From the NCBI RefSeq assembly GCF_009795715.1, contig NZ_WTCR01000016.1, forward strand, positions 1 to 64,000: a stretch of DNA of 64,000 nt, in the 5' to 3' direction. Made by a program: the position numbers and the translations under genes. The notes beneath the pieces are model-generated. The model searched no databases. It saw only the letters and a list, made by a program, of their open reading frames with translations, and was not told the origin of the DNA. Each line of letters starts with the position of its first letter. Position 1 is the first letter of the stretch. The stretch is from Labilibaculum euxinicum (GTDB lineage: Bacteria; Bacteroidota; Bacteroidia; Bacteroidales; Marinifilaceae). Shown one piece after another: positions 1 to 64,000 of this stretch.

Positions 1-2
1 TG

Positions 3-671
3 ACCATTGAAGAAACCTACGAGCTGGCCGATGCCATTTTAAAGGGTGAAAATCAGGAAATAAAGAAAGAATTGGGCGATATTCTGCTCCACATTGTGTT
101 CTATGCCAAAATAGGTTCTGAAACCAACGATTTCGACATTGCTGATGTTTGTGATGGCATCAGCGAAAAACTCATCTATCGTCATCCTCACATTTTTAGC
201 GATACCAAAGTTGCCAATGCCAGAGAGGTAGAAGAAAACTGGGAACTACTGAAACTAAAGGAAAAAGACGGTAACAAATCGGTTTTGGAAGGTGTTCCGC
301 AAAGTCTGCCAGCTTTGGTAAAAGCCAACCGAATTCAGGATAAGGTACGAGGTGTAGGATTCGACTGGGACGAAAAAGAGCAGGTTTGGGAGAAGGTGAA
401 AGAAGAAATGATGGAATTGCAGGAAGAAATTATCAATGGCGATCAGAACAAAATGGAAGCCGAATTTGGCGATATGTTCTTCTCCTTGATTAATGCGGCA
501 CGTTTGTATGGTGTAAATCCTGAAAATGCACTGGAACGCACCAACCAGAAATTCACCCGACGATTCAATTATCTGGAAAGTAAAACCATGAAATTAGGAC
601 GAAACCTAAAAGACATGAATCTGGAAGAAATGGATGAAATTTGGGAAGAGGCCAAGCAGTTTGACAAGTAG
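3..671 (+). CDS. mazG: Nucleoside triphosphate pyrophosphohydrolase MazG, 5'-truncated by window edge
   Basis: Hydrolyses (d)NTPs to NMP and pyrophosphate, cleaning the cytoplasmic nucleotide pool. The frame is open from the first codons of the window (TIEETYELADAI...), so the start lies upstream; a TTG at 72 is internal. Two MazG domains are visible. The first has the metal-binding EExxE and ExxD pattern (EETYE, then ELGD); the second repeats it (EEMMELQEE, then EFGDMFF). About 222 residues are present against roughly 260 in the family, so only some 40 N-terminal residues are missing. A strong hairpin follows the stop. The call is secure. Confidence 0.93.
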   Translation, partial: TIEETYELADAILKGENQEIKKELGDILLHIVFYAKIGSETNDFDIADVCDGISEKLIYRHPHIFSDTKVANAREVEENWELLKLKEKDGNKSVLEGVPQSLPALVKANRIQDKVRGVGFDWDEKEQVWEKVKEEMMELQEEIINGDQNKMEAEFGDMFFSLINAARLYGVNPENALERTNQKFTRRFNYLESKTMKLGRNLKDMNLEEMDEIWEEAKQFDK

Positions 672-742
672 AACTAAAGCTACAAGGGACAAGTTTCAAG
701 GAAAAAGCAAAAAGACCTTACAGCCTCTAACAATTAAAATTA

Positions 743-786
743 AAAAGTGCCTTAAGTTGTCATTGATTTCGACTTAAGGCACTTTC
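743..786 (+). terminator. Rho-independent terminator after mazG
   Basis: Inverted repeat AAAGTGCCTTAAGT / ACTTAAGGCACTTT, a perfect 14-bp stem with a loop of about 14 nt. It lies 70 bp after the mazG stop and before the glycosyltransferase. The T-tract is weak on the plus strand. Confidence 0.7.
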
Positions 787-844
787 TGTTTGAACTACTT
801 TTAACTGATTTTGCTATCTTGTGTGTTCCATAAAAATCAGAAAA

Positions 845-2140
845 ATGAACATTCTTCAAATCATACCCGGTTCGGGTGGCAGTTTTTACTGCGGCAATTG
901 TTTGCGCGACGATAAATTTCATCTTGCCATGAAAAAGCAGGGACATGAGGTAACCAAAATACCCATGTATCTCCCCTTATTTTCCGATGAGCATGATTTG
1001 AATGATATTCCCGTTTTTTATGGAGCCATCAGCATTTATCTAAAGCAATTGTATCCTGTTTTCAGACATGCACCCGCCTGGGTGGATCGCTTATTGAACT
1101 CTGGCCCCATGTTAAAACTGGCAGCTTCTATGGCCGGATCAACCAATGCAAAAGGTCTGGAAGAAATGACTGTTTCGATGTTGATGGGAGAAGAAGGAAA
1201 GCAGAAAGAGGAGCTCAACCGCATGGTAAGCTGGATGGCAGAATATCTTACCCCCGATGTAATTCATTTGTCGAATGCGCTGCTTTTAGGACTGGCTCCT
1301 AAATTAAAAAAGGAATTTCCGAATGCCATACTGGTTTGCTCGCTGCAGGATGAAGATGTGTGGGTTGATGCCATGAAAGACTCATTTAGAGATAAAATTT
1401 GGGCGCTGATGAGTACCAAAGCTGAATATTTGGATGCATTTATTGCTGTGAGTAATTTTTACGCGGAAGTTTCTCTGGAAAAAATGAACATTCCCAAAGA
1501 GAAAGTATTTATCAACCATTTGGGTGTTGATCCGAATGAATATACCTATGCAACTCCCCATACAAAAGACCGAAACATCGGTTACATTTCCCGAATGTGC
1601 GAAGGAAATGGTTTCGATATTATCGTTGATGCCTTTATCGAACTGAAAAAAGATACTGCCTGCCAAGATGTGAAATTGATCGTAACCGGCGGATCAACCG
1701 GTGACGACAAACCTTTACTAAAACAAGTCCGGCAAAAATTGAAAGAAGAAAGACTTTTGGAACAGGTTGAATTTCACGAAGATTTTAACGGGGAAGGAAG
1801 GCACAAGTTCTTCAAAAAAGTGAAACTAATTTCGGTTCCTGTGCGGAATGGTGAAGCCTTTGGCTTGTATTTATTGGAAAGTATGGCTTCGGGCGTACCG
1901 GTTGTGCAACCCAATCTGGGTGCATTTGCCGAGATTGTTAATAAATCAAAGGGTGGGATCATCTACGAAAACAATACTGCAGAAGAGCTGGCCGTGACTT
2001 TAAAAAAAATATTGAACAATGAAAATAAGATACAGGAGCTTTCGGTTACAGGTCGAAAAGCTGTTGAAAAGGAGTTCAATATCTACACAAAAACAGATCA
2101 TCTGATCAATATTTACAAGCAGTTGATGGAGAAGAATTAA
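845..2140 (+). CDS. Glycosyltransferase family 4 (GT-B fold)
   Basis: Predicted retaining glycosyltransferase that moves a sugar from an activated donor; the acceptor is unknown. The ATG at 845 (MNILQIIPGSGGSFYCGNC) is preferred over a GTG at 821, because the typical GT-B opening strand and glycine-rich loop start there. The protein has 431 residues. The C-terminal half carries the GT4 donor-site signature EAFGLYLLE followed by SMASGVPVVQP and an AEIV motif. The N-terminal GGSFYCGNCLRDD stretch is unusual in holding two cysteines. It ends directly against the convergent cbiO stop, with no spacer. It stands alone, so the pathway cannot be named. Confidence 0.85.
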   Translation: MNILQIIPGSGGSFYCGNCLRDDKFHLAMKKQGHEVTKIPMYLPLFSDEHDLNDIPVFYGAISIYLKQLYPVFRHAPAWVDRLLNSGPMLKLAASMAGSTNAKGLEEMTVSMLMGEEGKQKEELNRMVSWMAEYLTPDVIHLSNALLLGLAPKLKKEFPNAILVCSLQDEDVWVDAMKDSFRDKIWALMSTKAEYLDAFIAVSNFYAEVSLEKMNIPKEKVFINHLGVDPNEYTYATPHTKDRNIGYISRMCEGNGFDIIVDAFIELKKDTACQDVKLIVTGGSTGDDKPLLKQVRQKLKEERLLEQVEFHEDFNGEGRHKFFKKVKLISVPVRNGEAFGLYLLESMASGVPVVQPNLGAFAEIVNKSKGGIIYENNTAEELAVTLKKILNNENKIQELSVTGRKAVEKEFNIYTKTDHLINIYKQLMEKN

Positions 2141-2935
2141 TTAAATTTCCTTCAATAGAGATTGAATCGATCGGGAATGGTTATTCATTCCCACTTTTTT
2201 TGCGAACTGCACCACCAAAGGCAATTCCATGCCAATTTCCTGCATCAAGACTCTATTGCTCATTATTTTTTCAGGTGACCCGGCAGCAATGATTCTCCCT
2301 TCTTTCATCAGAATTACCTGATCGGCCCATTCGTAAGCAAAATCCGGATTATGTGTGGAAATCAGTACCGTTTTAGCTTGTTTGTTCAAATCATCAATAA
2401 TCTCATTCATAATTTGCTTGTGCCGGTTATCGAGCCAGGCAAAAGGCTCATCAAACAAAATAATTTCAGGCTCCATAGCTAAAACTCCTGCCACAGCAAC
2501 CTGCTTTTTCTGTCCGTAACTCAGCTGATGCGGGGCTTTGTCTTTCAATTCCTGAATACGCAGCAAATTTAGATACTTTTCTACCCTGATTTCAATATCC
2601 TTTCTATCCAAGTCCAAATTAAAGGGACCAAATGCCACATCTTCGTACACACTTGCGGCAAACAACTGCACTTCCGGATCCTGAAACACATAACCTACTT
2701 TGTGTGCCATTTGCTTTCTTTCTTTGGTCGAAAAGCCAAATTGTTTTCCATCCAGAACATACTTTCCTTTCTGAGGTTTGTGAATTCCATTCAAAACCAA
2801 AAACAAACTTGATTTTCCGGCACCGTTCTCTCCCAGAAAAGCCACCCTGCTTCCCTGCTCAATCTGCAAAGAAACAGCTTCCAGTCCTTTTGTGCCTTCG
2901 GGATATGTGTATTCTATGTTTTGAAGTTGAATCAT
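2141..2935 (-). CDS. cbiO: Cobalt ECF transporter ATPase CbiO
   Basis: ATP-binding subunit that powers cobalt import with CbiM, CbiN and CbiQ at the inner membrane. In 264 residues it shows Walker A GENGAGKSS (about 36-44), Q-loop region YVFQDPEVQLF, ABC signature LSYGQKKQ, Walker B IILFDEP and the H-loop STHNP. The FQDPEVQLF motif is typical of ECF-type ATPases. It is the last gene of the cobalamin operon, 19 bp after cbiQ, and ends abutting the convergent glycosyltransferase. Position after cbiMNQ makes cobalt the likely substrate rather than nickel. Confidence 0.93.
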   Translation of the reverse strand: MIQLQNIEYTYPEGTKGLEAVSLQIEQGSRVAFLGENGAGKSSLFLVLNGIHKPQKGKYVLDGKQFGFSTKERKQMAHKVGYVFQDPEVQLFAASVYEDVAFGPFNLDLDRKDIEIRVEKYLNLLRIQELKDKAPHQLSYGQKKQVAVAGVLAMEPEIILFDEPFAWLDNRHKQIMNEIIDDLNKQAKTVLISTHNPDFAYEWADQVILMKEGRIIAAGSPEKIMSNRVLMQEIGMELPLVVQFAKKVGMNNHSRSIQSLLKEI

Positions 2936-2954
2936 TTCGTTAAGATATGAGATT

Positions 2955-3746
2955 TTAGATGTGAGAAATCAGATCGAACAAGTTTGAATAATTATCAAGA
3001 AAAAGTAACAGGATTCCAAATACCAACATCGATAAAACCTGTTTTAATCTCAAGGCTTCCTTTTGCTGCCGAAAATAAAATTCGCCGTGATAACCTCTTG
3101 ACTGAAGCGCTTCCAGACTCCGATTCGAAAACAGAAGACTTTTGATAAAAACAGAGGAAAACAACATCCCCACCGATAAAATGGATTGTTTTCGCCTGGC
3201 ATAACCCAGACGATTTCGCTGCGCAATGTGAACCTGACCTGTAAAAGTAAAAAGCAATGAAATATAACGATAGGTTAAGACAAATAGTTCGCGCAAAATC
3301 AAAGGGATTTTCAATTTTCGTCCTATATCGTTAAGTTCTGACAGGGAACAGGAAAGAATTAGGTAATTTAGAGCCATTACAGCCGCCATTGCCTTAAAAA
3401 ACAAATCCAAAGCCTTGTGCAATCCTGCTGTTTCCAAACCAATACACAATCCCATGCTATCGAAGCAAAACAAACTGTTTTCGGGATCGGCATGCAGAGA
3501 AAAAGCGATTGAAATACTTCCCAACACAATAAATCCAGAAGGCAACGCAATTAAACGAAGCAGTTTTATCAGGTCAATTCCATGAGTTAAAAAGCCAATT
3601 GAAATCAATGATATCAGAAACAAATGCATATACAAATTCCCGGAAAGCAAAGCACAATTAAGAAGCACCATAAAAAGAATAAACTTTTCCATGCTGTACA
3701 ATCCGAATATCGGTTTTCTTAGTATGTATTGTTCGCTTATAAACAC
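2955..3746 (-). CDS. cbiQ: Cobalt ECF transporter transmembrane subunit CbiQ
   Basis: Membrane T-component linking the CbiM substrate-binding unit to CbiO. The 263 residues hold about five hydrophobic segments and the cytoplasmic coupling-helix motif with A-R-G (ALQSRGYHGE) near residue 217, the feature through which EcfT proteins contact their ATPases. It lies between cbiN and cbiO in the usual cbiMNQO order. The first in-frame start matches the length of the family. Confidence 0.9.
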   Translation of the reverse strand: MFISEQYILRKPIFGLYSMEKFILFMVLLNCALLSGNLYMHLFLISLISIGFLTHGIDLIKLLRLIALPSGFIVLGSISIAFSLHADPENSLFCFDSMGLCIGLETAGLHKALDLFFKAMAAVMALNYLILSCSLSELNDIGRKLKIPLILRELFVLTYRYISLLFTFTGQVHIAQRNRLGYARRKQSILSVGMLFSSVFIKSLLFSNRSLEALQSRGYHGEFYFRQQKEALRLKQVLSMLVFGILLLFLDNYSNLFDLISHI

Positions 3747-3831
3747 TTATTTGAATTAAAAATTAGTAAAAATCCATCCCTTCGCCTATTGGCAATTCCT
3801 TGCACTAACAATAATTATTAATTTCCAATTG

Positions 3832-4131
3832 TTAACTGAGCCTTTTAACTGCCTTCTTCCCTCTATAATATCCTAACACATAACAAACAACCCCAGCTCC
3901 AAAAGCTGCCTGCAGCGCAAATAGTAAACTTTCAATTTCGGCTCCTGGAGGCTCCCAAATATTCGAAAACCACGGTTTGTAATCAGGATTGGCTTCTGTA
4001 ATATATTCTTCGGCATGTCCGTCGGCACCTCCAAATTCAGAATCACCAACGTAAACAAAAACACCAATTAGAATGGCAATTATTGCCAAAAACAGGAATT
4101 TATTTTGATTTTTAAGAACAAATTTCAACAT
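3832..4131 (-). CDS. cbiN: Cobalt transport accessory protein CbiN
   Basis: Small two-helix membrane subunit that helps CbiM take up cobalt. The 99 residues have an N-terminal membrane helix, an extracytoplasmic loop with the family's typical string (FGGADGHAEE, then PDYKPWF and WEPPGAEIESLLFALQAA) and a second helix before a basic tail. The overlapping ORF in another frame is only a shadow. The gene starts 4 bp after the cbiM stop, in keeping with translational coupling. Confidence 0.92.
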   Translation of the reverse strand: MLKFVLKNQNKFLFLAIIAILIGVFVYVGDSEFGGADGHAEEYITEANPDYKPWFSNIWEPPGAEIESLLFALQAAFGAGVVCYVLGYYRGKKAVKRLS

Positions 4132-4135
4132 ATGC

Positions 4136-4864
4136 TTACAATTTAGGAGCTTGAAGATTCAGTTTTATTCCTTCCCAATCCGGTACATTTTTAATCAGAA
4201 TATTCATCACCAAAACAGTGATTAATCCTTCAACAACAGCAATTGGAATTTGCGTTAAGCTAAAAATAGATGCAAATTTCACAAAAGCTCCGGCTACACC
4301 GGTATGCGTATCGGGATGGGCCAGGGCTAACTGTAAGGCCGTAACTGTATAGGTAGTTAAATCACCCAGACATGCAGCTAAAAAAATGGAAACAGAGCGG
4401 TTGCATTTCAATTTGGCGCACAATTTATAAATACCAAATGTTACCACCGGACCGGCCAATGCCATCGAAAATGCATTAGCCCCCAAAGTGGTAATGCCGC
4501 CATGCGCCAACAGCAACACCTGAAAAATAAGAACCAAAACACCCAACACACTCATTACAATCGGGCCAAACAACAATGCGCCCAAACCAACACCGGTAGG
4601 ATGCGAACTGCTGCCGGTAACCGATGGCAATTTTAATGCCGACAATACAAAAGCAAAAGCTGCCGCCAATGCCAAAAGCATTTTTAGCTCAGGATGTTTT
4701 ATTACTATTTTCTGAATCACCTTTACACCCCAAACAAAAAATGGCAAATAAACCACGGTCCAAAAAACAGACCAGCCTGCCGGCAGATAGCCTTCCATTA
4801 TATGCATGCTAAATCCCTGAAAAGGAAGTAAAAACGCAAGTAGTACAAATAGTTTTTTTCTCAT
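4136..4864 (-). CDS. cbiM: Cobalt ECF transporter substrate-binding subunit CbiM
   Basis: Integral membrane S-component that binds Co(II). It has a cleavable-looking N-terminal hydrophobic segment ending in [11 protein letters not shown]; in CbiM/NikM the metal is held by the processed N-terminus with the MHI.EG motif, which is intact here. Further conserved blocks are [16 protein letters not shown] and the [21 protein letters not shown] segment with its histidines. At 242 residues with about seven membrane segments it has normal length. It is the first of the four transport genes, some 90 bp after the cobK-cbiD fusion. Confidence 0.93.
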
Positions 4865-4955
4865 ATTTTATTTAGTATATAGTAGTTACTACAGAATCTT
4901 AAATACTGTTTCCTGCCTATTCCTGTTTTAATCATTTTTTTTGAAATTCATAACT

Positions 4956-6776
4956 CTAAATAATAACTCCATTATTGCTGATTAAAAGAAGCTCGAAACT
5001 GCAGTCTGTAATAACTTGCTTACAAACCTTTTCACATTTAAATTTTACAGCTTTAAAAAATGGTTCATCTCCCATAAATGGAACTAATTCTTCCAGTTCC
5101 CGCGCCATTTTAATTTCTCCAATTTGTTGAATAATCTCTTCGGAATAACTGCAATCTCTTGCCAATCCCATCAAAAAATCATGATCTAAAACAACCTTAC
5201 TGCTGTGTGTATCCAGATGTCCGGCAGCCAGTTTCACTGCTTTGCCAGTCATGATTCCCATGCTTACTTTTTCGGCACCCGAAGCATTCATTGTTTGCAG
5301 CATTTCGCCAATAAAATTCCCATATTGCAGGAAAGCCAAATCGCCCAAATCAGGAAACTTCTCTTTCAGATATCGTTCGCTTCTTCCTCCGGAATTTACC
5401 ACAATGTGTTTGTTCCCGTTCAGCACAGCCAAGTTCAACTGTTTTTGAATGGTCTGCACATAGGCTTCCAAAGAATAAGGCTTAATTCTTCCGGTAGTTC
5501 CGATGATGGAAATACCATCAACAATTCCCAGCTTGGGATTAAAAGTCTTCGCTCCCAGTTTTTTACCTACGGGCACAAATACCGAAACATCAATACCTCT
5601 ATTAATATCATACTCTTCCAGAATTTGTTCCAATTCGAATGCAATCATCTTTCGGGGAACAGGATTTACTGCCGGTTCGCCCAAGGGAATTCCCAAACCA
5701 TTTAAAGTAACCGTTCCCACACCTTCCCCTTTCACAAAACGAATGCAATTCGCATCATTCCACCTCAGGCAGGCGCCAATTTCCATTCCGTCGGTAATAT
5801 CCGGATCGTCGCCGGAGTTTTTCACCACCGAGCACAAAGCAAAATCTTCCATGAATCTGTTCTGATGCAATTGCATTTCACAAATTCCACCATCGGGCAA
5901 AGCAATGCGCTCTTTTAGCTGCAATTCTTCTCCTAAGAGTAATTTTAAGGCTGCTTTCGCAGCTATTGCAGCACAAGTCCCCGAAGTAAAACCATGAGCC
6001 AATTCTTTTCGCTCCAATCCAAACCGATTCTTCAAATATTTCTGCAGCCTTTCCCGATTACTTATCGTCTCATCGTAGTTGGGTAAGTCGGGTCGGGCAA
6101 TCACGTACAATGGAATTTGATGTTTTACCGCCAAATTCATTTTCTGATCCAACAAACCCGAGTAGCCACTCTCTTTCGTAATCATGGCTTCAATTCCCTC
6201 ATCAACCAATAAATTTTCAATGGATTCCATTCCATCAAATGCATCCGAAACAATCAATTTTTCGGCTTCAACACCTGCCTTTTGGGCAATTTCCAGTGAA
6301 GAAGGAAAATCAAGAATCCGATACCATATATTAGCATTTGGCACGATTTTATGAATCACCGGTAAGGCTTTTACGCCAACCATGGAAAGTATTTTTGCAT
6401 ACTTTTGTGACTGTAAATCCGTTAAGACGGATACAAGACTGTGGTGATATCGTATCCATTTGCTGTCAATTCGGAGTACTGCATCGCGCTCCACTCTAAC
6501 AACAGGCAAACCCGATTGATTTGCTGCATCCGCAATACTATGATGCAAGACTTCTGCAAAAGGATGTGCTGCATCTATCAGTAAATCAATTTCATTTTCC
6601 AAACAAAAGGTACAAATCTCTTCCACATTCATCGCACCACAAATTCTCTGTCCGAATCTGGATTCATAATTTCCAGAACTCGTTTTTGTTGAATAGAAAT
6701 GTGAAATTTCCAAATCATCCAACCAATTTGATGTTGCTTTCCCCTCTGTTGTTCCCCCGAATAATAATATTTTCAT
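4956..6776 (-). CDS. cobK-cbiD: Fused precorrin-6A reductase (CobK/CbiJ) and cobalt-precorrin-5B C1-methyltransferase (CbiD)
   Basis: Two corrin-ring enzymes in one 606-residue chain. Residues 1 to about 245 are CobK/CbiJ-like: Rossmann start MKILLFGGTTEGKATSNWL, IDAAHPFA and a later ITKESG stretch; this domain reduces precorrin-6A with NAD(P)H. From about residue 258 the CbiD domain begins with HGFTSGTCAAIAAKAAL and continues with GDDPDITDGMEIG and STGRIKPYS-like blocks (here GTTGRIKPYS); it methylates C1 of cobalt-precorrin-5B. The steps are close in the anaerobic pathway, so fusion may aid intermediate transfer. The gene follows cbiG-cbiF after a repeat-containing 142-bp gap. Confidence 0.92.
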   Translation of the reverse strand: MKILLFGGTTEGKATSNWLDDLEISHFYSTKTSSGNYESRFGQRICGAMNVEEICTFCLENEIDLLIDAAHPFAEVLHHSIADAANQSGLPVVRVERDAVLRIDSKWIRYHHSLVSVLTDLQSQKYAKILSMVGVKALPVIHKIVPNANIWYRILDFPSSLEIAQKAGVEAEKLIVSDAFDGMESIENLLVDEGIEAMITKESGYSGLLDQKMNLAVKHQIPLYVIARPDLPNYDETISNRERLQKYLKNRFGLERKELAHGFTSGTCAAIAAKAALKLLLGEELQLKERIALPDGGICEMQLHQNRFMEDFALCSVVKNSGDDPDITDGMEIGACLRWNDANCIRFVKGEGVGTVTLNGLGIPLGEPAVNPVPRKMIAFELEQILEEYDINRGIDVSVFVPVGKKLGAKTFNPKLGIVDGISIIGTTGRIKPYSLEAYVQTIQKQLNLAVLNGNKHIVVNSGGRSERYLKEKFPDLGDLAFLQYGNFIGEMLQTMNASGAEKVSMGIMTGKAVKLAAGHLDTHSSKVVLDHDFLMGLARDCSYSEEIIQQIGEIKMARELEELVPFMGDEPFFKAVKFKCEKVCKQVITDCSFELLLISNNGVII

Positions 6777-6794
6777 TGCAATTTATTTTCTCTC

Positions 6795-6885
6795 TTTCGC
6801 CCTTTCAGGGCTAAACTTATAATTTGCCTTTTTAACACAGGACGTTGCCCTGTGTTAACTTCTTCCGCCCTTTCAGGGCAAATAA
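6795..6885. repeat. Three-hairpin intergenic repeat in the cobalamin operon
   Basis: Two identical GCCCTTTCAGGGC palindromes (6799-6811 and 6867-6879) flank a third inverted repeat, TTAACACAGG...CCTGTGTTAA (6832-6858). The cluster fills the gap between cbiG-cbiF and cobK-cbiD, inside the presumed transcript. It looks like a dispersed palindromic repeat and could stabilise or partly terminate the message. Confidence 0.7.
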
Positions 6886-6918
6886 TTCCCATATCGTAAT
6901 CTGAATTGATGCTGCTTA

Positions 6919-8748
6919 TTAATTATCAATTCCCTTTCTGCAGCCGTGTGTAAATTTAGGATCGTATAATAATGATCTGTTTTTGCGGTTTCCAATGGCT
7001 TCACCAACCACAATCATCACCGTTAAGGATAGTTTGTTTTCCTTCACAATTTTTACCAGATCTTTCAACTCACCTCTCCAAATCTTCTCCTCTTTCCAGG
7101 TTAGTTTGTGACAGATAGCCACCGGTGTGTTTTCCGGATATCCTACCAGTAAATCAGCCTGCAGTTTATCCACCAAAGTCACACTTAAAAACAGACAGAT
7201 CGTGCTTTGGAATTTTGCGAACTCGGACAATTGTTCTCTTGGCGGCATCGGTGTCCGGCCTTCTCCGCGGGTCAGAATAATTGATTGAACCTTTTCTGGA
7301 ATTGTAAATTGAGATTTTAAACGTGCAGCGGCAGCCTGAAAGGAGGAAATACCCGGAACAATTTCATAATCCATTTCGTGCTGATCGAAGAAATTCATCT
7401 GCTCCTGAATAGCACCATAAATGCAAGGATCACCAGTATGCAAACGCACAACCAATCCTCCTCCGTCGTAATGTTCCTTCATCACATCAAACTGCTCTTC
7501 GAGAGTTAAATCTGCAGAGTTTCGAATCACACAGGAAGCTTTTCCGTAATCGGTTAATTCCCTTGGTACCAAACTTCCGGCATATAAAATCAAATCAGCT
7601 CTTTTCAAAAGACTTTTGCCACGAACAGATATTAAATCGGGTGCTCCCGGCCCCGCACCAACAATAAAAATCTCCCCTTTCCGCTCCTGTTTTGCATCCA
7701 TTGCCAGAGCCAAAGTAAAATGCTTTCCATTTGCATCAACATGCTTGCTTTTGGTTTGGATCAAGGCTTTCGCACCACTCGCAATTAGCGCCGATGCCTC
7801 GGATACATTTACAGCTCCCACTTCACGATGCGCTGCCTCAGAATAGGAAACTTCACCTTCCTTCTCATTTAATTCTTCGGAAGAATAAGTAATGAAGGAT
7901 AAATTAGTTGTCTCGCTGAATTGTTTATAAGCCTCTTCGTTGGCCTTTACTGTGATACTGTGAATGCTTTTTAAGGATGCAAAAGCCAAGCGGTTCGCCT
8001 CAAACCGGGATCTTAATTCATTTTCAAAAGCTTCTACTCCAATTCCTTTTTGTGCACCGGTACCAACCACGATGCATTTAGGGCGGAAAAACAAACTTGG
8101 AATATTTGTTTCGTACAAAGCGGGAGTCACAGCTATCAGCAAATCAAAATCTTCTTGTTTAATCTGATCAAATTGATAGAAAACCTCCACAAAATCAGGA
8201 CAGGAATCCTGCAAGCTTTGCGTCCCCCCGTTTTTCACCTCTAAAAGTAATGCTGTTTTCTTCTGATTTACAAAGGCAGCAATCAAATCGTTCTCAGAAA
8301 CATTCTGATATTCATTCGTCCAGTTATATTTTTTGCCAAAGATATCCAATGGCCATACCTCCAATGTATCACTAGCTGTTGTAATTATCGCCGTTCCATT
8401 GGTGATTTCAGCAATTTGCTGAGCGTACTCATTCGCACCGCCTTTGTGTCCCGACAAAACCGACTGCACATATTTTCCGTGCAAATCCATATTGATTACT
8501 GCCGGATCTATCGCTTTATTCTGGATAAAAGGAGCAATACTTCTTACGCAAATGCCCATAGCTCCAATAAAAATCAGCAAATCGGCAACCTGAAAAGATT
8601 CTGAAAGAAAATCCGGTAAAGAAGAAATTTTATTGCTGCCCGGATATCCGGCAACAGAAACAATCGTACTTCCTTCCATTTTTGCAGTAATGCGTTCGGC
8701 AGTTGCTATAGCAAAACTGTTATTGATAATGATGAATGTATTGCTCAT
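6919..8748 (-). CDS. cbiG-cbiF: Fused cobalt-precorrin-5A hydrolase (CbiG) and cobalt-precorrin-4 C11-methyltransferase (CbiF)
   Basis: A 609-residue bifunctional enzyme. Residues 1 to about 350 match CbiG: IGAMGICVRSIAPFI, then VINMDLHGKYVQSVLSGHKGGANEYAQQIA in the N-terminal and central parts and a CVVGTGAQKGIG core typical of the CbiG C-terminal domain. The rest, starting about residue 356 with GEIFIVGAGPGAPDLISVRG, is the SAM-dependent tetrapyrrole methylase CbiF/CobM, with YAGSLVP, HTGDPCIYGA and EIVPGISSFQAAAA. CbiF methylates C11 and CbiG then opens the ring lactone, so the fused steps are consecutive. Confidence 0.93.
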   Translation of the reverse strand: MSNTFIIINNSFAIATAERITAKMEGSTIVSVAGYPGSNKISSLPDFLSESFQVADLLIFIGAMGICVRSIAPFIQNKAIDPAVINMDLHGKYVQSVLSGHKGGANEYAQQIAEITNGTAIITTASDTLEVWPLDIFGKKYNWTNEYQNVSENDLIAAFVNQKKTALLLEVKNGGTQSLQDSCPDFVEVFYQFDQIKQEDFDLLIAVTPALYETNIPSLFFRPKCIVVGTGAQKGIGVEAFENELRSRFEANRLAFASLKSIHSITVKANEEAYKQFSETTNLSFITYSSEELNEKEGEVSYSEAAHREVGAVNVSEASALIASGAKALIQTKSKHVDANGKHFTLALAMDAKQERKGEIFIVGAGPGAPDLISVRGKSLLKRADLILYAGSLVPRELTDYGKASCVIRNSADLTLEEQFDVMKEHYDGGGLVVRLHTGDPCIYGAIQEQMNFFDQHEMDYEIVPGISSFQAAAARLKSQFTIPEKVQSIILTRGEGRTPMPPREQLSEFAKFQSTICLFLSVTLVDKLQADLLVGYPENTPVAICHKLTWKEEKIWRGELKDLVKIVKENKLSLTVMIVVGEAIGNRKNRSLLYDPKFTHGCRKGIDN

Positions 8749-8832
8749 GTATTTTTTTCTTTTAGCTATTAGCCTGTCGCCAATAGCTTTTCTTAATTAT
8801 TTTCCTTTGTGTTACTTCGTTTTCTTTTGTGG

Positions 8833-10023
8833 TTAATTCCTTTTTTTAGCCTGAAATATTACAATCGGGTTGTGATCATCCTGCTGTATAATCATCTGAT
8901 CGGTAATCTCCATTTGAAGTTCTTTTGCTGCCCTCAGAAAATCCTGCTTTGTTACTTCGCTAACCGCATTAAAAACAATGATCCCATCATCGTGCAAAAC
9001 AGCACACAACCGATTCATCATTTCGTTTAATTTACCTCCGTGCCCGCCAATAAAGATCCGATCCGGACTTTGAATTGCAGACAAATCAATATTGAAAAAA
9101 TCATCGTGAATGCCATCTATTCCAGGCACGCAAAATTTTCGTTGATTCAGCTTCAAAAGCTCTTTCGATTCTTCTCTGCGTTCAAAAGCAGTCACCTGCA
9201 AATGCGGGGCAAACTGCTTGGCTTCAATAGAAACCGAACCCGTGCAATATCCTACATCCCAAAGGTGTTTTGCATCATCCAATTCCAAAAATGAAATGGA
9301 ATTCAATCGGATGCTTCGCTTGGTTATCATCTTTGGCCTGCCTTCCAGAATGTGAAAATCAGCCTCGTGAATGCCCAATGTCCGTTTGATCTCCCTCTCC
9401 TGAATTAGAATCAAACAATTTGGATGAGCAAAGTCCTTATCAACAACCTCATGTAATGAAATTTCTGTACAATATTGTTCTTCTCCTCCCAGTTTTGAAC
9501 CTACAATCATCTTGTAATTGTCGAAACCGGCATCCAGCATTCTTGCCGCAATTGTGGCCGGTGTTTTTCTCTTATCGGTAAGAACACCAATGCATTTTTT
9601 ACCGCGAATCAACTCCTGATCCAAATTCACCCAATTTCTTCCGGTCAGGGTGCAAATTGTCATTTCGCCATATGCCAATTGAAACTCATGTGCCAGCAAC
9701 TGTAAACTGTTGAAATAAGGGTAAACCTTTATTTTTGTGTCCGGGAAACGACACTTGATCGTGTTACCGATACCAAAAAATAATGGATCTCCGGATGCAA
9801 TCACAACAATGGGTTCATCTATCTGCTCGTAAACCAGAAAGGTTCCCTCCAATGGAATAACAACATCAATCCATTTGGCATTTTCAGGCAAATAAGAAGC
9901 AACCAAATTTCTGTGGCGCTTTCCTCCCGAGAAATAGTGATGATTTTGCAGCACCTCCTTCACCTCATCAGATAGACTTACTTCCATTCGGTCGGGTATT
10001 CCAATGATGTAAAAATTAAACAT
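8833..10023 (-). CDS. cobL: Precorrin-6Y C5,15-methyltransferase (decarboxylating), CbiE-CbiT fusion (CobL type)
   Basis: A 396-residue fusion. The N-terminal half (about 1-200) is the CbiE methylase, recognisable by VVIASGDPLFFGIGN and YFNSLQLLAHEF. The C-terminal half (about 210-396) is CbiT: LWDVGYCTGSVSIEAKQF, a SAM-binding motif, then PDRIFIGGHGGKLNEMM and GIIVFNAV. Together they methylate C5 and C15 and decarboxylate the C12 acetate. It overlaps the upstream cbiH-cbiC gene by 8 bp, consistent with translational coupling. The usual DVGxGxG of CbiT reads DVGYCTG, an atypical cysteine in the SAM loop. Confidence 0.92.
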   Translation of the reverse strand: MFNFYIIGIPDRMEVSLSDEVKEVLQNHHYFSGGKRHRNLVASYLPENAKWIDVVIPLEGTFLVYEQIDEPIVVIASGDPLFFGIGNTIKCRFPDTKIKVYPYFNSLQLLAHEFQLAYGEMTICTLTGRNWVNLDQELIRGKKCIGVLTDKRKTPATIAARMLDAGFDNYKMIVGSKLGGEEQYCTEISLHEVVDKDFAHPNCLILIQEREIKRTLGIHEADFHILEGRPKMITKRSIRLNSISFLELDDAKHLWDVGYCTGSVSIEAKQFAPHLQVTAFERREESKELLKLNQRKFCVPGIDGIHDDFFNIDLSAIQSPDRIFIGGHGGKLNEMMNRLCAVLHDDGIIVFNAVSEVTKQDFLRAAKELQMEITDQMIIQQDDHNPIVIFQAKKRN

Positions 10024-11419
10024 CTCTTCCGGGTTTTAAATCGTAAGCATCTTCCAAGCTTAAAATGGCATTCACAATAGTTGCAGCCAATGTTGAACCA
10101 CCTTTTCGTCCTTCAATAATAACAGCGGGTAAATCTGTAAAACTCTTCACTCTGTGTTTTGATTCTTTTACATTTACAAATCCAACCGGAGCAGCTATGA
10201 TCCCGGCTGGCTGAATGCTTTTACTTCTCATTAAATCAGTTAATTCAATCAATGCTGTTGGCGCATTTCCAAACACATACAATGCATCCGGATGCTCCTC
10301 TACTGCCAAACGAATTCCCGCCTGAGTGCGGGTGATACCATGTTTTACGGACAATTCCATGGTGCGGGAATCGTGCAAATAACATTTGATCTCAACGCCC
10401 ATTCTATCGCAGGCTTTTTTGCGAATTCCCGACTGAACCATAGTAACATCAGTAATGATTACACCTCCTTTTTGGAGGTATTCATTCAATTTTGGAGCTG
10501 CATTATTCTGTACTTTCAAAATCTCAGCCAATTCAAAGTCTGCCGAAGTATGAATGCAATGCAAAAGAATCCATTTCGTTTCCAAGGGTAAATCCATTTC
10601 TTTCAATTCTGCAGCAATTGTTCGAAAGCTTTCCTGCATAATCAAAGGACCCGGTCTTCCCTCCTGTTCTTCTTTACTGTAGTATCCACGTGGTGTAATA
10701 AACCGATCACCTGAAATATAGCTTTGTGAATTCCCAACAATCACCAGCGAAAACATGTCTACCATTTCAGGATCAAAATCGCGTAGGTTTGTCAAAGTAA
10801 TTTGTTCCTCGGCACGAGCCACCTGGCGCACAATGGCAACTGGTGTTGTTTCTTCTCGTTCCTCCAAAAACAGTTCCCGTAAGCGATACAATTGCCAATA
10901 TCTTTTATTGCTTTTCGGATTGTAAATTGCAGTTACGAAATCGCCCATCGCAGCTGCCTTTATTCTCTTCTCGATCAAAGCATAACTGGTGAGTAAATCC
11001 GACAAGGAAAGAATGACTAAATCGTGACTTAACGGTGCACCCAATTTTGCAGCCGCAGCCTGAAAAGCAGAAATCCCGGGTATAACTTTTAGCTCTACTT
11101 TCGATTGTGTTTTCTCAGCCATCTCAAAAACAAGCGATGCCATTCCGTAAATGCCGGCATCGCCAGAGCTGATCACAACAACATCTTTCCCTGTTTCAGC
11201 CAATTCAAATGCCTTTTCGGCGCGCTGCACTTCCTGACGCATTCCCGTATCCATGCATTCTGTTCCTTTTTTCAGGAATGATTCTATGAACTGAAAATAA
11301 TATTTGTATCCGATCACCACATCGGCTTCTCTTATTGCATCTATTGCCGGATTTAAAAACAGATCCGGACTTCCTGGTCCAAGGCCTGCAACGGTTATTT
11401 TTCCTAATCTATTTGGCAT
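10016..11419 (-). CDS. cbiH-cbiC: Fused precorrin-3B C17-methyltransferase (CbiH/CobJ) and precorrin-8X methylmutase (CbiC/CobH)
   Basis: A 467-residue fusion. Residues 1 to about 245 are the methylase CbiH/CobJ, with ITVAGLGPGSPDL, VVISSGDAGIYGMA and VIPGISAFQAAAAKLGAPL, which drives ring contraction and C17 methylation. From about residue 260 the methylmutase begins: LHCIHTSADFELAE carries the family's catalytic histidine, followed by TDVTMVQSGI, GNAPTAL, PAGIIAAPVGFVNVKESK and RKGGSTLAA. It moves a methyl group from C11 to C12. Only 6 bp separate it from the cbiL stop. Confidence 0.94.
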   Translation of the reverse strand: MPNRLGKITVAGLGPGSPDLFLNPAIDAIREADVVIGYKYYFQFIESFLKKGTECMDTGMRQEVQRAEKAFELAETGKDVVVISSGDAGIYGMASLVFEMAEKTQSKVELKVIPGISAFQAAAAKLGAPLSHDLVILSLSDLLTSYALIEKRIKAAAMGDFVTAIYNPKSNKRYWQLYRLRELFLEEREETTPVAIVRQVARAEEQITLTNLRDFDPEMVDMFSLVIVGNSQSYISGDRFITPRGYYSKEEQEGRPGPLIMQESFRTIAAELKEMDLPLETKWILLHCIHTSADFELAEILKVQNNAAPKLNEYLQKGGVIITDVTMVQSGIRKKACDRMGVEIKCYLHDSRTMELSVKHGITRTQAGIRLAVEEHPDALYVFGNAPTALIELTDLMRSKSIQPAGIIAAPVGFVNVKESKHRVKSFTDLPAVIIEGRKGGSTLAATIVNAILSLEDAYDLKPGRDV

Positions 11420-11425
11420 GATATA

Positions 11426-12130
11426 TTATTTATTTCCGTAAAAAATTAAAATGGCGAAGTATGGAATTTTCCTGTCCTTCAGACTTTCCATATCGGTGCA
11501 GGTAAACTGCTTTTGAGTTCCTAAATATTCACCGTAAAAGAACTTCAGATCACTATTTTGAATGAATACTTTAATCCAATCACGAACCATTGATAACTTC
11601 ATCAAAACGACAGTTTGGTTCTGCTCCAGCAGATATTTCAGTTCCTCTTCATCCTCTATGTCTGGAGCTATTAATAATTTATCGTTCTGAGTTGCCAATG
11701 CCAGTTTTCCTGCTGATCCTCCCAAAATAAAAGCCGGAACTCCCGGAATCATCTCAAAATCGACACTATTCTTCCTGAAATCTTCAAGTAAATAGGAAAA
11801 AGTACTGAAAAATGAAATATCTCCTTCGCTCACCACTACTACCTGTTTGCCCTCTCCAACATCCTTCTGCACTTTCAGAAACAAATCTGCATATGCTTTT
11901 TCTGCCGCCGATCGATCCTTGCTCATCGGCACTGTAATCGGAACAAACTTGTTCTCTTCTACACCCAGTTGTTTCAAAATCACCAATGAAAAACTATCCT
12001 GATTCCCTTTTGATGATTGCGTTGCCGGATAGTAAATCTTCTCTGATTTCTTCAAACAGTTCAAAGCTTTCACCGTAATTAACTCAGGATCTCCAGGGCC
12101 TAAGGCCACTCCAAACACTTTTCCGCTCAT
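11426..12130 (-). CDS. cbiL: Precorrin-2 / cobalt-factor II C20-methyltransferase CbiL
   Basis: SAM-dependent tetrapyrrole methylase that adds the C20 methyl group early in corrin formation. The 234 residues open with GKVFGVALGPGDPELITVKALN, followed by YPATQSSKG (substrate side), VVVVSEGDISFFSTFSYL and MIPGVPAFILGGSAG, the order seen in CbiL/CobI. It is the only unfused methylase besides cobA in the operon. It begins 21 bp after cbiX. Confidence 0.92.
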   Translation of the reverse strand: MSGKVFGVALGPGDPELITVKALNCLKKSEKIYYPATQSSKGNQDSFSLVILKQLGVEENKFVPITVPMSKDRSAAEKAYADLFLKVQKDVGEGKQVVVVSEGDISFFSTFSYLLEDFRKNSVDFEMIPGVPAFILGGSAGKLALATQNDKLLIAPDIEDEEELKYLLEQNQTVVLMKLSMVRDWIKVFIQNSDLKFFYGEYLGTQKQFTCTDMESLKDRKIPYFAILIFYGNK

Positions 12131-12151
12131 ATCTTTTATCTCGTATTAGAA

Positions 12152-13018
12152 TTAATGATGATGTCCTTGATCATGACTTTGTCCGTGACAATGCCCGTGA
12201 TCGTGTCCGTGATGATGATGTGGTTTTACTCCAGTTAAATCAGTACTCATTATTAGATCAACTTTTCCATCCAACACTTCCTGTAATCTTGCATTTAATA
12301 CCTCAAACAATCCATTTGCATCACCTAACAGAGGTGCAATTTCGATGTTCTTATCCGGGTTTTCTTTTGCAAAATGTTCCATTATCTCGTATGCTTTATC
12401 CATATAAACTCCTGGAAAGAATACAAATGGTAACATCATAATATTTTTGAACGGCAAAACCTTCAACCAATCCAATACCACAGGCAATGCCGGATAAGTC
12501 ATGCTGCTTGTGTAAGCATTAATGGCAAATGGATACTTGTATTTTTCCTGAATTAATCGGGTCATTTTCGCCAAATCTCCATTAGCCTCAGCTTTGGAAG
12601 CTCCAATACCTAATCCAAGGAATACAGTCTCGTCGCTCTTCCAATCCTTAGCTTCAAGAGTTTCATTTATTAGCTGCACTCCATACTCAACCATTTCATT
12701 GCATGTTCCGATGTAATTGGCCAACTGAATTTTCACCTTATATTTTTCCTGAAAGCTGTTTAGAGCGTAAGGAATATCTCTTTGCATATGTACTCCGGTA
12801 AAAAGAAATACTGGAACAGCAATAATCTCTGTCACACCTTTTTCAACCAATCGTTTTACTCCTGTTTCAAAATCCGGCTCCGAAAGCTCCAAAAATCCAA
12901 ATTCAACCTCATAATGCGTAGTTTGAGATGCAAATCGCTCCGCAAACTCTTGAAATGCTTTCGCTCCCCTTTCTTTGCGGGTTCCATGCCCACATAATAA
13001 AATTCCTTTTCTGTTCAT
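12152..13018 (-). CDS. cbiX: Sirohydrochlorin cobaltochelatase CbiX with His-rich tail
   Basis: Inserts Co(II) into sirohydrochlorin, the entry step of the anaerobic B12 route. The 288-residue protein from the ATG at 13018 has two chelatase-like halves: KGILLCGHGTRKERG with its metal-site histidine and PVFLFTGVHMQRDIP in the first, and MLPFVFFPGVYMDKAYE in the second. The C-terminus ends in an extreme histidine tail (HHHHGHDHGHCHG...). A TTG nine bases upstream would overlap the cobA stop; the ATG fits the family start MNRKGILLCGHG better. The tail is probably for cobalt storage or delivery. Confidence 0.9.
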   Translation of the reverse strand: MNRKGILLCGHGTRKERGAKAFQEFAERFASQTTHYEVEFGFLELSEPDFETGVKRLVEKGVTEIIAVPVFLFTGVHMQRDIPYALNSFQEKYKVKIQLANYIGTCNEMVEYGVQLINETLEAKDWKSDETVFLGLGIGASKAEANGDLAKMTRLIQEKYKYPFAINAYTSSMTYPALPVVLDWLKVLPFKNIMMLPFVFFPGVYMDKAYEIMEHFAKENPDKNIEIAPLLGDANGLFEVLNARLQEVLDGKVDLIMSTDLTGVKPHHHHGHDHGHCHGQSHDQGHHH

Positions 13019-13023
13019 AGCTA

Positions 13024-13797
13024 TCAAATTTCTGTTTTGGCCATTTGATTAATCAATGGTGATAATTGTTCTGAATAAGCAACTACCTCCCCAACAATAA
13101 AAATTGCCGGTGGCTTAAAATCGTGCTGTTCCATCTTTGCCACAATATTTTCTAAAGTTCCTTTCATTACTTCCTGTTCCGGCAAAGTTCCCCAACGAAT
13201 CATTGCAACAGGTGTTTCCGGTTTCCTGCCATTTGCCATCAGATTACGAACAATTCGTGGAGCCTGAGCCACCCCCATATAGAAAACCAGAGTATCAATT
13301 CCCGCCGCAATCTTATCCCACTGAATTTCTGTTTTGTGATTTTCGCACTGATGTCCTGTGAAAAAAGCTACTGAAGAAGCCACATTTCTTAATGTGACAG
13401 GAATACCTGCGGCTCCGGGAACCGCAACCCCAGCTGTAATTCCCGGGATCACCTCAAATTCAATGTCATGCTCTTGCAAACCAAGTATTTCTTCAGCTCC
13501 CCGTCCGAAAACGAATGGGTCACCACCTTTTAAACGAGCTATTTTTTTTCCCGATAAGCCAAACTCAATCAGCATTTTATTAATTTCCTCCTGAGGATAG
13601 GTGTGTTGTTTGTTCTTTTTACCAACGTAAACAATCTGACAATCAGGTTTGCAATATCCTAGCAATTCCTTGTTTACCAAATAATCGTATAAAACAACTT
13701 CTGCATTTTCAATGGCTCTGATTGCCTTCAGTGTAATTAATTCCGGATCACCTGGCCCAGCTCCAACAATGCTTACTTTACCTCTTTCGCGTATCAT
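13024..13797 (-). CDS. cobA: Uroporphyrinogen-III C-methyltransferase (SUMT)
   Basis: Methylates uroporphyrinogen III twice to precorrin-2, feeding corrin and siroheme synthesis. The 257 residues include GKVSIVGAGPGDPELITLKA, YDYLVN, ARLKGGDPFVFGRGAEE, EVIPGITAGVAVPGAAGIPVT and a late FIVGEVV, the full SUMT motif set. No CysG-type siroheme domains or HemD fusion are present. It is the first recognised gene of the operon; the cobalamin riboswitch lies about 370 bp upstream. Confidence 0.94.
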   Translation of the reverse strand: MIRERGKVSIVGAGPGDPELITLKAIRAIENAEVVLYDYLVNKELLGYCKPDCQIVYVGKKNKQHTYPQEEINKMLIEFGLSGKKIARLKGGDPFVFGRGAEEILGLQEHDIEFEVIPGITAGVAVPGAAGIPVTLRNVASSVAFFTGHQCENHKTEIQWDKIAAGIDTLVFYMGVAQAPRIVRNLMANGRKPETPVAMIRWGTLPEQEVMKGTLENIVAKMEQHDFKPPAIFIVGEVVAYSEQLSPLINQMAKTEI

Positions 13798-13887
13798 ATT
13801 ATATTGATTTTAAAGGATTCAAACCTATGTTTGCCTTTAATTATGAGCACATCAATTCTAACCTGTTGTGAAAAACAAGCTGAATTA

Positions 13888-14118
13888 TTAAATTGTATTA
13901 ATTGGGAATAGAAATTGACTCCAAAAATTAAAATTTTGCAAATGACGTTTTTCAGCCTTTGCTTCTTTAATTAATATGATCATCAACCTGTTTGCTTTAG
14001 CAACAAACGAGATGAACAGAGAGTCATCTGTAACTGATCTGAATTTGAAAATTTGGTTCCGAAATAATGAACCAAGCATAATATGCCCCGCAGGCATAGA
14101 TTTAGTAATTTTCTTCAT
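13888..14118 (-). CDS. Doubtful small ORF between cobalamin riboswitch and cobA
   Basis: A 76-codon frame starting about 45 nt after the riboswitch core and ending 90 bp before cobA. The product (MKKITKSMPAGHIMLGSLF...) is basic, matches no family I recognise, and has no clear membrane or zinc motif. An equally long frame exists on the other strand, so coding is uncertain. If translated, it would be the first cistron under riboswitch control or a leader peptide. Confidence 0.2.
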   Translation of the reverse strand: MKKITKSMPAGHIMLGSLFRNQIFKFRSVTDDSLFISFVAKANRLMIILIKEAKAEKRHLQNFNFWSQFLFPINTI

Positions 14119-14165
14119 AATCTTACTTTTAGTCCCGAAAGTGTCGATTAAACAAAATTGCTTTT

Positions 14166-14335
14166 AGGCAGGTTTTCTGACTTTCTCCCTCTTGTTGCGC
14201 CTTCCCATATCTTCCATAAGATACAGTGACATCATGCAACAGAGTTTGGTATAGAGATTACAGCTGCGGGTACAGTTCCGGACTCAAACCGGATTCCCTC
14301 TTTAATATCAGATCAAGGGATATGATATTGCCAAA
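14166..14335 (-). promoter_or_regulatory. Cobalamin (AdoCbl-type) riboswitch
   Basis: On the minus strand the segment reads GGGAATCCGGTTTGAGTCCG, then GAACTGTACCCGCAGC, later a B12-box-like TGTCACTG and the closing AGTCAGAAAACCTGCC. These are the hallmark conserved strings of the B12 riboswitch, in the right order and spacing. It precedes the entire cobA-to-cbiO operon, so cobalamin should repress corrin synthesis and cobalt uptake. I see no clear intrinsic terminator between it and the first start codon, so control may act on translation. Confidence 0.95.
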
Positions 14336-14510
14336 TCGCGAAACAAATGTATCAATATTAATTCAAGATACTAACAATCTATTTTATGAATGTAAAAACC
14401 AAAGCAAACCACCCACTACTAAACACTGATTATCATGCAAATAATAAACACAGTAAGATCTTATTTCTGTCTAAAAACATAAAGAACAAGAAATTTTCAG
14501 GTTATAAAAA

Positions 14511-14544
14511 AACACCCCAAATGTTAGGTATAACATTTGGGGTG
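14511..14544 (-). terminator. Rho-independent terminator of the acyl-CoA ligase gene
   Basis: Perfect 14-bp stem CACCCCAAATGTTA / TAACATTTGGGGTG with a GGTA loop. It lies 20 bp after the ligase stop and is followed, on the minus strand, by TTTTTTATAAC. A shorter T-run on the other side means it could work in both directions. Confidence 0.9.
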
Positions 14545-14564
14545 AAGTTTAGTCTTTTTTGTTT

Positions 14565-16211
14565 CTAATGGTATAGAAACCGCTTTATTTTATGCGTTGC
14601 CGTTTTTTGAAATGGATCAATTTGGGCGATCACTAACTGAACCTGCGAAAATTTATTTACACGTGAATTCACATAAACCTGTAATTCCTGCATTAACTCA
14701 TCAACAGTGTCATCGACATAATTTCCCACCTCTTTTTTAAGATGTTGATATTGTTGTTCCAATTCCTCATAATTAAAATGAACCATTGCAACCAATTTTC
14801 CTTTCTGTTCAATAACTACAGACTCTATTACATGTTTAAAGTTATTGATTACCGATTCTATTTCTTCCGGATAAATGTTTTCTCCACTTGATCCAACAAT
14901 CATATTTTTCAATCGACCTTCGATATATAAATAATTGTCTTTATCCATTTTTGCTAAGTCGCCGGTTTTAAACCAACCATCTTCGGTTAAAACCTCCTTG
15001 GTTTTTTCGGGCTCTTTATAGTAACCCATCATCACATTATCACCCTTTGCCCATACTTCTCCAATTTGAGTAACAGGATCTGGATTATTGATTTTCAGCT
15101 CAACTCCGACTAAAGCAGGCCCTGTAGATTGAAATTTAGTAATTGCCGGACCACATCCTGCAATTAATGGTGCTGTTTCTGTTAATCCATAACCAATTGC
15201 ATAGGGAAATTTTGCTTCACGCAAAAATAGTTCAACCTTAGAATTCAATTTAGCTCCGCCAATACCAAAAAAGGTTAATTTACCACCAAAGGTTTCCATT
15301 AATTTTTTTCCGGCAATTGCATTCAGCTTCTTGCGGAAAAACGGAATTTTATATAAATATTTGGTAACGGCTTTCCCATTAATCGACGGTAAAATTTTAC
15401 TCCTGTAAATCTTCTCGATAATCAATGGAACCGAAAACATGATGGTTGGCCGTACTTCTTTAAATGCTGACAATAATAATGAAGGCACGGGAGCTTTTCC
15501 TAAATAATAGATACAGGAACCGGCAATCATCGGAATCACATATCCCAAAGTATTTTCATAGGTGTGCGACAAAGGTAAAATTGAAAGAAAACGATCCGTT
15601 TCATCTATAGGATGGATTGTTTTTGACAGAATAGCATTGGAGCAGATATTTTTATGAGACAACATAACACCCTTAGAGTTGCCTGTTGTTCCAGACGTAT
15701 AAATAATTGCAGCCATATCATCCTCACAAACCTGATAATCCTGCTTTGGTTTTTCAGAAAGATCAAATTTCGGTGAAGATTCATTTGTATGAATTAAATT
15801 GAAATCTTCAATTGCAATAATCGATTGTAAGGTTTCAATTTTAAGGTTTTTAATTTTAGAACGCAAACCTGTCGAAACAAAAACAGCTTTTGCTTCAGAA
15901 TGGCTTAAAATATTTTCAATCTCAAACTGACTAAAATCAGGTAACATTGGAACAACAACTGCACCCATAAAAGTTGTTGCATAGTAGGCCATTCCCCAAT
16001 TAGGCATGTTCGTGCTCAACAGAGCAATTTTATCTCCCGGTTTAATTCCCAACTTCTCAAAAAATGCAAGTAAGGCTTGAATATTTGCATAAACCTCGTT
16101 ATAAGTAAAGGGAGTTTGCCCAACAAGGGCCATTGCATTACAGTTGCCGAATTTCGCTGCAGTTTCCGAAAAAAGCGCAGGAAAAGTTAAACTTTTATAC
16201 TGTTTCATCAT
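14565..16211 (-). CDS. AMP-forming long-chain fatty-acid-CoA ligase
   Basis: Activates fatty or related carboxylic acids to acyl-CoA through an acyl-adenylate. In 548 residues it shows the P-loop-like motif AAIIYTSGTTGNSKGVMLSH, the YGLTETAPL motif and the hinge region DGWFKTGDLAKMDKDNYLYIEGRLKNMI. These are the A3, A5 and A7-A8 motifs of the ANL superfamily. The usual catalytic lysine region (FQKTATHKIKRF) is present at the end. Two start codons in tandem (MM) make the exact start uncertain by one codon. It is monocistronic, with its own terminator. Confidence 0.9.
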   Translation of the reverse strand: MMKQYKSLTFPALFSETAAKFGNCNAMALVGQTPFTYNEVYANIQALLAFFEKLGIKPGDKIALLSTNMPNWGMAYYATTFMGAVVVPMLPDFSQFEIENILSHSEAKAVFVSTGLRSKIKNLKIETLQSIIAIEDFNLIHTNESSPKFDLSEKPKQDYQVCEDDMAAIIYTSGTTGNSKGVMLSHKNICSNAILSKTIHPIDETDRFLSILPLSHTYENTLGYVIPMIAGSCIYYLGKAPVPSLLLSAFKEVRPTIMFSVPLIIEKIYRSKILPSINGKAVTKYLYKIPFFRKKLNAIAGKKLMETFGGKLTFFGIGGAKLNSKVELFLREAKFPYAIGYGLTETAPLIAGCGPAITKFQSTGPALVGVELKINNPDPVTQIGEVWAKGDNVMMGYYKEPEKTKEVLTEDGWFKTGDLAKMDKDNYLYIEGRLKNMIVGSSGENIYPEEIESVINNFKHVIESVVIEQKGKLVAMVHFNYEELEQQYQHLKKEVGNYVDDTVDELMQELQVYVNSRVNKFSQVQLVIAQIDPFQKTATHKIKRFLYH

Positions 16212-16622
16212 GGTTTTATTTGTCCGTTGCAGCTCAATATTAAGGTTGAATTAATACAAACTACATATGCAAGTTATAAAAAAAACAACATTGGTATTCA
16301 ATTTTCACCAAATAGCTTAATCGATTGTATTTACATCAAACAGATAGAATCCCACCCAGACACTTGTAAATAAGTATCTTGACACACGTTGTACCTCACT
16401 GCAACACTAAAATAATTCCACTTCATAAATCCTGAAATAATTCTTTTTTTAATACATTTAAGGCTCCAAACCTTAACCTGTATCAATGAAGCCTCGTCAG
16501 TTTCTCTCTTTATCTGCTATTGGTACAATTGGCTTGCGAGTCAGCCACAAAACATAGAAATATAGTAAAAAATAGAATCGGGAGATAAGAAAGAAATATT
16601 TAATCATGAATGATTCTTTCTT
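16212..16622. other. Intergenic stretch, nothing recognised
   Basis: About 410 bp between the 5' end of the acyl-CoA ligase gene and the 3' end of the histidine kinase gene. No convincing frame, RNA gene or hairpin with a T-run was seen. The ligase promoter must lie here. Confidence 0.5.
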
Positions 16623-18623
16623 TTAACCAGGAAACTCTATTTCGAAAGTACTTCCCTTTCCCAATTCGCTTTTGACTTTAATTGTTCCCTTGTGAATTCG
16701 AATTAATTCGGAACAAATACTTAAGCCCAAACCTGTACCCTGTTCTTTGTGCAGACCTTGAGTACTATTTGTTGTTTTTAAATTATCAAACAATCCATCC
16801 ATAATTTCCTGCGACATCCCAGTGCCATTGTCTTTTACTTTAATGTTAACATGAGATTTTGTTCTGGCCGCATCCAATCTAATCAAACCTCCTTCATTTG
16901 TGTATTTAATGGCGTTTGAAATTAAATTATTTAAAATTGTTCGGAGAATATCAGGATCGGCCATAACCTCTTCTTCAATTAAATTATGGAATTCAATCTT
17001 TATCTTATACTGTTGTAGTTTTGATTCAAAAAAACTGTTTAACTCATCAAACAGGCGATCAAATGATATTGGTGTTGGGCAATACGAAATAGCCCCTGTT
17101 TGTGATCTCGACCAATCCAATAGATTGGTTAACAACTTCATTCCTTCCACTGATGATTGATGAATATAATCGGCAAACATCTCCGTATTTTGATAATCAC
17201 CTTCTCTGCTCTCTTCCACCAATAATTCACTAAATCCAATTAAAGAATTAAAAGGATTTTTCAAGTCATGAGAAATTACTGAGAATAATTTATCCTTTGT
17301 CTGATTAATTTCGGCCAACTGAAGGTTCAATTTCCGCTGTGACTGATAGCGCCAATAAAGAACAACAGCAATTATCAACATCAGAATGATAATGATTACT
17401 AAATATGATTCTTGAAATTTTCGGGATTCCAATTCCTGCTCTGTTTCTGATAAAGCTTGCCGAATCATAAATCTATTTTGCATCTCTTCAACAATCTCAA
17501 ACTGCTGAATAGAAAGAATGGAATCATATGTTAATGAAAAATGATTATAACTCTCAATCGCTTTTGATTGATCATCAACAATTTGATAAAGCTCAGCAAA
17601 TGCTTTATGTGTTTTTAAGATTTTGGTATTTAATCCTAATTTATTGGCTATATCTAATGCCTTATGAAGAGCAATTTCTGCTTTATTCCGCTCCTTTTTA
17701 TGAGCATAAATGAAAGCTAAACCAATATAATCATCAACCAAACCAAAATTATGCCTGCGCTCCTGATTTAATTTTAATGCTTTCTGATAATATTCAAATG
17801 CTTTATCGTACTCCTTTTTCAGATAGAATATATTAGCCATTCCAGACAGACAAAACGCAACATATCTTACATTATTTGAACCCAAACTTTTTTGATAAGA
17901 CTGCTGATAATATTTCATTGCAACATCAAGATCTCCTTTTGCTTCGTAAGTCCGTGCAATTTCCAAGGTAACCGACCCCATCCCCAATTCATTTCCTAAC
18001 TCCTTCCACAATAATTTTGCCTTTTCAAAATATTCCAATGCCAAATCAAAATCTTTCTTCTCACGATGTACCAGACCCATATTCACGTAGGCATATGATT
18101 TTCCCGCAGAATGATTAAGAATATTGAATATCTGCAATGAATATTCGGAAAATTTTAAGGCCAACGGTATATTTCCAGTTAAAAAATATAAATCCCCTAA
18201 ATTGTTATACGAATAAGCCAGCTGCACTGAGTCTTTTTGCTGCAGACTATACTCCAAAGCCCGATGTAAGTATGGAATTGATTCTTTCGTTTTGTATAAG
18301 TAGTGCAATTGAACGACTCCAATAAACCCATAGAGTCTTGGCAATTCTTTTTTTATATCATATTGAATAGCTAATTGCAAAGCCTGCTGCCCAAGAATAA
18401 TGGCAGAATCAGAATTAATTTCCCGTAAACTCCAGCATCTATCTCCCAGCAATTTTACCCTTTTCGTAATTTCTACCTCCGAGAAAAGTTCAGAAACAGT
18501 TTTTCCTCCCGACAGGGCAAACGTGACTGTGGTAGCAAATATAAATATGATAAAAATAAGAAAGCGCCGGAATCGTATCATCAAGTGTCCAATTAAGAAA
18601 ACTAAATATAAAACAAATTCCAT
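16623..18623 (-). CDS. TPR-containing membrane sensor histidine kinase
   Basis: Sensor kinase with an extracytoplasmic tetratricopeptide domain. An N-terminal hydrophobic segment (FRRFLIFIIFIFATTVTFA) is followed by roughly six TPR units (about residues 85-385, e.g. SYAYVNMGLVHREKKDFDLALEYFEKA), a membrane helix (about 408-426), the HisKA box FSVISHDLKNPFNSLIGFSE with the phospho-accepting His, and the ATPase lobe with NLISNAIKYT, DNGTGM and GTGLGLSI. No receiver domain is attached. The Met at residue 15 may be the true start, since it opens the signal segment. The partner regulator is unknown; the lone receiver at 29692 is one candidate only. Confidence 0.9.
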   Translation of the reverse strand: MEFVLYLVFLIGHLMIRFRRFLIFIIFIFATTVTFALSGGKTVSELFSEVEITKRVKLLGDRCWSLREINSDSAIILGQQALQLAIQYDIKKELPRLYGFIGVVQLHYLYKTKESIPYLHRALEYSLQQKDSVQLAYSYNNLGDLYFLTGNIPLALKFSEYSLQIFNILNHSAGKSYAYVNMGLVHREKKDFDLALEYFEKAKLLWKELGNELGMGSVTLEIARTYEAKGDLDVAMKYYQQSYQKSLGSNNVRYVAFCLSGMANIFYLKKEYDKAFEYYQKALKLNQERRHNFGLVDDYIGLAFIYAHKKERNKAEIALHKALDIANKLGLNTKILKTHKAFAELYQIVDDQSKAIESYNHFSLTYDSILSIQQFEIVEEMQNRFMIRQALSETEQELESRKFQESYLVIIIILMLIIAVVLYWRYQSQRKLNLQLAEINQTKDKLFSVISHDLKNPFNSLIGFSELLVEESREGDYQNTEMFADYIHQSSVEGMKLLTNLLDWSRSQTGAISYCPTPISFDRLFDELNSFFESKLQQYKIKIEFHNLIEEEVMADPDILRTILNNLISNAIKYTNEGGLIRLDAARTKSHVNIKVKDNGTGMSQEIMDGLFDNLKTTNSTQGLHKEQGTGLGLSICSELIRIHKGTIKVKSELGKGSTFEIEFPG

Positions 18624-18693
18624 GGAGAAAATTGATTTACCAAAATTATGAATAACCTTTTTGAGTAAGGATATTTATATGGATGTAGAACAA

Positions 18694-18906
18694 CTAAAAT
18701 AGTTGAGAACCTACAATAATTAACACAATTGCAATCACAATCAGATACGCATATGGATTTGCAAAATTAAAAGTCCACCCCAACATCGGATTGTATTTTG
18801 GAACAATTAATCGTGGATCTTTTCGGTTGCAATAAAATGGTCCATGCCAATTTCCCAGATTCTTACTCATTGAATCCAGTAAATGTTGATCAAGTTTTCT
18901 TCTCAT
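18694..18906 (-). CDS. DUF5808-like small membrane protein
   Basis: A 70-residue protein of unknown function. The core NWHGPFYCNRKDPRLIVPKY followed by GWTFNFANPYAY matches the pattern of DUF5808 (a tyrosine/asparagine-rich stretch before a membrane helix), as I remember it. One C-terminal helix (LIVIAIVLIIVGSQLF) should anchor it. It stands between the kinase gene and the terminator of the Hdr-like operon and seems to be its own unit. Confidence 0.65.
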   Translation of the reverse strand: MRRKLDQHLLDSMSKNLGNWHGPFYCNRKDPRLIVPKYNPMLGWTFNFANPYAYLIVIAIVLIIVGSQLF

Positions 18907-18966
18907 GATTAAATATTTTTATTTCTTGATTTAACCTTTCGTAAAGATAAATAAAACAAATACCAA

Positions 18967-19005
18967 CAAAAAAATGGCCTCAAATCAGAAAACTAATTTG
19001 AGGCC
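18967..19005 (-). terminator. Rho-independent terminator of the Hdr/Qmo-like operon
   Basis: Stem GGCCTCAAAT / ATTTGAGGCC (18976-18985 with 18996-19005) with a 10-nt loop, followed on the minus strand by CCATTTTTTTTGT. It lies about 150 bp after the last gene of the operon (qmoC-like). Confidence 0.85.
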
Positions 19006-19153
19006 GCAATATTCTTTCGAACTTGAAATTCTTTAGCAAGACTTTTAAATTAATTCCCGTCATTTAAAAAGTAAAGTGAATGAAAAGCAGATCCAAGGAC
19101 ACTTTACTTAGCCAACAGTCATTAATTATATTGCCCTGTTAAAACAATTTTAA

Positions 19154-20209
19154 TTAAGATATCGAAAGGCTTTTTAATTTCTCAAAATACATAGCAAACG
19201 AACGATATAAAAAATGTGTCCACTTCCCAAATGGCACTATAATAATGGCCCACTGTACAAGAACTGTTAAATGAATTAAATACATCCAAATATTAGTCTC
19301 CAAAATATCTAAATCGATAAATAAACGGACAACAAAAGCGCTCAATCCCATTAGAAATAGCCAGATTACAAAAAACCAGTCGCTTGGATGTGAATTTTTA
19401 CTCACCTGCGTTTTTTTGCTCAGGCGTCCAATCATGAAAATAAATGTTACTGAAAAAATAACTGCACTTTCGAGATAACCCAAAACCAGAATGAAACTGC
19501 TGTCGGTTGCAAACCAATCCAAAAACACTGTTGTGAAAAGCAATGATAAATAACCAATTACAAGGATTAAGTGCTGAAACCAACGGGTTTGACTATCATC
19601 ACAACCCAATGTTCTTTTTTGGGTAAACATATGAACAATCAGTTCGCTATATGATTTTAAATAAGCAGAGAATGACACATTCACCTTTGGTTTTCGGATT
19701 ACCATATTCCACATACGAATAAGATTCGGAAGTAAAATCAGTAGAAAAACACTACCAATTGCCGACATCTCAAAATAATGACCGTAATGCAATAATAATT
19801 CAGGTTCAAAATTAAGACTTGATGCAAACCAAATTACTCCTACTGCCAACAAAACAAATGCAATAACAGATGTACTTAGAGATTTATACAGCATCCCTGA
19901 AAGCCCTGTCCAATCATATTTTGAAGTCAGGTATCTGCGAAGTGACATCATTAATTCACCTGGCTCTGCTTCACGTGGGCACGTTGCACTGCAATCACCA
20001 CAATAATAGCACAACCAAGGTTCCAATGAAGTTTGAATTTCATTTTCCAAACCAAGTACACTATATCTTACCATTTTCCGTGGAAACGAGTTGTCTTCGT
20101 CTGACAAAGAGCAAACAGCTGTACAATTCCCGCAATTATAACATGCGTTTGTATCAAAAGCGCCATAGCTTTGCAACTCAGTTGTGAATTTAGGATTTAT
20201 CCTTGCCAT
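19154..20209 (-). CDS. QmoC/HdrC-like iron-sulfur and membrane subunit
   Basis: Predicted membrane anchor that exchanges electrons between quinone and the cytoplasmic HdrA-like subunits. Residues 1 to about 90 hold two 4Fe-4S sites, CYNCGNCTAVC and CYYCGDCSATCP (each C-x2-C-x2-C-x3-C). The rest of the 351 residues has about five membrane helices resembling the cytochrome-b-type module of QmoC/HdrE, with several histidines (VHMF, HLILV, LIHLTVL) that could bind haem. Length is close to QmoC (about 380). It overlaps the upstream winged-helix gene by 20 bp. Whether it carries haem is not shown by sequence. Confidence 0.8.
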   Translation of the reverse strand: MARINPKFTTELQSYGAFDTNACYNCGNCTAVCSLSDEDNSFPRKMVRYSVLGLENEIQTSLEPWLCYYCGDCSATCPREAEPGELMMSLRRYLTSKYDWTGLSGMLYKSLSTSVIAFVLLAVGVIWFASSLNFEPELLLHYGHYFEMSAIGSVFLLILLPNLIRMWNMVIRKPKVNVSFSAYLKSYSELIVHMFTQKRTLGCDDSQTRWFQHLILVIGYLSLLFTTVFLDWFATDSSFILVLGYLESAVIFSVTFIFMIGRLSKKTQVSKNSHPSDWFFVIWLFLMGLSAFVVRLFIDLDILETNIWMYLIHLTVLVQWAIIIVPFGKWTHFLYRSFAMYFEKLKSLSIS

Positions 20210-20486
20210 TGTCTTTTATTTTGTAATAAAAATATTCGTCCATATCATCAAGGTCGCCTGTTTCAACAAAACCGTATTTCATCAAGCTCATCAACTGATA
20301 CAACACCTCATCTCCAGGTATATTTAGTGCTTTGGATAGTTGAGGAACGGTTTTATCCCCTTCTTTCAAAGCATCCATCAGTATTTTTTTTGTTTTTGTA
20401 AAATATTTAAGGTTCTCCATAACCTCTTTGGCTACAGGGTTCTTTTCTTTCCGATATTTTGCGGTTTTACCTTTTTCAACTTCCAT
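20190..20486 (-). CDS. Winged-helix protein embedded in the Hdr/Qmo-like operon
   Basis: A 98-residue cytoplasmic protein with a basic start and an HTH/winged-helix core: KKILMDALKEGDKTVPQLSKALNIPGDEVLYQLMSLMKYGFVE. This is the arrangement of ArsR/MarR-like or DnaD-type wHTH domains. It sits between the large HdrA-like gene (10 bp away) and the qmoC-like gene (20-bp overlap), so its level must follow that of the complex. It has no cysteine, which argues against an Fe-S sensor. It could be an operon autoregulator or a structural adaptor; no DNA site was found. Confidence 0.7.
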   Translation of the reverse strand: MEVEKGKTAKYRKEKNPVAKEVMENLKYFTKTKKILMDALKEGDKTVPQLSKALNIPGDEVLYQLMSLMKYGFVETGDLDDMDEYFYYKIKDNGKDKS

Positions 20487-20496
20487 ATTAATAGTT

Positions 20497-22461
20497 TTAA
20501 TCGGTTGATACTAAAGCGTCAATCATACTTTCAATTTGATTGTCAGTATATCCAATCAATTCAATTGCATTGGACGGACAAACAGGCATACACATTCCAC
20601 ACCCTTTACAAACAGATTCATTTACAGCTGCAACCAGCTTACCATTAACATCTGTTTTTGTTAAAGCACTAAATGGACATGCATCATCACATTTACCACA
20701 CCACCCGCAGTTATCCACATCAATTTTGGCAATAGTAGGTGATAGAGAAAGTTCTCCCGAAGCAATTAATGAAAAAGACTTGGTTGCAGCAGCCAAAGAT
20801 GAATTCATTGATTCCATAATATTCTTTGGCCCTTGAGAAGCACCAGCAATGGTTACACCATCAATTACTGTTTCAACTGGTCGCAGCTTCATGTGAATTT
20901 CATTAAAGAAATTATCTCTTCCCCTGGGAATTTTCAGAAGACTGCCAATTGAATTGTCCTGGCGGGGTACCATACCAGTTACCAAAACCACCAAATCAGC
21001 TTCCACTTCCAAAGTTTTATCGGCAGTTAAAATATCGTTAATAGTAACAATAGTCTTGTCACCTTCCTTAGACACAACCGGTGGATGATCTTCAAATGAC
21101 TGCAAATAAATATCCCCCAAACGAGAAGATTCATCGTATAAAACTTCCTGTTTCCCATAGGTTCTAATTCCTCTGTTAAAATGGAAATTATACAGATCTT
21201 TGTATTTCTTTTTAGCAGTGATTGCTGCATGTATGGTAGCTGTGCAGCAATACCTTGAGCAATATTTATTATCCCCGTCAACCTGACGACTGCCTACACA
21301 ATAGATATAGGCGACATTCTTAACCTCTTTTCCTTTATAAACAAGCTTATCATCGCAATAATGAACCAAACGTTTAAATTGAGGAAGAGTAACAACATTA
21401 TCAATCGTTTTATAACCAAATTCGTCATTTTTTGGCTCGTATGGATCAAAACCTGTTGCAAGAAGTACAGAACCAACTTTAATATTTAGAAATTCATCCT
21501 TCTGACTAAAATCAACATTTTCGCAAACTTTTTCACACTCTCCACAGCGGGTACAATTCTCTATGTCGATTACCGGAAGTTGAGGATATTCACCGGGAAA
21601 ATTGTGATAGATAGCCTTACGTGTAGTAATATTAAAGTTAAATTTATCGGGAACAACTACAGGACAAACTTCAATGGCTTTCCCTAAATTACCCTCGTTG
21701 CAATCCAATTTCATATGACGAGGAGCAATTTTCACCTTCAATGAGATATTTCCAACACTCCCGCTATTCTCAATAATTTCAGCTCCTGTAAACAATGTAA
21801 TATTTTTGTGATTCATTGCTTTGTCATAAAGACGGGTAATTAACTCCTTACCGGTTTCTTTTGACACAAACAAATCATCCCATTGAGCAACTCTACCCCC
21901 TACAAAAAATTCACGTTCTATTAAATATACCTGAGCTCCTGATTCGGCTAATTGGATTGCTGAACGAAGCCCTGCAATACCGGCACCAACAACAGCTACA
22001 GCATTAGTCGCAGCTACCCTAAATGGTTCAAGGGCATTCGACCTCTTCACTTTTGCAACAGCCGCTTTTACAATCTGAATTGCTTTTTCGGTTGCCCCAA
22101 CTTTATCATCAGAATGAGCCCAGGAAGCTTGTTCTCTGATATTTGCATGAATGTAATTGTATTTATTCAACCCGGCTCTTTCAGCAACAGCGCTAAATGT
22201 AAGTAAATGTAATGTGGGAGAACAAGAAGCAACAACGGCACCATCCAATTGCTTTTCTGCAATATCTGTAACCATATCCTTCTGGTTGGAATCTGCACAG
22301 GCAAACATAGTTGTTTTCGATAAAAATACGCTTTCATCCTTCTCAATCTCGGCCCGAACCTTTTCCACGTCAACGTAATCTGAAATATTCCCTCCGCAAT
22401 GACATACGTAAACACCTATTTTCTTTTTCATATGATTATAATTTGCTTTGTTAATTGCCAT
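20497..22461 (-). CDS. HdrA/QmoB-like FAD and iron-sulfur electron-transfer subunit
   Basis: Large flavoprotein of the HdrA family. The N-terminal block KIGVYVCHCGGNISDYVD is the HdrA thioredoxin-reductase-associated start; an FAD Rossmann motif follows (VAVVGAGIAGLRSAIQLAESG), then a 4Fe-4S site CTRCGECEKVC, a cysteine-rich YCSRYCC segment, and a C-terminal two-cluster ferredoxin module CGWCGKCDDACP and CKGCGMCMPVCP. The 654 residues resemble HdrA or QmoB without the MvhD-like C-terminal domain, which is a separate gene here. A start at the internal Met (22431, MKKKIGVYVCHC) is possible. It likely pairs with the 433-residue paralogue upstream. Confidence 0.88.
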   Translation of the reverse strand: MAINKANYNHMKKKIGVYVCHCGGNISDYVDVEKVRAEIEKDESVFLSKTTMFACADSNQKDMVTDIAEKQLDGAVVASCSPTLHLLTFSAVAERAGLNKYNYIHANIREQASWAHSDDKVGATEKAIQIVKAAVAKVKRSNALEPFRVAATNAVAVVGAGIAGLRSAIQLAESGAQVYLIEREFFVGGRVAQWDDLFVSKETGKELITRLYDKAMNHKNITLFTGAEIIENSGSVGNISLKVKIAPRHMKLDCNEGNLGKAIEVCPVVVPDKFNFNITTRKAIYHNFPGEYPQLPVIDIENCTRCGECEKVCENVDFSQKDEFLNIKVGSVLLATGFDPYEPKNDEFGYKTIDNVVTLPQFKRLVHYCDDKLVYKGKEVKNVAYIYCVGSRQVDGDNKYCSRYCCTATIHAAITAKKKYKDLYNFHFNRGIRTYGKQEVLYDESSRLGDIYLQSFEDHPPVVSKEGDKTIVTINDILTADKTLEVEADLVVLVTGMVPRQDNSIGSLLKIPRGRDNFFNEIHMKLRPVETVIDGVTIAGASQGPKNIMESMNSSLAAATKSFSLIASGELSLSPTIAKIDVDNCGWCGKCDDACPFSALTKTDVNGKLVAAVNESVCKGCGMCMPVCPSNAIELIGYTDNQIESMIDALVSTD

Positions 22462-22525
22462 ATGGAACTTTCCATGCTGGAATAATCATCCTCCTGTATG
22501 TCAAAATATCCTTGGCATGGACGTT

Positions 22526-23827
22526 TCATAACGATGCCCTCCTTAAATAGCTTGTAGTTTCTGCAGAAGCAGCACCTGCTGACAATATTGAATCAGGAAT
22601 ATCCATTGGACCCGTAGCTGTACCCGCAACAAATACGCCATCAATGCTGGTTTCAGCTGGACTGGCCAGAATATCATTTTGATTGATAAATCCATAATCA
22701 TCTAATCGTAACGATTCACCTTGGAAAGAATCAGAAATTTCAGAATTAGACATCACACCTACTGAAAGTACAACCATATCGTGTTCTGCTTCCTTCACCT
22801 TACCTTCTTCAATATCTTCGTATCTTAGAATTAAGTTTCCGTTTTCCTTCTCAGTGATATTACCAATTTTACCTTTAATAAATTCTACTCCCATGTCTTT
22901 GGACTGATCGTAAAACTCATTAAAACCTTTTCCAAATGCTCTGATATGCAAGTAATAAATGGTCACATCAGCCATTGGCAGCGATCCCATTAACAATTGA
23001 CCTTGCTTTATGGAATACATACAACATACCTGGGAACAAATTGGGTTACCTACCGATTTATCGCGTGAACCTGTACACAGTACATATGCGATATTATCCG
23101 GCATTTTTCCATCTCCAGGTCTCAGAATGGTATTAAAGGGTCTGGTTGGAGCGAGTTGTCTTTCCATTTGCATGGAAGTAATTACATTTTTATATTTTCC
23201 GTAACCGTAACGTGGAATTTTAAGAGGATCAAACAAGTTAAAACCGGTAGCCACAACTACAGCTTTGGTTTTAACAATAAAGTCATTGTCTGTTTGTGTA
23301 AAATCAATACATCCTGTCGGGCACACTCTTTCACATGCTCCGCACAAAGTGCAATTTATGATATCGATAGCTGCAGCACGAGGACTCGCAATACTAAATG
23401 GAATAAAGGCAGCTTTACGCCCCACCAAACCTTGTTGATATTCGTCTATTACACTAACCGGACATGCTTTCTCACACAATTGACATGCTGTACAGTCCTC
23501 GATATTTACGTATCTTGGTTTTTGATGCACATGAGCCTCAAAATTATGTTCTCCAATCTTATCAATCTTCTTAGCCTCAGCACTAAACATGATCGTAATA
23601 TTGGGATGTCTGGATATTTCAGATACTTTAGGAGTAGTGATACAAGCCGCACAATCCAGAGTTGGGAATACCTTGCTAAGTGCAATCATCTTTCCTCCCA
23701 GAGATAAGTCTTTCTCAACCACCAAAACCTTATAATTAAGATTTGCGAGATTCAGAGCCGCTTCTCCGCCAGAAATACCACCGCCTACAACAAGAACATC
23801 ATATTCTAATATTTTCTTTTCCGACAT
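22526..23827 (-). CDS. HdrA/QmoA-like FAD and iron-sulfur protein
   Basis: Second, shorter HdrA-family flavoprotein (433 residues; QmoA is of similar length). FAD site VLVVGGGISGGEAALNLAN, then SKVFPTLDCAACITTPK with the C-x2-C typical of the family, two 4Fe-4S sites CTACQLCEKACP and CTLCGACERVCP, and a SKxxGNPxCSQVCCMYSIKQ stretch. The C-terminal GVFVAGTATGPMDIPDSI matches the FAD-capping end. It starts 5 bp after the mvhD-like gene. With the larger paralogue and the qmoC-like subunit it gives a Qmo-like set, although aprAB and sat are absent here. Confidence 0.88.
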   Translation of the reverse strand: MSEKKILEYDVLVVGGGISGGEAALNLANLNYKVLVVEKDLSLGGKMIALSKVFPTLDCAACITTPKVSEISRHPNITIMFSAEAKKIDKIGEHNFEAHVHQKPRYVNIEDCTACQLCEKACPVSVIDEYQQGLVGRKAAFIPFSIASPRAAAIDIINCTLCGACERVCPTGCIDFTQTDNDFIVKTKAVVVATGFNLFDPLKIPRYGYGKYKNVITSMQMERQLAPTRPFNTILRPGDGKMPDNIAYVLCTGSRDKSVGNPICSQVCCMYSIKQGQLLMGSLPMADVTIYYLHIRAFGKGFNEFYDQSKDMGVEFIKGKIGNITEKENGNLILRYEDIEEGKVKEAEHDMVVLSVGVMSNSEISDSFQGESLRLDDYGFINQNDILASPAETSIDGVFVAGTATGPMDIPDSILSAGAASAETTSYLRRASL

Positions 23828-23832
23828 TCTGC

Positions 23833-24240
23833 TTAATTTGAAGAATTCATTAAATAATTAGTAAAACTCTTTACATGTTTTACGAATGGCTCACTGCACA
23901 CAGAACATATGGCCGCCATTTTAAGACGAGCTGGATCCATTCCTTTTTGCTTTAAAAGTTCTTGAGTTGCACCTACAAGCTGACCGGTTTTATCGACACA
24001 AGATTCACCATATGGACAGTCGGTTCCATCAGCAGCTATAAATACACCATCAAACCCTTGCTCAAGGGCATGTAAAATCCACTTTGATTTGATTCCACTT
24101 GAGCAAGGAACTGTGATGGTATAGACAGTAGGCGGATAATGTAATTTCAATAAGCCCGCCATATCAATGGCCGGATCAGAGATTTTTTCTGTTGAAAAAA
24201 CCAAAATCTTCGGGCTTTTATTTACTTTTTCCGCTCCCAT
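23833..24240 (-). CDS. MvhD/FlpD-like hydrogenase iron-sulfur (delta) subunit
   Basis: Small 2Fe-2S adaptor that hands electrons to HdrA-type proteins. In 135 residues it has the family pattern VPCSSGIKSKWILHALEQGFDGV, then ADGTDCPYGESC and a C-terminal CSVCSEPF. These four or more cysteines match MvhD, where they bind one cluster. In QmoB this module is fused at the C-terminus; here it is separate and comes before both HdrA-like genes. Spacing is 2 bp from tusA and 5 bp to the next gene. Confidence 0.87.
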   Translation of the reverse strand: MGAEKVNKSPKILVFSTEKISDPAIDMAGLLKLHYPPTVYTITVPCSSGIKSKWILHALEQGFDGVFIAADGTDCPYGESCVDKTGQLVGATQELLKQKGMDPARLKMAAICSVCSEPFVKHVKSFTNYLMNSSN

Positions 24241-24242
24241 CC

Positions 24243-24491
24243 TTATTTTTTTAGATAAATTTTATAAAATCCTGATTCTTCCAGTGTTCCTAAACATTCG
24301 AACCCTTTTTTGTTACACCATTTTGGAATATCATTTCTTGTACCTTCATCGGCAGAAAGAATCTCCATAATTTGACCTTTATCAATAGTTCCAATTGCTT
24401 TTTTAGCTGCTAATAGTGGTCCGGGACATGAAGTTCCACGTGCATCTACAGATGTATCTGCTTTTATTTCCAATAATTCTTCTTGTGTCAT
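24243..24491 (-). CDS. TusA-family sulfurtransferase
   Basis: Sulfur carrier of 82 residues. The single catalytic cysteine lies in the CPGP motif (DARGTSCPGPLLAAKKAI), which takes sulfane sulfur as a persulfide. The fold-typical ILSADEGTRNDIPKWC follows. It sits directly between a DsrE2-like gene and the mvhD-like gene, so it most likely passes persulfide sulfur within this operon rather than serving tRNA thiolation. The substrate (thiosulfate, polysulfide or organic persulfide) cannot be told from sequence. Confidence 0.9.
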   Translation of the reverse strand: MTQEELLEIKADTSVDARGTSCPGPLLAAKKAIGTIDKGQIMEILSADEGTRNDIPKWCNKKGFECLGTLEESGFYKIYLKK

Positions 24492-24524
24492 GATCTTAAA
24501 TTTTAATAATTAAAAAAATTCTCT

Positions 24525-25091
24525 TTATATAAATAACTGTGATGTGCTCTCACCCATATCTCCGGCAAATGTTACAGCACCTGCAAAACGCATATTTGGA
24601 TAATCAATCAATTCTTCTTTTTTTATTCCCATCAAATCCATCGACATCTCGCAAATAGTAATTTCAATACCAAAGTCACCAGCTTGTTTAAACATTTCTT
24701 CCAAAGAAAGAACACCATGCTTTTTCATAATCGATTTGATCATTCGTGGTCCCATTCCGCACATATTCATATTCGATAATTTCAATTTCTCCTTTCCTTT
24801 AGGAAGCATAACGCCAAACATTTTAGAAATAAAATTCTTTCCCGAAACTGTTTTTTTAGGATCACGTAAAGCGGCAAGGGCCCAAAATGAAAAGAATAAT
24901 TTCACTTCTGTATCCATTGCAGCAGCTCCGAGAGAAATAACCATAGCAGCCAAAATTTTATCAAAATCACCTGATACAACCGCGATTGATAATTGATCTT
25001 GATTCATACCTTCCAGCATGGAAACCTTTGCAGTAAGGGTGTCAATTTGTTTTTGAAAATCAACAGCCTGAATTTCTGTTACTTGTTGCAT
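24525..25091 (-). CDS. DsrE/F/H-like sulfur-carrier protein (DsrE2 type)
   Basis: Predicted persulfide-handling protein of 188 residues and first gene of the operon. The core (LSIAVVSGDFDKILAAMVISLGAAAMDTEVKLFFSFWAL) is the DsrE-like Rossmann-type fold of the DsrE2/YeiE-like group, with an insert KLSNMNMCGMGPRMI and a later ITICEMSMDLMGIK carrying conserved cysteines, the second in the position where DsrE2 proteins bear the reactive Cys. An N-terminal coiled-coil-like stretch precedes the domain. Starts 33 bp before tusA. Confidence 0.85.
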   Translation of the reverse strand: MQQVTEIQAVDFQKQIDTLTAKVSMLEGMNQDQLSIAVVSGDFDKILAAMVISLGAAAMDTEVKLFFSFWALAALRDPKKTVSGKNFISKMFGVMLPKGKEKLKLSNMNMCGMGPRMIKSIMKKHGVLSLEEMFKQAGDFGIEITICEMSMDLMGIKKEELIDYPNMRFAGAVTFAGDMGESTSQLFI

Positions 25092-25481
25092 TTTAGTTTT
25101 GAATTATATTAATAAACTTATATCTGAGTTTTGAGCAAATGTTTGGTCTTGACTTTTTCTGCACACCAATTATCAAATCACACATATCCAAAACAATTGC
25201 CCCACCAAGAAGAACAGTTCTGACAATCAATTTTTAATTTGTCATTTGATTTTCAATACGTGTTGATTGCAAATATATATAGAGGAAAAATGCCTTCTGG
25301 TTTTTAAGGCGTGATGTGAAATATATTTTAGTGTGATTCATATCACATTATAGAAATATTTATATATTTACATCTGGTTTTATTACTATAACATAGTAAA
25401 AACATATTTAATACACATATTTGACTCAAAATCAGAACAATTAATAAATAATTATTTCTTTAATCCTGATAAGAATAATTT
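25092..25481. other. Divergent promoter region between Hdr/Qmo-like operon and crp/fnr gene
   Basis: About 390 bp, very AT-rich, containing the Crp-type palindrome at 25332-25347 and no credible frame. It must hold both divergent promoters. Confidence 0.7.
25332..25347. promoter_or_regulatory. Crp/Fnr-type operator
   Basis: TGTGATTCATATCACA is a perfect match to the TGTGA-N6-TCACA half-site layout. It lies 135 bp upstream of the crp/fnr start and 241 bp upstream of the dsrE2-like start. The neighbouring regulator is the natural candidate to bind it, as autoregulator and operon regulator; this is inference. Confidence 0.65.
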
Positions 25482-26162
25482 ATGAATGAAAAATCATGTA
25501 AATTTTGCAGCAACAGGTCGTCTGCTTCAAATTTTTTAAACGATAAAGAACTAAAAATGCTTGAGGAAAGCTGCGTAGATGTACAATTCCAAAAAGGTGA
25601 CGTTATTTTCAGACAAAATGCTCTTTCTTCAAATATTATCTTTGTAAAAAGTGGATTGGTGAAAATACATATTACCGGTCCTGAGAGAGAACAAATTTTA
25701 AAGATTATTAAAGGACCTATTTATCTTGGAATCCCTACAACCCTAGGAGATAAGGTGAATCATTATTCTGCCACAGCATTAATGGAAACAAGAGTTTGCT
25801 TTATTAGTTTAGACTCTTTTAAAGATTTTATTGCATCAAACAGCGATTTTGCCTACGAAATAATCACCGAATTATGCAAGAATGAATTAGGGCATTTTGA
25901 TCATTGTGTAAATCAAGTGCAAAAGCAAAGCCAGGGAAGAATTGCCGAAGCTCTTTGCTTTTTTGCTGAAGATATTTTTGACGAGCCAAATTTTTCACTA
26001 CCTCTCTCCCGACAGGAATTTGGTGACTTAACCGGTAATTCAAGAGAAAGTGTTTCCCGGATACTTGCCAATTTAAATAGTGATGGTGTAATATCATTAA
26101 ATGGGAAAAACATACAAATTCTGAATATGGAACGCCTGAAAAGCATCAGGAAAAATGGTTGA
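25482..26162 (+). CDS. Crp/Fnr-family transcriptional regulator
   Basis: Cytoplasmic regulator of 226 residues. Residues about 25-140 form the cyclic-nucleotide-binding-like beta-roll (QKGDVIFRQNALSSNIIFVKSG) and about 150-220 the winged helix (LPLSRQEFGDLTGNSRESVSRILANLNSDGVI). The N-terminus has only C-x2-C (MNEKSCKFC), fewer cysteines than the four of classical FNR, so an Fe-S sensor is possible but not shown. It is divergent from the Hdr/Qmo-like sulfur operon with an inverted-repeat operator between, suggesting redox or electron-acceptor control of that operon. Confidence 0.88.
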   Translation: MNEKSCKFCSNRSSASNFLNDKELKMLEESCVDVQFQKGDVIFRQNALSSNIIFVKSGLVKIHITGPEREQILKIIKGPIYLGIPTTLGDKVNHYSATALMETRVCFISLDSFKDFIASNSDFAYEIITELCKNELGHFDHCVNQVQKQSQGRIAEALCFFAEDIFDEPNFSLPLSRQEFGDLTGNSRESVSRILANLNSDGVISLNGKNIQILNMERLKSIRKNG

Positions 26163-26348
26163 ATCTCTATAAAATACCATTCTTAAATACTCTTTTACCT
26201 GCTCTTACAATTTATTCAGATTATTTATTATTCCAAAAGATAAATTCTCCTTACATCATTCTTTACGTCTTTTAAATTCGATATCTGGCAAGCAAACAAT
26301 TTCGATTTTAATTACATTTGCCCAACCAAAACCACCATACACATATCT

Positions 26349-27251
26349 ATGGAAGATACAAAGAATGCCACAATGGGATATGTATATGCCCTTCAAGCCT
26401 TTTTAACCTGGGGAATACTGCCTATATTCTGGAAATTACTTTCCAATGTTTCTGCGATAGAAATTTTAGCTCATCGTATTTTTTGGTCGTTTGTATTTCT
26501 AATAATCCTTTTGCTACTGACCCGGAAAAAAAATGTATGGAATTTATTACGGCAAAAGAAAACGCGCAAGAGTTTAATCATATCATCTCTGCTTATCGGC
26601 TTAAATTGGGGATTATTCATTTATGCCGTAAATGCAAAACAAATTGTTGAGGCTAGTCTGGGCTATTACATCAATCCTATTGTAAACGTAATACTTGGAA
26701 TGATTGTTCTTAACGAAAAATTGGATAAGCTAAAATACATTGCGGTACTAATAGCATCGACTGCAGTTATTTACCTAACAATTGATTACGGAAAATTCCC
26801 TTGGATCTCAATTGTTTTAGCCTGTTCTTTTGGTTTATATGGTCTTACAAAAAAGACTGCTGGAATTGAAGCGATATCTGCTCTGGCTGTTGAAACGCTA
26901 ATTCTGGCACCATTTGCATTGGGATATATCCTATATAAAATGTGGATTGGAAACGGAGCTTTATTTACCGGCAGTATATCAACCTCAGGCTATTTAATGC
27001 TAACGGGAATTGTTACCACTCTGCCTTTATATTGGTTTGCAAAAGGAGCACAACGAATTCCGCTATCAGCTTTAGGATTTATGCAATACATCGCGCCTAC
27101 CCTAATGTTGTTAATTGGCGTACTAATCTATAACGAACCATTTAGACACGAACAACTTATTGCCTTTGGTTTAATCTGGATTGCATTAGCTCTTTACACA
27201 ACATCTATAATCAGAAATACAAGAAATAAAATTAAATCGGCAAAACCCTGA
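26349..27251 (+). CDS. rarD: RarD-type EamA family transporter
   Basis: Inner-membrane protein of 300 residues with ten predicted helices, in two EamA halves. The opening GYVYALQAFLTWGILPIFWKLLSNVSAIEILAHRIFWSFVF is characteristic of RarD (chloramphenicol-sensitivity protein), as is GYYINPIVNVILGMIVLNEKL and the later ALGFMQYIAPTLMLLIGVLIYNEPF. The true substrate of RarD is not settled. It is monocistronic and converges on the next gene with only 2 bp between stops. Confidence 0.88.
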   Translation: MEDTKNATMGYVYALQAFLTWGILPIFWKLLSNVSAIEILAHRIFWSFVFLIILLLLTRKKNVWNLLRQKKTRKSLIISSLLIGLNWGLFIYAVNAKQIVEASLGYYINPIVNVILGMIVLNEKLDKLKYIAVLIASTAVIYLTIDYGKFPWISIVLACSFGLYGLTKKTAGIEAISALAVETLILAPFALGYILYKMWIGNGALFTGSISTSGYLMLTGIVTTLPLYWFAKGAQRIPLSALGFMQYIAPTLMLLIGVLIYNEPFRHEQLIAFGLIWIALALYTTSIIRNTRNKIKSAKP

Positions 27252-27253
27252 TC

Positions 27254-27718
27254 CTATTTTCCCAAGCCCTGATTTCCAGAATCAAGTACGTATTTCCAAT
27301 CACCATTTTCATCTTTTTTCCAAACTGAGACATAGGTTCCCTGATACAGGGAATCAACAGTCTGATAAGAATAAGTTCCGTAGGTGTAACCCAATTCTCC
27401 CGATTTTGAAACATCAGCATCCAATGGGCTCCAGGTAAATGTAATTTGAGTATCATCTCCTGAAAATTGTTTCTTAATATTTTCTTTTCCTACAAGCGGA
27501 TAATTATTATCCTTAAGCATAACTGCCTCCTCCGACGCATATTTAAAAAAGGCTTTGTTCATACCATTCTCCAAACAATAATCAGAAAAAGCCACATCGG
27601 TTTCCATTAGTAATTTTTGGTTTTCTTCATATTCTGCAGATAAATGACAAGAGCTGAAAGTAAAAAGTAAAGCAATCACAATGAGCATACTACTGTTATA
27701 ATTTTTCATATTTTCCAT
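27254..27718 (-). CDS. Lipoprotein with DUF4440/SnoaL-like domain
   Basis: A 154-residue protein with a lipoprotein signal (LIVIALLFTFSSCHLSAEY; the cysteine would be lipidated). The rest resembles the NTF2-like cone fold of DUF4440: an N-terminal helix (LMETDVAFSDYCLENGMNKAFFKYASEEAVML) and C-terminal strands ending YVSVWKKDENGDWKYVLDSGNQG. Members are often stress-related but no reaction is known. The Met at residue 4 is an alternative start. Confidence 0.75.
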   Translation of the reverse strand: MENMKNYNSSMLIVIALLFTFSSCHLSAEYEENQKLLMETDVAFSDYCLENGMNKAFFKYASEEAVMLKDNNYPLVGKENIKKQFSGDDTQITFTWSPLDADVSKSGELGYTYGTYSYQTVDSLYQGTYVSVWKKDENGDWKYVLDSGNQGLGK

Positions 27719-27824
27719 TTATTAAATACGTTCTAAAAATAAAAGATATCCCAAAAATTATCATTTCTAAAATACAACAGAAACAAATTTATTCAAGCGA
27801 TAAATTTCAAGCCCTCTTGAATAG

Positions 27825-27862
27825 AAAAAAAGCTTGCTCAGTGATTCTGAACAAGCTTTTTT
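27825..27862 (-). terminator. Terminator of the MetA-like transporter gene
   Basis: Stem AAAAAAGCTTGCTCAG / CTGAACAAGCTTTTTT with a 5-nt loop and A/T tracts on both sides. It lies 27 bp after the stop of the gene at 27889 (minus strand) and could act in both directions. Confidence 0.85.
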
Positions 27863-27888
27863 CTGAATTGATGTATGCAATGCCTTTA

Positions 27889-28659
27889 TTAAGGCATTCT
27901 AATTGATAATCCTAAACTAATAAAAAAATCCGGAGAAACCTTACTTAATCCAATCCCAGTTGCAAAATCGAGTTGTAAATCCTCATTTACAGAGTAAGTC
28001 ATTCCGGCATCCCAACGATGGTCATTTTTTCCTTCTTTAGGAAGAAAACCATATAATTCTGCGAAAGCTCCTAATTTTTCCGATAAACTCATCCCAATTA
28101 CAGCAGTATAAATTCCTACGGCAGTATTGCCTCCCTCAGCACCACTCCATGCTACCCCTAAATTACCACCCAACGACATTGCTTCATTCAGTGAATATTC
28201 TCCGTTAACACGAAAATCAGCACCTAAGTATTTATTTTCATAAATGCTTGCTCCTGTTTTTGGAAGCGTAAAAGTGGTCATAATGGCTAGTTTTGGCAAC
28301 CCTTCGCTTTCCTCCTGCAATTGAAATTTTGCACCAACAACTATTGGAGCAAAACCACTTTCATCAAAACTACCACCATCTAATGAAACATTCTTTCCCA
28401 AATAAGCAAGTCCTAAACGAAGCTCTATTTTCTCTAAAAGACCATATCGAACCAATGTTGAATTGTACGTTGTGTTGTTGATTTCTGAATTATATCTTTC
28501 AAACGAAAACCCGGATTCTATTTGAAATCCCTTCAAAGATACAATAGAAGCGGATTCAGTCTGGTCGGGACGATCTGTTACCATAGCTGCCTTCTCCTGA
28601 GCAGTTAACCACCCAGATAACAACACAGCAACAGCTAATAATGATATTTTTTTCATCAT
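27889..28659 (-). CDS. Outer-membrane MetA-pathway-like porin/transporter
   Basis: A 256-residue predicted beta-barrel of the Phenol_MetA_deg type. It has a signal peptide (MMKKISLLAVAVLLSGWLTAQ) followed by MVTDRPDQTESASIV, a typical start of this family, then alternating amphipathic strands with aromatic ends, finishing in ISLGLSIRMP. Family members are uptake channels or have no known substrate. It is 24 bp downstream of the DUF2007 gene and likely co-transcribed with it. Confidence 0.75.
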   Translation of the reverse strand: MMKKISLLAVAVLLSGWLTAQEKAAMVTDRPDQTESASIVSLKGFQIESGFSFERYNSEINNTTYNSTLVRYGLLEKIELRLGLAYLGKNVSLDGGSFDESGFAPIVVGAKFQLQEESEGLPKLAIMTTFTLPKTGASIYENKYLGADFRVNGEYSLNEAMSLGGNLGVAWSGAEGGNTAVGIYTAVIGMSLSEKLGAFAELYGFLPKEGKNDHRWDAGMTYSVNEDLQLDFATGIGLSKVSPDFFISLGLSIRMP

Positions 28660-28683
28660 GTTTTCACGTTTTGCATGTAATAA

Positions 28684-28911
28684 TTATTCTTTTTGCAATT
28701 CTTCAATACACATCCTTGCCTTTTCAGCATCCTCATCTGCAACCAATAATTCAACAGAATCGGGCACACCGCCTATTCCAACAATGGTACCTGAACTAAA
28801 ATCATCTTTCAATAAAGAAGCAATTCCAGCTTCCTCCAATCTTTCCTTATAATACTGCACGTCAATAATCGATCCAATAAATACGCAGGTTAATTCGCTT
28901 CCGTCTGTCAT
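28684..28911 (-). CDS. DUF2007 putative signal-transducing protein
   Basis: A 75-residue cytoplasmic protein. The pattern CVFIGSIIDVQYYKERLEEAGIASLLKDDF, then VELLVADEDAEKARMCIEEL, matches the DUF2007 fold (beta-alpha-beta like PII/ACT), commonly found as a small protein in Bacteroidota. No ligand is known. It is followed closely by the barrel protein gene. Confidence 0.8.
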   Translation of the reverse strand: MTDGSELTCVFIGSIIDVQYYKERLEEAGIASLLKDDFSSGTIVGIGGVPDSVELLVADEDAEKARMCIEELQKE

Positions 28912-29691
28912 GATAAGTAATGTTTTAAAGATTTATGTTTCCTAAACCGAAGATATAGAAAACTTTCCAAATTCCTAATTTCTATTTATTAGAAATAGAT
29001 GACGCATCCATTCTTTACCATCCAAAATATTGATTTTATGAATCTTACAAAAGCAGCCTATTGCAGTATATTTTATAACCCGGCAAAATAAAATTCATTC
29101 TTTGTAACAATTGGTCTGCTTTTCTAAGGACATCCTACAATATTTTGTCACAATTCATCCTAAATGATTGTAACCGCAGAAGGATAGGAATTAAAAGAAA
29201 CAAAAAAACATTTAATTTTTGCTATTTTAATCACTTTGAAGATTTTAACGATTTCCATATTCAGACAAAAAATTCCATCGAATTGGTAAAAAGAAGGAAG
29301 TATTAGTTCCTGAACCTATGCTGGATTTAATCTGTTTCAGTAATTCTACGGCATAATTTTACATGTATAAAGCATCCTCGCGTATTTAATGGTTCTGACT
29401 CCACCTCTAAATACAGTATTTGGAAAAATTATTAATGATGAAATAATTCATAATTGGATTTTAATTAGGTAAATTGATGCTATTCAATTTTTAGTAACAA
29501 AAATAAACGACTAAAAGAATTTTAATTTAAAACCAATACTTATAAGGCACAACAGATTAATTATCAACAAATTTAGAAACAGAACTAAAATATGAACACA
29601 AAATTTATTCTTTTCTTTTTTCCTAAAATTAAAATTGATTTAGATAGTTCGAAAAGATACTTTACATTTGATATAATAAATAATTATCTAT
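28912..29691. other. Intergenic stretch of 780 bp, nothing recognised
   Basis: AT-rich region between divergent genes. I saw no gene remnant, hairpin with T-run, tandem repeat or tRNA. It is long for this genome and may hide a small RNA, but nothing in the sequence supports one. Confidence 0.5.
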
Positions 29692-30066
29692 ATGAATAAG
29701 GAACAAAATAAACTCATCCTGGTTGTTGAAGATGAAGAATTCAACAGAATATATTTTGAAGAATTACTAAATCAGATCAACTGTAACGTGTTGGTTGCTA
29801 ATAATGGCCTTGAGGCTGTTGATATTTGCATAAAAAACGATAAGATTGATTTAGTGCTTATGGATATTAAAATGCCATTAATGGATGGATATGAGGCGAC
29901 TAAAAAGATTAAAAAAATCAGACCCAACCTTCCGATTATAGCGCAAACCGCATTCGCTCTGCTTGGCGATAAAAAAAAATCATTGGAAAACGGCTGTGAC
30001 GATTACATTGCAAAACCTGTAAAAAAGGATATTCTCATTCAATTAATAAGAAAGCACCTGACTTAA
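29692..30066 (+). CDS. Single-domain response regulator (receiver only)
   Basis: CheY-like receiver of 124 residues without an output domain. The acidic pocket (VVEDEEF), phospho-acceptor aspartate in LVLMDIKMPLMDGYEA, the T/S switch (AQTA) and the lysine in YIAKPVKKD are all present. This style (MDIKMPLMDGYEATKKIKK) is typical of receivers in hybrid phosphorelays. No kinase is adjacent; partner unknown. Confidence 0.9.
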   Translation: MNKEQNKLILVVEDEEFNRIYFEELLNQINCNVLVANNGLEAVDICIKNDKIDLVLMDIKMPLMDGYEATKKIKKIRPNLPIIAQTAFALLGDKKKSLENGCDDYIAKPVKKDILIQLIRKHLT

Positions 30067-30260
30067 AGGAGCTAATCCTTTTTATTCTTATTTTCTTGTT
30101 CATGATATTTCATGAAGTTAATATTGAATCCATACTAAATTTCGCCCACCTCTTATTAAAATATCACCTTATAAATTAAGAATTTATAACATTTCTACTC
30201 TTGCAATTCAGACTAAAAAGTATTTTATTACACTTCTGTAGAATTTAAAGAATAAGGAAG

Positions 30261-31142
30261 ATGAGGAGAAGGATTAAAAAGCTGTTGTATGTTTCCGGAT
30301 TTGCAATTTTATTACTGGTTACTATCGGGTTTGTAATCTTTCAAAAATTCAAAGCTGAATTCGATGATCAGAAAATAATAAATGAATTTCATGCTCAAAA
30401 TATTTTTCCTCATAGTGAAATGATTCCTTATAAAGGAAATGAAATTCATACTATCTATATTGGTGATTTATCAAAACCTAAAGTTTTATTAATTCACGGT
30501 TCTCCCGGATATTGGTTCGATTTCAAGTATATTTTTGCAGATAAAACACTTCAAAAAGAATATTGTATAATTTCCTATGATCGACCTGGTTATGGGAAAA
30601 CCACTGTTCCTGCACAAAAACACCTTAGCAATCAGGCAAAAGTTGCTGCTGCTGTTCTTAACCATTATGGAAAATCAAATGAAAAATTTATAATAGTAGG
30701 ACATTCTTATGGTGGAGCCGTATTGGAACAAACAATTCTTGATTTTCAAACCAAAATAAGTCACGCCATATACGTTGCACCATGTTTATCACCGGAATTC
30801 CAGAAAGCGAAATGGTACAATATTATGATATCAGGTGGTTTAACAAATAAAATGTTACCTCTCGAATTGAAAAACAGCAATCTGGAAATGATGGCTTTGG
30901 AAAATGATTTAAGCCTAAACGAAGGAAGATTACACGAAATTAATATCCCCACAAGCTATATACAAGGCAAAAAGGATGTTTTAGTGCCTTACCAAACACA
31001 AGCCTACTATCTTAAATTTCATAAAAATGCAGATCATAAATTGCTTGAAGATTTGAATCATTTTATTCCATGGTCGAATCCGGAACTTATTGTTCAGGCA
31101 ATTAAAGAAGCAAATTCGCTGAATAAGTACAGTAAATTTTGA
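30261..31142 (+). CDS. Alpha/beta-hydrolase fold protein, membrane-anchored
   Basis: A 293-residue hydrolase with an N-terminal membrane segment (LLYVSGFAILLLVTIGFVIF). The fold shows the oxyanion motif LLIHGSPGYWFD, nucleophile elbow VGHSYGGAV (Ser), a late aspartate region YIQGKKDVLVPY and histidine DLNHFIPW, so the catalytic triad seems complete. The substrate is unknown. It lies 53 bp before msrB and may share its transcript. Confidence 0.85.
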   Translation: MRRRIKKLLYVSGFAILLLVTIGFVIFQKFKAEFDDQKIINEFHAQNIFPHSEMIPYKGNEIHTIYIGDLSKPKVLLIHGSPGYWFDFKYIFADKTLQKEYCIISYDRPGYGKTTVPAQKHLSNQAKVAAAVLNHYGKSNEKFIIVGHSYGGAVLEQTILDFQTKISHAIYVAPCLSPEFQKAKWYNIMISGGLTNKMLPLELKNSNLEMMALENDLSLNEGRLHEINIPTSYIQGKKDVLVPYQTQAYYLKFHKNADHKLLEDLNHFIPWSNPELIVQAIKEANSLNKYSKF

Positions 31143-31195
31143 ACTGAATCATTTTTCAATTAACTTTAGAATCATTAAAAATAAGGAGGCGAATT

Positions 31196-31651
31196 ATGAA
31201 AAGATATATCATTTTACTTGGACTTATCCTTTTTGTTAGTAACAATCTATTAGCACAAAAAGCAATGACAAAAGATAAATACAACGCGCTTAGCGCAGAT
31301 GAAAAAAGAGTAATTATTGATAAAGGAACCGAATATCCGGGAACCGGAAAGTATTTACACAATAAAGCAAAAGGTGTTTATACCTGCAAGCAATGCAATG
31401 CTGAACTTTATCGATCGGACAGTAAGTTCGAATCAAATTGTGGATGGCCCAGCTTTGATGATGAGATTGATGGTGCAGTGAAACACATTCCTGATGCAGA
31501 TGGAAGACGTACAGAAATTGTTTGTGCTAATTGCAATGGACACCTTGGTCATGTATTCACTGGAGAGGGATTCACAAAAAAAAATACCCGGCATTGCGTC
31601 AACAGCATCTCTCTAAATTTCATACCATCGGAGGAGATCAAGAAGAAATAA
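31196..31651 (+). CDS. msrB: Peptide-methionine (R)-S-oxide reductase MsrB, exported
   Basis: Repairs methionine-R-sulfoxide in proteins. A signal peptide ([21 protein letters not shown]) indicates an extracytoplasmic form. The domain is complete: two zinc C-x2-C pairs (CKQCNAEL and [10 protein letters not shown]), [12 protein letters not shown] and the catalytic cysteine in RHCVNSISL. No MsrA domain is fused. A strong terminator follows within 20 bp. Confidence 0.93.
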
Positions 31652-31667
31652 CAGAACATATAATTGT

Positions 31668-31699
31668 AAAAAAGACTTACCTGAGGTAAGTCTTTTTTT
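31668..31699 (+). terminator. Terminator after msrB
   Basis: Stem AAAGACTTACC / GGTAAGTCTTT around a 3-nt TGA loop, followed by TTTTTTT. Classic rho-independent form. Confidence 0.92.
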
Positions 31700-31982
31700 G
31701 CATAAACTACTAATACCCCTCCTCTTCCTCCTTAAAATATTTCAGCTAAGTTTAGAGGCAAATTCAAAAAAAGATATATCTTCGCGAAAGTTTAAAATTT
31801 TAACATCATTATTGTTTTTCTGTTTTATTTTAAACATGCACGTCAATTTTACAATTATTTTTCACAACAACAGCTTGCTAAAGTAAGAAGTTAGAAAGCC
31901 TGGACTTACTCATTCGATTAAAAAATTTGTAAGTTTATCCGAGAATCAATAGCTACACTTACAAGTCCAAAATTTTATTGTC
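31700..31982. other. Intergenic region between msrB terminator and marC
   Basis: AT-rich stretch with an open TTG-started frame (31698-31886) that overlaps the msrB terminator and looks fortuitous. It must hold the marC promoter; nothing else is recognised. Confidence 0.45.
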
Positions 31983-32588
31983 ATGAATTTCAATTTTATT
32001 CAAATCATCACCTCTTCAATGGTTCTTTTCGCAGTAATAGATATTATTGGATCCATTCCAATCATTGTAGATTTACAGAAAAAAGGAGGTAAAATTGAAG
32101 CCCTAAAAGCAACTCTTGTTGCACTTGGTGTTCTAATAGCCTTTTCTTTTTTAGGAGAAAAACTTCTTGGCCTTTTTGGTGTTGATATTTCAAGCTTTGC
32201 AATTGCAGGTTCATTTATTCTATTTATTATGGGTGTAGAAATGGCTTTGGGAATCGAGATTATTAAGTATGATGGTCCCAGTGGTGTTTCAATTGTTCCT
32301 ATTGCCTTTCCTTTGGTTGCCGGAGCAGGTTCATTTACAACTGTTCTTGCATTGCGTGCCGAATATGCAATGGAAAACCTAATTGCTGCCATTGTATTAA
32401 ATATGATATTTGTTTACATCGTACTGCGATCAACCAATCTTGTTGAGCGCATTATTGGCGAAGGTGGAATTCATATTTTGCGTAAAGTTTTTGGAATTAT
32501 TTTACTGGCCATTTCGGTAAAGCTGTTTATGACTAATGTAGCCATACAAATTCATTCTTTATTCCCTTTCCTCAAGGAAGCTTTATAA
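31983..32588 (+). CDS. MarC family integral membrane protein
   Basis: A 201-residue protein with six predicted helices. Family-typical strings are LFAVIDIIGSIPIIVDLQKKGG, FLGEKLLGLFGVDISSFAIAGSFILFIMGVEMALG and VPIAFPLVAGAGSFTTVLAL. MarC proteins are membrane proteins without a settled function, once wrongly linked to multiple antibiotic resistance. It is probably monocistronic. Confidence 0.9.
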   Translation: MNFNFIQIITSSMVLFAVIDIIGSIPIIVDLQKKGGKIEALKATLVALGVLIAFSFLGEKLLGLFGVDISSFAIAGSFILFIMGVEMALGIEIIKYDGPSGVSIVPIAFPLVAGAGSFTTVLALRAEYAMENLIAAIVLNMIFVYIVLRSTNLVERIIGEGGIHILRKVFGIILLAISVKLFMTNVAIQIHSLFPFLKEAL

Positions 32589-32645
32589 CATTTCTCAGAA
32601 AGGAATTTTAAGCATATTTAACGCTCAACATATTGTTGAATCCAC

Positions 32646-32653
32646 TAACTTTG
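32646..32653 (+). promoter_or_regulatory. Candidate Bacteroidota -7 element before the TauE-like gene
   Basis: TAACTTTG fits the TAnnTTTG -7 consensus known for Bacteroidota and lies 36 bp before the start at 32689. A well-spaced -33 TTTG was not found. Confidence 0.4.
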
Positions 32654-32688
32654 TATCATTCAACTACAAATTATTAATTGGTTTTCTA

Positions 32689-33432
32689 ATGCATGACATT
32701 ACCATAATTCAGATCATTCTTTGCACTATCGTTATCCTTTCAGCAGCATTTATAAAAGGGATGACTGGTTTTGGATTTGCATTACTGGCAATCCCATTTC
32801 TTTCTTTTATTTTCCCCATGCAGGTATTGGTTCCTGCCATGAGTTTATTCAATTTAATTACCAGTCTGGTGATCCTGTTTAAACTTCAGGAAAAAATAAG
32901 GGCATACTATTTTATTCCCATGTTTATTGCTAGTTTAGGAGGAATTCCTTTAGGTATTTATGCTCTTGAATATGTTAGCAGCGATACTTTACGACTCATA
33001 ACCGGAATTCTAATTATCCTATTTTCGATACAAATGTTAGGCAAGGTGAAATTGGCCAAACGCTTTTTAAATTTGCCAATTGTTTTTGCTGGTTTCATAA
33101 GCGGTCTTTTGGGCAGCGCCATATCTGTAGGTGGTCCTCCATTGGTTATTGCAATGAATCGTAAAGGCTATTCAAAAGAAAGGTTCCGGGGTGTATTTGC
33201 CTGGTTCAGTACTTTCTCAGCCTTTTTCACAACAGCAGCCTTTTTAATGAAAGGCATGATTGAAATGGAATCTGTAAATCTTGCTCTTTTCTGCCTGCCC
33301 ATTTTATTTTTCGGATCGCATTTTGGAGCTAAGTTTTCCGGGAAAATTGAGCCTGAAAAATTCCGGAAAATAGTGATTGGGATCAACATCATTACAGGAT
33401 CCTTCATAGTAATCTCAGCTCTTATCAAATAA
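32689..33432 (+). CDS. TauE/SafE-family sulfite/organosulfonate exporter-like permease
   Basis: A 247-residue inner-membrane protein with about eight helices. Conserved family parts: AAFIKGMTGFGFALLAIPFL near the N-terminus and its repeat GLLGSAISVGGPPLVIAMNRKG in the second half. Members move sulfite, sulfoacetate or other small anions. A link with the sulfur operon 7 kb away is possible but unproven. A bidirectional terminator follows. Confidence 0.85.
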   Translation: MHDITIIQIILCTIVILSAAFIKGMTGFGFALLAIPFLSFIFPMQVLVPAMSLFNLITSLVILFKLQEKIRAYYFIPMFIASLGGIPLGIYALEYVSSDTLRLITGILIILFSIQMLGKVKLAKRFLNLPIVFAGFISGLLGSAISVGGPPLVIAMNRKGYSKERFRGVFAWFSTFSAFFTTAAFLMKGMIEMESVNLALFCLPILFFGSHFGAKFSGKIEPEKFRKIVIGINIITGSFIVISALIK

Positions 33433-33466
33433 CAGTCAGTTAATTAACAATCAAATGTTTCCCATA

Positions 33467-33500
33467 AAGAAACTCACGAAAATAATTCCGTGAGTTTCTT
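33467..33500. terminator. Bidirectional terminator between convergent genes
   Basis: Stem AAGAAACTCACG / CGTGAGTTTCTT with a 10-nt loop, lying between the TauE-like gene (plus) and the TonB-linked barrel gene (minus). T-rich on both sides. Confidence 0.75.
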
Positions 33501-33518
33501 CTATATTTCATTGCTCGT

Positions 33519-35984
33519 TTACATTTCAAATTCTTCTACATCAACCCCGCCTTCTGATCCTCTTTCACGCTTCATTTTATAGTTGTTAATTTTAAAACTT
33601 AATTTCAAATTGAAAGTCGGCGATTTATGACTAAACCGGCTAAAGTTGTAAAAATTATCCCCTTCGTATAAGGTTTCATGTTTTGCTGTTCCAAAAATAT
33701 CGCGAACCTGAAAAGTAGCAGACAGCCTGCGTTTCATGAAATCGCGTTTTAAAGCTGCTGATGTTGTAAAGAACCCCTTGCGTTTCCCTTGAGCCCAGTT
33801 CGTTTCTGATTGATAGTTCGCAGTAAACTGAACCCGTGTTTTCGGATCAAAAATAATGGTTGAATTATTCCTAAGACTCCAATTGTAACTTTTCGTTGAG
33901 AAATCCTTATAAATATCCTCATCGGATGAATTGGTTAGCGTAAAATCACCTTCTTCTTTGTAGTGATAGAAATTCCCTATTAAATCGTTCTTAAACCATT
34001 TGCCAAAAGATAAATTTATGGTTGCTTCCATACCTAAAGAATAATCATTACCTACATTAACAGAAGTACTCTTCATTACGTTCCCCTGCTCTTCCCAAGG
34101 ATATCTAACACTTTCTATTTTATTGTGAGTGACTTTATAATAAGTTTCAAAAGTCACCGACTGATCTCCAAAACGTTTCGAATAAGCCAACTCGTAAGAG
34201 TCAATATATTCCGGGTTTAAATCAGGATTTCCTTGTCGCACATTGTAGGCATCTGTCCAGGTAACAAAAGGCTCCAACCAATAGCCTCTCGGACGTTGAA
34301 TTCGTCTGGTATAACTTGCCATTAGCTGATTGTCTGATCCCAAATCCATTTGTGTATGAATGGTTGGAAAGAAATCCCACCGTTTAATGGTGAAAATCTC
34401 AGATTCATCTTTAAAATCGATTTCCCGATTTGTATATTCAGATCGGAAGCCCAGTTGGTAGCCAAACTTTCCAATTTTTGAAGCATAAGTTGTATACAAA
34501 CCATGCACCTGCTGATCGTAAGTTACATCATGACTGTATAATGGCTGAGGCTCATATTGTTTGCTTACAACATTATAATCCTCTTGCTTCGTATCTGCCT
34601 CACTGGAGCGAATCTGACCTTGGTATCCGAGTTCAAACTTTGCATCCTTTCCCAGTGGCAAAGTATAATCGGAACGGATTTCCCATCTGGTTCCAGGCCC
34701 ATCCTCAGTTGCAATTTTCCCGGATGTTTGATTGCCATTAGCATCAAACAATTCGTTGGTTGACTGCTCATCACCACTTCCGCGATGCGAATAAGTCACC
34801 TGAGAAGCCAACTGATGACCTTTACCACTAAATTTTCTGGTGTACGAAAAGTTTGAATTCACGAAAGTCATTTCTTTCTCCCAAAGATCTTCACTATCGT
34901 ATAAAATTCTTTCCGGATCAGTACTGTTAAACTCCTGATAATCCAAAACAGACCCCCGTTCCATGTCTCTGTTTCCGTACCGGAAGCCAAACGAAATTTG
35001 ATTTTTAGAATCTATATCAAAATCGAAACCAGTACGAATGCCATAACCCAAACGCTTCATTTTAGCTTCACCATCCGATAACACAGAACTTGTAACACCC
35101 TCATAAATGGTTCTGTTTTCGGTTTTAGTTGTCCCTTCGAACTGACGGTTGCTGTAATCCAATCCTAAATTCCAATTCCATTTCTTCTTGCGGTAATTAA
35201 TTAAAATATCACCGCTTCTGTTTTCCTGACTACCCATTGATAAGTTAGCCACTCCATTCAATCCCTTCTCTGTATTCTTTTTTGTGATAATATTGATAAT
35301 TCCAGCCGTTCCTTCCGGATCGTATTTCGCTGAAGGGTTGGTAATAATTTCGATATTCTCGATTACACTTGCGGGCATTTGCTGCAAAATATCCGATGCA
35401 TCCAAAATAGAAGGTTTTCCATCCACCAAAACAGTAAAATTTGAATTGCCCCGAAGGCTTACATTCCCTTCAATATCCACACTAACAGATGGAACATTCT
35501 CCAAAACATCAACAGCCGTTCCGCTGGCAGCAGTAATTTGCCGGCTAACAGGAATTACCTTTTTATCGATTTGATACTGCACGGGAGCGCGTTCAGAAGT
35601 TACAACAACTTCGTTTAATGCTTCGCTTGCCTGTCGTAAGTTCACAATCTTTAAATCAGCCAGGTTTCTGTTTCTATTGATAGGAATATTTCGAACGATG
35701 GCTTTGTTATAACCAATAAAAGTAATTTCAACGAAGTATTTTCCAGGCTTCATCTTTGCAAGCTCGAAAGCCCCTTTTTCATCTGTAATGGTTCCGTCAA
35801 TAAGGCTTGAGTCGGCCATATTGTAAACAGAAACCGTTGCGTATTCAACAGGAATATCCATAGCATTGTCCATCACAATACCTTTTATTACTCCGCCTTT
35901 CATTTCCGGTTTTAAAACCGGTTCCTCTGCCTTAGCTGATATTACTATAAAGCTTAAGCAGATCAGAAGAATTAATCGATTCAT
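33519..35984 (-). CDS. TonB-linked outer-membrane beta-barrel protein with carboxypeptidase-like regulatory domain
   Basis: An 821-residue outer-membrane receptor-like protein. A signal peptide (LILLICLSFIVISAKA) is followed by a CarboxypepD_reg-like beta-sandwich (about 30-110; GVIKGIVMDNAMDIPVEYATVSVYN), a plug domain (about 120-230; TAVDVLENVPSVSVDIEGNVSLRGNSNFTVLVDGKP, NPSAKYDPEGTAGIINIITKK) and a long barrel. The barrel type is the OMP_b-brl_3 group rather than a SusC. The C-terminus ends in an acidic GSEGGVDVEEFEM, not the usual aromatic residue. No SusD partner is next to it, so a polysaccharide role is not indicated; substrate unknown. Confidence 0.85.
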   Translation of the reverse strand: MNRLILLICLSFIVISAKAEEPVLKPEMKGGVIKGIVMDNAMDIPVEYATVSVYNMADSSLIDGTITDEKGAFELAKMKPGKYFVEITFIGYNKAIVRNIPINRNRNLADLKIVNLRQASEALNEVVVTSERAPVQYQIDKKVIPVSRQITAASGTAVDVLENVPSVSVDIEGNVSLRGNSNFTVLVDGKPSILDASDILQQMPASVIENIEIITNPSAKYDPEGTAGIINIITKKNTEKGLNGVANLSMGSQENRSGDILINYRKKKWNWNLGLDYSNRQFEGTTKTENRTIYEGVTSSVLSDGEAKMKRLGYGIRTGFDFDIDSKNQISFGFRYGNRDMERGSVLDYQEFNSTDPERILYDSEDLWEKEMTFVNSNFSYTRKFSGKGHQLASQVTYSHRGSGDEQSTNELFDANGNQTSGKIATEDGPGTRWEIRSDYTLPLGKDAKFELGYQGQIRSSEADTKQEDYNVVSKQYEPQPLYSHDVTYDQQVHGLYTTYASKIGKFGYQLGFRSEYTNREIDFKDESEIFTIKRWDFFPTIHTQMDLGSDNQLMASYTRRIQRPRGYWLEPFVTWTDAYNVRQGNPDLNPEYIDSYELAYSKRFGDQSVTFETYYKVTHNKIESVRYPWEEQGNVMKSTSVNVGNDYSLGMEATINLSFGKWFKNDLIGNFYHYKEEGDFTLTNSSDEDIYKDFSTKSYNWSLRNNSTIIFDPKTRVQFTANYQSETNWAQGKRKGFFTTSAALKRDFMKRRLSATFQVRDIFGTAKHETLYEGDNFYNFSRFSHKSPTFNLKLSFKINNYKMKRERGSEGGVDVEEFEM

Positions 35985-36188
35985 TTAAATTGAATTATGA
36001 GTTTTATAAATTGTCCAGACAAACTTACCATTCAAAAGCCAAAAACATCCACGAAATTTTATTTTTAGATTTTCGTTAACATTTGGGCGATCAAAAAGCC
36101 TATTCGCCGGACTATCATTCCTCTCTATAGACAATAAAAAAGGCAAAAGGTTTAAAAAGAAAATTATTTTTCCGATCAGAGGATCAAA

Positions 36189-37040
36189 TTACAGAAGATT
36201 CCATTTTTCAATTGCAATTCGCCCCATTTCCCGTCCCAGTTCGTAATCTGTTACCAGTGTGGCATAATCTTGAGTGAATCGCTTTGTTTTGAAACTTTCG
36301 GGGGGACAAATATCTAAAATCTGAAGGTTTTGCGGTGGATTTTGAATAAAATCGATTGATGAATTGTAATTGTCCGGACGATTCAACAATGCTTTCACCA
36401 AACCCGGATGTTTTCGAAAGAGCAAACGTCCCAATTTCGATTCCATTCCTTTTTTCATCCGAAAAGAATTTGGACGGGAACGAATTACCATAATTTTAAC
36501 AGCTCCCTTTTCCACTGCTCTTTGAATTGGAATGGGTGCAGAAACGCCTCCATCTGAAACTATTTGGCCGTCTATTTTCAAAAAATTGCGGTAAAAAAGA
36601 GGAACTGTACAGCTGGCCTTCATCACATGACTAAGGTTTTCTGCATCAGGCTTGATAAAAACCGAACGACCATCTGAATTCATGGTAACTCCAATTTCAA
36701 AATCAGGATTGTTGGCAAACATCACATCCAGATCAATAGGCAGTTCGCGGGTAGTGATATCCCATGACCAATCTAGATCCATTAAATGTCCACCTGCCAA
36801 AAACTTCTTCCAACTGATGTATTCAGGTCGTAAAGAATAATCTGTAAACATCTTAAAATTTCTCTTTCTCTGCCTGGAAAGATATGTGGCCGCATTAACT
36901 GCTCCGGCGGAAACACCCAATACAGAGTGAAAAGGATAGAATTCCATCTCTATAAACTGATCCAAAACACCCGCAGCAAAAATACCGCGCATTGCACCAC
37001 CTTCCACTACCAATGCTGTTTTGTTGTTTTGGTTCATCAT
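36189..37040 (-). CDS. Patatin-like phospholipase
   Basis: A 283-residue lipid acyl hydrolase of the patatin/RssA group. The oxyanion loop GGAMRGIFAAGVLD, nucleophile elbow GVSAGAVN (Ser) and catalytic Asp in SDGGVSAPIPI are present, so the Ser-Asp dyad is complete. No signal peptide is seen, suggesting a cytoplasmic enzyme. The acyltransferase gene lies 18 bp upstream, and the pair suggests phospholipid turnover. Confidence 0.9.
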   Translation of the reverse strand: MMNQNNKTALVVEGGAMRGIFAAGVLDQFIEMEFYPFHSVLGVSAGAVNAATYLSRQRKRNFKMFTDYSLRPEYISWKKFLAGGHLMDLDWSWDITTRELPIDLDVMFANNPDFEIGVTMNSDGRSVFIKPDAENLSHVMKASCTVPLFYRNFLKIDGQIVSDGGVSAPIPIQRAVEKGAVKIMVIRSRPNSFRMKKGMESKLGRLLFRKHPGLVKALLNRPDNYNSSIDFIQNPPQNLQILDICPPESFKTKRFTQDYATLVTDYELGREMGRIAIEKWNLL

Positions 37041-37058
37041 TGAGCTTTTCCTTAGTAT

Positions 37059-37793
37059 TTATTGATTCAATTCTTTCTTAATTAAAGCTTCAACCATTTT
37101 GGTTAGTTCAATTGCAGTGTAAGCTGCAGGCTCAATAGGGTCTAAAACCTTATATCTAACCTTAGCTCCCAAACACAAGGGGAACATTCCTTTTTCTTCA
37201 ATTTTATAATTTCCATCAACCACAAAAGGAACAACTAACGCATTTGGTGCGGCCTGAAGTAAAGCTTCTATTCCACCAGCTTTAAAAGGTTTCATCACTC
37301 CTGTTTTACTTCTGGTTCCCTCGGGAAAAATACTGGCTGCATAATTGTTTTCTGCGATTAACTGACCCAACTTATAAATTTCAGGTATTGCCTGAGCTCT
37401 GTTCTTTCTATCGATTAAGGCGGCTCCCGAATGGCGAAGATTATAAGACACACTCGGAATGTTTTTAGCCAATTCCTTTTTTGAAATGAACTTTGGATGG
37501 TGTTTTCTGAAAATCCAGACAATTGGCGGTATGTCGTATACTCCCTGATGATTTGAAACAATGATTAACGGCCGGTCGGTTGGTAAATTAACTTTTGGCA
37601 ATGATGTAATACGAACGCCTAAAAACACAACCACGCGCATTAAAAAAAAGTTTAAAACATCAACCGAACTCTTGTGAGCCTGATAGCCAAACAACTTGTG
37701 ACAAATTACCTGTATTGGATGAAAAATTACCAACAACAACAAGAAAAGAATGTAAAATATAAAGCTGAGAATATAAGACAGGATCTTAATCAT
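37059..37793 (-). CDS. 1-acyl-sn-glycerol-3-phosphate acyltransferase-like (PlsC family)
   Basis: A 244-residue membrane acyltransferase. An N-terminal hydrophobic segment (LSYILSFIFYILFLLLLVIFHPI) precedes the catalytic NHQGVYD (HX4D motif), the FPEGTRS motif and a VPFVVDG block. It probably acylates lysophosphatidic acid or another lysolipid. It is upstream of the patatin gene in the same direction, 18 bp apart. Confidence 0.9.
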   Translation of the reverse strand: MIKILSYILSFIFYILFLLLLVIFHPIQVICHKLFGYQAHKSSVDVLNFFLMRVVVFLGVRITSLPKVNLPTDRPLIIVSNHQGVYDIPPIVWIFRKHHPKFISKKELAKNIPSVSYNLRHSGAALIDRKNRAQAIPEIYKLGQLIAENNYAASIFPEGTRSKTGVMKPFKAGGIEALLQAAPNALVVPFVVDGNYKIEEKGMFPLCLGAKVRYKVLDPIEPAAYTAIELTKMVEALIKKELNQ

Positions 37794-38037
37794 TTATTTT
37801 TCGATTTTGTATTTCTCCACAAAAGAACAAAAAAAACATTTATAGATAAAGTGTTGCGGGAAAAATTGATGAATTGCCACTATAAATTTCACAATCCAAT
37901 CGATAACTGAAATGAAAATATTAACCACAAAGAACTCGAAACACTGCACAAAGTATCACAAAGCGTCTGTTTCTTTTCCCTTGTGTGTATTTGTGATTGC
38001 CACATTTTTCCTACACGGCAAATGCCTTTTCTGAAAC
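37794..38037. other. Intergenic region with a degenerate dispersed repeat
   Basis: Around 37923-38000 the sequence TTAACCACAAAGAAC...GCACAAAG...CCTTGTGTGTATTTGTGATTGCCAC resembles the TTAACCACAGAG/CTTTGTGGTTAA element at 58572-58702. No gene is seen. Confidence 0.45.
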
Positions 38038-38070
38038 ATAAAAAAAGATCCCTGTATTCATAGGGATCTT
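38038..38070 (-). terminator. Terminator of the SIMPL-domain gene
   Basis: Stem AAGATCCCT / AGGGATCTT with an 8-nt loop, followed on the minus strand by TTTTTTATG, 22 bp after the stop of the gene at 38092. Confidence 0.88.
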
Positions 38071-38091
38071 ACTGTTTCTTTCCGGTTAATT

Positions 38092-38787
38092 CTATTCCAA
38101 AGCAAAGCTGATCATCACGGAATATTCCAATTTAATTTTCTGAAAATCAAGATCAGGAACACCCATAGCCGATTCAAAGTTTTCACTTTTCACCCGCATC
38201 ATTGTATTTACCATTTGTCGGCCATAGGGCGAAGAAACTTCATTGATGTAAATGGCTTTCCCCACTTTTTGTCCGATTGCCTCGGCCAGAGCTACAGCTT
38301 TTTCTTTACCTGCTATAACAGCATTTATTTTAACCTGCTTGCGATATTTCTCAATTTCGGAATGATCCACTCTCAAAATACTGATATTTGATATCTTGAT
38401 TTTATCCAACTCAACAAACACCTTTCCGAGTGTTTTAGAATCGTGTACCAACAGCTCAAAATCTTTCGATTTCTTCATATCAGCACGTTGGAAAAAGTGA
38501 TTCTGCAAATTACTGGCAAAATCAGATACCGAAAGCTGCTCCTCCAAATTGATACCGGCCTTTTTTAAAGCCACAAACATTTGCTTTTCCAATACTTCAA
38601 TGCTTTCCTTGTTCTTGGTGTCCTCCTCATCCAAATGAATGTTTAAATAAATTTCATCGGGAACGACCTCTAATTCTGCCAATCCTTTTACTTCAATGTA
38701 GTTTTGATCGATAAAGTTTTTCTGAGCTTGTGCCATTGCACTCCAGCTAAGGAAAACAGCCAATAGTAGTATTACATTTCTTTTCAT
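38092..38787 (-). CDS. SIMPL-domain (DUF541) exported protein
   Basis: A 231-residue protein with a signal peptide (LLLAVFLSWSAMAQA). The domain starts at YIEVKGLAELEVVPDEIYLNIHL, the standard opening of SIMPL/DUF541 proteins, and includes KALGKVFVELDKI-like and KAVALAEAIGQKVGKAIYINE blocks. SIMPL proteins are periplasmic or outer-membrane associated, and some oligomerise into channel-like rings; function here unknown. Confidence 0.85.
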   Translation of the reverse strand: MKRNVILLLAVFLSWSAMAQAQKNFIDQNYIEVKGLAELEVVPDEIYLNIHLDEEDTKNKESIEVLEKQMFVALKKAGINLEEQLSVSDFASNLQNHFFQRADMKKSKDFELLVHDSKTLGKVFVELDKIKISNISILRVDHSEIEKYRKQVKINAVIAGKEKAVALAEAIGQKVGKAIYINEVSSPYGRQMVNTMMRVKSENFESAMGVPDLDFQKIKLEYSVMISFALE

Positions 38788-39028
38788 CTGTTTATAATTT
38801 TAAGTTTTTGTCAGATGGAACTTACCACATAATCATCTCCCTGTGTGCAGAAAGCTTTATACGTGGACGTTTCATGCGCTTATAATTTTTTGTATGAATG
38901 TTATTTTTTACAAGGTTTTAGTAAACAAATACCGTGCTAAGAAGTATTCTTTATTCAAAATAAGATGAATTATATGCAATTTAGTTGCGTCCAAACTTTA
39001 CTAAAAAACAATATTCTAACAAATCTCA

Positions 39029-39289
39029 CTACTTCTTCCATCTTTCCAAACGTCCCATACCTCGGGTAAACAACCAGGAAATAAACTTCGAATGTCCGCC
39101 TTCCATCATCTTTTGTTTGCAGAAATTCTGAAAGTCGTGAAGCGTTCCGATATAAAGAAACTCTCCGTTCGCGTAACAGTAGCTGCAGTATTTCAAATTT
39201 TTACTTCCATCGGCATTGGTGCCGCCAGCCTGTGGGTCTTTTTTCATGGGCATTCCACAACTCTGACACATTTTATATACTTTATCCAT
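39029..39289 (-). CDS. Putative zinc-ribbon protein
   Basis: An 86-residue protein beginning KMCQSCGMPMKKDPQAGGTNADGSKNLKYCSYCY, the zinc-ribbon type with C-x2-C and C-x2-C (Zn_ribbon_2 style). A helical part follows with basic residues at the end (GRLERWKK). Such genes are widespread in Bacteroidota and unstudied. It lies 49 bp after the KamA-like stop. Confidence 0.8.
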   Translation of the reverse strand: MDKVYKMCQSCGMPMKKDPQAGGTNADGSKNLKYCSYCYANGEFLYIGTLHDFQNFCKQKMMEGGHSKFISWLFTRGMGRLERWKK

Positions 39290-39337
39290 ATTTTATAATT
39301 TACAAATTATTTATTAGTTACAGTTCTTTTCATATTC

Positions 39338-40879
39338 TCAGTCAAAACGCTTTTTGCAATAGTTCGATTTTTTAAACTGTTTATCAATTTCATCCGATAT
39401 AACTACCGGATTAGTTAGGGGCATACTCTTGTCTCTTACATCATATTCCAACAGTTTCGATTTTTTTATTTTTTCAAATTTAGGTAATTTCGTTCTGTTT
39501 GTTGTTTCAATATGCCTCCCATTGTTATCTACAACTATTAGTTTGGGAACAAACACGCCCTTTTTTCCAATAAAATCGTCCATAATTCGAACCCCATTCT
39601 CAAACTCCTCATATGTTGTTCTGCCAAGAGCTTCGTATTTTGAGAGTTCTTTCCCATCCCATGTATGCACCATGGCGTAACTTTCCGAGATTTTATCGTC
39701 AATATCGAACTCTTTATGAAAAGTATCATGGCCGGAAGGCATTAATATCACCTTTCCGCCCCCGCCTTCAATATTACCTGCATATTTTGGCATAGTAATA
39801 CCAGATATCCATCCTTGCAGATGTTTCATGTATATTTTACCAATTTGAATTGGGGTAATGAAATGAACAATTCCTTTTTCTTTGTGGCATTGCAACAAAT
39901 AATAGGGATGAATGCCAATCCAAAACATTCGAGTAAAAGTTAGAGCCAGTGTTTTATAATAGTCGTTTACATGGTTCAATAAAACAGTTTGATTTCGGAT
40001 TGTAAATCCATGATTACGGATTTTCTTTGCTGCAATTGCCAAATCCTTTGTTATTTCATGATAATGATTGATATGAGTCATGAAATATACATACTTATCG
40101 GGGCCATGATTAAATTTGTTTGCTGAAAACTTAATTAATTCCAACAATTCATCGGTTATTCCCATGGGCATCACAACAGGAACTCTGGTAGCTATTCTTA
40201 TCGCACGAATATGCGGTATCCTGCTTAATTCTTCCAATACATACTGCAATCTGCCTCTGCTTATCATCAGTGCATCGCCACCGGTTACAAGTACCTCGTC
40301 TATGTTTTTATTATATCCTATATAAAACAAACCCTTATTTATTTCGGTATGACTCACATTAGCACAACTATTTAAGGATTTTGCTCTTTGGCAATGCACA
40401 CAATACGAAGCACAACTTGTATTTGCGGCAACAAAAAGGGCTAATCTGTTTGGATACCGTTGATAAGCGGCACCGTAACTGCGCGATTTCTCATCCATAG
40501 CTCCTTCGAGTCCGGTATCGGGAAATAATAAATTGGCAGGAGTAGGCACGGACTGCCAAAAAACAGGATCGAGCCGTTTTTTCGATTTTTCGCCCGGCAG
40601 CATCTTCGGGTTAAACGGATCGGCCTGCATCAGTGAAGCATAGTAAGGTGTAATCCGCAAAGCTTCTTTTCCTTCTTTATTTAATACCGTTAAGGTTCTT
40701 CTAATTTCACTTTCCTGAAGAGAGTTTAATTTGATTACCCTTTTCAGCTGCTCAACACTGCGTATTGTATTTTTTATCTGCCAGTCGGCATCATACCACT
40801 GTTCCCCCGTCACATTTTTCCACAATTCAATGGTATTAAACTTTCTTGCTTCGTAAAATATGTCTTCTTTTGGATGCAT
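39338..40879 (-). CDS. KamA-type radical SAM protein (lysine 2,3-aminomutase family)
   Basis: A 513-residue radical SAM protein. Cluster motif C-x3-C-x2-C reads CASYCVHC (Cys156, 160, 163). The PLP-lysine region of aminomutases is preserved as EGGGGKVILMPSG (about residue 375). The overall layout (N-terminal helices, NRLALFVAANTSC, TGGDALMI, RIATRVPVV) follows lysine 2,3-aminomutase, but the usual CSxYCRHCTRRR is CASYCVHCQRAKS and the N- and C-terminal extensions differ. The substrate amino acid is therefore unsure; lysine, glutamate or another are possible. It would need SAM, PLP and an iron-sulfur cluster. Confidence 0.8.
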   Translation of the reverse strand: MHPKEDIFYEARKFNTIELWKNVTGEQWYDADWQIKNTIRSVEQLKRVIKLNSLQESEIRRTLTVLNKEGKEALRITPYYASLMQADPFNPKMLPGEKSKKRLDPVFWQSVPTPANLLFPDTGLEGAMDEKSRSYGAAYQRYPNRLALFVAANTSCASYCVHCQRAKSLNSCANVSHTEINKGLFYIGYNKNIDEVLVTGGDALMISRGRLQYVLEELSRIPHIRAIRIATRVPVVMPMGITDELLELIKFSANKFNHGPDKYVYFMTHINHYHEITKDLAIAAKKIRNHGFTIRNQTVLLNHVNDYYKTLALTFTRMFWIGIHPYYLLQCHKEKGIVHFITPIQIGKIYMKHLQGWISGITMPKYAGNIEGGGGKVILMPSGHDTFHKEFDIDDKISESYAMVHTWDGKELSKYEALGRTTYEEFENGVRIMDDFIGKKGVFVPKLIVVDNNGRHIETTNRTKLPKFEKIKKSKLLEYDVRDKSMPLTNPVVISDEIDKQFKKSNYCKKRFD

Positions 40880-41258
40880 TGTTTCAACTCGTTTTGTGTT
40901 TGTTTTTTCTAATAATTACCGGAGGGCCGACGATATACTATAAGTTACGCAAAAACTTAGATCGTTACAATATTAACCGATCAATACAACAACTATATTC
41001 CTGTAAATGATGATGGAAGCTTCTTATTTGGCTTTCTATTTTAGATCGATCAGCTTTTTACATTTTCAAAGTCGTTGGAGTCTGCCATAGTGAAGTAGAA
41101 ACATCCTTAAAACAAATTAATTTACGATTCACAACAAATATTAAGCTCTGGTTTGAAGCACTCAACAGCCTTTAATTTAGGAAAAACAGCAATTACCCCT
41201 ATGCTTTACTACCTGCAACTCACACAAAAAAACAGGAATTTACCAGCGATGATCAAAT
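40880..41258. other. Intergenic stretch, nothing recognised
   Basis: About 380 bp upstream of the KamA-like gene and downstream of the HAD hydrolase gene. No frame, repeat or hairpin with a T-run stood out. Confidence 0.5.
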
Positions 41259-41906
41259 TTAAATCCTGGAATTTATCCAATCAGTAAAATCACCGGTACT
41301 ATAAAATAATTCTTCCGGATTCAGCTCTGCAAGTTTCTCCGGTTCGGCTGAAAGTGCCCATGCTGCAGCTGCAATTGGAATGCCGGCATTTTTACAAACA
41401 ACAATATCACTTGGAGCATCGCCAACATAAATTACTTCATTCTTGTTTACATCCTTAAAGTAATTTAAAACAGCAGTGATTCCTTGCGGCTTTCGCGGCC
41501 CAAATGAATGACCGGTTTCAATTGTTTCAAATAAATGAGCAATACCAAATTTCTGTAATGAAATAATTGTACTGTGTTTTCCTTTGCCGGTAACCATGGC
41601 AAGCCTTATTTTTCTATCTTTTAAATTGGCCAACAGGTTTGCTATTCCATTAAAAGGTGTTGGACACATTTCGTGCAGTTGCTCATAATAACTCAAGTAA
41701 CGCGAAATGCCTTCCTCGTAATTGTTGGGAGCCAATGCCATTATCGTTCCTTCCTCCGAAGGACCGAAGGTTGCAATTATTTCTTCATCAGAAATTGATC
41801 TGCCAATAAGCGGTTCTATTGATTTTTTGAAAGCTTTAATACACAATGGCAAAGTATCGCCAATGGTTCCGTCGAGGTCAAAAATTACAGCTTTAATCTT
41901 CTCCAT
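41259..41906 (-). CDS. HAD-superfamily hydrolase (phosphoglycolate-phosphatase-like)
   Basis: Phosphatase of about 215 residues from the ATG at 41906 (MEKIKAVIFDLDGT); an ATG at 41924 gives 221. All HAD motifs are there: I DLDGTIGDT, II MVTGKG, III with a lysine in PRKPQG, and IV YVGDAPSDIVVCKNAG. The cap is the small helical C1 type. It overlaps the acetyltransferase gene by 14 (or 32) bp, so the two are translationally linked. The substrate is unknown. Confidence 0.85.
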   Translation of the reverse strand: MEKIKAVIFDLDGTIGDTLPLCIKAFKKSIEPLIGRSISDEEIIATFGPSEEGTIMALAPNNYEEGISRYLSYYEQLHEMCPTPFNGIANLLANLKDRKIRLAMVTGKGKHSTIISLQKFGIAHLFETIETGHSFGPRKPQGITAVLNYFKDVNKNEVIYVGDAPSDIVVCKNAGIPIAAAAWALSAEPEKLAELNPEELFYSTGDFTDWINSRI

Positions 41907-42510
41907 GCGATCTGTTTTGCTCATTTATTTTTCGGATTACTTTACATGGATTTCCAACCGCCACACAATTTTCGGGAATCGATTTGGTCACAACACTTCC
42001 TGCTCCTATCACCGAATTTTTTCCGATTGTTACTCCTGGTAAGATAATCACGCCTCCGCCGATCCATACATTGTCCTCAATTTTTACGGGCAGTGCATAG
42101 GTTCTAAAGAATGGAAGTTCTGAACCGGGATTCCAATCGGTTACCAGACGCTCGTTTACATCTGTTGAATGAGTTGCCGTATATATCTGCACATTGGAGG
42201 CAATCAACACATTGTTTCCAATTTCAATTTTATTACAATCAACAAATGTGCAGTTGATATTGATAATTACGTTGCTGCCAACAAAAATATGCTTGCCGTA
42301 ATCGCAGTAAAATGGCGTATCAATATTTACATTATCACCTAGCTCCCCAAACAATTCGCACAAAATATTCTTTCGGTTATCGGCATCGGTACTTTCTGTC
42401 GAATTATAGCTTTTGGTTAATTTCCGCGCCTTGTGTATCAGACTTTGATTTTCCTCGTTGGATGTGTTAAAGACTTCACCATCCAAACATTTTTGCATTT
42501 CAGTTTTCAT
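41893..42510 (-). CDS. Maltose/galactoside O-acetyltransferase-like (LbH hexapeptide)
   Basis: Acetyl-CoA-dependent sugar O-acetyltransferase, 205 residues. N-terminal Mac domain (MQKCLDGEVFNTSNEENQSLIHKARKLTKSYN), then the left-handed beta-helix with hexapeptide repeats and the loop histidine in YTATHSTD. The C-terminal GNPCKVIRKI is typical. Such enzymes are thought to detoxify free sugars. It precedes the HAD phosphatase gene with overlap. Confidence 0.9.
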   Translation of the reverse strand: MKTEMQKCLDGEVFNTSNEENQSLIHKARKLTKSYNSTESTDADNRKNILCELFGELGDNVNIDTPFYCDYGKHIFVGSNVIININCTFVDCNKIEIGNNVLIASNVQIYTATHSTDVNERLVTDWNPGSELPFFRTYALPVKIEDNVWIGGGVIILPGVTIGKNSVIGAGSVVTKSIPENCVAVGNPCKVIRKINEQNRSHGED

Positions 42511-42575
42511 TTCATTTGTTTTTGGAATTCAAAAATAGAGAAGAACAGCCAATTAATTTTTCATCTATCTTAAAA

Positions 42576-42673
42576 TCATCCATTCGCCCGTATGGTAATT
42601 AAATGTTGTTGGGTCATCCCCAAATAGGAAGCAATTATTGTCCCCAAGGCATAGCTTCGAAGTATTCTCTTCA
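42576..42673 (-). pseudogene. Remnant of a Crp/Fnr-type regulator (C-terminal end)
   Basis: On the minus strand a frame ending at a TGA (42576-42578) reads LKRILRSYALGTIIASYLG followed by MTQQHLITIRANG and stop. The part IASYLGMTQQHLITIR fits the recognition-helix end of Bacteroidota Crp/Fnr proteins (typically IASYLGITPESLSRIR). No start or sensing domain is left, and the upstream part abuts the rubrerythrin terminator. It is likely a decayed gene. Confidence 0.5.
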
Positions 42674-42705
42674 AATAAAAAAAGCTGCAACTCAATGCTG
42701 CAGCT
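42674..42705 (-). terminator. Terminator of the rubrerythrin-like gene
   Basis: Stem AGCTGCA / TGCAGCT with a 9-nt loop followed on the minus strand by TTTTTTATTTG, 24 bp after the stop at 42729. Confidence 0.85.
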
Positions 42706-42728
42706 CTTCCTTATTAAGTTTTCTAATT

Positions 42729-43187
42729 CTAATTTTCTGTTAGAATATTATTATCGTATTCCACTTCAAAACGAAGTTTGTGTTTTGCTTCTTCCTGAGC
42801 AAGCATAAGGAATAATTTTTTCGACGGTTCATCTGTGGCTGCTGAAGCAAGATCATTATACAATCTAAAAGCGATTTTCTCCTTTTTCATGGCAAGAATC
42901 AAAGCTTCCTGATAAGTAATATTCGATTTATCAACATCTACATCCAGTAAATAATCCGCAATTTTTAAATCGGCAATTTTAGCCTCCGAAACCTGATATT
43001 TTTTTCCACTCTTAATTGCCTCCAATTTAGCTCGATGACCAAGTTCTTCCAAAGCATATTGCTCAAAAGTATCCTTCATCTCCTGATGTTTCATTTTACC
43101 AGCAAGTTCGGTATAAAAATCAGCAGCCATTTGTTCTTCATTAATGGCAAAATCTAAAATATCTTCAAGTGAATTAAACTCTTTCAT
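42729..43187 (-). CDS. Rubrerythrin-like ferritin-family protein
   Basis: A 152-residue four-helix di-iron protein. The two ExxH-type helices are visible: EEQMAADFYTELAG with EELGHRAKLEAI, and KEKIAFRLYNDLA with QEEAKHKLRFEVEY. No rubredoxin domain is attached, so it is not a full rubrerythrin. Peroxide reduction or iron handling is likely. It is 12 bp after the NfnB-like stop and should be co-transcribed with nfnAB. Confidence 0.85.
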   Translation of the reverse strand: MKEFNSLEDILDFAINEEQMAADFYTELAGKMKHQEMKDTFEQYALEELGHRAKLEAIKSGKKYQVSEAKIADLKIADYLLDVDVDKSNITYQEALILAMKKEKIAFRLYNDLASAATDEPSKKLFLMLAQEEAKHKLRFEVEYDNNILTEN

Positions 43188-43199
43188 GTTTTCTAATTT

Positions 43200-44702
43200 T
43201 TAGTGTTCCACTTTATTGGATAAATATTTTTCCTGCAAATAGATATTCATGTTTTTAGCCGCTTTTCTGCCATCTCCCATTGCAAGAATAACAGTAGCAC
43301 CACCGCGAACAATATCTCCACCTGCAAATACTTCAGGAATTGATGATTGCATTTTATCTTTAACAACTTCAATCGTTCCCCATTTCGAAACCTCCAAGCC
43401 TTCCACCGAATTTGGAATCAATGGATTTGGAGAAACTCCTACGGCAACCACAACTACTGTTGCATCAATCGTATATTCAGAACCTTCCATTGGAATTGGT
43501 CTTCTTCTACCCGATGCATCAGGTTCGCCTAATTCCATTTTCTGAACCTTGATTTGCTTCACACGACTATTTTCGTCAGCAATGTATTCAATTGGGTTCG
43601 TTAAGGTAAGAAATTCGATTCCCTCCTGTTTTGCATGATGAACTTCCTCAACACGGGCAGGCATTTCTTCTTCAGAACGACGGTAAACAATAATTGCTCT
43701 TTCAGCACCTAATCGTTTTGCAGTACGAACCGAATCCATAGCAGTATTACCACCGCCAACAACCACAACATTTTTACCACGCAATATTGGCGTATCCGAT
43801 TCTTCCGAATCAGCTCCCATCAAATTTACACGGGTTAAATACTCATTTGATGACATAATTCCGTTCGAATTTTCACCAGGAATATTCATGAAACGAGGCA
43901 AGCCAGCACCGCTACCTACATAAAATGCTTTATATCCTTCTTCTCTTAAATCATCTAAACTTGCAGTTTGGCCTACAATATAGTTGGTGATGAATTTAAC
44001 ACCCATTTTGCGTAAATTCTCAATTTCTACATCAACAACAGCATTTGGCAAACGGAATTCAGGAATACCATATTTTAAAACACCACCAATTTCGTGAAGT
44101 GCTTCGAAAACAGTTACATCGTAACCCAATTTAGCCATATCGCCGGCAAAAGACAAACCTGATGGTCCGGAACCAATCACAGCTACTTTAATACCATTTG
44201 CCTCAGCTATTTTCGGAACCGAAATCACGCCTGATTCTCTTTCAAAATCTGCCGCAAAACGCTCCAAATGACCAATTGCCACAGAAGGAAGATTCAATTT
44301 TTCAACATAAAAGCATCTCTGTTCACATTGAACTTCCTGCGGGCAAACGCGACCACAAACTGCTGGTAACGCACTGGTTTCTTTTAAAACCGAGGCGGCT
44401 TCCAAAATATTCCCGCGCTCAATATTTTTAATAAATTTGGGAATATTGATACTAACAGGGCATCCTTCCATACAAGTTGGATTTACGCAATCCATACAAC
44501 GTGTTGCCTCTAACATTGCCTGCTCTTTAGTCAGACCTACATTCACCTCAACGCGCTGAGATTTAATTCGCTCTTCAGGAGCCATTTCTGTCATCTCCAC
44601 CCTTTCAATCGCCATACGATCTTTGGCTTTTGTCAGTTTTTGGAGTTCGACTCTCCACTCTTGTTTACGTTCGTTTTTTATATATTCTTCAGACCTTTCC
44701 AT
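43200..44702 (-). CDS. nfnB: NfnB / GltD-like NADPH oxidoreductase large subunit
   Basis: Flavoprotein of 500 residues related to the small subunit of glutamate synthase. It has a distinct N-terminal iron-sulfur domain (CMDCVNPTCMEGCPVSINIPKFI and a CGRVCPQEVQCEQRC site), then FAD motif VAVIGSGPSGLSFAGDMAKLG, and a second Rossmann (VVVVGGGNTAMDSVRTAKRLGAERA) for NADPH. Its partner is the FAD/NAD-binding gene directly upstream, which together define NADH-dependent reduced-ferredoxin:NADP+ oxidoreductase (Nfn), a bifurcating enzyme. GltB is absent, which supports Nfn. Confidence 0.87.
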   Translation of the reverse strand: MERSEEYIKNERKQEWRVELQKLTKAKDRMAIERVEMTEMAPEERIKSQRVEVNVGLTKEQAMLEATRCMDCVNPTCMEGCPVSINIPKFIKNIERGNILEAASVLKETSALPAVCGRVCPQEVQCEQRCFYVEKLNLPSVAIGHLERFAADFERESGVISVPKIAEANGIKVAVIGSGPSGLSFAGDMAKLGYDVTVFEALHEIGGVLKYGIPEFRLPNAVVDVEIENLRKMGVKFITNYIVGQTASLDDLREEGYKAFYVGSGAGLPRFMNIPGENSNGIMSSNEYLTRVNLMGADSEESDTPILRGKNVVVVGGGNTAMDSVRTAKRLGAERAIIVYRRSEEEMPARVEEVHHAKQEGIEFLTLTNPIEYIADENSRVKQIKVQKMELGEPDASGRRRPIPMEGSEYTIDATVVVVAVGVSPNPLIPNSVEGLEVSKWGTIEVVKDKMQSSIPEVFAGGDIVRGGATVILAMGDGRKAAKNMNIYLQEKYLSNKVEH

Positions 44703-44725
44703 TGTCCTGTTTTGTCTTTAGTTGA

Positions 44726-45544
44726 TTAATTTTGAAAATGATCCATTTTGTCATTTTCTTCTTCCTTGTAACCGCCTAATCTCGACATCATTTCGTCAAA
44801 ATCAATTTTATGCGCATCAAACTCAGGTCCATCTACGCAAGTAAATTTAGTTTTACCATCAACGGTAACTCTGCATGCTCCGCACATACCGGTTCCGTCA
44901 ACCATAATACTATTCAAACTCGCCATAGTAGGAATTTCATATTTCTTGGTCAGCAAGGAACAGAATTTCATCATTACAGCAGGACCAATGGTGATACACT
45001 CATCCACTTTTTCACGCTTAATAACCTCTTCCATACCTTCAGTAACCAAACCTTTTCTTCCATATGAACCATCATCAGTCATAACGATAAGTTCATCAGA
45101 ATGTTTGCGCATTTCTTCCTCCAGAATCAACAGATCTTTCGATCTTGCAGCAATAACTGTAACAACACGATTACCAGCTTTCTTATATCCTTCAACAATT
45201 GGAAGCAGTGGTGCAACGCCAACACCGCCACCGCAGCAAAGCACCGTGCCAACATTGTGAATTTCAGTTGGTTTTCCCAGCGGGCCAACCAAATCGGTTA
45301 CATAATCACCAACTTCAAGATTACACAACTTGGTAGACGACACACCCATTTTTTGAACGATAATGGTAATGGTTCCTCTGGAAACATCAGCACCAGCAAT
45401 GGTTAAAGGGATACGTTCCCCTTTTTCTCCTACTCGTACAATTACAAAATTACCTGGTTTGCGGGCCTTAGCAATTAAAGGTGCCTCAACCACAATTTTC
45501 ACTACTTTTTCTGAAAAATTCTCTTTTTCAACTATCTTGTTCAT
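44726..45544 (-). CDS. nfnA: NfnA / SudB-like FAD and 2Fe-2S subunit
   Basis: A 272-residue ferredoxin-NADP reductase-like subunit. FAD-binding part (IPLTIAGADVSRGTITIIVQKMG), NAD-binding part (VLCCGGGVGVAPLLPIVEGYKKAGNRV) and a C-terminal 2Fe-2S site (DGTGMCGACRVTVDGKTKFTCVDGPEFDAH). It precedes nfnB by 23 bp. The pair couples NADH and reduced ferredoxin to NADP+ by electron bifurcation/confurcation; this enzyme type occurs in many anaerobes. The alternative name sulfide dehydrogenase fits the same fold. Confidence 0.88.
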   Translation of the reverse strand: MNKIVEKENFSEKVVKIVVEAPLIAKARKPGNFVIVRVGEKGERIPLTIAGADVSRGTITIIVQKMGVSSTKLCNLEVGDYVTDLVGPLGKPTEIHNVGTVLCCGGGVGVAPLLPIVEGYKKAGNRVVTVIAARSKDLLILEEEMRKHSDELIVMTDDGSYGRKGLVTEGMEEVIKREKVDECITIGPAVMMKFCSLLTKKYEIPTMASLNSIMVDGTGMCGACRVTVDGKTKFTCVDGPEFDAHKIDFDEMMSRLGGYKEEENDKMDHFQN

Positions 45545-46137
45545 TACTTTTCATTAAATAAATGACTGAATAAAATGCTAAATAACTGGAATACCACAAC
45601 TCAAACAATCTGATTCGCAATCGATTCCATTCTGGTACTACAGCACATATTTATAATTCAAAAGTATAAAGAACTAGGATTCCAGCCTAGCCAAATACAT
45701 ATAAATTAGCTTGGCAAAACACTTTAGATTCAATATAAATAGGTAATATGTTCACTTGTTCGATGTTCATATCATTACTAATAATTTCCTTTTCGATTCG
45801 TTAATTTAAGAATCTACCCATATTGCAAATTTTCACCTAATCACATGTTAGATAGACATTTTCAATGTATTTCCTTAAAAAATAAAAAATACCCGGGACA
45901 CCTAGGTGAACATATTTTCGGATACTGAGACAAAGCCCGATGCAGTAAACCAGAAAATGAATAAATATTATTTATTTAACAAATAATTATATTTTTTACA
46001 TAACTTCAACACTTATTCATTAGTTGATGGCTAATAAATGATCATTTTACATTGATTAGGATGTAGAAAATTAATAAAGATAAACGTGAAGAGAGATTTG
46101 TGATGTAGGATTTATAAACACTTTAAAATCTAGACGT
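45545..46137. other. Divergent intergenic region with a spaced inverted repeat
   Basis: About 590 bp between nfnA (minus) and the unknown gene at 46138 (plus). It is AT-rich. An 11-bp inverted repeat AATATGTTCAC (45745-45755) / GTGAACATATT (45906-45916) could be paired operator sites. No gene is seen. Confidence 0.5.
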
Positions 46138-46884
46138 ATGTCAGATCAAAAAGACTTATTAGATCTCTTACCAGAGATAAAAGCTGTTCCTAAAGAACAG
46201 ATTAAACAATGCGATATGCCGGTGGGGATTTATTTGCATGAATGTGAAAAACTGCATACACGTGCAAGTGCCGATTTGCCGCAACTAACTGCTGTAGGCA
46301 TGACTGCCGAACTGCTGGCAAAATTATTGCCTTACACGGGTGCTTTGCGAACTGCTGAAAGTAACTGGGCAGAGCTAAACACCATACGCGAAGAAAACAA
46401 GGAAGCCTGGAAGGCTGAATGGCCAGCTTTTCTTGAATTCCGTACCGATTTAATCGAGAATATGGATTTTGCTTACCGTAACAACGAGGCTTTATTAAAA
46501 AAATTGGCGGTAATTAAACAAGGTGACTCTCATGCTGATGCTATTCAGGATATGGCGAACCTTTCGGTATTAGGAAAAGCAAATTTAGCGCCGCTTGAGG
46601 CTATTTATTATGATATAACCTTAATTGATAAGGCCGCCGAAGACGCTGACAGAATGAGTGGTCTGCTTGGAGCCGTTAACGGTCATATGTATGTGGATGA
46701 TGAAATTAAAGTGATTCGCGATCAAGCTTTTACATTAACCAAGCAAGTGGTGGATGAAATTCGTAAGTACGGTCGTTTTGTATTTCGTAAAGATCCCGAT
46801 CACGCAAAATCTTATTCGAGCAAATACAGCAGAGATAAGAGCAGTGCTTACAGAAAAAAGCTGGCTGAACAAGCTCAGGAATAA
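46138..46884 (+). CDS. Uncharacterised helical protein
   Basis: A 248-residue protein I cannot place. It is acidic at the start (SDQKDLLDLLPEIKAVP) and looks mainly helical, with several aromatic and charged motifs (MPVGIYLHECEKLHTRA, WAELNTIREENKEAWKAEW, VNGHMYVDDEIKVIRDQAF) and a basic, serine-rich C-terminus. No signal peptide, membrane segment or cysteine pattern is seen. The long upstream region and its own terminator show a single-gene unit. The sequence looks like a genuine gene with normal codon use. Confidence 0.75.
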   Translation: MSDQKDLLDLLPEIKAVPKEQIKQCDMPVGIYLHECEKLHTRASADLPQLTAVGMTAELLAKLLPYTGALRTAESNWAELNTIREENKEAWKAEWPAFLEFRTDLIENMDFAYRNNEALLKKLAVIKQGDSHADAIQDMANLSVLGKANLAPLEAIYYDITLIDKAAEDADRMSGLLGAVNGHMYVDDEIKVIRDQAFTLTKQVVDEIRKYGRFVFRKDPDHAKSYSSKYSRDKSSAYRKKLAEQAQE

Positions 46885-46902
46885 AACCTGATAGTACAAT
46901 CA

Positions 46903-46935
46903 AGAAAAGAGAAGCTCATCACTTCTCTTTTTTTT
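46903..46935 (+). terminator. Terminator of the unknown helical-protein gene
   Basis: Stem AAAAGAGAAG / CTTCTCTTTT (46905-46914 with 46922-46931) with a 7-nt loop, followed by TTTT; 20 bp after the stop. Confidence 0.9.
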
Positions 46936-46982
46936 GTGCCCTGATCTCAAATTCTTTGTGCCGATTGTCTCTTTAGCTGTTT

Positions 46983-47226
46983 AGTTCGCTGTTTGATTGA
47001 TTCCGTTTACAGCCCTCCCCTTCAGTTCGCTACCTGGCCTCATCCGTGCGTTGTTTCACTTTTTCCGTTCGCAACTTGAGTTGTTCCGTTACCGAACGGA
47101 AGGGTATCCACACCGAACGGAGCACCTCGCTATGCGAACGGAGATACTAAATTTGCGAACTGAAAGGGTCAAGTGGCGAACGATAAACTATCCATGCCGA
47201 ACGGAGATGGTCAAGTGGCGAACTGG
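46983..47226. repeat. Mirror-symmetric array of 21-bp repeats
   Basis: Right arm: seven units with core CGAACGGA or CGAACTG(A/G) beginning at 47093, 47114, 47135, 47156, 47177, 47198 and 47219, exactly 21 bp apart, with variable 13-bp spacers. Left arm: the reverse complement (TCCGTTCG-like) with the TTCG of the core at 46985, 47006, 47026, 47047, 47068 and 47089 (spacing 21, 20, 21, 21, 21). The arms meet at 47092/47093 (TCCGTTAC|CGAACGGA). Spacers of opposite arms do not pair. The plus-strand frame over the right arm would give RTE every seven residues, but no convincing gene start exists. It is not a CRISPR array. Confidence 0.85.
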
Positions 47227-47259
47227 TGGGGTGCTGCTTGTAATGGAAACCAATACACC

Positions 47260-47298
47260 TGTCATTGCGAGAGTGAGGTACGAGCTCGTGGCAATCTC
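47260..47298. repeat. Dispersed palindromic repeat, left flank of the Septu-like pair
   Basis: TGTCATTGCGAG...TGGCAATCTC, an imperfect palindrome of a kind scattered in many bacterial genomes. A related copy lies in reverse orientation at 50028-50064, on the other side of the ATPase-HNH gene pair. Confidence 0.65.
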
Positions 47299-47322
47299 AA
47301 CAATAGATGAATCAGTTTATTT

Positions 47323-48207
47323 CTATTTTATGAAGCCAACATCACGGGCAATATCCCGGGTTAGTTTGGAGAGTGGGCGTTTGCCGAGGTCTTCTTCATC
47401 TAGATAATTCCCCATAATGATTTGTGAAATCTCTTTTTCGGAATCAAATAGGTCAGGAAAAGATGATAGAAGATCTTTGATTCTGGAATCAGAATAAGCT
47501 TTCCCTTTTAGCCAAATCTCTCTTGCAATATCATTGTGGTTGTCATAAAGATCCTCTAGACCAAATTCATCTGAATTTTTCTTGAAGCTTTCTACAACCT
47601 CCAAGTGTAAGTTGACATTATCTAGATTGTAGCCACCATTTTCTTTTGGGAATTTTACTTTGAATCGAAGCGCATCATCAGATGATTTGAGTTCGTAAGG
47701 TGATATGCTTATTATTCGTACTCCTTTTGCATGATTACATGAATAACATGAGGGTATTAAATTATAAAATGAGAGAGCTAAATAAGGATATTTACTCATT
47801 CCTTTTGGAAAGAAATGATCTATTTGACTACTTCTTTTTATTTTGCCATCCTTCTCAAAATTATTAATAAATGTGCGGTTACAATATGGACAAACTGTAA
47901 TTTTTAAGTTCCTTATTAATTGTGCTCCACAATATTGATTTATCGAAAATTTACTGAATCTTGAATATGTATCTTTTATCAGTTCAGGCATTTGTGGTTG
48001 CGGCCACCTGGCCGACTGACCTGATTTAATTCGTTTTTTGATCTGCCTTAATTCATAAGGTTCTGCTTTTATTAACTTTTCAAAATTTAAATTGTAATTA
48101 GCTAACCATCCGTTAATAGTATTGATTTGAGCAGGATCAAATAATTTACAAATGCCTTTGTAATGCAAATCAACAATCTCCGGATTAGGAATATTTATTG
48201 GAATCAT
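47323..48207 (-). CDS. ptuB: HNH endonuclease of a Septu-like pair (PtuB-like)
   Basis: A 294-residue nuclease-like protein. The zinc and HNH parts are clear: CPYC (106-109), SQIDHFFPKG with the catalytic histidine (131), NLIPSCYSCNHAKG (149-162) with the second C-x2-C and the final HNH residues. The start overlaps the ATPase stop by 4 bp (ATGA), showing tight coupling. ATPase plus HNH in this order matches Septu (PtuA-PtuB) anti-phage systems. It is somewhat longer than the PtuB proteins I recall. No reverse transcriptase is adjacent, so a retron-Septu is not indicated. Confidence 0.75.
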   Translation of the reverse strand: MIPINIPNPEIVDLHYKGICKLFDPAQINTINGWLANYNLNFEKLIKAEPYELRQIKKRIKSGQSARWPQPQMPELIKDTYSRFSKFSINQYCGAQLIRNLKITVCPYCNRTFINNFEKDGKIKRSSQIDHFFPKGMSKYPYLALSFYNLIPSCYSCNHAKGVRIISISPYELKSSDDALRFKVKFPKENGGYNLDNVNLHLEVVESFKKNSDEFGLEDLYDNHNDIAREIWLKGKAYSDSRIKDLLSSFPDLFDSEKEISQIIMGNYLDEEDLGKRPLSKLTRDIARDVGFIK

Positions 48208-49952
48208 GACTTATGTGCTTTTAGTTCTTCCAATTCCTTTTCCAATTTTACGATTCTATCTTCCAAACTAAAATTGAAATGCTGATTATACATTTCTAAT
48301 AACTTGTTCTTGATAAGTGGTTCACCAATTTGTTGAATTACAAACTGAATATCTTCAGAACTCATCTTGTCCTTATCGTTGATAATGTCATTACTTAGGT
48401 TTCTAATCACCTTGTCAATTTTTCCCTTTGCAAACTCACCCATTAAACCATTCTCTAAAAAGAAAGAGTTGCGGTATAAAGAGTGGATGTTAGCCCCGAA
48501 AGTATGTGTCATATCTTCTGGCTTGCAAACTCTACAGAGTCCCGTTTCTTTTTCTTTATCCAAAAAGATGATATTTTCTTTGGGGAGATCTGACACAAGG
48601 AAGGGGGAATGGGAAGTGAGGATTACCTGAAATGAGATATCTGGAAATAGATTGGTAAGTAAATTTAGAACGAGTGGTAAATATTTTCTTTGCCATTCTG
48701 CATGAAAACCAAGTTCTCCTTCATCTATAGTTAATAAACAATGATTCTTTTTTGGTTCTTTTAGCAGAGCAGTATATATTCTGCTTCCCATTTTCAAAAC
48801 TTCATTTTCACCATAGCTTAATCCATCCCATTGGAAGGATAGCAAATGGCTTAAGGTTCCCATACACGATTTTAATTTACTTATAAACTCAATTGTCCCA
48901 TACTGTTTGTTGAGATGATCTAATTCCACAATAAAATTATCTAGATAATATCTCTCGTAAACAATTTCGTCAGCAGATGCTCCGTAGATATTTAAATTAT
49001 GAGGAGATAATAGATTTTCAATTTTTTCCAAAGCATTTCTTGAGTCTGAAATAGACTGTTTTCTTATTTTTATAGCTTCCTTTTCTTCTGTTGATTTATC
49101 TTCAAATTTTTCGATGAATTGATTAAAAGATTCAAAAAAACCTAAATCTTTATTGTAGCTGTTTACTATTTCTTTATAGGCTTTTGCGCTTTGGTTTAGA
49201 GTATTGTTTTCACAAAGACTTTCTAGGATAGAGATATAAAACCCAAATTTCACCTTTTCATAAATGGAGGAAGAGAATTCGAGAGAGTCTTTTTCCTTTG
49301 GTGAATAATTTGGTTGTAATCTTTTAAGTTTGATTCTGAGTTTATTGGGTATAAATAAATCATCACCTAAATAGGAGTTGATAATATTAGGATTCTTAGT
49401 GAAAAATTCGATTTGATCTGTGACTTCTTTAAATAAATATTCGTTAAAATAATGTTTAAATTCAATTATAGAATTAGATTTACCATTATTATCAGTCCAG
49501 ATGTTTACATCATTTAGTTTCTGTAAAGTTGATATGTTTTCTATAATGTTTGAAATTTCATTGTATTGTAATATACCAGTATAGTACAATGGAGTTGTTG
49601 CTAGTTTTAAAAAGAGTTCAGAGTGGGCAATTGGGGTATTGCAAGTAATGTTCTTATTAGATTTTAATTGATTGCCTTGTTGAAAAACTATTAAATGTCC
49701 CTGCTTTCCTTCGACGAACACATTGAATATGGCTTCTATTAAATTACTCTTTCCACTACCATTCTTCCCAACAATAGCAGTTAGATTACTAATGTTATCT
49801 CCGAAAAAATCTTTAGGATAGTTTGGGTTTTTATCTTCATGCTTTAAGCTGTTAGTCTTTTCATCATATTCGAACCAATGCTTAGGCGAAAAGTTAAAGC
49901 CTTGTTTATTTATATTTTTGTAATCTTCAATCCAAACGTATAGGAGTTCCAT
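48204..49952 (-). CDS. ptuA: AAA/ABC-type ATPase of a Septu-like pair (PtuA-like)
   Basis: A 582-residue ATPase of the OLD/RecF-like AAA_21 type. Walker A is GKNGSGKS (62-69), an ABC-signature-like SYGENEVLKMGSR lies past the central coiled region, and Walker B with D-E (LLTIDEGELGFH) plus the switch histidine TSHSPFL follow near the C-terminus. The last 25 residues form a short coiled coil (EDRIVKLEKELEELKAH). No TOPRIM domain is seen, which speaks against OLD or Gabija. With the coupled HNH gene this fits Septu. Confidence 0.8.
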   Translation of the reverse strand: MELLYVWIEDYKNINKQGFNFSPKHWFEYDEKTNSLKHEDKNPNYPKDFFGDNISNLTAIVGKNGSGKSNLIEAIFNVFVEGKQGHLIVFQQGNQLKSNKNITCNTPIAHSELFLKLATTPLYYTGILQYNEISNIIENISTLQKLNDVNIWTDNNGKSNSIIEFKHYFNEYLFKEVTDQIEFFTKNPNIINSYLGDDLFIPNKLRIKLKRLQPNYSPKEKDSLEFSSSIYEKVKFGFYISILESLCENNTLNQSAKAYKEIVNSYNKDLGFFESFNQFIEKFEDKSTEEKEAIKIRKQSISDSRNALEKIENLLSPHNLNIYGASADEIVYERYYLDNFIVELDHLNKQYGTIEFISKLKSCMGTLSHLLSFQWDGLSYGENEVLKMGSRIYTALLKEPKKNHCLLTIDEGELGFHAEWQRKYLPLVLNLLTNLFPDISFQVILTSHSPFLVSDLPKENIIFLDKEKETGLCRVCKPEDMTHTFGANIHSLYRNSFFLENGLMGEFAKGKIDKVIRNLSNDIINDKDKMSSEDIQFVIQQIGEPLIKNKLLEMYNQHFNFSLEDRIVKLEKELEELKAHKS

Positions 49953-50027
49953 TGTATCTGTATTAGAGTTGGGATTGTAAATTTAACAAAATAGGAGAAT
50001 GTTAATTAGTGGGAGCTCAATTATTTT

Positions 50028-50064
50028 GAGATTACTTCAATCGCTTGGACTCCTTCGTAATGAC
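50028..50064. repeat. Dispersed palindromic repeat, right flank of the Septu-like pair
   Basis: GAGATTACTTC...CGTAATGACA is the inverted relative of the element at 47260-47298: both read TGTCATT(G/A)CGA toward ...AATCTC on opposite strands. Divergence in the middle shows old copies. Confidence 0.6.
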
Positions 50065-50167
50065 AGCGATTGATCCCGATGCTCGGGAACAAAAAAGTGA
50101 GACCCTCAAATTAAAATTCCGTCATGCTCTGACTATAGGCAAGTTGTAAATGTCAGGGTATGACTAG

Positions 50168-50268
50168 TATTTATCCGAGAAACCGGACAGCGTCGAAGAC
50201 CTGTTGGCGTTTACATTTATAGTAACTGAAATAAGTAAACGCTGTTGGGTGAAGGCACGCCAACAGGT
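50168..50268. repeat. Dispersed repeat copy 1 with long hairpin
   Basis: Begins TATTTATCCGAGAAACCGGA, contains GTCGAAGACCTGTTGGCG and ATAGTAACTGAAATAAGTAA, then an added arm ending ACGCCAACAGG that pairs with CCTGTTGGCGT. The first 71 bp are repeated at 50542-50613. Confidence 0.75.
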
Positions 50269-50310
50269 TGTTTAAATTCAAAAAATTCTAATTAACCATT
50301 CTTTTTTTAA

Positions 50311-50407
50311 CCTCATCCCCCAGCCCCTTCTCCTAAAGGTGAAGGGGAGTCCAGCCATAATCAAGCTTGGAATTCCCTCTCCTCAAGGAGAGGGTTAGGG
50401 TGAGGTG
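50311..50407. repeat. Inverted pair of C-rich dispersed repeats
   Basis: CCTCATCCCCCAGCCCCTTC at the left and GAGAGGGTTAGGGTGAGG at the right form an imperfect long inverted repeat around AAGCTTGGAATT. A related single arm lies at 50485-50526. Confidence 0.75.
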
Positions 50408-50484
50408 GCATTAAAAAAAACACGAAGGATGGCACAAAAAGACACAATAATTTATTTCTTGTTTTTAATTACTGGTGAGAGATC

Positions 50485-50526
50485 ACCTCATCCCCCAACC
50501 CCTTCTCCTAAAGGCGAAGGGGAGCT
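50485..50526. repeat. C-rich dispersed repeat, third arm
   Basis: ACCTCATCCCCCAACCCCTT followed by CTCCTAAAGGCGAAGGGGAG repeats the left arm of 50311-50407 with few changes. Confidence 0.7.
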
Positions 50527-50541
50527 TATTTAATGACTAAA

Positions 50542-50613
50542 TATTTAGCCGAAAAACCCGACAGTGTCGAAGACCTGTCGGCGTTTCCTCCTATAGTAAC
50601 TGCAAATAAGTAA
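50542..50613. repeat. Dispersed repeat copy 2
   Basis: ATATTTAGCCGAAAAACCCG, GTGTCGAAGACCTGTCGGCG and ATAGTAACTGCAAATAAGTA repeat copy 1 at 50168 in the same orientation, about 374 bp away. The intervening DNA holds the C-rich repeats. Confidence 0.75.
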
Positions 50614-50629
50614 GCCTCAGATTTTCTGT

Positions 50630-50637
50630 TATCTTTG
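50630..50637 (+). promoter_or_regulatory. Candidate -7 element before the DksA/TraR-like gene
   Basis: TATCTTTG fits the TAnnTTTG consensus of Bacteroidota promoters and lies 25 bp before the start at 50662. Confidence 0.45.
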
Positions 50638-50661
50638 ATAAGCATGAAAAATTAACCAAAT

Positions 50662-51000
50662 ATGATCCAGAACGAGAAAATAGATATTGAAAATCAGATA
50701 AAAGAAAAAATAGAACAGCTGGAAAAGGATATTGTAATGCTAAAGGATTTAACCCAACCTGTTTCGCCGGATTGTGCCATTGGCAGAGTTAGTAGAATGG
50801 ATGCAATAAACAACAAGAGTGTGAATGAGGCTGCTTTGCGTAAAAAAGAAGTTCAGTTTTCAGCATTAAAAGAATCTCTCAAGAATATTGATTCGGATGA
50901 TTTTGGGAAATGCATAAAATGTGGAATAACTATTCCCATCGGAAGAATCATGATTATGCCTGAAAGCAAGAAATGTGTAAATTGTGCTTCAAATTCATAA
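50662..51000 (+). CDS. DksA/TraR-family zinc-finger protein
   Basis: A 112-residue protein with an N-terminal coiled coil (IENQIKEKIEQLEKDIVMLKDLTQ) and a C-terminal four-cysteine zinc finger, CIKC-x17-CVNC. That is the DksA/TraR design, which reaches into the RNA polymerase secondary channel. Tip acidic residues of DksA are not clear here, so regulatory action on transcription is inferred only. It follows the repeat-rich patch and begins the plus-strand run. Confidence 0.85.
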   Translation: MIQNEKIDIENQIKEKIEQLEKDIVMLKDLTQPVSPDCAIGRVSRMDAINNKSVNEAALRKKEVQFSALKESLKNIDSDDFGKCIKCGITIPIGRIMIMPESKKCVNCASNS

Positions 51001-51046
51001 TATTAATATCTTCATACAATATTATTCACTTGATTATAATTAATAT

Positions 51047-51259
51047 ATGGAACTAGTTACTCCTAATTTTGGCATTTCAATTTTCATGCTTATTATTTTA
51101 GTATTTGTTATTTTATTGCCCTTAATAGCTTTAATCGACATCGTAAAAAATGAATTCACCAATTCCAATAAATTAATTTGGGTCTTAGTAGTTCTGCTAT
51201 TCCCATTTATCGGTACAATTCTATATTTTATAATTGGAACCAAACAAAAAATTAAATAA
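51047..51259 (+). CDS. Small PLDc_N-type membrane protein (first of tandem pair)
   Basis: A 70-residue protein with two helices and the motif NKLIWVLVVLLFPFIGTILYFIIG, which matches the PLDc_N (phospholipase D-nuclease N-terminal) domain, found alone in many small membrane proteins. It lies 46 bp after the DksA/TraR-like gene and 6 bp before a paralogue. Function unknown. Confidence 0.8.
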   Translation: MELVTPNFGISIFMLIILVFVILLPLIALIDIVKNEFTNSNKLIWVLVVLLFPFIGTILYFIIGTKQKIK

Positions 51260-51265
51260 AATTAC

Positions 51266-51469
51266 ATGATACTATCAATCATTTTCGACATCTGGCTACT
51301 CACTAAATTAATTGGAATACTACTCCCAGTTGTTGCTGTAGTAGATATTTTTCTGAGAGATTTATTAGGAATTAACAAGCTATTCTGGGTTCTGCTTGTT
51401 GTTTTCATTCCATTTCTGGGTTCAATTATCTATTTCTACGATCGATTTACTTACAAAGCTAAAATTTAA
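51266..51469 (+). CDS. Small PLDc_N-type membrane protein (second of tandem pair)
   Basis: A 67-residue relative of the preceding gene, with NKLFWVLLVVFIPFLGSIIYFYDRF in place of the first copy's motif and a similar N-terminal helix (IGILLPVVAVVDIF). The two are probably an old tandem duplication, now diverged. Two membrane segments; function unknown. Confidence 0.8.
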   Translation: MILSIIFDIWLLTKLIGILLPVVAVVDIFLRDLLGINKLFWVLLVVFIPFLGSIIYFYDRFTYKAKI

Positions 51470-51470
51470 A

Positions 51471-51478
51471 TATCTTTG
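51471..51478 (+). promoter_or_regulatory. Candidate -7 element before the eIF1-like gene
   Basis: TATCTTTG matches TAnnTTTG and lies 93 bp before the start at 51571, just after the small membrane protein stop. Confidence 0.45.
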
Positions 51479-51570
51479 TACTGATAGTAATAAATAACTG
51501 GTATCTTCTGGTGAAATACCCATTTTTGACTGGTTACTGTGTACTAATTACTAACATACAATTAAATAAA

Positions 51571-51906
51571 ATGGCAAAAAGCAAAAAAAATATCGTTTAC
51601 TCAACGAACCCCGATTACAATTACGAATACGACGATGAATCGGTAGAAGAAACCTTAGCTCCGAACAAACAAAAACTTAGAGTTTTGCTGGACAAAAAAC
51701 AGAGAAAAGGTAAAGTTGTTACTTTAATTGAAGGTTTCGTGGGTACTTCTGATGACCTAAAAGAATTAGGCAAACTATTAAAGAGTAAATGTGGTGGCGG
51801 AGGTTCTGCTAAAGATGGAGAAATCTTAATTCAAGGCGATCACCGCGATAAAATTATGGATCTTTTAAAAGCAGAAGGTTATCAGGTTAAACGAGTTGGA
51901 GGATGA
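51571..51906 (+). CDS. SUI1/eIF1-like (YciH-type) translation factor
   Basis: A 111-residue protein starting at the ATG at 51571 (MAKSKKNIVYSTNPDY); an earlier ATG at 51511 would add a tail unlike the family. The SUI1 domain is clear from KQKLRVLLDKKQRKGKVVTLIEGF through DDLKELGKLLKSKCGGGGSAKDGEILIQGDHRDKIMDLLKAEGYQVKRVGG. Bacterial eIF1-like YciH proteins affect initiation fidelity. A hairpin follows the stop. Confidence 0.9.
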   Translation: MAKSKKNIVYSTNPDYNYEYDDESVEETLAPNKQKLRVLLDKKQRKGKVVTLIEGFVGTSDDLKELGKLLKSKCGGGGSAKDGEILIQGDHRDKIMDLLKAEGYQVKRVGG

Positions 51907-51935
51907 TTCTAAAGATCACCAAACAAATGATCTAA

Positions 51936-51976
51936 AAACAAAACCGAAATCCATTACAGATTTCGGTTTTGTTTTG
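51936..51976. terminator. Bidirectional terminator between eIF1-like gene and purC
   Basis: Stem ACAAAACCGAAATC / GATTTCGGTTTTGT around CATTACA, flanked by A and T tracts on both sides; serves the convergent genes. Confidence 0.88.
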
Positions 51977-52001
51977 TACTGTATTTTCAAATGTCTCAAG
52001 C

Positions 52002-52952
52002 CTATTTCAAAGTTTTCAGGCAATCTGAAATGTTTTTTTCGATTCGGGCATTAACAGCTTTGGCATCTGCTTTAACAAATTTTTCTCCAATAATTTGCTC
52101 GTACAACTCGATGTAACGCTCCGAAATCTGATTTACTTTTTCTTCAGTCATTTCAGGAACCTTTTGTCCGTCTTTACCTTGAAAACCATTCTCCATTAAC
52201 CATTCGCGAACAAACTCTTTCGATAATTGTTTCTGCTGCACATTCTTAGCCAAACGCTCAGCATATCCTTCCGAATAAAAGTAACGGGATGAATCGGGAG
52301 TATGAATCTCATCAATCAGGTAGATTACACCATCTTTTTTACCAAACTCATATTTTGTATCAACCAAAATCAAACCTTTTTCGGCAGCAATCTCAGTTCC
52401 TCGGGCAAATAAAGCCTGAGTATATTTTTCAAGCATTTCGTAATCTTCTTTAGATACGATGCCTTGTTTTAAAATTTCTTCTTTGGAAATATCTTCATCA
52501 TGACCTTCCATAGCCTTAGTTGTAGGCGTAATGATCGGTTTTTCGAATTTCTGATTTTCCTTCATTCCTTCAGGCATCGGCTCACCACAAAGTACACGTT
52601 TACCAGCTTTGTACTCTCTCCATGCATGACCGGTTAAATATCCTCTAATTACCATCTCAACCATAAACGGTTCAGCCAAATGACCAATTGTTACCATTGG
52701 ATCAGGAGTTGCAATTTTCCAGTTTGGAACGATATCGGATGTTGCATCTAAAAAGCGGGTAGCAATTTGATTCAATACCTGTCCCTTAAAAGGAATACCT
52801 TCAGGTAATACAACATCAAAAGCTGAAATACGATCAGAAACAACCATAGCAAGATACTCATCGTTAATATTATAAACGTCTCTTACCTTACCTACGTAAA
52901 GATTCTTTTGATTCGGGAAATTAAAATCTGTTTTAACAATTGCTTCTTTCAT
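52002..52952 (-). CDS. purC: Phosphoribosylaminoimidazole-succinocarboxamide synthase PurC
   Basis: SAICAR synthase of purine synthesis, 316 residues of the longer type. Visible: [45 protein letters not shown], a GHDEDIS segment and [28 protein letters not shown]. All belong to the ATP- and CAIR-binding parts. It is monocistronic. Confidence 0.94.
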
Positions 52953-53186
52953 TGCTCCAAAAATTCTAATAATTTATAAAAATGGTTTAAACTATAAGCC
53001 ATTAGCCGTAAACTGCCAGGCATCAGCTGATATTCGCTGCATTCTGCTACCAAAATAACAATAATGTAAAATTCAGCTTTTAATTTAGTGCGAAGATAGA
53101 TAAAAGTAAAAAAGTAGAAAAGCAGTAACAGCTATTTATATGCATCTTCACCATACTTTTTACAAAACTGTTTACCGGTAACTCTT

Positions 53187-54164
53187 TTACTGATCTTTGC
53201 TTTCTCTCTTTTTTTCTTGCCTGTCTTCTTCAATTTCGTAGGCTGTCACAATTTCTTTCACCAGCCGGTGACGAATTATATCTGACTTATCGAATTCAAC
53301 CATTGCAATTCCTTTTATATCCTTTAAAATCCGAAAGGCCTGAATCAATCCTGATTGTTGCTTTCTGGGCAAATCAATTTGCGTGATATCACCTGTAATC
53401 ATAAACTTACCACTGGTTCCCATGCGGGTTAAAAACATTTTCAACTGCTTTGTTGTGGTGTTTTGCGCCTCATCTAAAATTACAAATGCTTCGTTTAAGG
53501 TTCTTCCGCGCATGTAGGCCAAAGGTGCAATCTGAATGATTTCAGCTTCGAGATAATCGGCTAGTTTACGAGGCGGAATCATATCCAGCAGGGCATCATA
53601 AAGCGGTTGCAAATAAGGATCAATTTTTTCTTTTAAATCTCCGGGAAGGAAACCAAGATTCTCTCCTGCCTCAACTGCTGGCCGACTCAAAATAATCTTT
53701 CTCACCTCAGAATTACGCAGAGCTTTAACAGCCAGGGCAATTGCCGTATAGGTTTTACCCGATCCGGCAGGACCAACTGCAAAAATCATATCGTTTTTTG
53801 CTGATTTTTCGACCAACTTTTTTTGGTTAGCTGTGCGGGCACGAATAATTTTCCCATTATTACCAAAGAGAATAACGCTTTTAGGATCATCAGGATTCTG
53901 TATATCCGGTGTGTTTTCCAATACAATCCGTTTTATATTGGCCAATGTAAGAACATTGTATTGATTGTAGTGCTGAATCAAAAGATTCACTTTCATTTCA
54001 AACAAATCAAGAATCTTTTCTTCGCCGCTGGCAAATATTTCATTCCCTCTTCCAACAATCTTCAATTTTGGAAACATCTCCTTTAAGACTACCAATTTTG
54101 AATTATTAATTCCATAAAATTCAAGAGGATCAATTACCCCTAAAGATATGCTCTTTTCAATCAT
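53187..54164 (-). CDS. phoH: PhoH-family ATPase
   Basis: A 325-residue PhoH-like protein. An N-terminal KH-like part (about 20-90) is followed by the ATPase: Walker A VGPAGSGKTYTAIALA and Walker B region EAFVILDEAQNTTTKQLKMFLTRMG. The rest matches PhoH/YbeZ (GDITQIDLP, AFRILKDIKGIAMVEF). Such proteins associate with ribosome and RNA quality control. Divergent from the following plus-strand gene. Confidence 0.92.
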   Translation of the reverse strand: MIEKSISLGVIDPLEFYGINNSKLVVLKEMFPKLKIVGRGNEIFASGEEKILDLFEMKVNLLIQHYNQYNVLTLANIKRIVLENTPDIQNPDDPKSVILFGNNGKIIRARTANQKKLVEKSAKNDMIFAVGPAGSGKTYTAIALAVKALRNSEVRKIILSRPAVEAGENLGFLPGDLKEKIDPYLQPLYDALLDMIPPRKLADYLEAEIIQIAPLAYMRGRTLNEAFVILDEAQNTTTKQLKMFLTRMGTSGKFMITGDITQIDLPRKQQSGLIQAFRILKDIKGIAMVEFDKSDIIRHRLVKEIVTAYEIEEDRQEKKRESKDQ

Positions 54165-54300
54165 ATATTCCGTTCAATATTCATTACTTTTGAGCCTACA
54201 AATTAATTATTAATTCTGATTTGTTTAGCTGTACCAAAGAGAAATCTGAATATATTTTCGTTTAAATAAATCTTCTTTCTCTTTAAATTTAGATCCATTT

Positions 54301-55089
54301 ATGGCAATAATAAGTTTAACTACCGATTGGCAGCACCGCGATTACTATCTGGGGGCACTTAAAGGGCGCCTCCTATCGATCTGTCCTGGAGCACAATTGG
54401 TAGATTTAAGTCACAATGTTGGCAACTACAATATATCTCAAACATCTTTTATTATAAAAAATGCCTTTGTCCATTTTCCAAAAGGAAGCATTCATATTAT
54501 TGGTGTTAAATCAGAAGAAACACCGGAACATCCGCACATCGTTGTAAAGTATCAGGATCATTATTTTATTGGTGCCGACAATGGTATTTTCAGTTTGATA
54601 ATGAAAGGCGATCCTGAAGAAATTGTACGCATTGAAAATATTGAAAAGGAAGATCACTTTCATACTTTTCCGGAACTGAATGTATTCGCCAAAGCGGCTT
54701 CTCACATTATTAAATACAACAATCTCACAGAACTGGGATCTACCCAAAAAGAATTGTACCGATTGGTTCCCATCCGCGCATTAATTCAGAAAGGAACAAT
54801 TACCGGACAGATTATTTATATTGATTCGTATGGGAATGTAACCACAAATATTTCAAAAGAATTGTTTGAATCGGTGCGTCAGGAAAGAGAATTCGAAATT
54901 TTGGTGCAAAGCAATCATTACCGGATTTCCAAAATCAATCAGAACTATCACGAAACTTCCGAAGGTGATTTTCTGGCGCTCTTCAACTCATCAGGCTTAC
55001 TGGAAATAGCGATAAACAAAGGCAATTTAGCCGAGTTGCTGCAACTGGATATTAACTCCGATATTAGAATCAAACTTCATGATTATTAG
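54301..55089 (+). CDS. SAM hydroxide adenosyltransferase-like protein (DUF62 family)
   Basis: A 262-residue protein of the family that hydrolyses SAM to adenosine and methionine and is related to fluorinases. N-terminal LTTDWQHRDYYLGALKGRL corresponds to the usual TDFG..D.YVG..KG, and DNGIFSL matches the PDNG motif; the C-terminal half has VTTNIS and the SGLLEIAINKGNLAELL end. The conserved aspartates are present. Overlaps the next gene by 11 bp. Confidence 0.88.
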   Translation: MAIISLTTDWQHRDYYLGALKGRLLSICPGAQLVDLSHNVGNYNISQTSFIIKNAFVHFPKGSIHIIGVKSEETPEHPHIVVKYQDHYFIGADNGIFSLIMKGDPEEIVRIENIEKEDHFHTFPELNVFAKAASHIIKYNNLTELGSTQKELYRLVPIRALIQKGTITGQIIYIDSYGNVTTNISKELFESVRQEREFEILVQSNHYRISKINQNYHETSEGDFLALFNSSGLLEIAINKGNLAELLQLDINSDIRIKLHDY

Positions 55090-55360
55090 ATTTGTAAAGC
55101 TGGAAATACTTCCACAAAACATTGATGATTTTAAAAATCTTACATCGGGTGAAAAAGATGAAATTATAGCCTTTCCAGGTTGTTCTCATCTTGAAATTTT
55201 ACAGGATGTATCAAATCCATCGGTATTTTTCACGGTAAGTCACTGGTGTTCGGAGGACGATTTAAACCATTACCGAAACTCTGATTTTTTTCAGGGCAAC
55301 TGGAAAAAGGTAAAAAAATGGTTCGCTGCCAAACCTGAGGCATGGAGCTTATCTAAATAA
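55079..55360 (+). CDS. Antibiotic-biosynthesis-monooxygenase (ABM) domain protein
   Basis: A 93-residue dimeric ferredoxin-like fold protein: VKLEILPQNIDDFKNL, FPGCSHLEILQDVSNPSVFFTVSHWCSEDDLNHYRNSDFF. The domain occurs in small monooxygenases and in stress proteins; function here unknown. It overlaps the SAM hydrolase-like gene by 11 bp, so they are coupled. Its last 33 codons and some 60 bp beyond are repeated, in damaged form, at 58321-58490. Confidence 0.82.
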   Translation: MIIRFVKLEILPQNIDDFKNLTSGEKDEIIAFPGCSHLEILQDVSNPSVFFTVSHWCSEDDLNHYRNSDFFQGNWKKVKKWFAAKPEAWSLSK

Positions 55361-56055
55361 TTGGGACGTCTCCCTTTACTCTTACACATACATCGGGTCA
55401 GGCTTTCCACAACCACTCCCCGACTACCTAACTATCCTTAATTTGCTGCGGGTAACCTCTTCAATCCTTTACACACGTTTTCAATTCTTGAAATTAGCTG
55501 TCATCATCTCTTTGGGCCTTCAAAAAGCGAACCTTTCCTTATAGATTATCTTCAGCCTAAATGGGCTTGAATGCACCTTTAAACTTCAACTACAATCCAA
55601 TCAAATTAAAAACTACATAATAGATTAAACAAATTAAAATATTCACATAATACAAAAATTAAACATTCACTAACCCCATATAACAAAGATAATTTGCCAA
55701 CAAATAAATTATTTTAAACCACCAATAATATATTTTAATAGATCATTTACTTACATTAAAGAAACAATATGATTAAATTTAAATATCCCATAATTATTTA
55801 TTTAAAAAATATTTCAATAAATTAGAAGATAAATCTCAAATTATACTAACAAACAAAAGTATTGCATTATGTTTTTTAATATTACTTCTCATTAAGCGTA
55901 AAAAAAATACAGTTTCTTTTACGCTTAATGTAGTGTAAATCTGCAACTCGAAAATGATAAAAACATGAAATAATTTAGGATGAATACACAACTCTCCAAA
56001 AGCAAAATTATATAATCTGTAACCCAATTAAATTGAATCATTATTCTTAATTCAA
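55361..56055. other. AT-rich intergenic region upstream of the peptide cassette
   Basis: Nearly 700 bp. The first 65 bp continue the tail that is duplicated at 58400-58490. The rest is very AT-rich, without a believable frame. A perfect 14-bp inverted repeat is at 55890-55930. Confidence 0.6.
55890..55930. repeat. Perfect 14-bp inverted repeat
   Basis: CATTAAGCGTAAAA / TTTTACGCTTAATG with a 13-nt loop, about 125 bp before the C39-VKOR-Trx gene. There is no T-run directly after it on either strand, so it is more like an operator or an RNA leader stem than a terminator. Confidence 0.65.
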
Positions 56056-57654
56056 ATGGACGAAAACTTATTTTTCCTATTAAAAGAACTACTCACAAAA
56101 AATAGCATAAAAGTTAATAATGAAGAATTAAAGCTTCAATTATTTGGTCACCCTTCGTATCCAAGTTTACATTCTTTGACCGGAGTTTTGGATCATTTTA
56201 ACATCCCAAATCTTGCAATAGAAATTCCTAAAACAGAAGAAAACATTGCTCTTTTGCCCGATTACTTCATAGCTCATATCGAAAACAACGGAAGTGATAA
56301 TTTTGCATTAATCAGCAAGAAAGCGGATGCTATTCAAATTACACGTGAGGGAAAAAAATCGGAGCTTGTACCCATTGACAGCTTTATTGATTTATGGACC
56401 GGAATTGTCTTAGTGATCGAAACAGATGAAAATATAAAAACAGATATCACTTCTATTTTCTCAAAAGTATTACTTGTAAGTATTCCAGTCGTACTAATTA
56501 TTTGCTTTTTATTCTTAAGTCAAAACCCATATGAATCATTTCATTTTGCTTTTTCCATGATTGGACTAATGATATGTATCTTTATTCTTCAACATGAAAT
56601 AGGAACTTCTTCTCAGGTTTTAAATAAAATTTGTACTGGTGTTAGTGATAAAGTAAGTTGCGATGATGTTATGCAATCGAAAGGATCCAATCTTTTTGGC
56701 TTTGTTAAATTAAGTGATCTTGGTATTATATATTTTCTAACCTCAGTATTATCTTCCTTGCTTTTTGTGATGAGTAAGAACAATTTCACTCCACTATTTG
56801 TAATAAGCCTTACAGCGCTGCCATTTACAATCTATTCCATCTACTATCAGTTCCAAATTGTAAAAAAATGGTGTCTCCTTTGCCTTGGTGTTATTTTGGT
56901 TTTATGGATACAATCGGCTTTGGCAACTGCAAATATCAATTCAATCTCTGAGATAATATCAGAACCAAATTCTTACTTACTCTTTGCATTTGCGGCATAC
57001 CTTACCACAGCTCTTTGGCTATTCATTGCTCCCAAAATAAGACTAAAACCAGAATATTTTAAATTAAAAGTACAATTCAATAAATTCAAAAGAAACTTCG
57101 AAATATTCAACAATCTGCTTTCCAGATCGCAAGCAATAAACACCACAATTACAAACAGCAATGAAATAGTATTTGGCACTAAAAATTCTGAATTGGAAAT
57201 CGTTATAATCACAAACCCCTTATGTGGCTTTTGCAAAAATGCTCACAAACTAATTCACATAGTACTAGATCAAGAAACAGAAGTAAAAATCATTGTTCGT
57301 TTCAATGTATCTCAAAATACCAAAGCCATTGATAATAAAATTGCATCAAAACTAGTTGAGATCTACCATATAAACGGGGAAAAGATATGTCTAACAGCAA
57401 TGAATGAAGCCTATTCCAGCAGAGATTCTGCCACTTGGCTAAATAAATGGGGAGAATCAGAAAACGAATACTATTCTCAAATTTTAATGGAAGAAAAGAA
57501 ATGGTGTACAAACAACAATATTCCCTTTACACCTGAAATTCTTCTTAATGGCAAATCCTATCCAAAAGAGTATGATTTTGAAGAATTGCAATATTTTCTT
57601 GAAGATCTTAACGAGTTCGAAGTTTCGACGCAAACAGAACTCATAACAGACTAA
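56056..57654 (+). CDS. C39-like / VKOR / thioredoxin-like three-domain membrane protein
   Basis: A 532-residue protein probably forming disulfides in exported peptides. Residues 1-125 resemble a C39 peptidase-like domain (GHPSYPSLHSLTGVLDHFNI), but the catalytic Cys and His are not seen, so it may only bind leaders. Residues 135-325 form a VKOR domain with Cys193 and Cys202 in the loop (KICTGVSDKVSCDDV), and the redox pair C-L-L-C (273-276). Residues about 370-520 are thioredoxin/DsbA-like with CGFC (390-393). VKOR and thioredoxin modules normally work in disulfide formation. Two GG-leader peptides with four conserved cysteines follow at 74 bp. No ABC transporter is present in the window. Confidence 0.85.
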   Translation: MDENLFFLLKELLTKNSIKVNNEELKLQLFGHPSYPSLHSLTGVLDHFNIPNLAIEIPKTEENIALLPDYFIAHIENNGSDNFALISKKADAIQITREGKKSELVPIDSFIDLWTGIVLVIETDENIKTDITSIFSKVLLVSIPVVLIICFLFLSQNPYESFHFAFSMIGLMICIFILQHEIGTSSQVLNKICTGVSDKVSCDDVMQSKGSNLFGFVKLSDLGIIYFLTSVLSSLLFVMSKNNFTPLFVISLTALPFTIYSIYYQFQIVKKWCLLCLGVILVLWIQSALATANINSISEIISEPNSYLLFAFAAYLTTALWLFIAPKIRLKPEYFKLKVQFNKFKRNFEIFNNLLSRSQAINTTITNSNEIVFGTKNSELEIVIITNPLCGFCKNAHKLIHIVLDQETEVKIIVRFNVSQNTKAIDNKIASKLVEIYHINGEKICLTAMNEAYSSRDSATWLNKWGESENEYYSQILMEEKKWCTNNNIPFTPEILLNGKSYPKEYDFEELQYFLEDLNEFEVSTQTELITD

Positions 57655-57665
57655 AAATAATTATA

Positions 57666-57715
57666 AAACTGAAGTCTTGACGGTTTTAAAATGTTCAAGA
57701 TATACACACATTTTA
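57666..57715 (+). repeat. 50-bp repeat before peptide gene 1
   Basis: CTTGACGGTTTTAAAATGTT and CAAGATATACACACATTTT, matching 58101-58150 with about four changes. Within it TCTTGA and TCAAGA form an inverted repeat 14 bp apart, so it may be a promoter or operator of the peptide genes. Confidence 0.75.
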
Positions 57716-57727
57716 TTTTTTTATACC

Positions 57728-57883
57728 ATGAAAGATTTACAAAAATTAAACGGCGCTAAAATTCTTAGCAAAAAAGAACAACAAACTGTTAAAGGTGGAT
57801 ACATCAAAGAATGTAAAACATACAAAGACTGTTGGGAAGGTTTCATCTGCAGTGGAGGAATTTGTATCTCTGGGGAAATATGA
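57728..57883 (+). CDS. GG-leader Cys-rich peptide 1
   Basis: A 51-residue precursor. The leader MKDLQKLNGAKILSKKEQQ ends in VKGG (21-24), the double-glycine type common for Bacteroidota natural-product precursors. The core (27 residues) has four cysteines spaced C-x5-C-x5-C-x4-C. The ATG at 57728 is preferred to the TTG at 57677 because the leader begins there. Likely exported and cleaved after GG by a C39 protease-transporter encoded elsewhere, with two disulfides. Activity unknown. Confidence 0.8.
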   Translation: MKDLQKLNGAKILSKKEQQTVKGGYIKECKTYKDCWEGFICSGGICISGEI

Positions 57884-57904
57884 TCATTCATTAGTATTTA
57901 GATT

Positions 57905-58063
57905 ATGAACAGATTAAAAGAATTACTGGGAGCTAAAACTCTTAACAAAATTGAACAACAAGCTGTTAAAGGTGGACGCTCAAAATGCATTGATGATTTA
58001 AGTTGCCCTGATGGATATGGATGTGATCCTTTTGGAGTTTGCAGACTTATTCCGGCAATCTAA
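57905..58063 (+). CDS. GG-leader Cys-rich peptide 2
   Basis: A 52-residue paralogue of peptide 1, 21 bp after it. Leader MNRLKELLGAKTLNKIEQQA then VKGG; core 28 residues with C-x5-C-x5-C-x5-C. The leaders are about half identical while the cores differ except for the cysteines and glycine positions, as expected for a diversifying peptide family. Too short for many gene finders. Confidence 0.8.
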   Translation: MNRLKELLGAKTLNKIEQQAVKGGRSKCIDDLSCPDGYGCDPFGVCRLIPAI

Positions 58064-58100
58064 TTAAAACTTTCTCTTCTTAAATTGAAAATTTTGAATA

Positions 58101-58150
58101 AAACCGAAATCTTGACGGTTTTAAAATGTTCAAGATTTACACACATTTCA
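58101..58150 (+). repeat. 50-bp repeat before broken peptide gene 3
   Basis: Near copy of 57666-57715 (CTTGACGGTTTTAAAATGTT then CAAGATTTACACACATTTC). It runs straight into the peptide 3 core. Confidence 0.75.
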
Positions 58151-58234
58151 TGAAATTTGTGGCTTTGATAGGGACTGCGCAAGTGATGAATATTGTACTG
58201 ATGGTGTTTGCGTCCCTCCTCGCTGGAAACCATA
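58149..58234 (+). pseudogene. Broken third peptide gene (core only, leader lost)
   Basis: The frame HEICGFDRDCASDEYC-TDGVC-VPPRWKP and stop keeps the C-x5-C-x5-C-x4-C pattern of the two preceding genes. There is no GG leader or start codon in frame; the upstream repeat joins directly to the core, as if a deletion removed leader and spacer. It is probably silent. Confidence 0.7.
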
Positions 58235-58318
58235 AATTAGATTAAAATATCTAGTGCTATTTTAGCTCTCTCTCTTGAGATTGTAATTGACAATCTCAAG
58301 AGAAAATTATCCGTGTTA

Positions 58319-58490
58319 AATAAACCAATCACCGAAACTCATTTTTTTTTCAGGGCAACTGGAAAAAGGTAAAAAAATGGTTTACCGCCAAGCCCGAGGC
58401 ATGGAGCTTATACAATTAAATTAATGTGACGTATCCCTCCTTATCCTTTCCCGCATTCCATCTCCCTGTCGGGTCAGGCTTTTCGCATCC
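58319..58490 (+). pseudogene. Decayed second copy of the ABM gene 3' end and downstream DNA
   Basis: TTTCAGGGCAACTGGAAAAA and the following AGGTAAAAAAATGGTTTACC match the end of the ABM gene (55262-55360), giving QGNWKKVKKWFTAKPEAWSL before a stop. Upstream a one-base insertion breaks the frame. Similarity runs past the stop (GTATCCCT..., TCGGGTCAGGCTTT) into non-coding DNA. The segment between the two copies holds the peptide cassette. Confidence 0.8.
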
Positions 58491-58571
58491 ATTTGACACA
58501 ACCACAATTCTTGCTGAAAAAGCTGTAGAATGGGCTTTACAAACAAGCTCCACTGAAAAAATAAGGATAAG

Positions 58572-58702
58572 AGTTAACCACAGAGAGCACAGAGAGCACA
58601 GAGAGCACAGAGAGCACAGAGAAAAAAAAATAAATTCTTTGCGCTTTTTGTAAATTAACATTGTGTGCTTCGTGATATCCCTTTGTGTACTTTGTGGTTA
58701 AT
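58572..58702. repeat. Tandem 9-bp repeats in a TTAACCACAGAG element
   Basis: From 58579 the unit CACAGAGAG is repeated about four and a half times. The element starts GAGTTAACCACAGAG and ends CTTTGTGGTTAATTT, so its two ends are inverted copies (TTAACCACA / TGTGGTTAA). Short frames over the tract on both strands are artefacts. Confidence 0.75.
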
Positions 58703-58792
58703 TTTCCCAACACGCCTCACTCCAAAGCAACTTCCTTCCTTTAATTGTACTGTTGCTTTCTCCATTTATAGCTAGTTGAGCTTTATTTCCCT

Positions 58793-58800
58793 TATCTTTG
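58793..58800 (+). promoter_or_regulatory. Candidate -7 element before the DEAD-box helicase gene
   Basis: TATCTTTG matches TAnnTTTG, 43 bp before the start at 58843. Confidence 0.45.
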
Positions 58801-58842
58801 TCGACGGAAATAAATCCGTACCAATAATCAGAACAAAAATAT

Positions 58843-59988
58843 ATGTCGTTTGCATCTTTAGGACTATCTTCATCTTTGCTAAAAGCTCTGGCCGATCAAA
58901 ACTACACCGAATCCTATCCAATTCAAACAGAGGTTATTCCTGCCATTCTTAAGAAAAAGGATGTGTTGGGTATTGCCAAAACAGGATCGGGAAAAACAGC
59001 CAGCTATGTCTTGCCCATATTAACCAACCTTCAGGGAGGAAGTATTTCTAAGAACAGATACATCAAGACATTGGTATTGGTGCCTACCCGCGAATTGTCC
59101 ATGCAGGTTTTGGAAGTTTTTCAACAGTTTTCATCTGCCCTCGCCGATCCGATTAAATGCCTGGCCGTTCACGGTGGTGTTTCTATCAATCCGCAGATGA
59201 AGGCGATGAACAATGTAGACGTTTTGGTTGCTACTCCCGGTCGTTTATTGGAATTGGTAGATTCGAATGCAGTACACTTAACGGAAATTGAAGCCTTGGT
59301 ACTGGACGAAGCTGATAAAATGCTGAATCTGGGTTTTAAAGATGAGATGAACCGCATATTTGCTTTATTGCCTAAAAAACGTCAAAATCTTTTGTTCTCG
59401 GCCACTTTAAGCGATGATGTAAACAACGTAAATCAGGTTCTTTTGAATGAACCAGTAATTATAAAAATAGAGGCTGAAGAAAATACGCTTGATTTAATCG
59501 ATCAGATAGCCTACTCGGTTAGCGAAGAAAAAAAAGGACCGTTGCTTCGGTATATCATTAAGAAAAACAATTTAGAACAGGTTCTTGTTTTTGTATCATC
59601 GGCACACCGTGCTGATGCTGTTGCCTACAAACTAAGCAAAAATGGCATTCAGGCTACCAGCACTCACAGCAAGAAAAGTCAGGGAGCAAGAACTGAAAAT
59701 CTGCGCAAGTTTAAAACCGGGAAGCTTCGGGTTTTGGTTGCTACCGATTTATTGACCCGAGGTATTGATATTGAATTTTTGCCTTACGTGGTAAATTACG
59801 ATTTGCCTCGATCTCCTAAAGATTACATTCACCGAATTGGTAGAACTGGTCGTGCAGAATCGCCGGGAGAAGCTATTTCTTTTGTTTCTGAAGAGGATGA
59901 ACACCACTTTAAAGTGATTCAGAAAAAAATGAAAATAAGACTGAACCTTATCAAGAGTGAAGATCTTGATCTTAAGAATAATAAATAA
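58843..59988 (+). CDS. DEAD-box RNA helicase (RhlE-like)
   Basis: A 381-residue ATP-dependent RNA helicase core. All motifs are found: Q motif YPIQTEVIP, I AKTGSGKT, Ia PTREL, II VLDEAD, III FSATL, IV VLVFVSS, V ATDLLTRGID, and VI HRIGRTGR. The C-terminal extension is short, so it lacks the long basic tail of RhlE. Likely in ribosome assembly or mRNA decay. The next gene follows within 55 bp. Confidence 0.94.
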   Translation: MSFASLGLSSSLLKALADQNYTESYPIQTEVIPAILKKKDVLGIAKTGSGKTASYVLPILTNLQGGSISKNRYIKTLVLVPTRELSMQVLEVFQQFSSALADPIKCLAVHGGVSINPQMKAMNNVDVLVATPGRLLELVDSNAVHLTEIEALVLDEADKMLNLGFKDEMNRIFALLPKKRQNLLFSATLSDDVNNVNQVLLNEPVIIKIEAEENTLDLIDQIAYSVSEEKKGPLLRYIIKKNNLEQVLVFVSSAHRADAVAYKLSKNGIQATSTHSKKSQGARTENLRKFKTGKLRVLVATDLLTRGIDIEFLPYVVNYDLPRSPKDYIHRIGRTGRAESPGEAISFVSEEDEHHFKVIQKKMKIRLNLIKSEDLDLKNNK

Positions 59989-60042
59989 AAGCTTGTTATA
60001 GAAAACAAGTATACCAACAACGAATTTATAAAACGCATTCAC

Positions 60043-62250
60043 GTGAAAGACCTTTTTCTGGTAACTCCACCTTTTACTCAATTAAACACCCCTTATCCGG
60101 CAACAGCCTATTTAAAGGGATTTTTAAATGAGAAAAACCGATCTTCCTTTCAAATGGATTTGGGTATTGAAGTAATTCTGGAGATTTTTTCCAAAGAAGG
60201 TTTATCGGAAATTTTCGAAATCGCTTTTCAGAAAGAACAGATTATTTCGGAAAATGCATCAAGAATCTACGCCCTTCGAGAACATTATTTATTGGCAATA
60301 AACGATGTGGTTTCTTTTCTGCAAGGGAAAAATCAGACTCTGGCACGACAAATTTGCACTGAGAATTTTCTACCGCAAGCCTCGCGCTTCAATCAGGTGG
60401 AAGATCTGGAATGGGCTTTTGGTTTGATGGGAATGCAAGACAAAGCCAAGCATTTGGCGACTCTTTTTCTGGAAGATTTGTCGGATTTTATTACCGAATG
60501 CATCGATGAGAATTTTGGCTTTAGCCGATATGCCGAACGATTGGGCCGAAGCGCATCTACCTTCGACCAATTGCAGGGGCATTTGCAGGAAGAGTTAAGC
60601 TATATCGATGAGTTAAGCATTAAAATACTGGCTAAGCAAGTAAACATCCAAAATCCTAAATTGGTTTGCTTTTCGGTTCCTTTCCCCGGAAATTTATACA
60701 GTGCCTTTCGTTGTGCTCAGTTCATTAAAAAAGAGTATCCTGCCATTAAAATTGTAATGGGCGGCGGATTTCCAAATACCGAATTAAGAAGTCTGACCGA
60801 CCCCAGAGTCTTCGATTTCGTTGACTATATTACATTGGACGACGGTGAACTGCCTTTGGAACTTCTGGCGAATCATGTACTGAATCCGGTTAACGAAACA
60901 CCAGCATTAAAACGAACTTTTGAACGGATAAACGGCAAAGTAAAATACAACAATTCTTCTCCCATTCAGGATTACAAACAGCATGAATTGGGCACACCCG
61001 ACTACTCCGATCTTTTGCTCGATAAATACATTTCGGTAATTGAGATTGCCAACCCTATGCACAGTTTGTGGAGCGATGGACGATGGAACAAATTAACCAT
61101 GGCTCACGGTTGTTACTGGGGCAAATGTACCTTTTGCGATGGTTCGTTAAATTACATCAAATCTTTCGAACCCATTGCGGCCAAAGTGCTGGCCGACAGA
61201 ATTGAGAAAATTGTGGCACAAACCGGAGAAAAAGGCTTTCATTTTGTTGATGAAGCAGCACCTCCGGCATTGATGAAGGCTCTTGCCATCGAGATCATTA
61301 AACGCAAACTTAACATTACCTGGTGGACCAATGTCCGGTTTGAAAAAAGCTTTACAAAAGATCTTTGTTTGCTGCTGAAAGCTTCGGGTTGCATTGCCGT
61401 TTCGGGCGGACTGGAAGTTGCCTCCGATCGATTGTTAAAATTGATCAATAAAGGAGTCACTCTAAAACAGGTAGCTCAGGTTACCAATAATTTCACCGAA
61501 ACGGGAATTATGGTTCATGCCTATTTGATGTATGGATTTCCATCGCAAACAGTGCAGGAAACCATCGACAGTCTGGAAGTGGTTCGGCAAATATTCGAAT
61601 TGGGGATTGTGCAATCGGCCTTTTGGCATCAGTTTGCACTTACAGCTCACAGTCCTGTTGGGCTAAATCCATCAGCTTACGGCATTACGCCCGAGTACAA
61701 AGCTATTTCGTTCGCCAATAACGACATTCAATTTACCGACAAAACGGGAATCGATCACGATCTGTTTAGCTACGGATTAAAAAAATCGCTCTACAATTAC
61801 ATGCACGGACTGGGCTTTGAAATTCCTTTGCAGGATTGGTTCGACGATGTACCATCCGGTTTTAGAATTCCGAAAACCAGTATCAGACAGGATTTTATTC
61901 AAAATTGTCTGGAAGCTGTCGAATACATCACTCCAAAAGATTCAGCAAAACCAATATGGCTGGGAGGCGTACCGGAAATAGTGACCATTACGAAATCGAA
62001 AAAAGGCCGAAGTTGGAAACTATCCAAAATGTGTTTTCATGAAAAAACAGAAAGTTTTGAAATATCGCTCGAAAAAGAAAAAGGAGATTGGTTGCTTGAT
62101 GTACTGAAAAAAATATCCGTAAAGGAAGAAAACACACTTAGTTTGGCGGCTTTAAAAGCCGACTTTGAAAATCATTTTGAAGATTTTGAATTGTTTTGGT
62201 ATTCGAAACCGATGAATCAATTACGGGAACATTCTTTGCTGATTTTATAA
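60043..62250 (+). CDS. B12-binding-domain-type radical SAM protein
   Basis: A 735-residue radical SAM enzyme. GTG at 60043 (KDLFLVTPPFTQLNTPYPATAYLKG) is the likely start; no ATG is near. A Rossmann-like part (about 205-285; LVCFSVPFPGNL, IVMGGGFPNTELR) looks like the B12-binding fold without an obvious DxHxxG. The cluster motif C-x3-C-x2-C is CYWGKCTFC (Cys357, 361, 364), followed by FHFVDEAAPP and a SGGLEVASDRLLKLINKGV block. Such large proteins are widespread in Bacteroidota; substrate unknown. Whether cobalamin is bound is inference. Confidence 0.82.
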   Translation: MKDLFLVTPPFTQLNTPYPATAYLKGFLNEKNRSSFQMDLGIEVILEIFSKEGLSEIFEIAFQKEQIISENASRIYALREHYLLAINDVVSFLQGKNQTLARQICTENFLPQASRFNQVEDLEWAFGLMGMQDKAKHLATLFLEDLSDFITECIDENFGFSRYAERLGRSASTFDQLQGHLQEELSYIDELSIKILAKQVNIQNPKLVCFSVPFPGNLYSAFRCAQFIKKEYPAIKIVMGGGFPNTELRSLTDPRVFDFVDYITLDDGELPLELLANHVLNPVNETPALKRTFERINGKVKYNNSSPIQDYKQHELGTPDYSDLLLDKYISVIEIANPMHSLWSDGRWNKLTMAHGCYWGKCTFCDGSLNYIKSFEPIAAKVLADRIEKIVAQTGEKGFHFVDEAAPPALMKALAIEIIKRKLNITWWTNVRFEKSFTKDLCLLLKASGCIAVSGGLEVASDRLLKLINKGVTLKQVAQVTNNFTETGIMVHAYLMYGFPSQTVQETIDSLEVVRQIFELGIVQSAFWHQFALTAHSPVGLNPSAYGITPEYKAISFANNDIQFTDKTGIDHDLFSYGLKKSLYNYMHGLGFEIPLQDWFDDVPSGFRIPKTSIRQDFIQNCLEAVEYITPKDSAKPIWLGGVPEIVTITKSKKGRSWKLSKMCFHEKTESFEISLEKEKGDWLLDVLKKISVKEENTLSLAALKADFENHFEDFELFWYSKPMNQLREHSLLIL

Positions 62251-62258
62251 AAGTAATT

Positions 62259-62331
62259 CCCCACCCCAACCCCCTAAAGGGGCTTAAAAACAACAGTTTG
62301 GGAAATAGTCCCCTTCAGGGGATTTAGGGGT
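62259..62331. repeat. C-rich inverted repeat between radical SAM gene and VF530 gene
   Basis: CCCCACCCCAACCCCCTAAA near the left and CCCCTTCAGGGGATTTAGGG at the right form an imperfect inverted repeat of a style scattered in Bacteroidota genomes; similar to but distinct from the elements at 50311-50526. Confidence 0.7.
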
Positions 62332-62392
62332 GAAAAAGTAAAGAATAATTATAAATTATTAATTCACAATTAGTAATTAGCTAATAGTTAAT

Positions 62393-62641
62393 ATGGAATC
62401 AAACGAAAATAGTACAACCAACAGAGAGCAGGTAAATAATCCCTTGCACGGCGTTAAACTATCTGATATATTGGAATTTTTGGTGGCCTATTATGGCTGG
62501 GAAGAATTGGGAAGCATGATTAAAATAAACTGCTTTACCAGCGATCCTTCCATTAAATCGAGTCTGAAATTTCTGAGAAAAACACCATGGGCCCGCGAAA
62601 AAGTGGAAGGTCTTTATCTGAAATGCGTACGGAAACACTAA
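62393..62641 (+). CDS. VF530-like DNA-binding protein (DUF2132)
   Basis: An 82-residue protein. Its core ([20 protein letters not shown], then [20 protein letters not shown] and [21 protein letters not shown]) matches the VF530/DUF2132 pattern over its whole length. Members are thought to bind DNA because of structural likeness, yet no role has been established. It lies 28 bp before the methyltransferase gene. Confidence 0.9.
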
Positions 62642-62669
62642 ACACAGAACTAATCCTAAGTTCATTAAC

Positions 62670-63302
62670 ATGCAGTATCAATGTCCTCTTTGTAACAGCA
62701 ATGCGAAACTTTTTTATAAAACAGAGAATCGCATTCATTATCAATGCAACACTTGCTTTGGGATATTTGCCGATGCAAACTCAAGACCTGGTCAAGATGT
62801 TGAAAAAAAGCACTATCAGCAGCACAATAACGACATTGATGACAAAGGATATCAGAAGTTCGTCTCCCCCATTACCAATTCCGTTCGCCGGGATTTTACT
62901 GCAAATCATAAAGGTCTGGATTTTGGTGCAGGCACAGGTCCTGTAATTTCCAAAGTACTGACTGATCATGGTTTTTCCATTGCTCCCTACGATCCTTACT
63001 TTCACAACTACCCAAAATTGCTGCAAGAAAAATACGATTACATCGCCTCCTGCGAGGTGATTGAACATTTCTATAATCCGCACAAGGAATTTAGCTTTCT
63101 GAAAAAAATGCTGAAACCCCAGGGAAAGTTGTACTGCATGACCCATCTTTACAACGAAAACATCGATTTTGCGAATTGGTACTACAAAAACGATCCCACT
63201 CATGTGTTTATCTATCAGAAACAAACATTTGAATGGATTCGAAAAGAATTTGGATTTTCTGATGTTTGTATTAAAGATCGGTTAATTACATTTTCTGTCT
63301 AA
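62670..63302 (+). CDS. Class I SAM-dependent methyltransferase with N-terminal zinc ribbon
   Basis: A 210-residue methyltransferase. N-terminal CPLCNS and CNTCFG form a zinc-ribbon-like pair; the SAM motif is LDFGAGTGPVISKVL, followed by YDYIASCEVIEHFYNPHKEF and LKPQGKLYCMTHLY. This is the Methyltransf_23 type. The substrate is unknown. Confidence 0.87.
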   Translation: MQYQCPLCNSNAKLFYKTENRIHYQCNTCFGIFADANSRPGQDVEKKHYQQHNNDIDDKGYQKFVSPITNSVRRDFTANHKGLDFGAGTGPVISKVLTDHGFSIAPYDPYFHNYPKLLQEKYDYIASCEVIEHFYNPHKEFSFLKKMLKPQGKLYCMTHLYNENIDFANWYYKNDPTHVFIYQKQTFEWIRKEFGFSDVCIKDRLITFSV

Positions 63303-63446
63303 ATTACATCCGCTAATAAATATTACTTGTCCTATAACCGAGCACAATACCAAATTCACATGATCAAAAATATGAAGAATTTGCATTTTCTTATGTCTAT
63401 ATCAAAATAGATTAATTACCTTTTCGGTACAATTAACCCTTAGGCT

Positions 63447-63917
63447 ATGATTTTAAAATACACAACAGGAAAACTGCCTCCCAATTTCTTTATGCTGGGT
63501 GTTATTTTATTGCTGATAGGCATACTGGCTATAATTATGTCTGAATTTGCAGGTATTGTGGCTATTCTTTTGTCTATCCCCTTACTATTTATCCGCACAG
63601 GCATTTTAATTGATAATAAAAAGAAACGGATCAAAAAATACATCGGTCTGTTTGCATACAAAACAGGGAAATGGGAAAGTATCGCCCAAATTCACCACCT
63701 TCAAATTATCCGGGTACGCCAAACCACAGGAATGGCTGTTCTCTCCATCACCCGAAACGAAACCAATATTGTTTACAAACTGTTGGCCGTTTTGCCCAAC
63801 GAAAATATTGAACTTTTATCAGGAGAAGGACGCTTTATTGGTGAAGCGGCAAGCGATATTTCAAGCCAATTGAATACTGAAGTTTTAGAACCTGCAAGCG
63901 GAATTATGCAAAAGTAA
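63447..63917 (+). CDS. Uncharacterised membrane protein
   Basis: A 156-residue protein with two membrane helices at the start (FFMLGVILLLIGILAIIMS and GIVAILLSIPLLFI) and a soluble C-terminal part with beta character (IAQIHHLQIIRVRQTTGMAVLSITRNETNIVYKLLAVLPN). This layout resembles small PH-like membrane-anchored proteins, but I cannot assign it. It begins about 145 bp after the methyltransferase gene. Confidence 0.7.
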   Translation: MILKYTTGKLPPNFFMLGVILLLIGILAIIMSEFAGIVAILLSIPLLFIRTGILIDNKKKRIKKYIGLFAYKTGKWESIAQIHHLQIIRVRQTTGMAVLSITRNETNIVYKLLAVLPNENIELLSGEGRFIGEAASDISSQLNTEVLEPASGIMQK

Positions 63918-64000
63918 TTTTAGGTTAAATTTCAGAATAACATTGCTTACCAGTGACCTTACGTGAAAGACACAAATTAAAATTATCCTTATCTCCACAT

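Follow-up and report, generated by a model that had tools for sequence, protein, structure and literature searches.

Why would a single membrane protein join a C39-like domain stripped of its catalytic residues to a VKOR domain and a thioredoxin-like domain, right ahead of genes for two small cysteine-rich peptides with GG leaders? This arrangement occurs in Labilibaculum euxinicum, on the first 64,000 nucleotides of contig NZ_WTCR01000016.1 (the whole stretch of DNA analysed here, referred to below as the window), and had led to the suggestion that the dead protease domain holds the leader while the redox domains form disulfides in the core. Here we present evidence which, in our assessment, makes it probable that the locus encodes a system for leader-guided installation of disulfides in a family of secreted small peptides. 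The original prediction was right in kind, and incomplete in that it lacked a third cassette, an extra transmembrane helix with its charge pattern, and an RNA pseudoknot. The cytoplasmic orientation of the oxidase, the mostly even cysteine numbers of the peptides, and the pseudoknot are the strongest of the new claims. From sequence and predicted structure, we infer leader binding, membrane orientation, the direction of electron flow, the disulfides, and the functions of the peptides and the RNA.

Profile searches and the predicted structure agree on the domain borders of the oxidase, P0001 (Table 1), and bear out the reading of one chain with C39-like, VKOR, and thioredoxin-like parts. The N-terminal part is C39-like by profile as well as by fold, the C39 domains of PCAT1, LahT, ComA, and HlyB being the fold matches to residues 1-123 in a structure search, and none of the catalytic Cys, His, and Asp of an active Peptidase C39 is present in it. 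Fold, profile, and conserved residues identify the VKOR domain with its two cysteine pairs, and with the CGFC motif also in place the redox parts are complete. The model contains six long helices (residues 134-154, 158-182, 219-240, 245-269 with a short break, 274-293, and 304-345). Since the listed VKOR structure matches start at residue 157 or 160, the first of these helices (TM0) is without a counterpart in them. The model has a pTM of 0.56, and the relative placement of its domains is uncertain. P0001 is the sole VKOR hit in a profile search of its own genome, where no DsbB was seen by profile search either, and the viral contigs searched held no relative of it.

Table 1. Features of the oxidase-peptide locus, with positions in the window
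Feature	Position	Strand	Basis
C39-like / VKOR / DsbA-like oxidase P0001, 532 aa	56056..57654	+	profiles, predicted structure, 89 unique full-length homologues including P0001
C39-like pseudo-protease domain, residues 1-123, proposed leader-binding part	56056..56424	+	fold match, triad loss
Extra transmembrane helix TM0, residues 134-154	56455..56517	+	model helix; hydrophobic stretch in homologues
VKOR domain, residues 157-298, Cys193/Cys202 and Cys273-x2-Cys276	56524..56949	+	profile, fold, conservation
DsbA-like thioredoxin-fold domain, residues 358-523, Cys390-Gly-Phe-Cys393, Thr492-Pro493	57127..57624	+	profile, fold, conservation
H-type pseudoknot RNA element 1, 23 nt ahead of peptide 1 start codon	57667..57704	+	repeat, covariation
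GG-leader precursor peptide 1, leader 24 aa, core C-x5-C-x5-C-x4-C	57728..57883	+	reading frame
GG-leader precursor peptide 2, leader 24 aa, core C-x5-C-x5-C-x5-C	57905..58063	+	reading frame
H-type pseudoknot RNA element 2, in front of decayed third cassette	58102..58139	+	repeat, model match
Decayed third cassette, core C-x5-C-x5-C-x4-C, no leader in frame	58158..58235	+	sequence
Perfect 14-bp inverted repeat after cassettes, possible (candidate) terminator	58271..58303	.	sequence
Direct repeat, left copy (118 aligned columns, 84 percent), 3' end of gene 55079-55360	55263..55375	.	insert boundary
Direct repeat, right copy	58321..58438	.	insert boundary

Full-length relatives of P0001 numbered 92, of which 89 are unique, and came from 97 sources (the window and L020-L115). 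The collection step kept 80 of 164 relatives, all caught by one pattern around the VKOR CxxC; 76 of the 89 homologues were found by this pattern, and because these were chosen via sequence, the 13 that are independent of it were checked separately. The six redox cysteines and the cis-proline are invariant in 89/89 homologues and in 13/13 of the pattern-independent ones. The C39 catalytic residues occur as Cys in 1/89, His in 7/89, and Asp in 8/89, with the full triad in 0/89, and the sole homologue with the Cys (L035) is without the His and the Asp; the transporter C39 domains aligned alongside as a control keep Cys in 45/45, His in 45/45, and Asp in 44/45. Loss of the complete triad, first noticed in P0001, is common to all 89 homologues, and a C39 domain that appears to have retained its fold and lost catalysis is the pattern expected of a binding module. 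The nearest oxidases, also from Labilibaculum, are 96 percent (L036) and 93 percent (L037) identical to P0001. Within the order, the oxidase was found in 11 of 198 genomes, its own included; a tally of 113/395 was left unused for prevalence, as transporter C39 domains are mixed into it. Split C39-like and VKOR frames (L203, L204) were considered as natural separate proteins and dropped, and they are not used as location evidence, because the frames overlap, which suggests frameshifts.

Both of the GG-leader peptides with four-cysteine cores that had been noted after the oxidase were confirmed, and the window locus resembles an array cut short, since its closest relatives, L036 and L037, carry five Cys-rich GG peptides each. 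The window peptides fit the L(-12) .. E(-8) .. I/V(-4) x G G leader motif of PCAT-exported peptides. GG peptides were identified with a regular expression, which gave a few false calls (e.g. L036 at -3009); of those within 8 kb of oxidases, 332 share the strand of the oxidase and 8 have the opposite orientation. A survey of the domain order, as had been advised, returned at least one GG peptide of two or more cysteines at 84 of the 89 oxidase loci, and no Cys-rich GG peptide in reach at the other 5/89; such a peptide lies downstream of the oxidase in 81 loci, the first at a median of 117 nt.

As a control for these peptides, 30 PCAT loci without oxidase supplied 50 unique GG peptides, all from the transporter strand; the loci come from genomes with no reported full-length oxidase, one source survey having scored three candidates per genome. 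Four or more cysteines are found in 302 of 323 unique cores, against 4 of the 50 control peptides. Among the unique cores with two or more cysteines (n=309), 281 have an even and 28 an odd number (p 2.7e-51 against a truncated Poisson with P(even) 0.513); thinning to under 50 percent identity leaves 173 even and 12 odd, and the control peptides give 9 even and 4 odd. An even bias is likewise seen for other residues, with 131 to 79 for Asn and 77 to 19 for Lys, where it comes from the predominance of counts of 2; the cysteine signal lies in counts of 4, 6, and 8 (276 cores) against 5 and 7 (26 cores). Seven cysteines are present in 17 cores, 11 of them from four Dokdonia loci. What stands of the proposed four-cysteine pattern is thus the Cys-richness and the mostly even number (4, 6, or 8), while the exact spacing is not conserved. 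Mean identity within loci is 0.71 for leaders and 0.33 for cores, and is higher for the leader in 56 of 58 loci. Leaders have Gln at -7 in 278/312 cases, against 8/50 in the control, and L at -12 and I or V at -4 in 300/312 each, these peptides having been picked by a looser form of the motif. Scores of the peptides against PF14406 and TIGR04149 fell below the cut-offs. By analogy, the peptides are probably antibacterial.

Cysteines of this kind could also serve thioether formation, metal binding, or some other modification, with the redox protein engaged in general folding and its proximity due to chance or shared ancestry. Some Bacteroidota GG peptides are other RiPPs, and one control locus (L249) does contain Cys-rich GG peptides without an oxidase, yet the association between oxidase and peptides and the cysteine parity are both very strong. 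Moreover, 24 families recur in 5 or more loci, and among the 17 of them that were scanned, each named by Pfam from one member, there is no known RiPP-modifying enzyme: they comprise PCAT, HlyD, regulators, kinases, housekeeping genes, and three families without a Pfam match. We consider this explanation highly improbable, and read the cysteines as being destined for disulfides.

On which side of the membrane, then, would these disulfides be made? A hydrophobic stretch at TM0 is present in 89/89 homologues, against 0/14 ordinary VKOR-Trx fusions and 1/7 short VKORs (L186, where it lies ahead of TM1), so that the family departs from ordinary VKOR-Trx fusions, which have no further helix before VKOR TM1. 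Counting TM0 places the VKOR cysteines and the DsbA-like domain on the same side of the membrane as residues 1-123. To assess that side, K+R were counted in two sets of segments: the TM3-TM4 loop plus the 25 residues that follow TM5, which form the active-site side, and the TM2-TM3 plus TM4-TM5 loops. The count is greater on the active-site side in 89/89 homologues (means 8.47 vs 0.70) and in 0/14 ordinary VKOR-Trx fusions of the phylum (means 1.07 vs 7.36). Because the TM3-TM4 loop belongs to the search pattern behind 76 of the 89 homologues, it was omitted in a rerun, and the bias was still present in 89/89 homologues, in 13/13 pattern-independent ones, and in 0/14 controls. The controls (14 VKOR-Trx fusions and 7 short VKORs) were hand-picked, several of them from one genus. 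Excluded were repeats of chosen ones (L184, L213, L218, L220), proteins that are partial or without a VKOR-profile hit (L189, L190), and family-type proteins without C39 (L221, L222); L191 and L193 gave no hit in the search that supplied the control VKORs. The side test was restricted to the 14 fusions, the short VKORs being without TM5.

By the positive-inside rule, positive loops lie on the cytoplasmic side, and applied to these loop charges the rule makes the cytoplasm the working side. The C39-like, VKOR, and DsbA-like sites of P0001 are thus predicted, from charges and helix count, to face the cytoplasm, and if they do so, disulfides would form before export with the leader still attached. 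PCAT C39 domains cleave the leader at the cytoplasmic side, and for that reason an oxidase that holds the leader must act there as well; the extra helix and the charge pattern make such an oxidase topologically possible, which removes a difficulty of the original suggestion. The usual bacterial cytoplasm is reducing, which would oppose the proposed reaction.

An oxidase in the ordinary VKOR orientation would instead make disulfides after export, its C39-like part being periplasmic or regulatory, or binding an exported leader that had escaped cleavage. Characterised bacterial VKOR-Trx fusions act on the outer side, and several of the matched DsbA-like structures are periplasmic proteins. The charge rule, however, predicts an outer active site in none of the 89 homologues, whose loop charges are all opposite to those of the 14 ordinary fusions, and TM0 contributes one more crossing. 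In addition, the 125-aa N-terminal domain would need translocation, yet 88/89 homologues are without a signal-peptide-like hydrophobic start at the threshold used (1/89 has one), and if the C39 domain of PCAT cuts the leader in the cytoplasm, little leader should remain outside. We therefore regard a periplasmic site of action as unlikely.

Export would require a transporter, which was expected to be encoded elsewhere, and PCAT and HlyD genes do lie side by side on another contig of the genome (L020:9014-12662, contig C39). In a tree, the transporter of this contig groups with the oxidase-linked L023 and L044 (SH-aLRT 94; fork drawn open), and despite this it was rejected as a dedicated partner, because its PCAT is kept in 8/9 genomes of the genus, with or without an oxidase. 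A transporter on contig C11 pairs in the tree with that of L252, a locus without oxidase. In G626, a PCAT 88 percent identical to the one on contig C39 lies 128 bp behind a broken relative of the oxidase. Across the family, a PCAT-cluster protein is encoded within 8 kb in 50/89 loci and an HlyD-cluster protein in 41/89 (both clusters named from one member each), nearly always downstream and on the same strand as the oxidase. This proximity of PCAT, along with the HlyB C39-like domain among the fold matches, would also suit a chaperone or transporter adaptor that hands peptides over to PCAT in an HlyB-like manner, with redox parts that act mainly as isomerase or reductase and keep the cores unfolded or reshuffle wrong bonds before export. 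VKOR passes electrons to quinone, however, i.e. it oxidises, and mostly even cysteine counts point to closed bonds in the product; an adaptor role seems quite improbable to us, and an oxidase that acts on leader-bound peptides remains our preferred reading.

The locus as a whole is framed by a direct repeat (Table 1). Between the neighbour gene and the helicase gene, the distance is 3.48 kb in the window and about 223 and 231 bp in G620 and G621, in which no oxidase was found, and the oxidase-peptide system looks like an insertion at a site beside the helicase gene.

The cassettes also share an RNA element, an H-type pseudoknot of about 35 nt in which 5-bp and 7-bp helices interlock; its first loop has 2 nt and its third is rich in A. 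Two copies were found at the window locus, and none of its own for peptide 2. Alignments comprised 20, later 34, and then 118 sequences (101 distinct). Over the 118 matches, helix 1, which is contained in no model, has standard pairs in 96.9 percent of cells and both-sided changes in 4/5 pairs, and helix 2, which is present in the model, has standard pairs in 88.8 percent, its outermost pair failing in 65/100 cells. Covariation is 0.418, against 0.157 in shuffles, none of 500 shuffles being as high. A DNA operator was not the preferred reading of the repeated element, since two interlocking helices covary and helix 1 is in no aligning model. A scan of window positions 57640-58260 against Rfam 15 returned no family at gathering score, and the weak hits, with E of 0.24 to 3.3 and scores well short of gathering, were taken as chance.

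A search of the L. euxinicum genome up to E 1 yields two matches, namely the pair at the window locus. Among 56 genomes of the bacterial family, scanned for the element with stricter filters, all 22 matches at E 1.1e-5 or better fall in the seven whose oxidase is a close one, scoring above 570 bits, and the other 49 have 0 at that level; four weak matches (E 0.008 to 0.046) lie in G600, in G613 (two), and elsewhere in G628. Model R3 gave 199 matches in 84 oxidase loci, which include those it was built from, and 0 in 33 loci without oxidase. Among the 150 best of these 199 matches, 149 share the strand of the oxidase; 142 are followed by a small frame that has a GG-type site, at a distance of 21-25 nt in 120 of these cases. 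Many cassettes are without a detected element, as the earlier model R2 finds it at 93/305 Cys-rich peptides. In 36 whole genomes of the class, the element was found in 6/20 with an oxidase, was not found in the other 14/20, and appeared weakly in 1/16 without an oxidase. These genomes gave 38 matches, and 27 of the 30 inspected precede a GG peptide, the three exceptions being two matches before lipoprotein-like genes and one weak match in a genome without oxidase. In G507, 17 matches lie off the contig of the known oxidase and 16 of them precede a GG peptide, ten matches being gathered in a 19.5-kb stretch (L291) with neither oxidase nor PCAT. Because these matches sit away from the known oxidase, one oxidase may serve scattered cassettes; G507 could also have a second oxidase, as 3/14 candidates were scored in this genome. 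The element ends shortly before the start codon, which suggests translation control. Its structure is supported by covariation, and our guess as to its role is that, in the mRNA leader of many cassettes, it probably coordinates their translation.

The data suggest the following mechanism. Each peptide gene yields a 24-aa GG leader and a Cys-rich core, as read from the sequence. The cytoplasmic, protease-dead C39-like domain would grip the leader, probably via Leu -12 and Ile/Val -4 as in the C39 domain of LahT, and the DsbA-like domain would oxidise the core cysteines pairwise. The VKOR cysteines Cys193/202 and Cys273/276 would then re-oxidise the DsbA-like domain and pass electrons to the membrane quinone, as the invariant residues and VKOR chemistry indicate. 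TM0 would turn the VKOR core such that, judging from charges and helix count, all three sites are cytoplasmic and cross-links are made before export, after which a separate PCAT-HlyD machine, for which the genes are present, would cleave after GG and export the folded peptide. Provided that the enzyme does not discriminate between cores, these may diversify freely, even where their loci are separate from that of the oxidase. In its fullest form, this would be a distinct RiPP-like route, in which a cytoplasm-facing, quinone-linked disulfide synthase reads GG leaders via a dead C39 domain and, ahead of export, forms two to four disulfides in cores of any kind; the substrates would be a genome-wide, fast-diversifying library of one-leader cassettes, many of them co-switched by an H-type pseudoknot, and natural cytoplasmic disulfides would be confined to leader-held substrates. 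We rate the chances of this full version as evenly balanced.

If true, the proposed system would represent a new way of making disulfide-rich peptides, would provide a defined enzyme for leader-directed disulfide installation, and would be a bacterial case of a naturally inverted VKOR. It opens to experiment the question of how Bacteroidota produce disulfide peptides and draws attention to hundreds of unstudied Cys-rich peptides (323 different cores around 89 oxidases). The oxidase may become a tool for making disulfide peptides in the cytoplasm, and the pseudoknot is both a marker for locating cassettes and a candidate regulatory RNA.

Within the open-licence PMC literature, no paper combining 'vitamin K epoxide reductase' and 'peptidase C39' was found, nor, among the matches listed, any description of a system of the P0001 type. 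In VKOR-thioredoxin fusions of the Synechococcus type, a helix leads to the thioredoxin-fold domain, as in P0001. The fusion of this type in PDB 4nv2 also shares the VKOR fold and the two Cys pairs, whereas the extra N-terminal helix, the C39-like domain, and the DsbA-like last domain are found in P0001 only; the reversal of the charge pattern refers to the 14 Bacteroidota VKOR-Trx fusions, a set that does not include 4nv2. Disulfide making on the cytoplasmic side, as proposed for P0001, is described for inverted VKOR (CyDisCo) or DsbB in engineered form (Hatahet and Ruddock 2013, via PMC5471842) and for the VKOR of the archaeon Aeropyrum pernix, which acts in two compartments (Hibender et al. 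2017, cited in PMC12453122). These systems are engineered or archaeal and, as described in those sources, are not leader-guided and have no link to peptide export.

Bacteroidetocins (class IIf) resemble the window system, as far as the available text on them goes, in their occurrence in Bacteroidota, their GG leader, their four-Cys peptides, and a PCAT in the region. According to the same text, a thiol oxidoreductase and a membrane protein are needed for full toxin activity, and the authors (Coyne et al. 2019) infer disulfides (PMC6671954). Synthetic bacteroidetocins made without disulfide formation are active (PMC6671954), and disulfides may therefore serve stability or export only. Bacteroides are said there to lack general disulfide machinery (PMC6671954), and bacteroidetocins are reported to kill Bacteroidales and to target BamA (PMC8546649). 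In contrast to the window system, the bacteroidetocin leader has 15-16 aa (24 aa here), the mature peptide has 42 aa (27-28 aa here), and the oxidoreductase and a five-TM protein are separate genes rather than one fused oxidase (PMC6671954). The four-gene region that the same text gives for bacteroidetocins (five-TM protein, peptide, thiol oxidoreductase, and PCAT) is not reproduced in the window, which is without an adjoining PCAT, and the available text describes no C39-like fusion, orientation, or RNA element (PMC6671954).

As regards leader recognition, leader positions -4, -7, and -12 are described for LahT as occupying a hydrophobic groove that is some 20 A away from the active site (Bobeica et al. 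2019, PMC6363468). The fold of the LahT C39 domain of AMS/PCAT transporters and of the HlyB C39-like domain is common to residues 1-123 of P0001. Unlike LahT, P0001 has lost the catalytic triad and has an oxidase rather than an ABC transporter as fusion partner, and the leaders here mostly have Gln at -7, where the LahT leader has Leu. Finally, prochlorosin-type RiPPs combine one enzyme and a conserved leader with hypervariable cores scattered over the genome. The pattern of leader, core, and scatter is alike in the two systems, the chemistry being lanthionine formation in the one and, as we propose, disulfide formation by a membrane oxidase in the other.

The oxidase and peptide cassettes in the window are flanked by a direct repeat of a gene end, and the short spacing at the corresponding site in genomes G620 and G621 looks like an empty site. 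In genome G617 the two copies of the repeat lie ~10.5 kb apart, and this genome therefore carries a larger insert. Behind the insert in the window there is also a short 9-bp tandem repeat.

An H-type pseudoknot RNA lies before GG-peptide start codons in the window and in many of the stretches from other genomes (L036-L115), though not every peptide has one. Two pseudoknot matches precede lipoprotein-like genes, which may reflect another use of the element.

Tenacibaculum stretches L046, L050-L052, L055, L056, and L063 carry 11 to 17 called peptides arrayed beside one oxidase, with nearly uniform leaders and highly divergent cores. The main exception to even cysteine counts is the seven-Cys cores (11/17 from L058, L067, L081, and L104), for which a dimer or a free thiol may be the explanation.

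Coordinates of features in the window and in other genomes
Source	Position	Feature
Window	55263-55375	Direct repeat, first copy
Window	57667-57704	Pseudoknot
Window	58102-58139	Pseudoknot
Window	58321-58438	Direct repeat, second copy
Window	58579-58623	Tandem repeat
L050	9198-9881	Upstream protein family, example
L060	9150-9788	Upstream protein family, example
L035	8386-10044	Distant oxidase relative
L221	4479-5696	VKOR + DsbA-like protein
L028	10780-11388	DsbA-like second copy
G507:C5	50613	Pseudoknot, lipoprotein-like gene
G285:C5	213409	Pseudoknot, lipoprotein-like gene

Among 89 unique full-length oxidase homologues (neighbours within 8 kb), two protein families, neither with a Pfam match, occur closely upstream of the oxidase at 12 loci each; a LytTR response regulator is found at 19 loci, upstream on the same strand in 16.

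A further cysteine in the DsbA-like domain (residue 484 of the window oxidase), adjoining invariant Trp483, is nearly invariant across 62 sequences and may play an additional redox or structural role. The L221 protein (405 aa) is of the family type without a C39-like match and lies near a peptide-cutting ABC transporter in genome G594. In L028 a solitary second copy of the DsbA-like part follows a complete oxidase and the first peptide. The L035 relative has the C39 cysteine but neither His nor Asp, and may represent a transitional stage between an active protease and the inactive domain.
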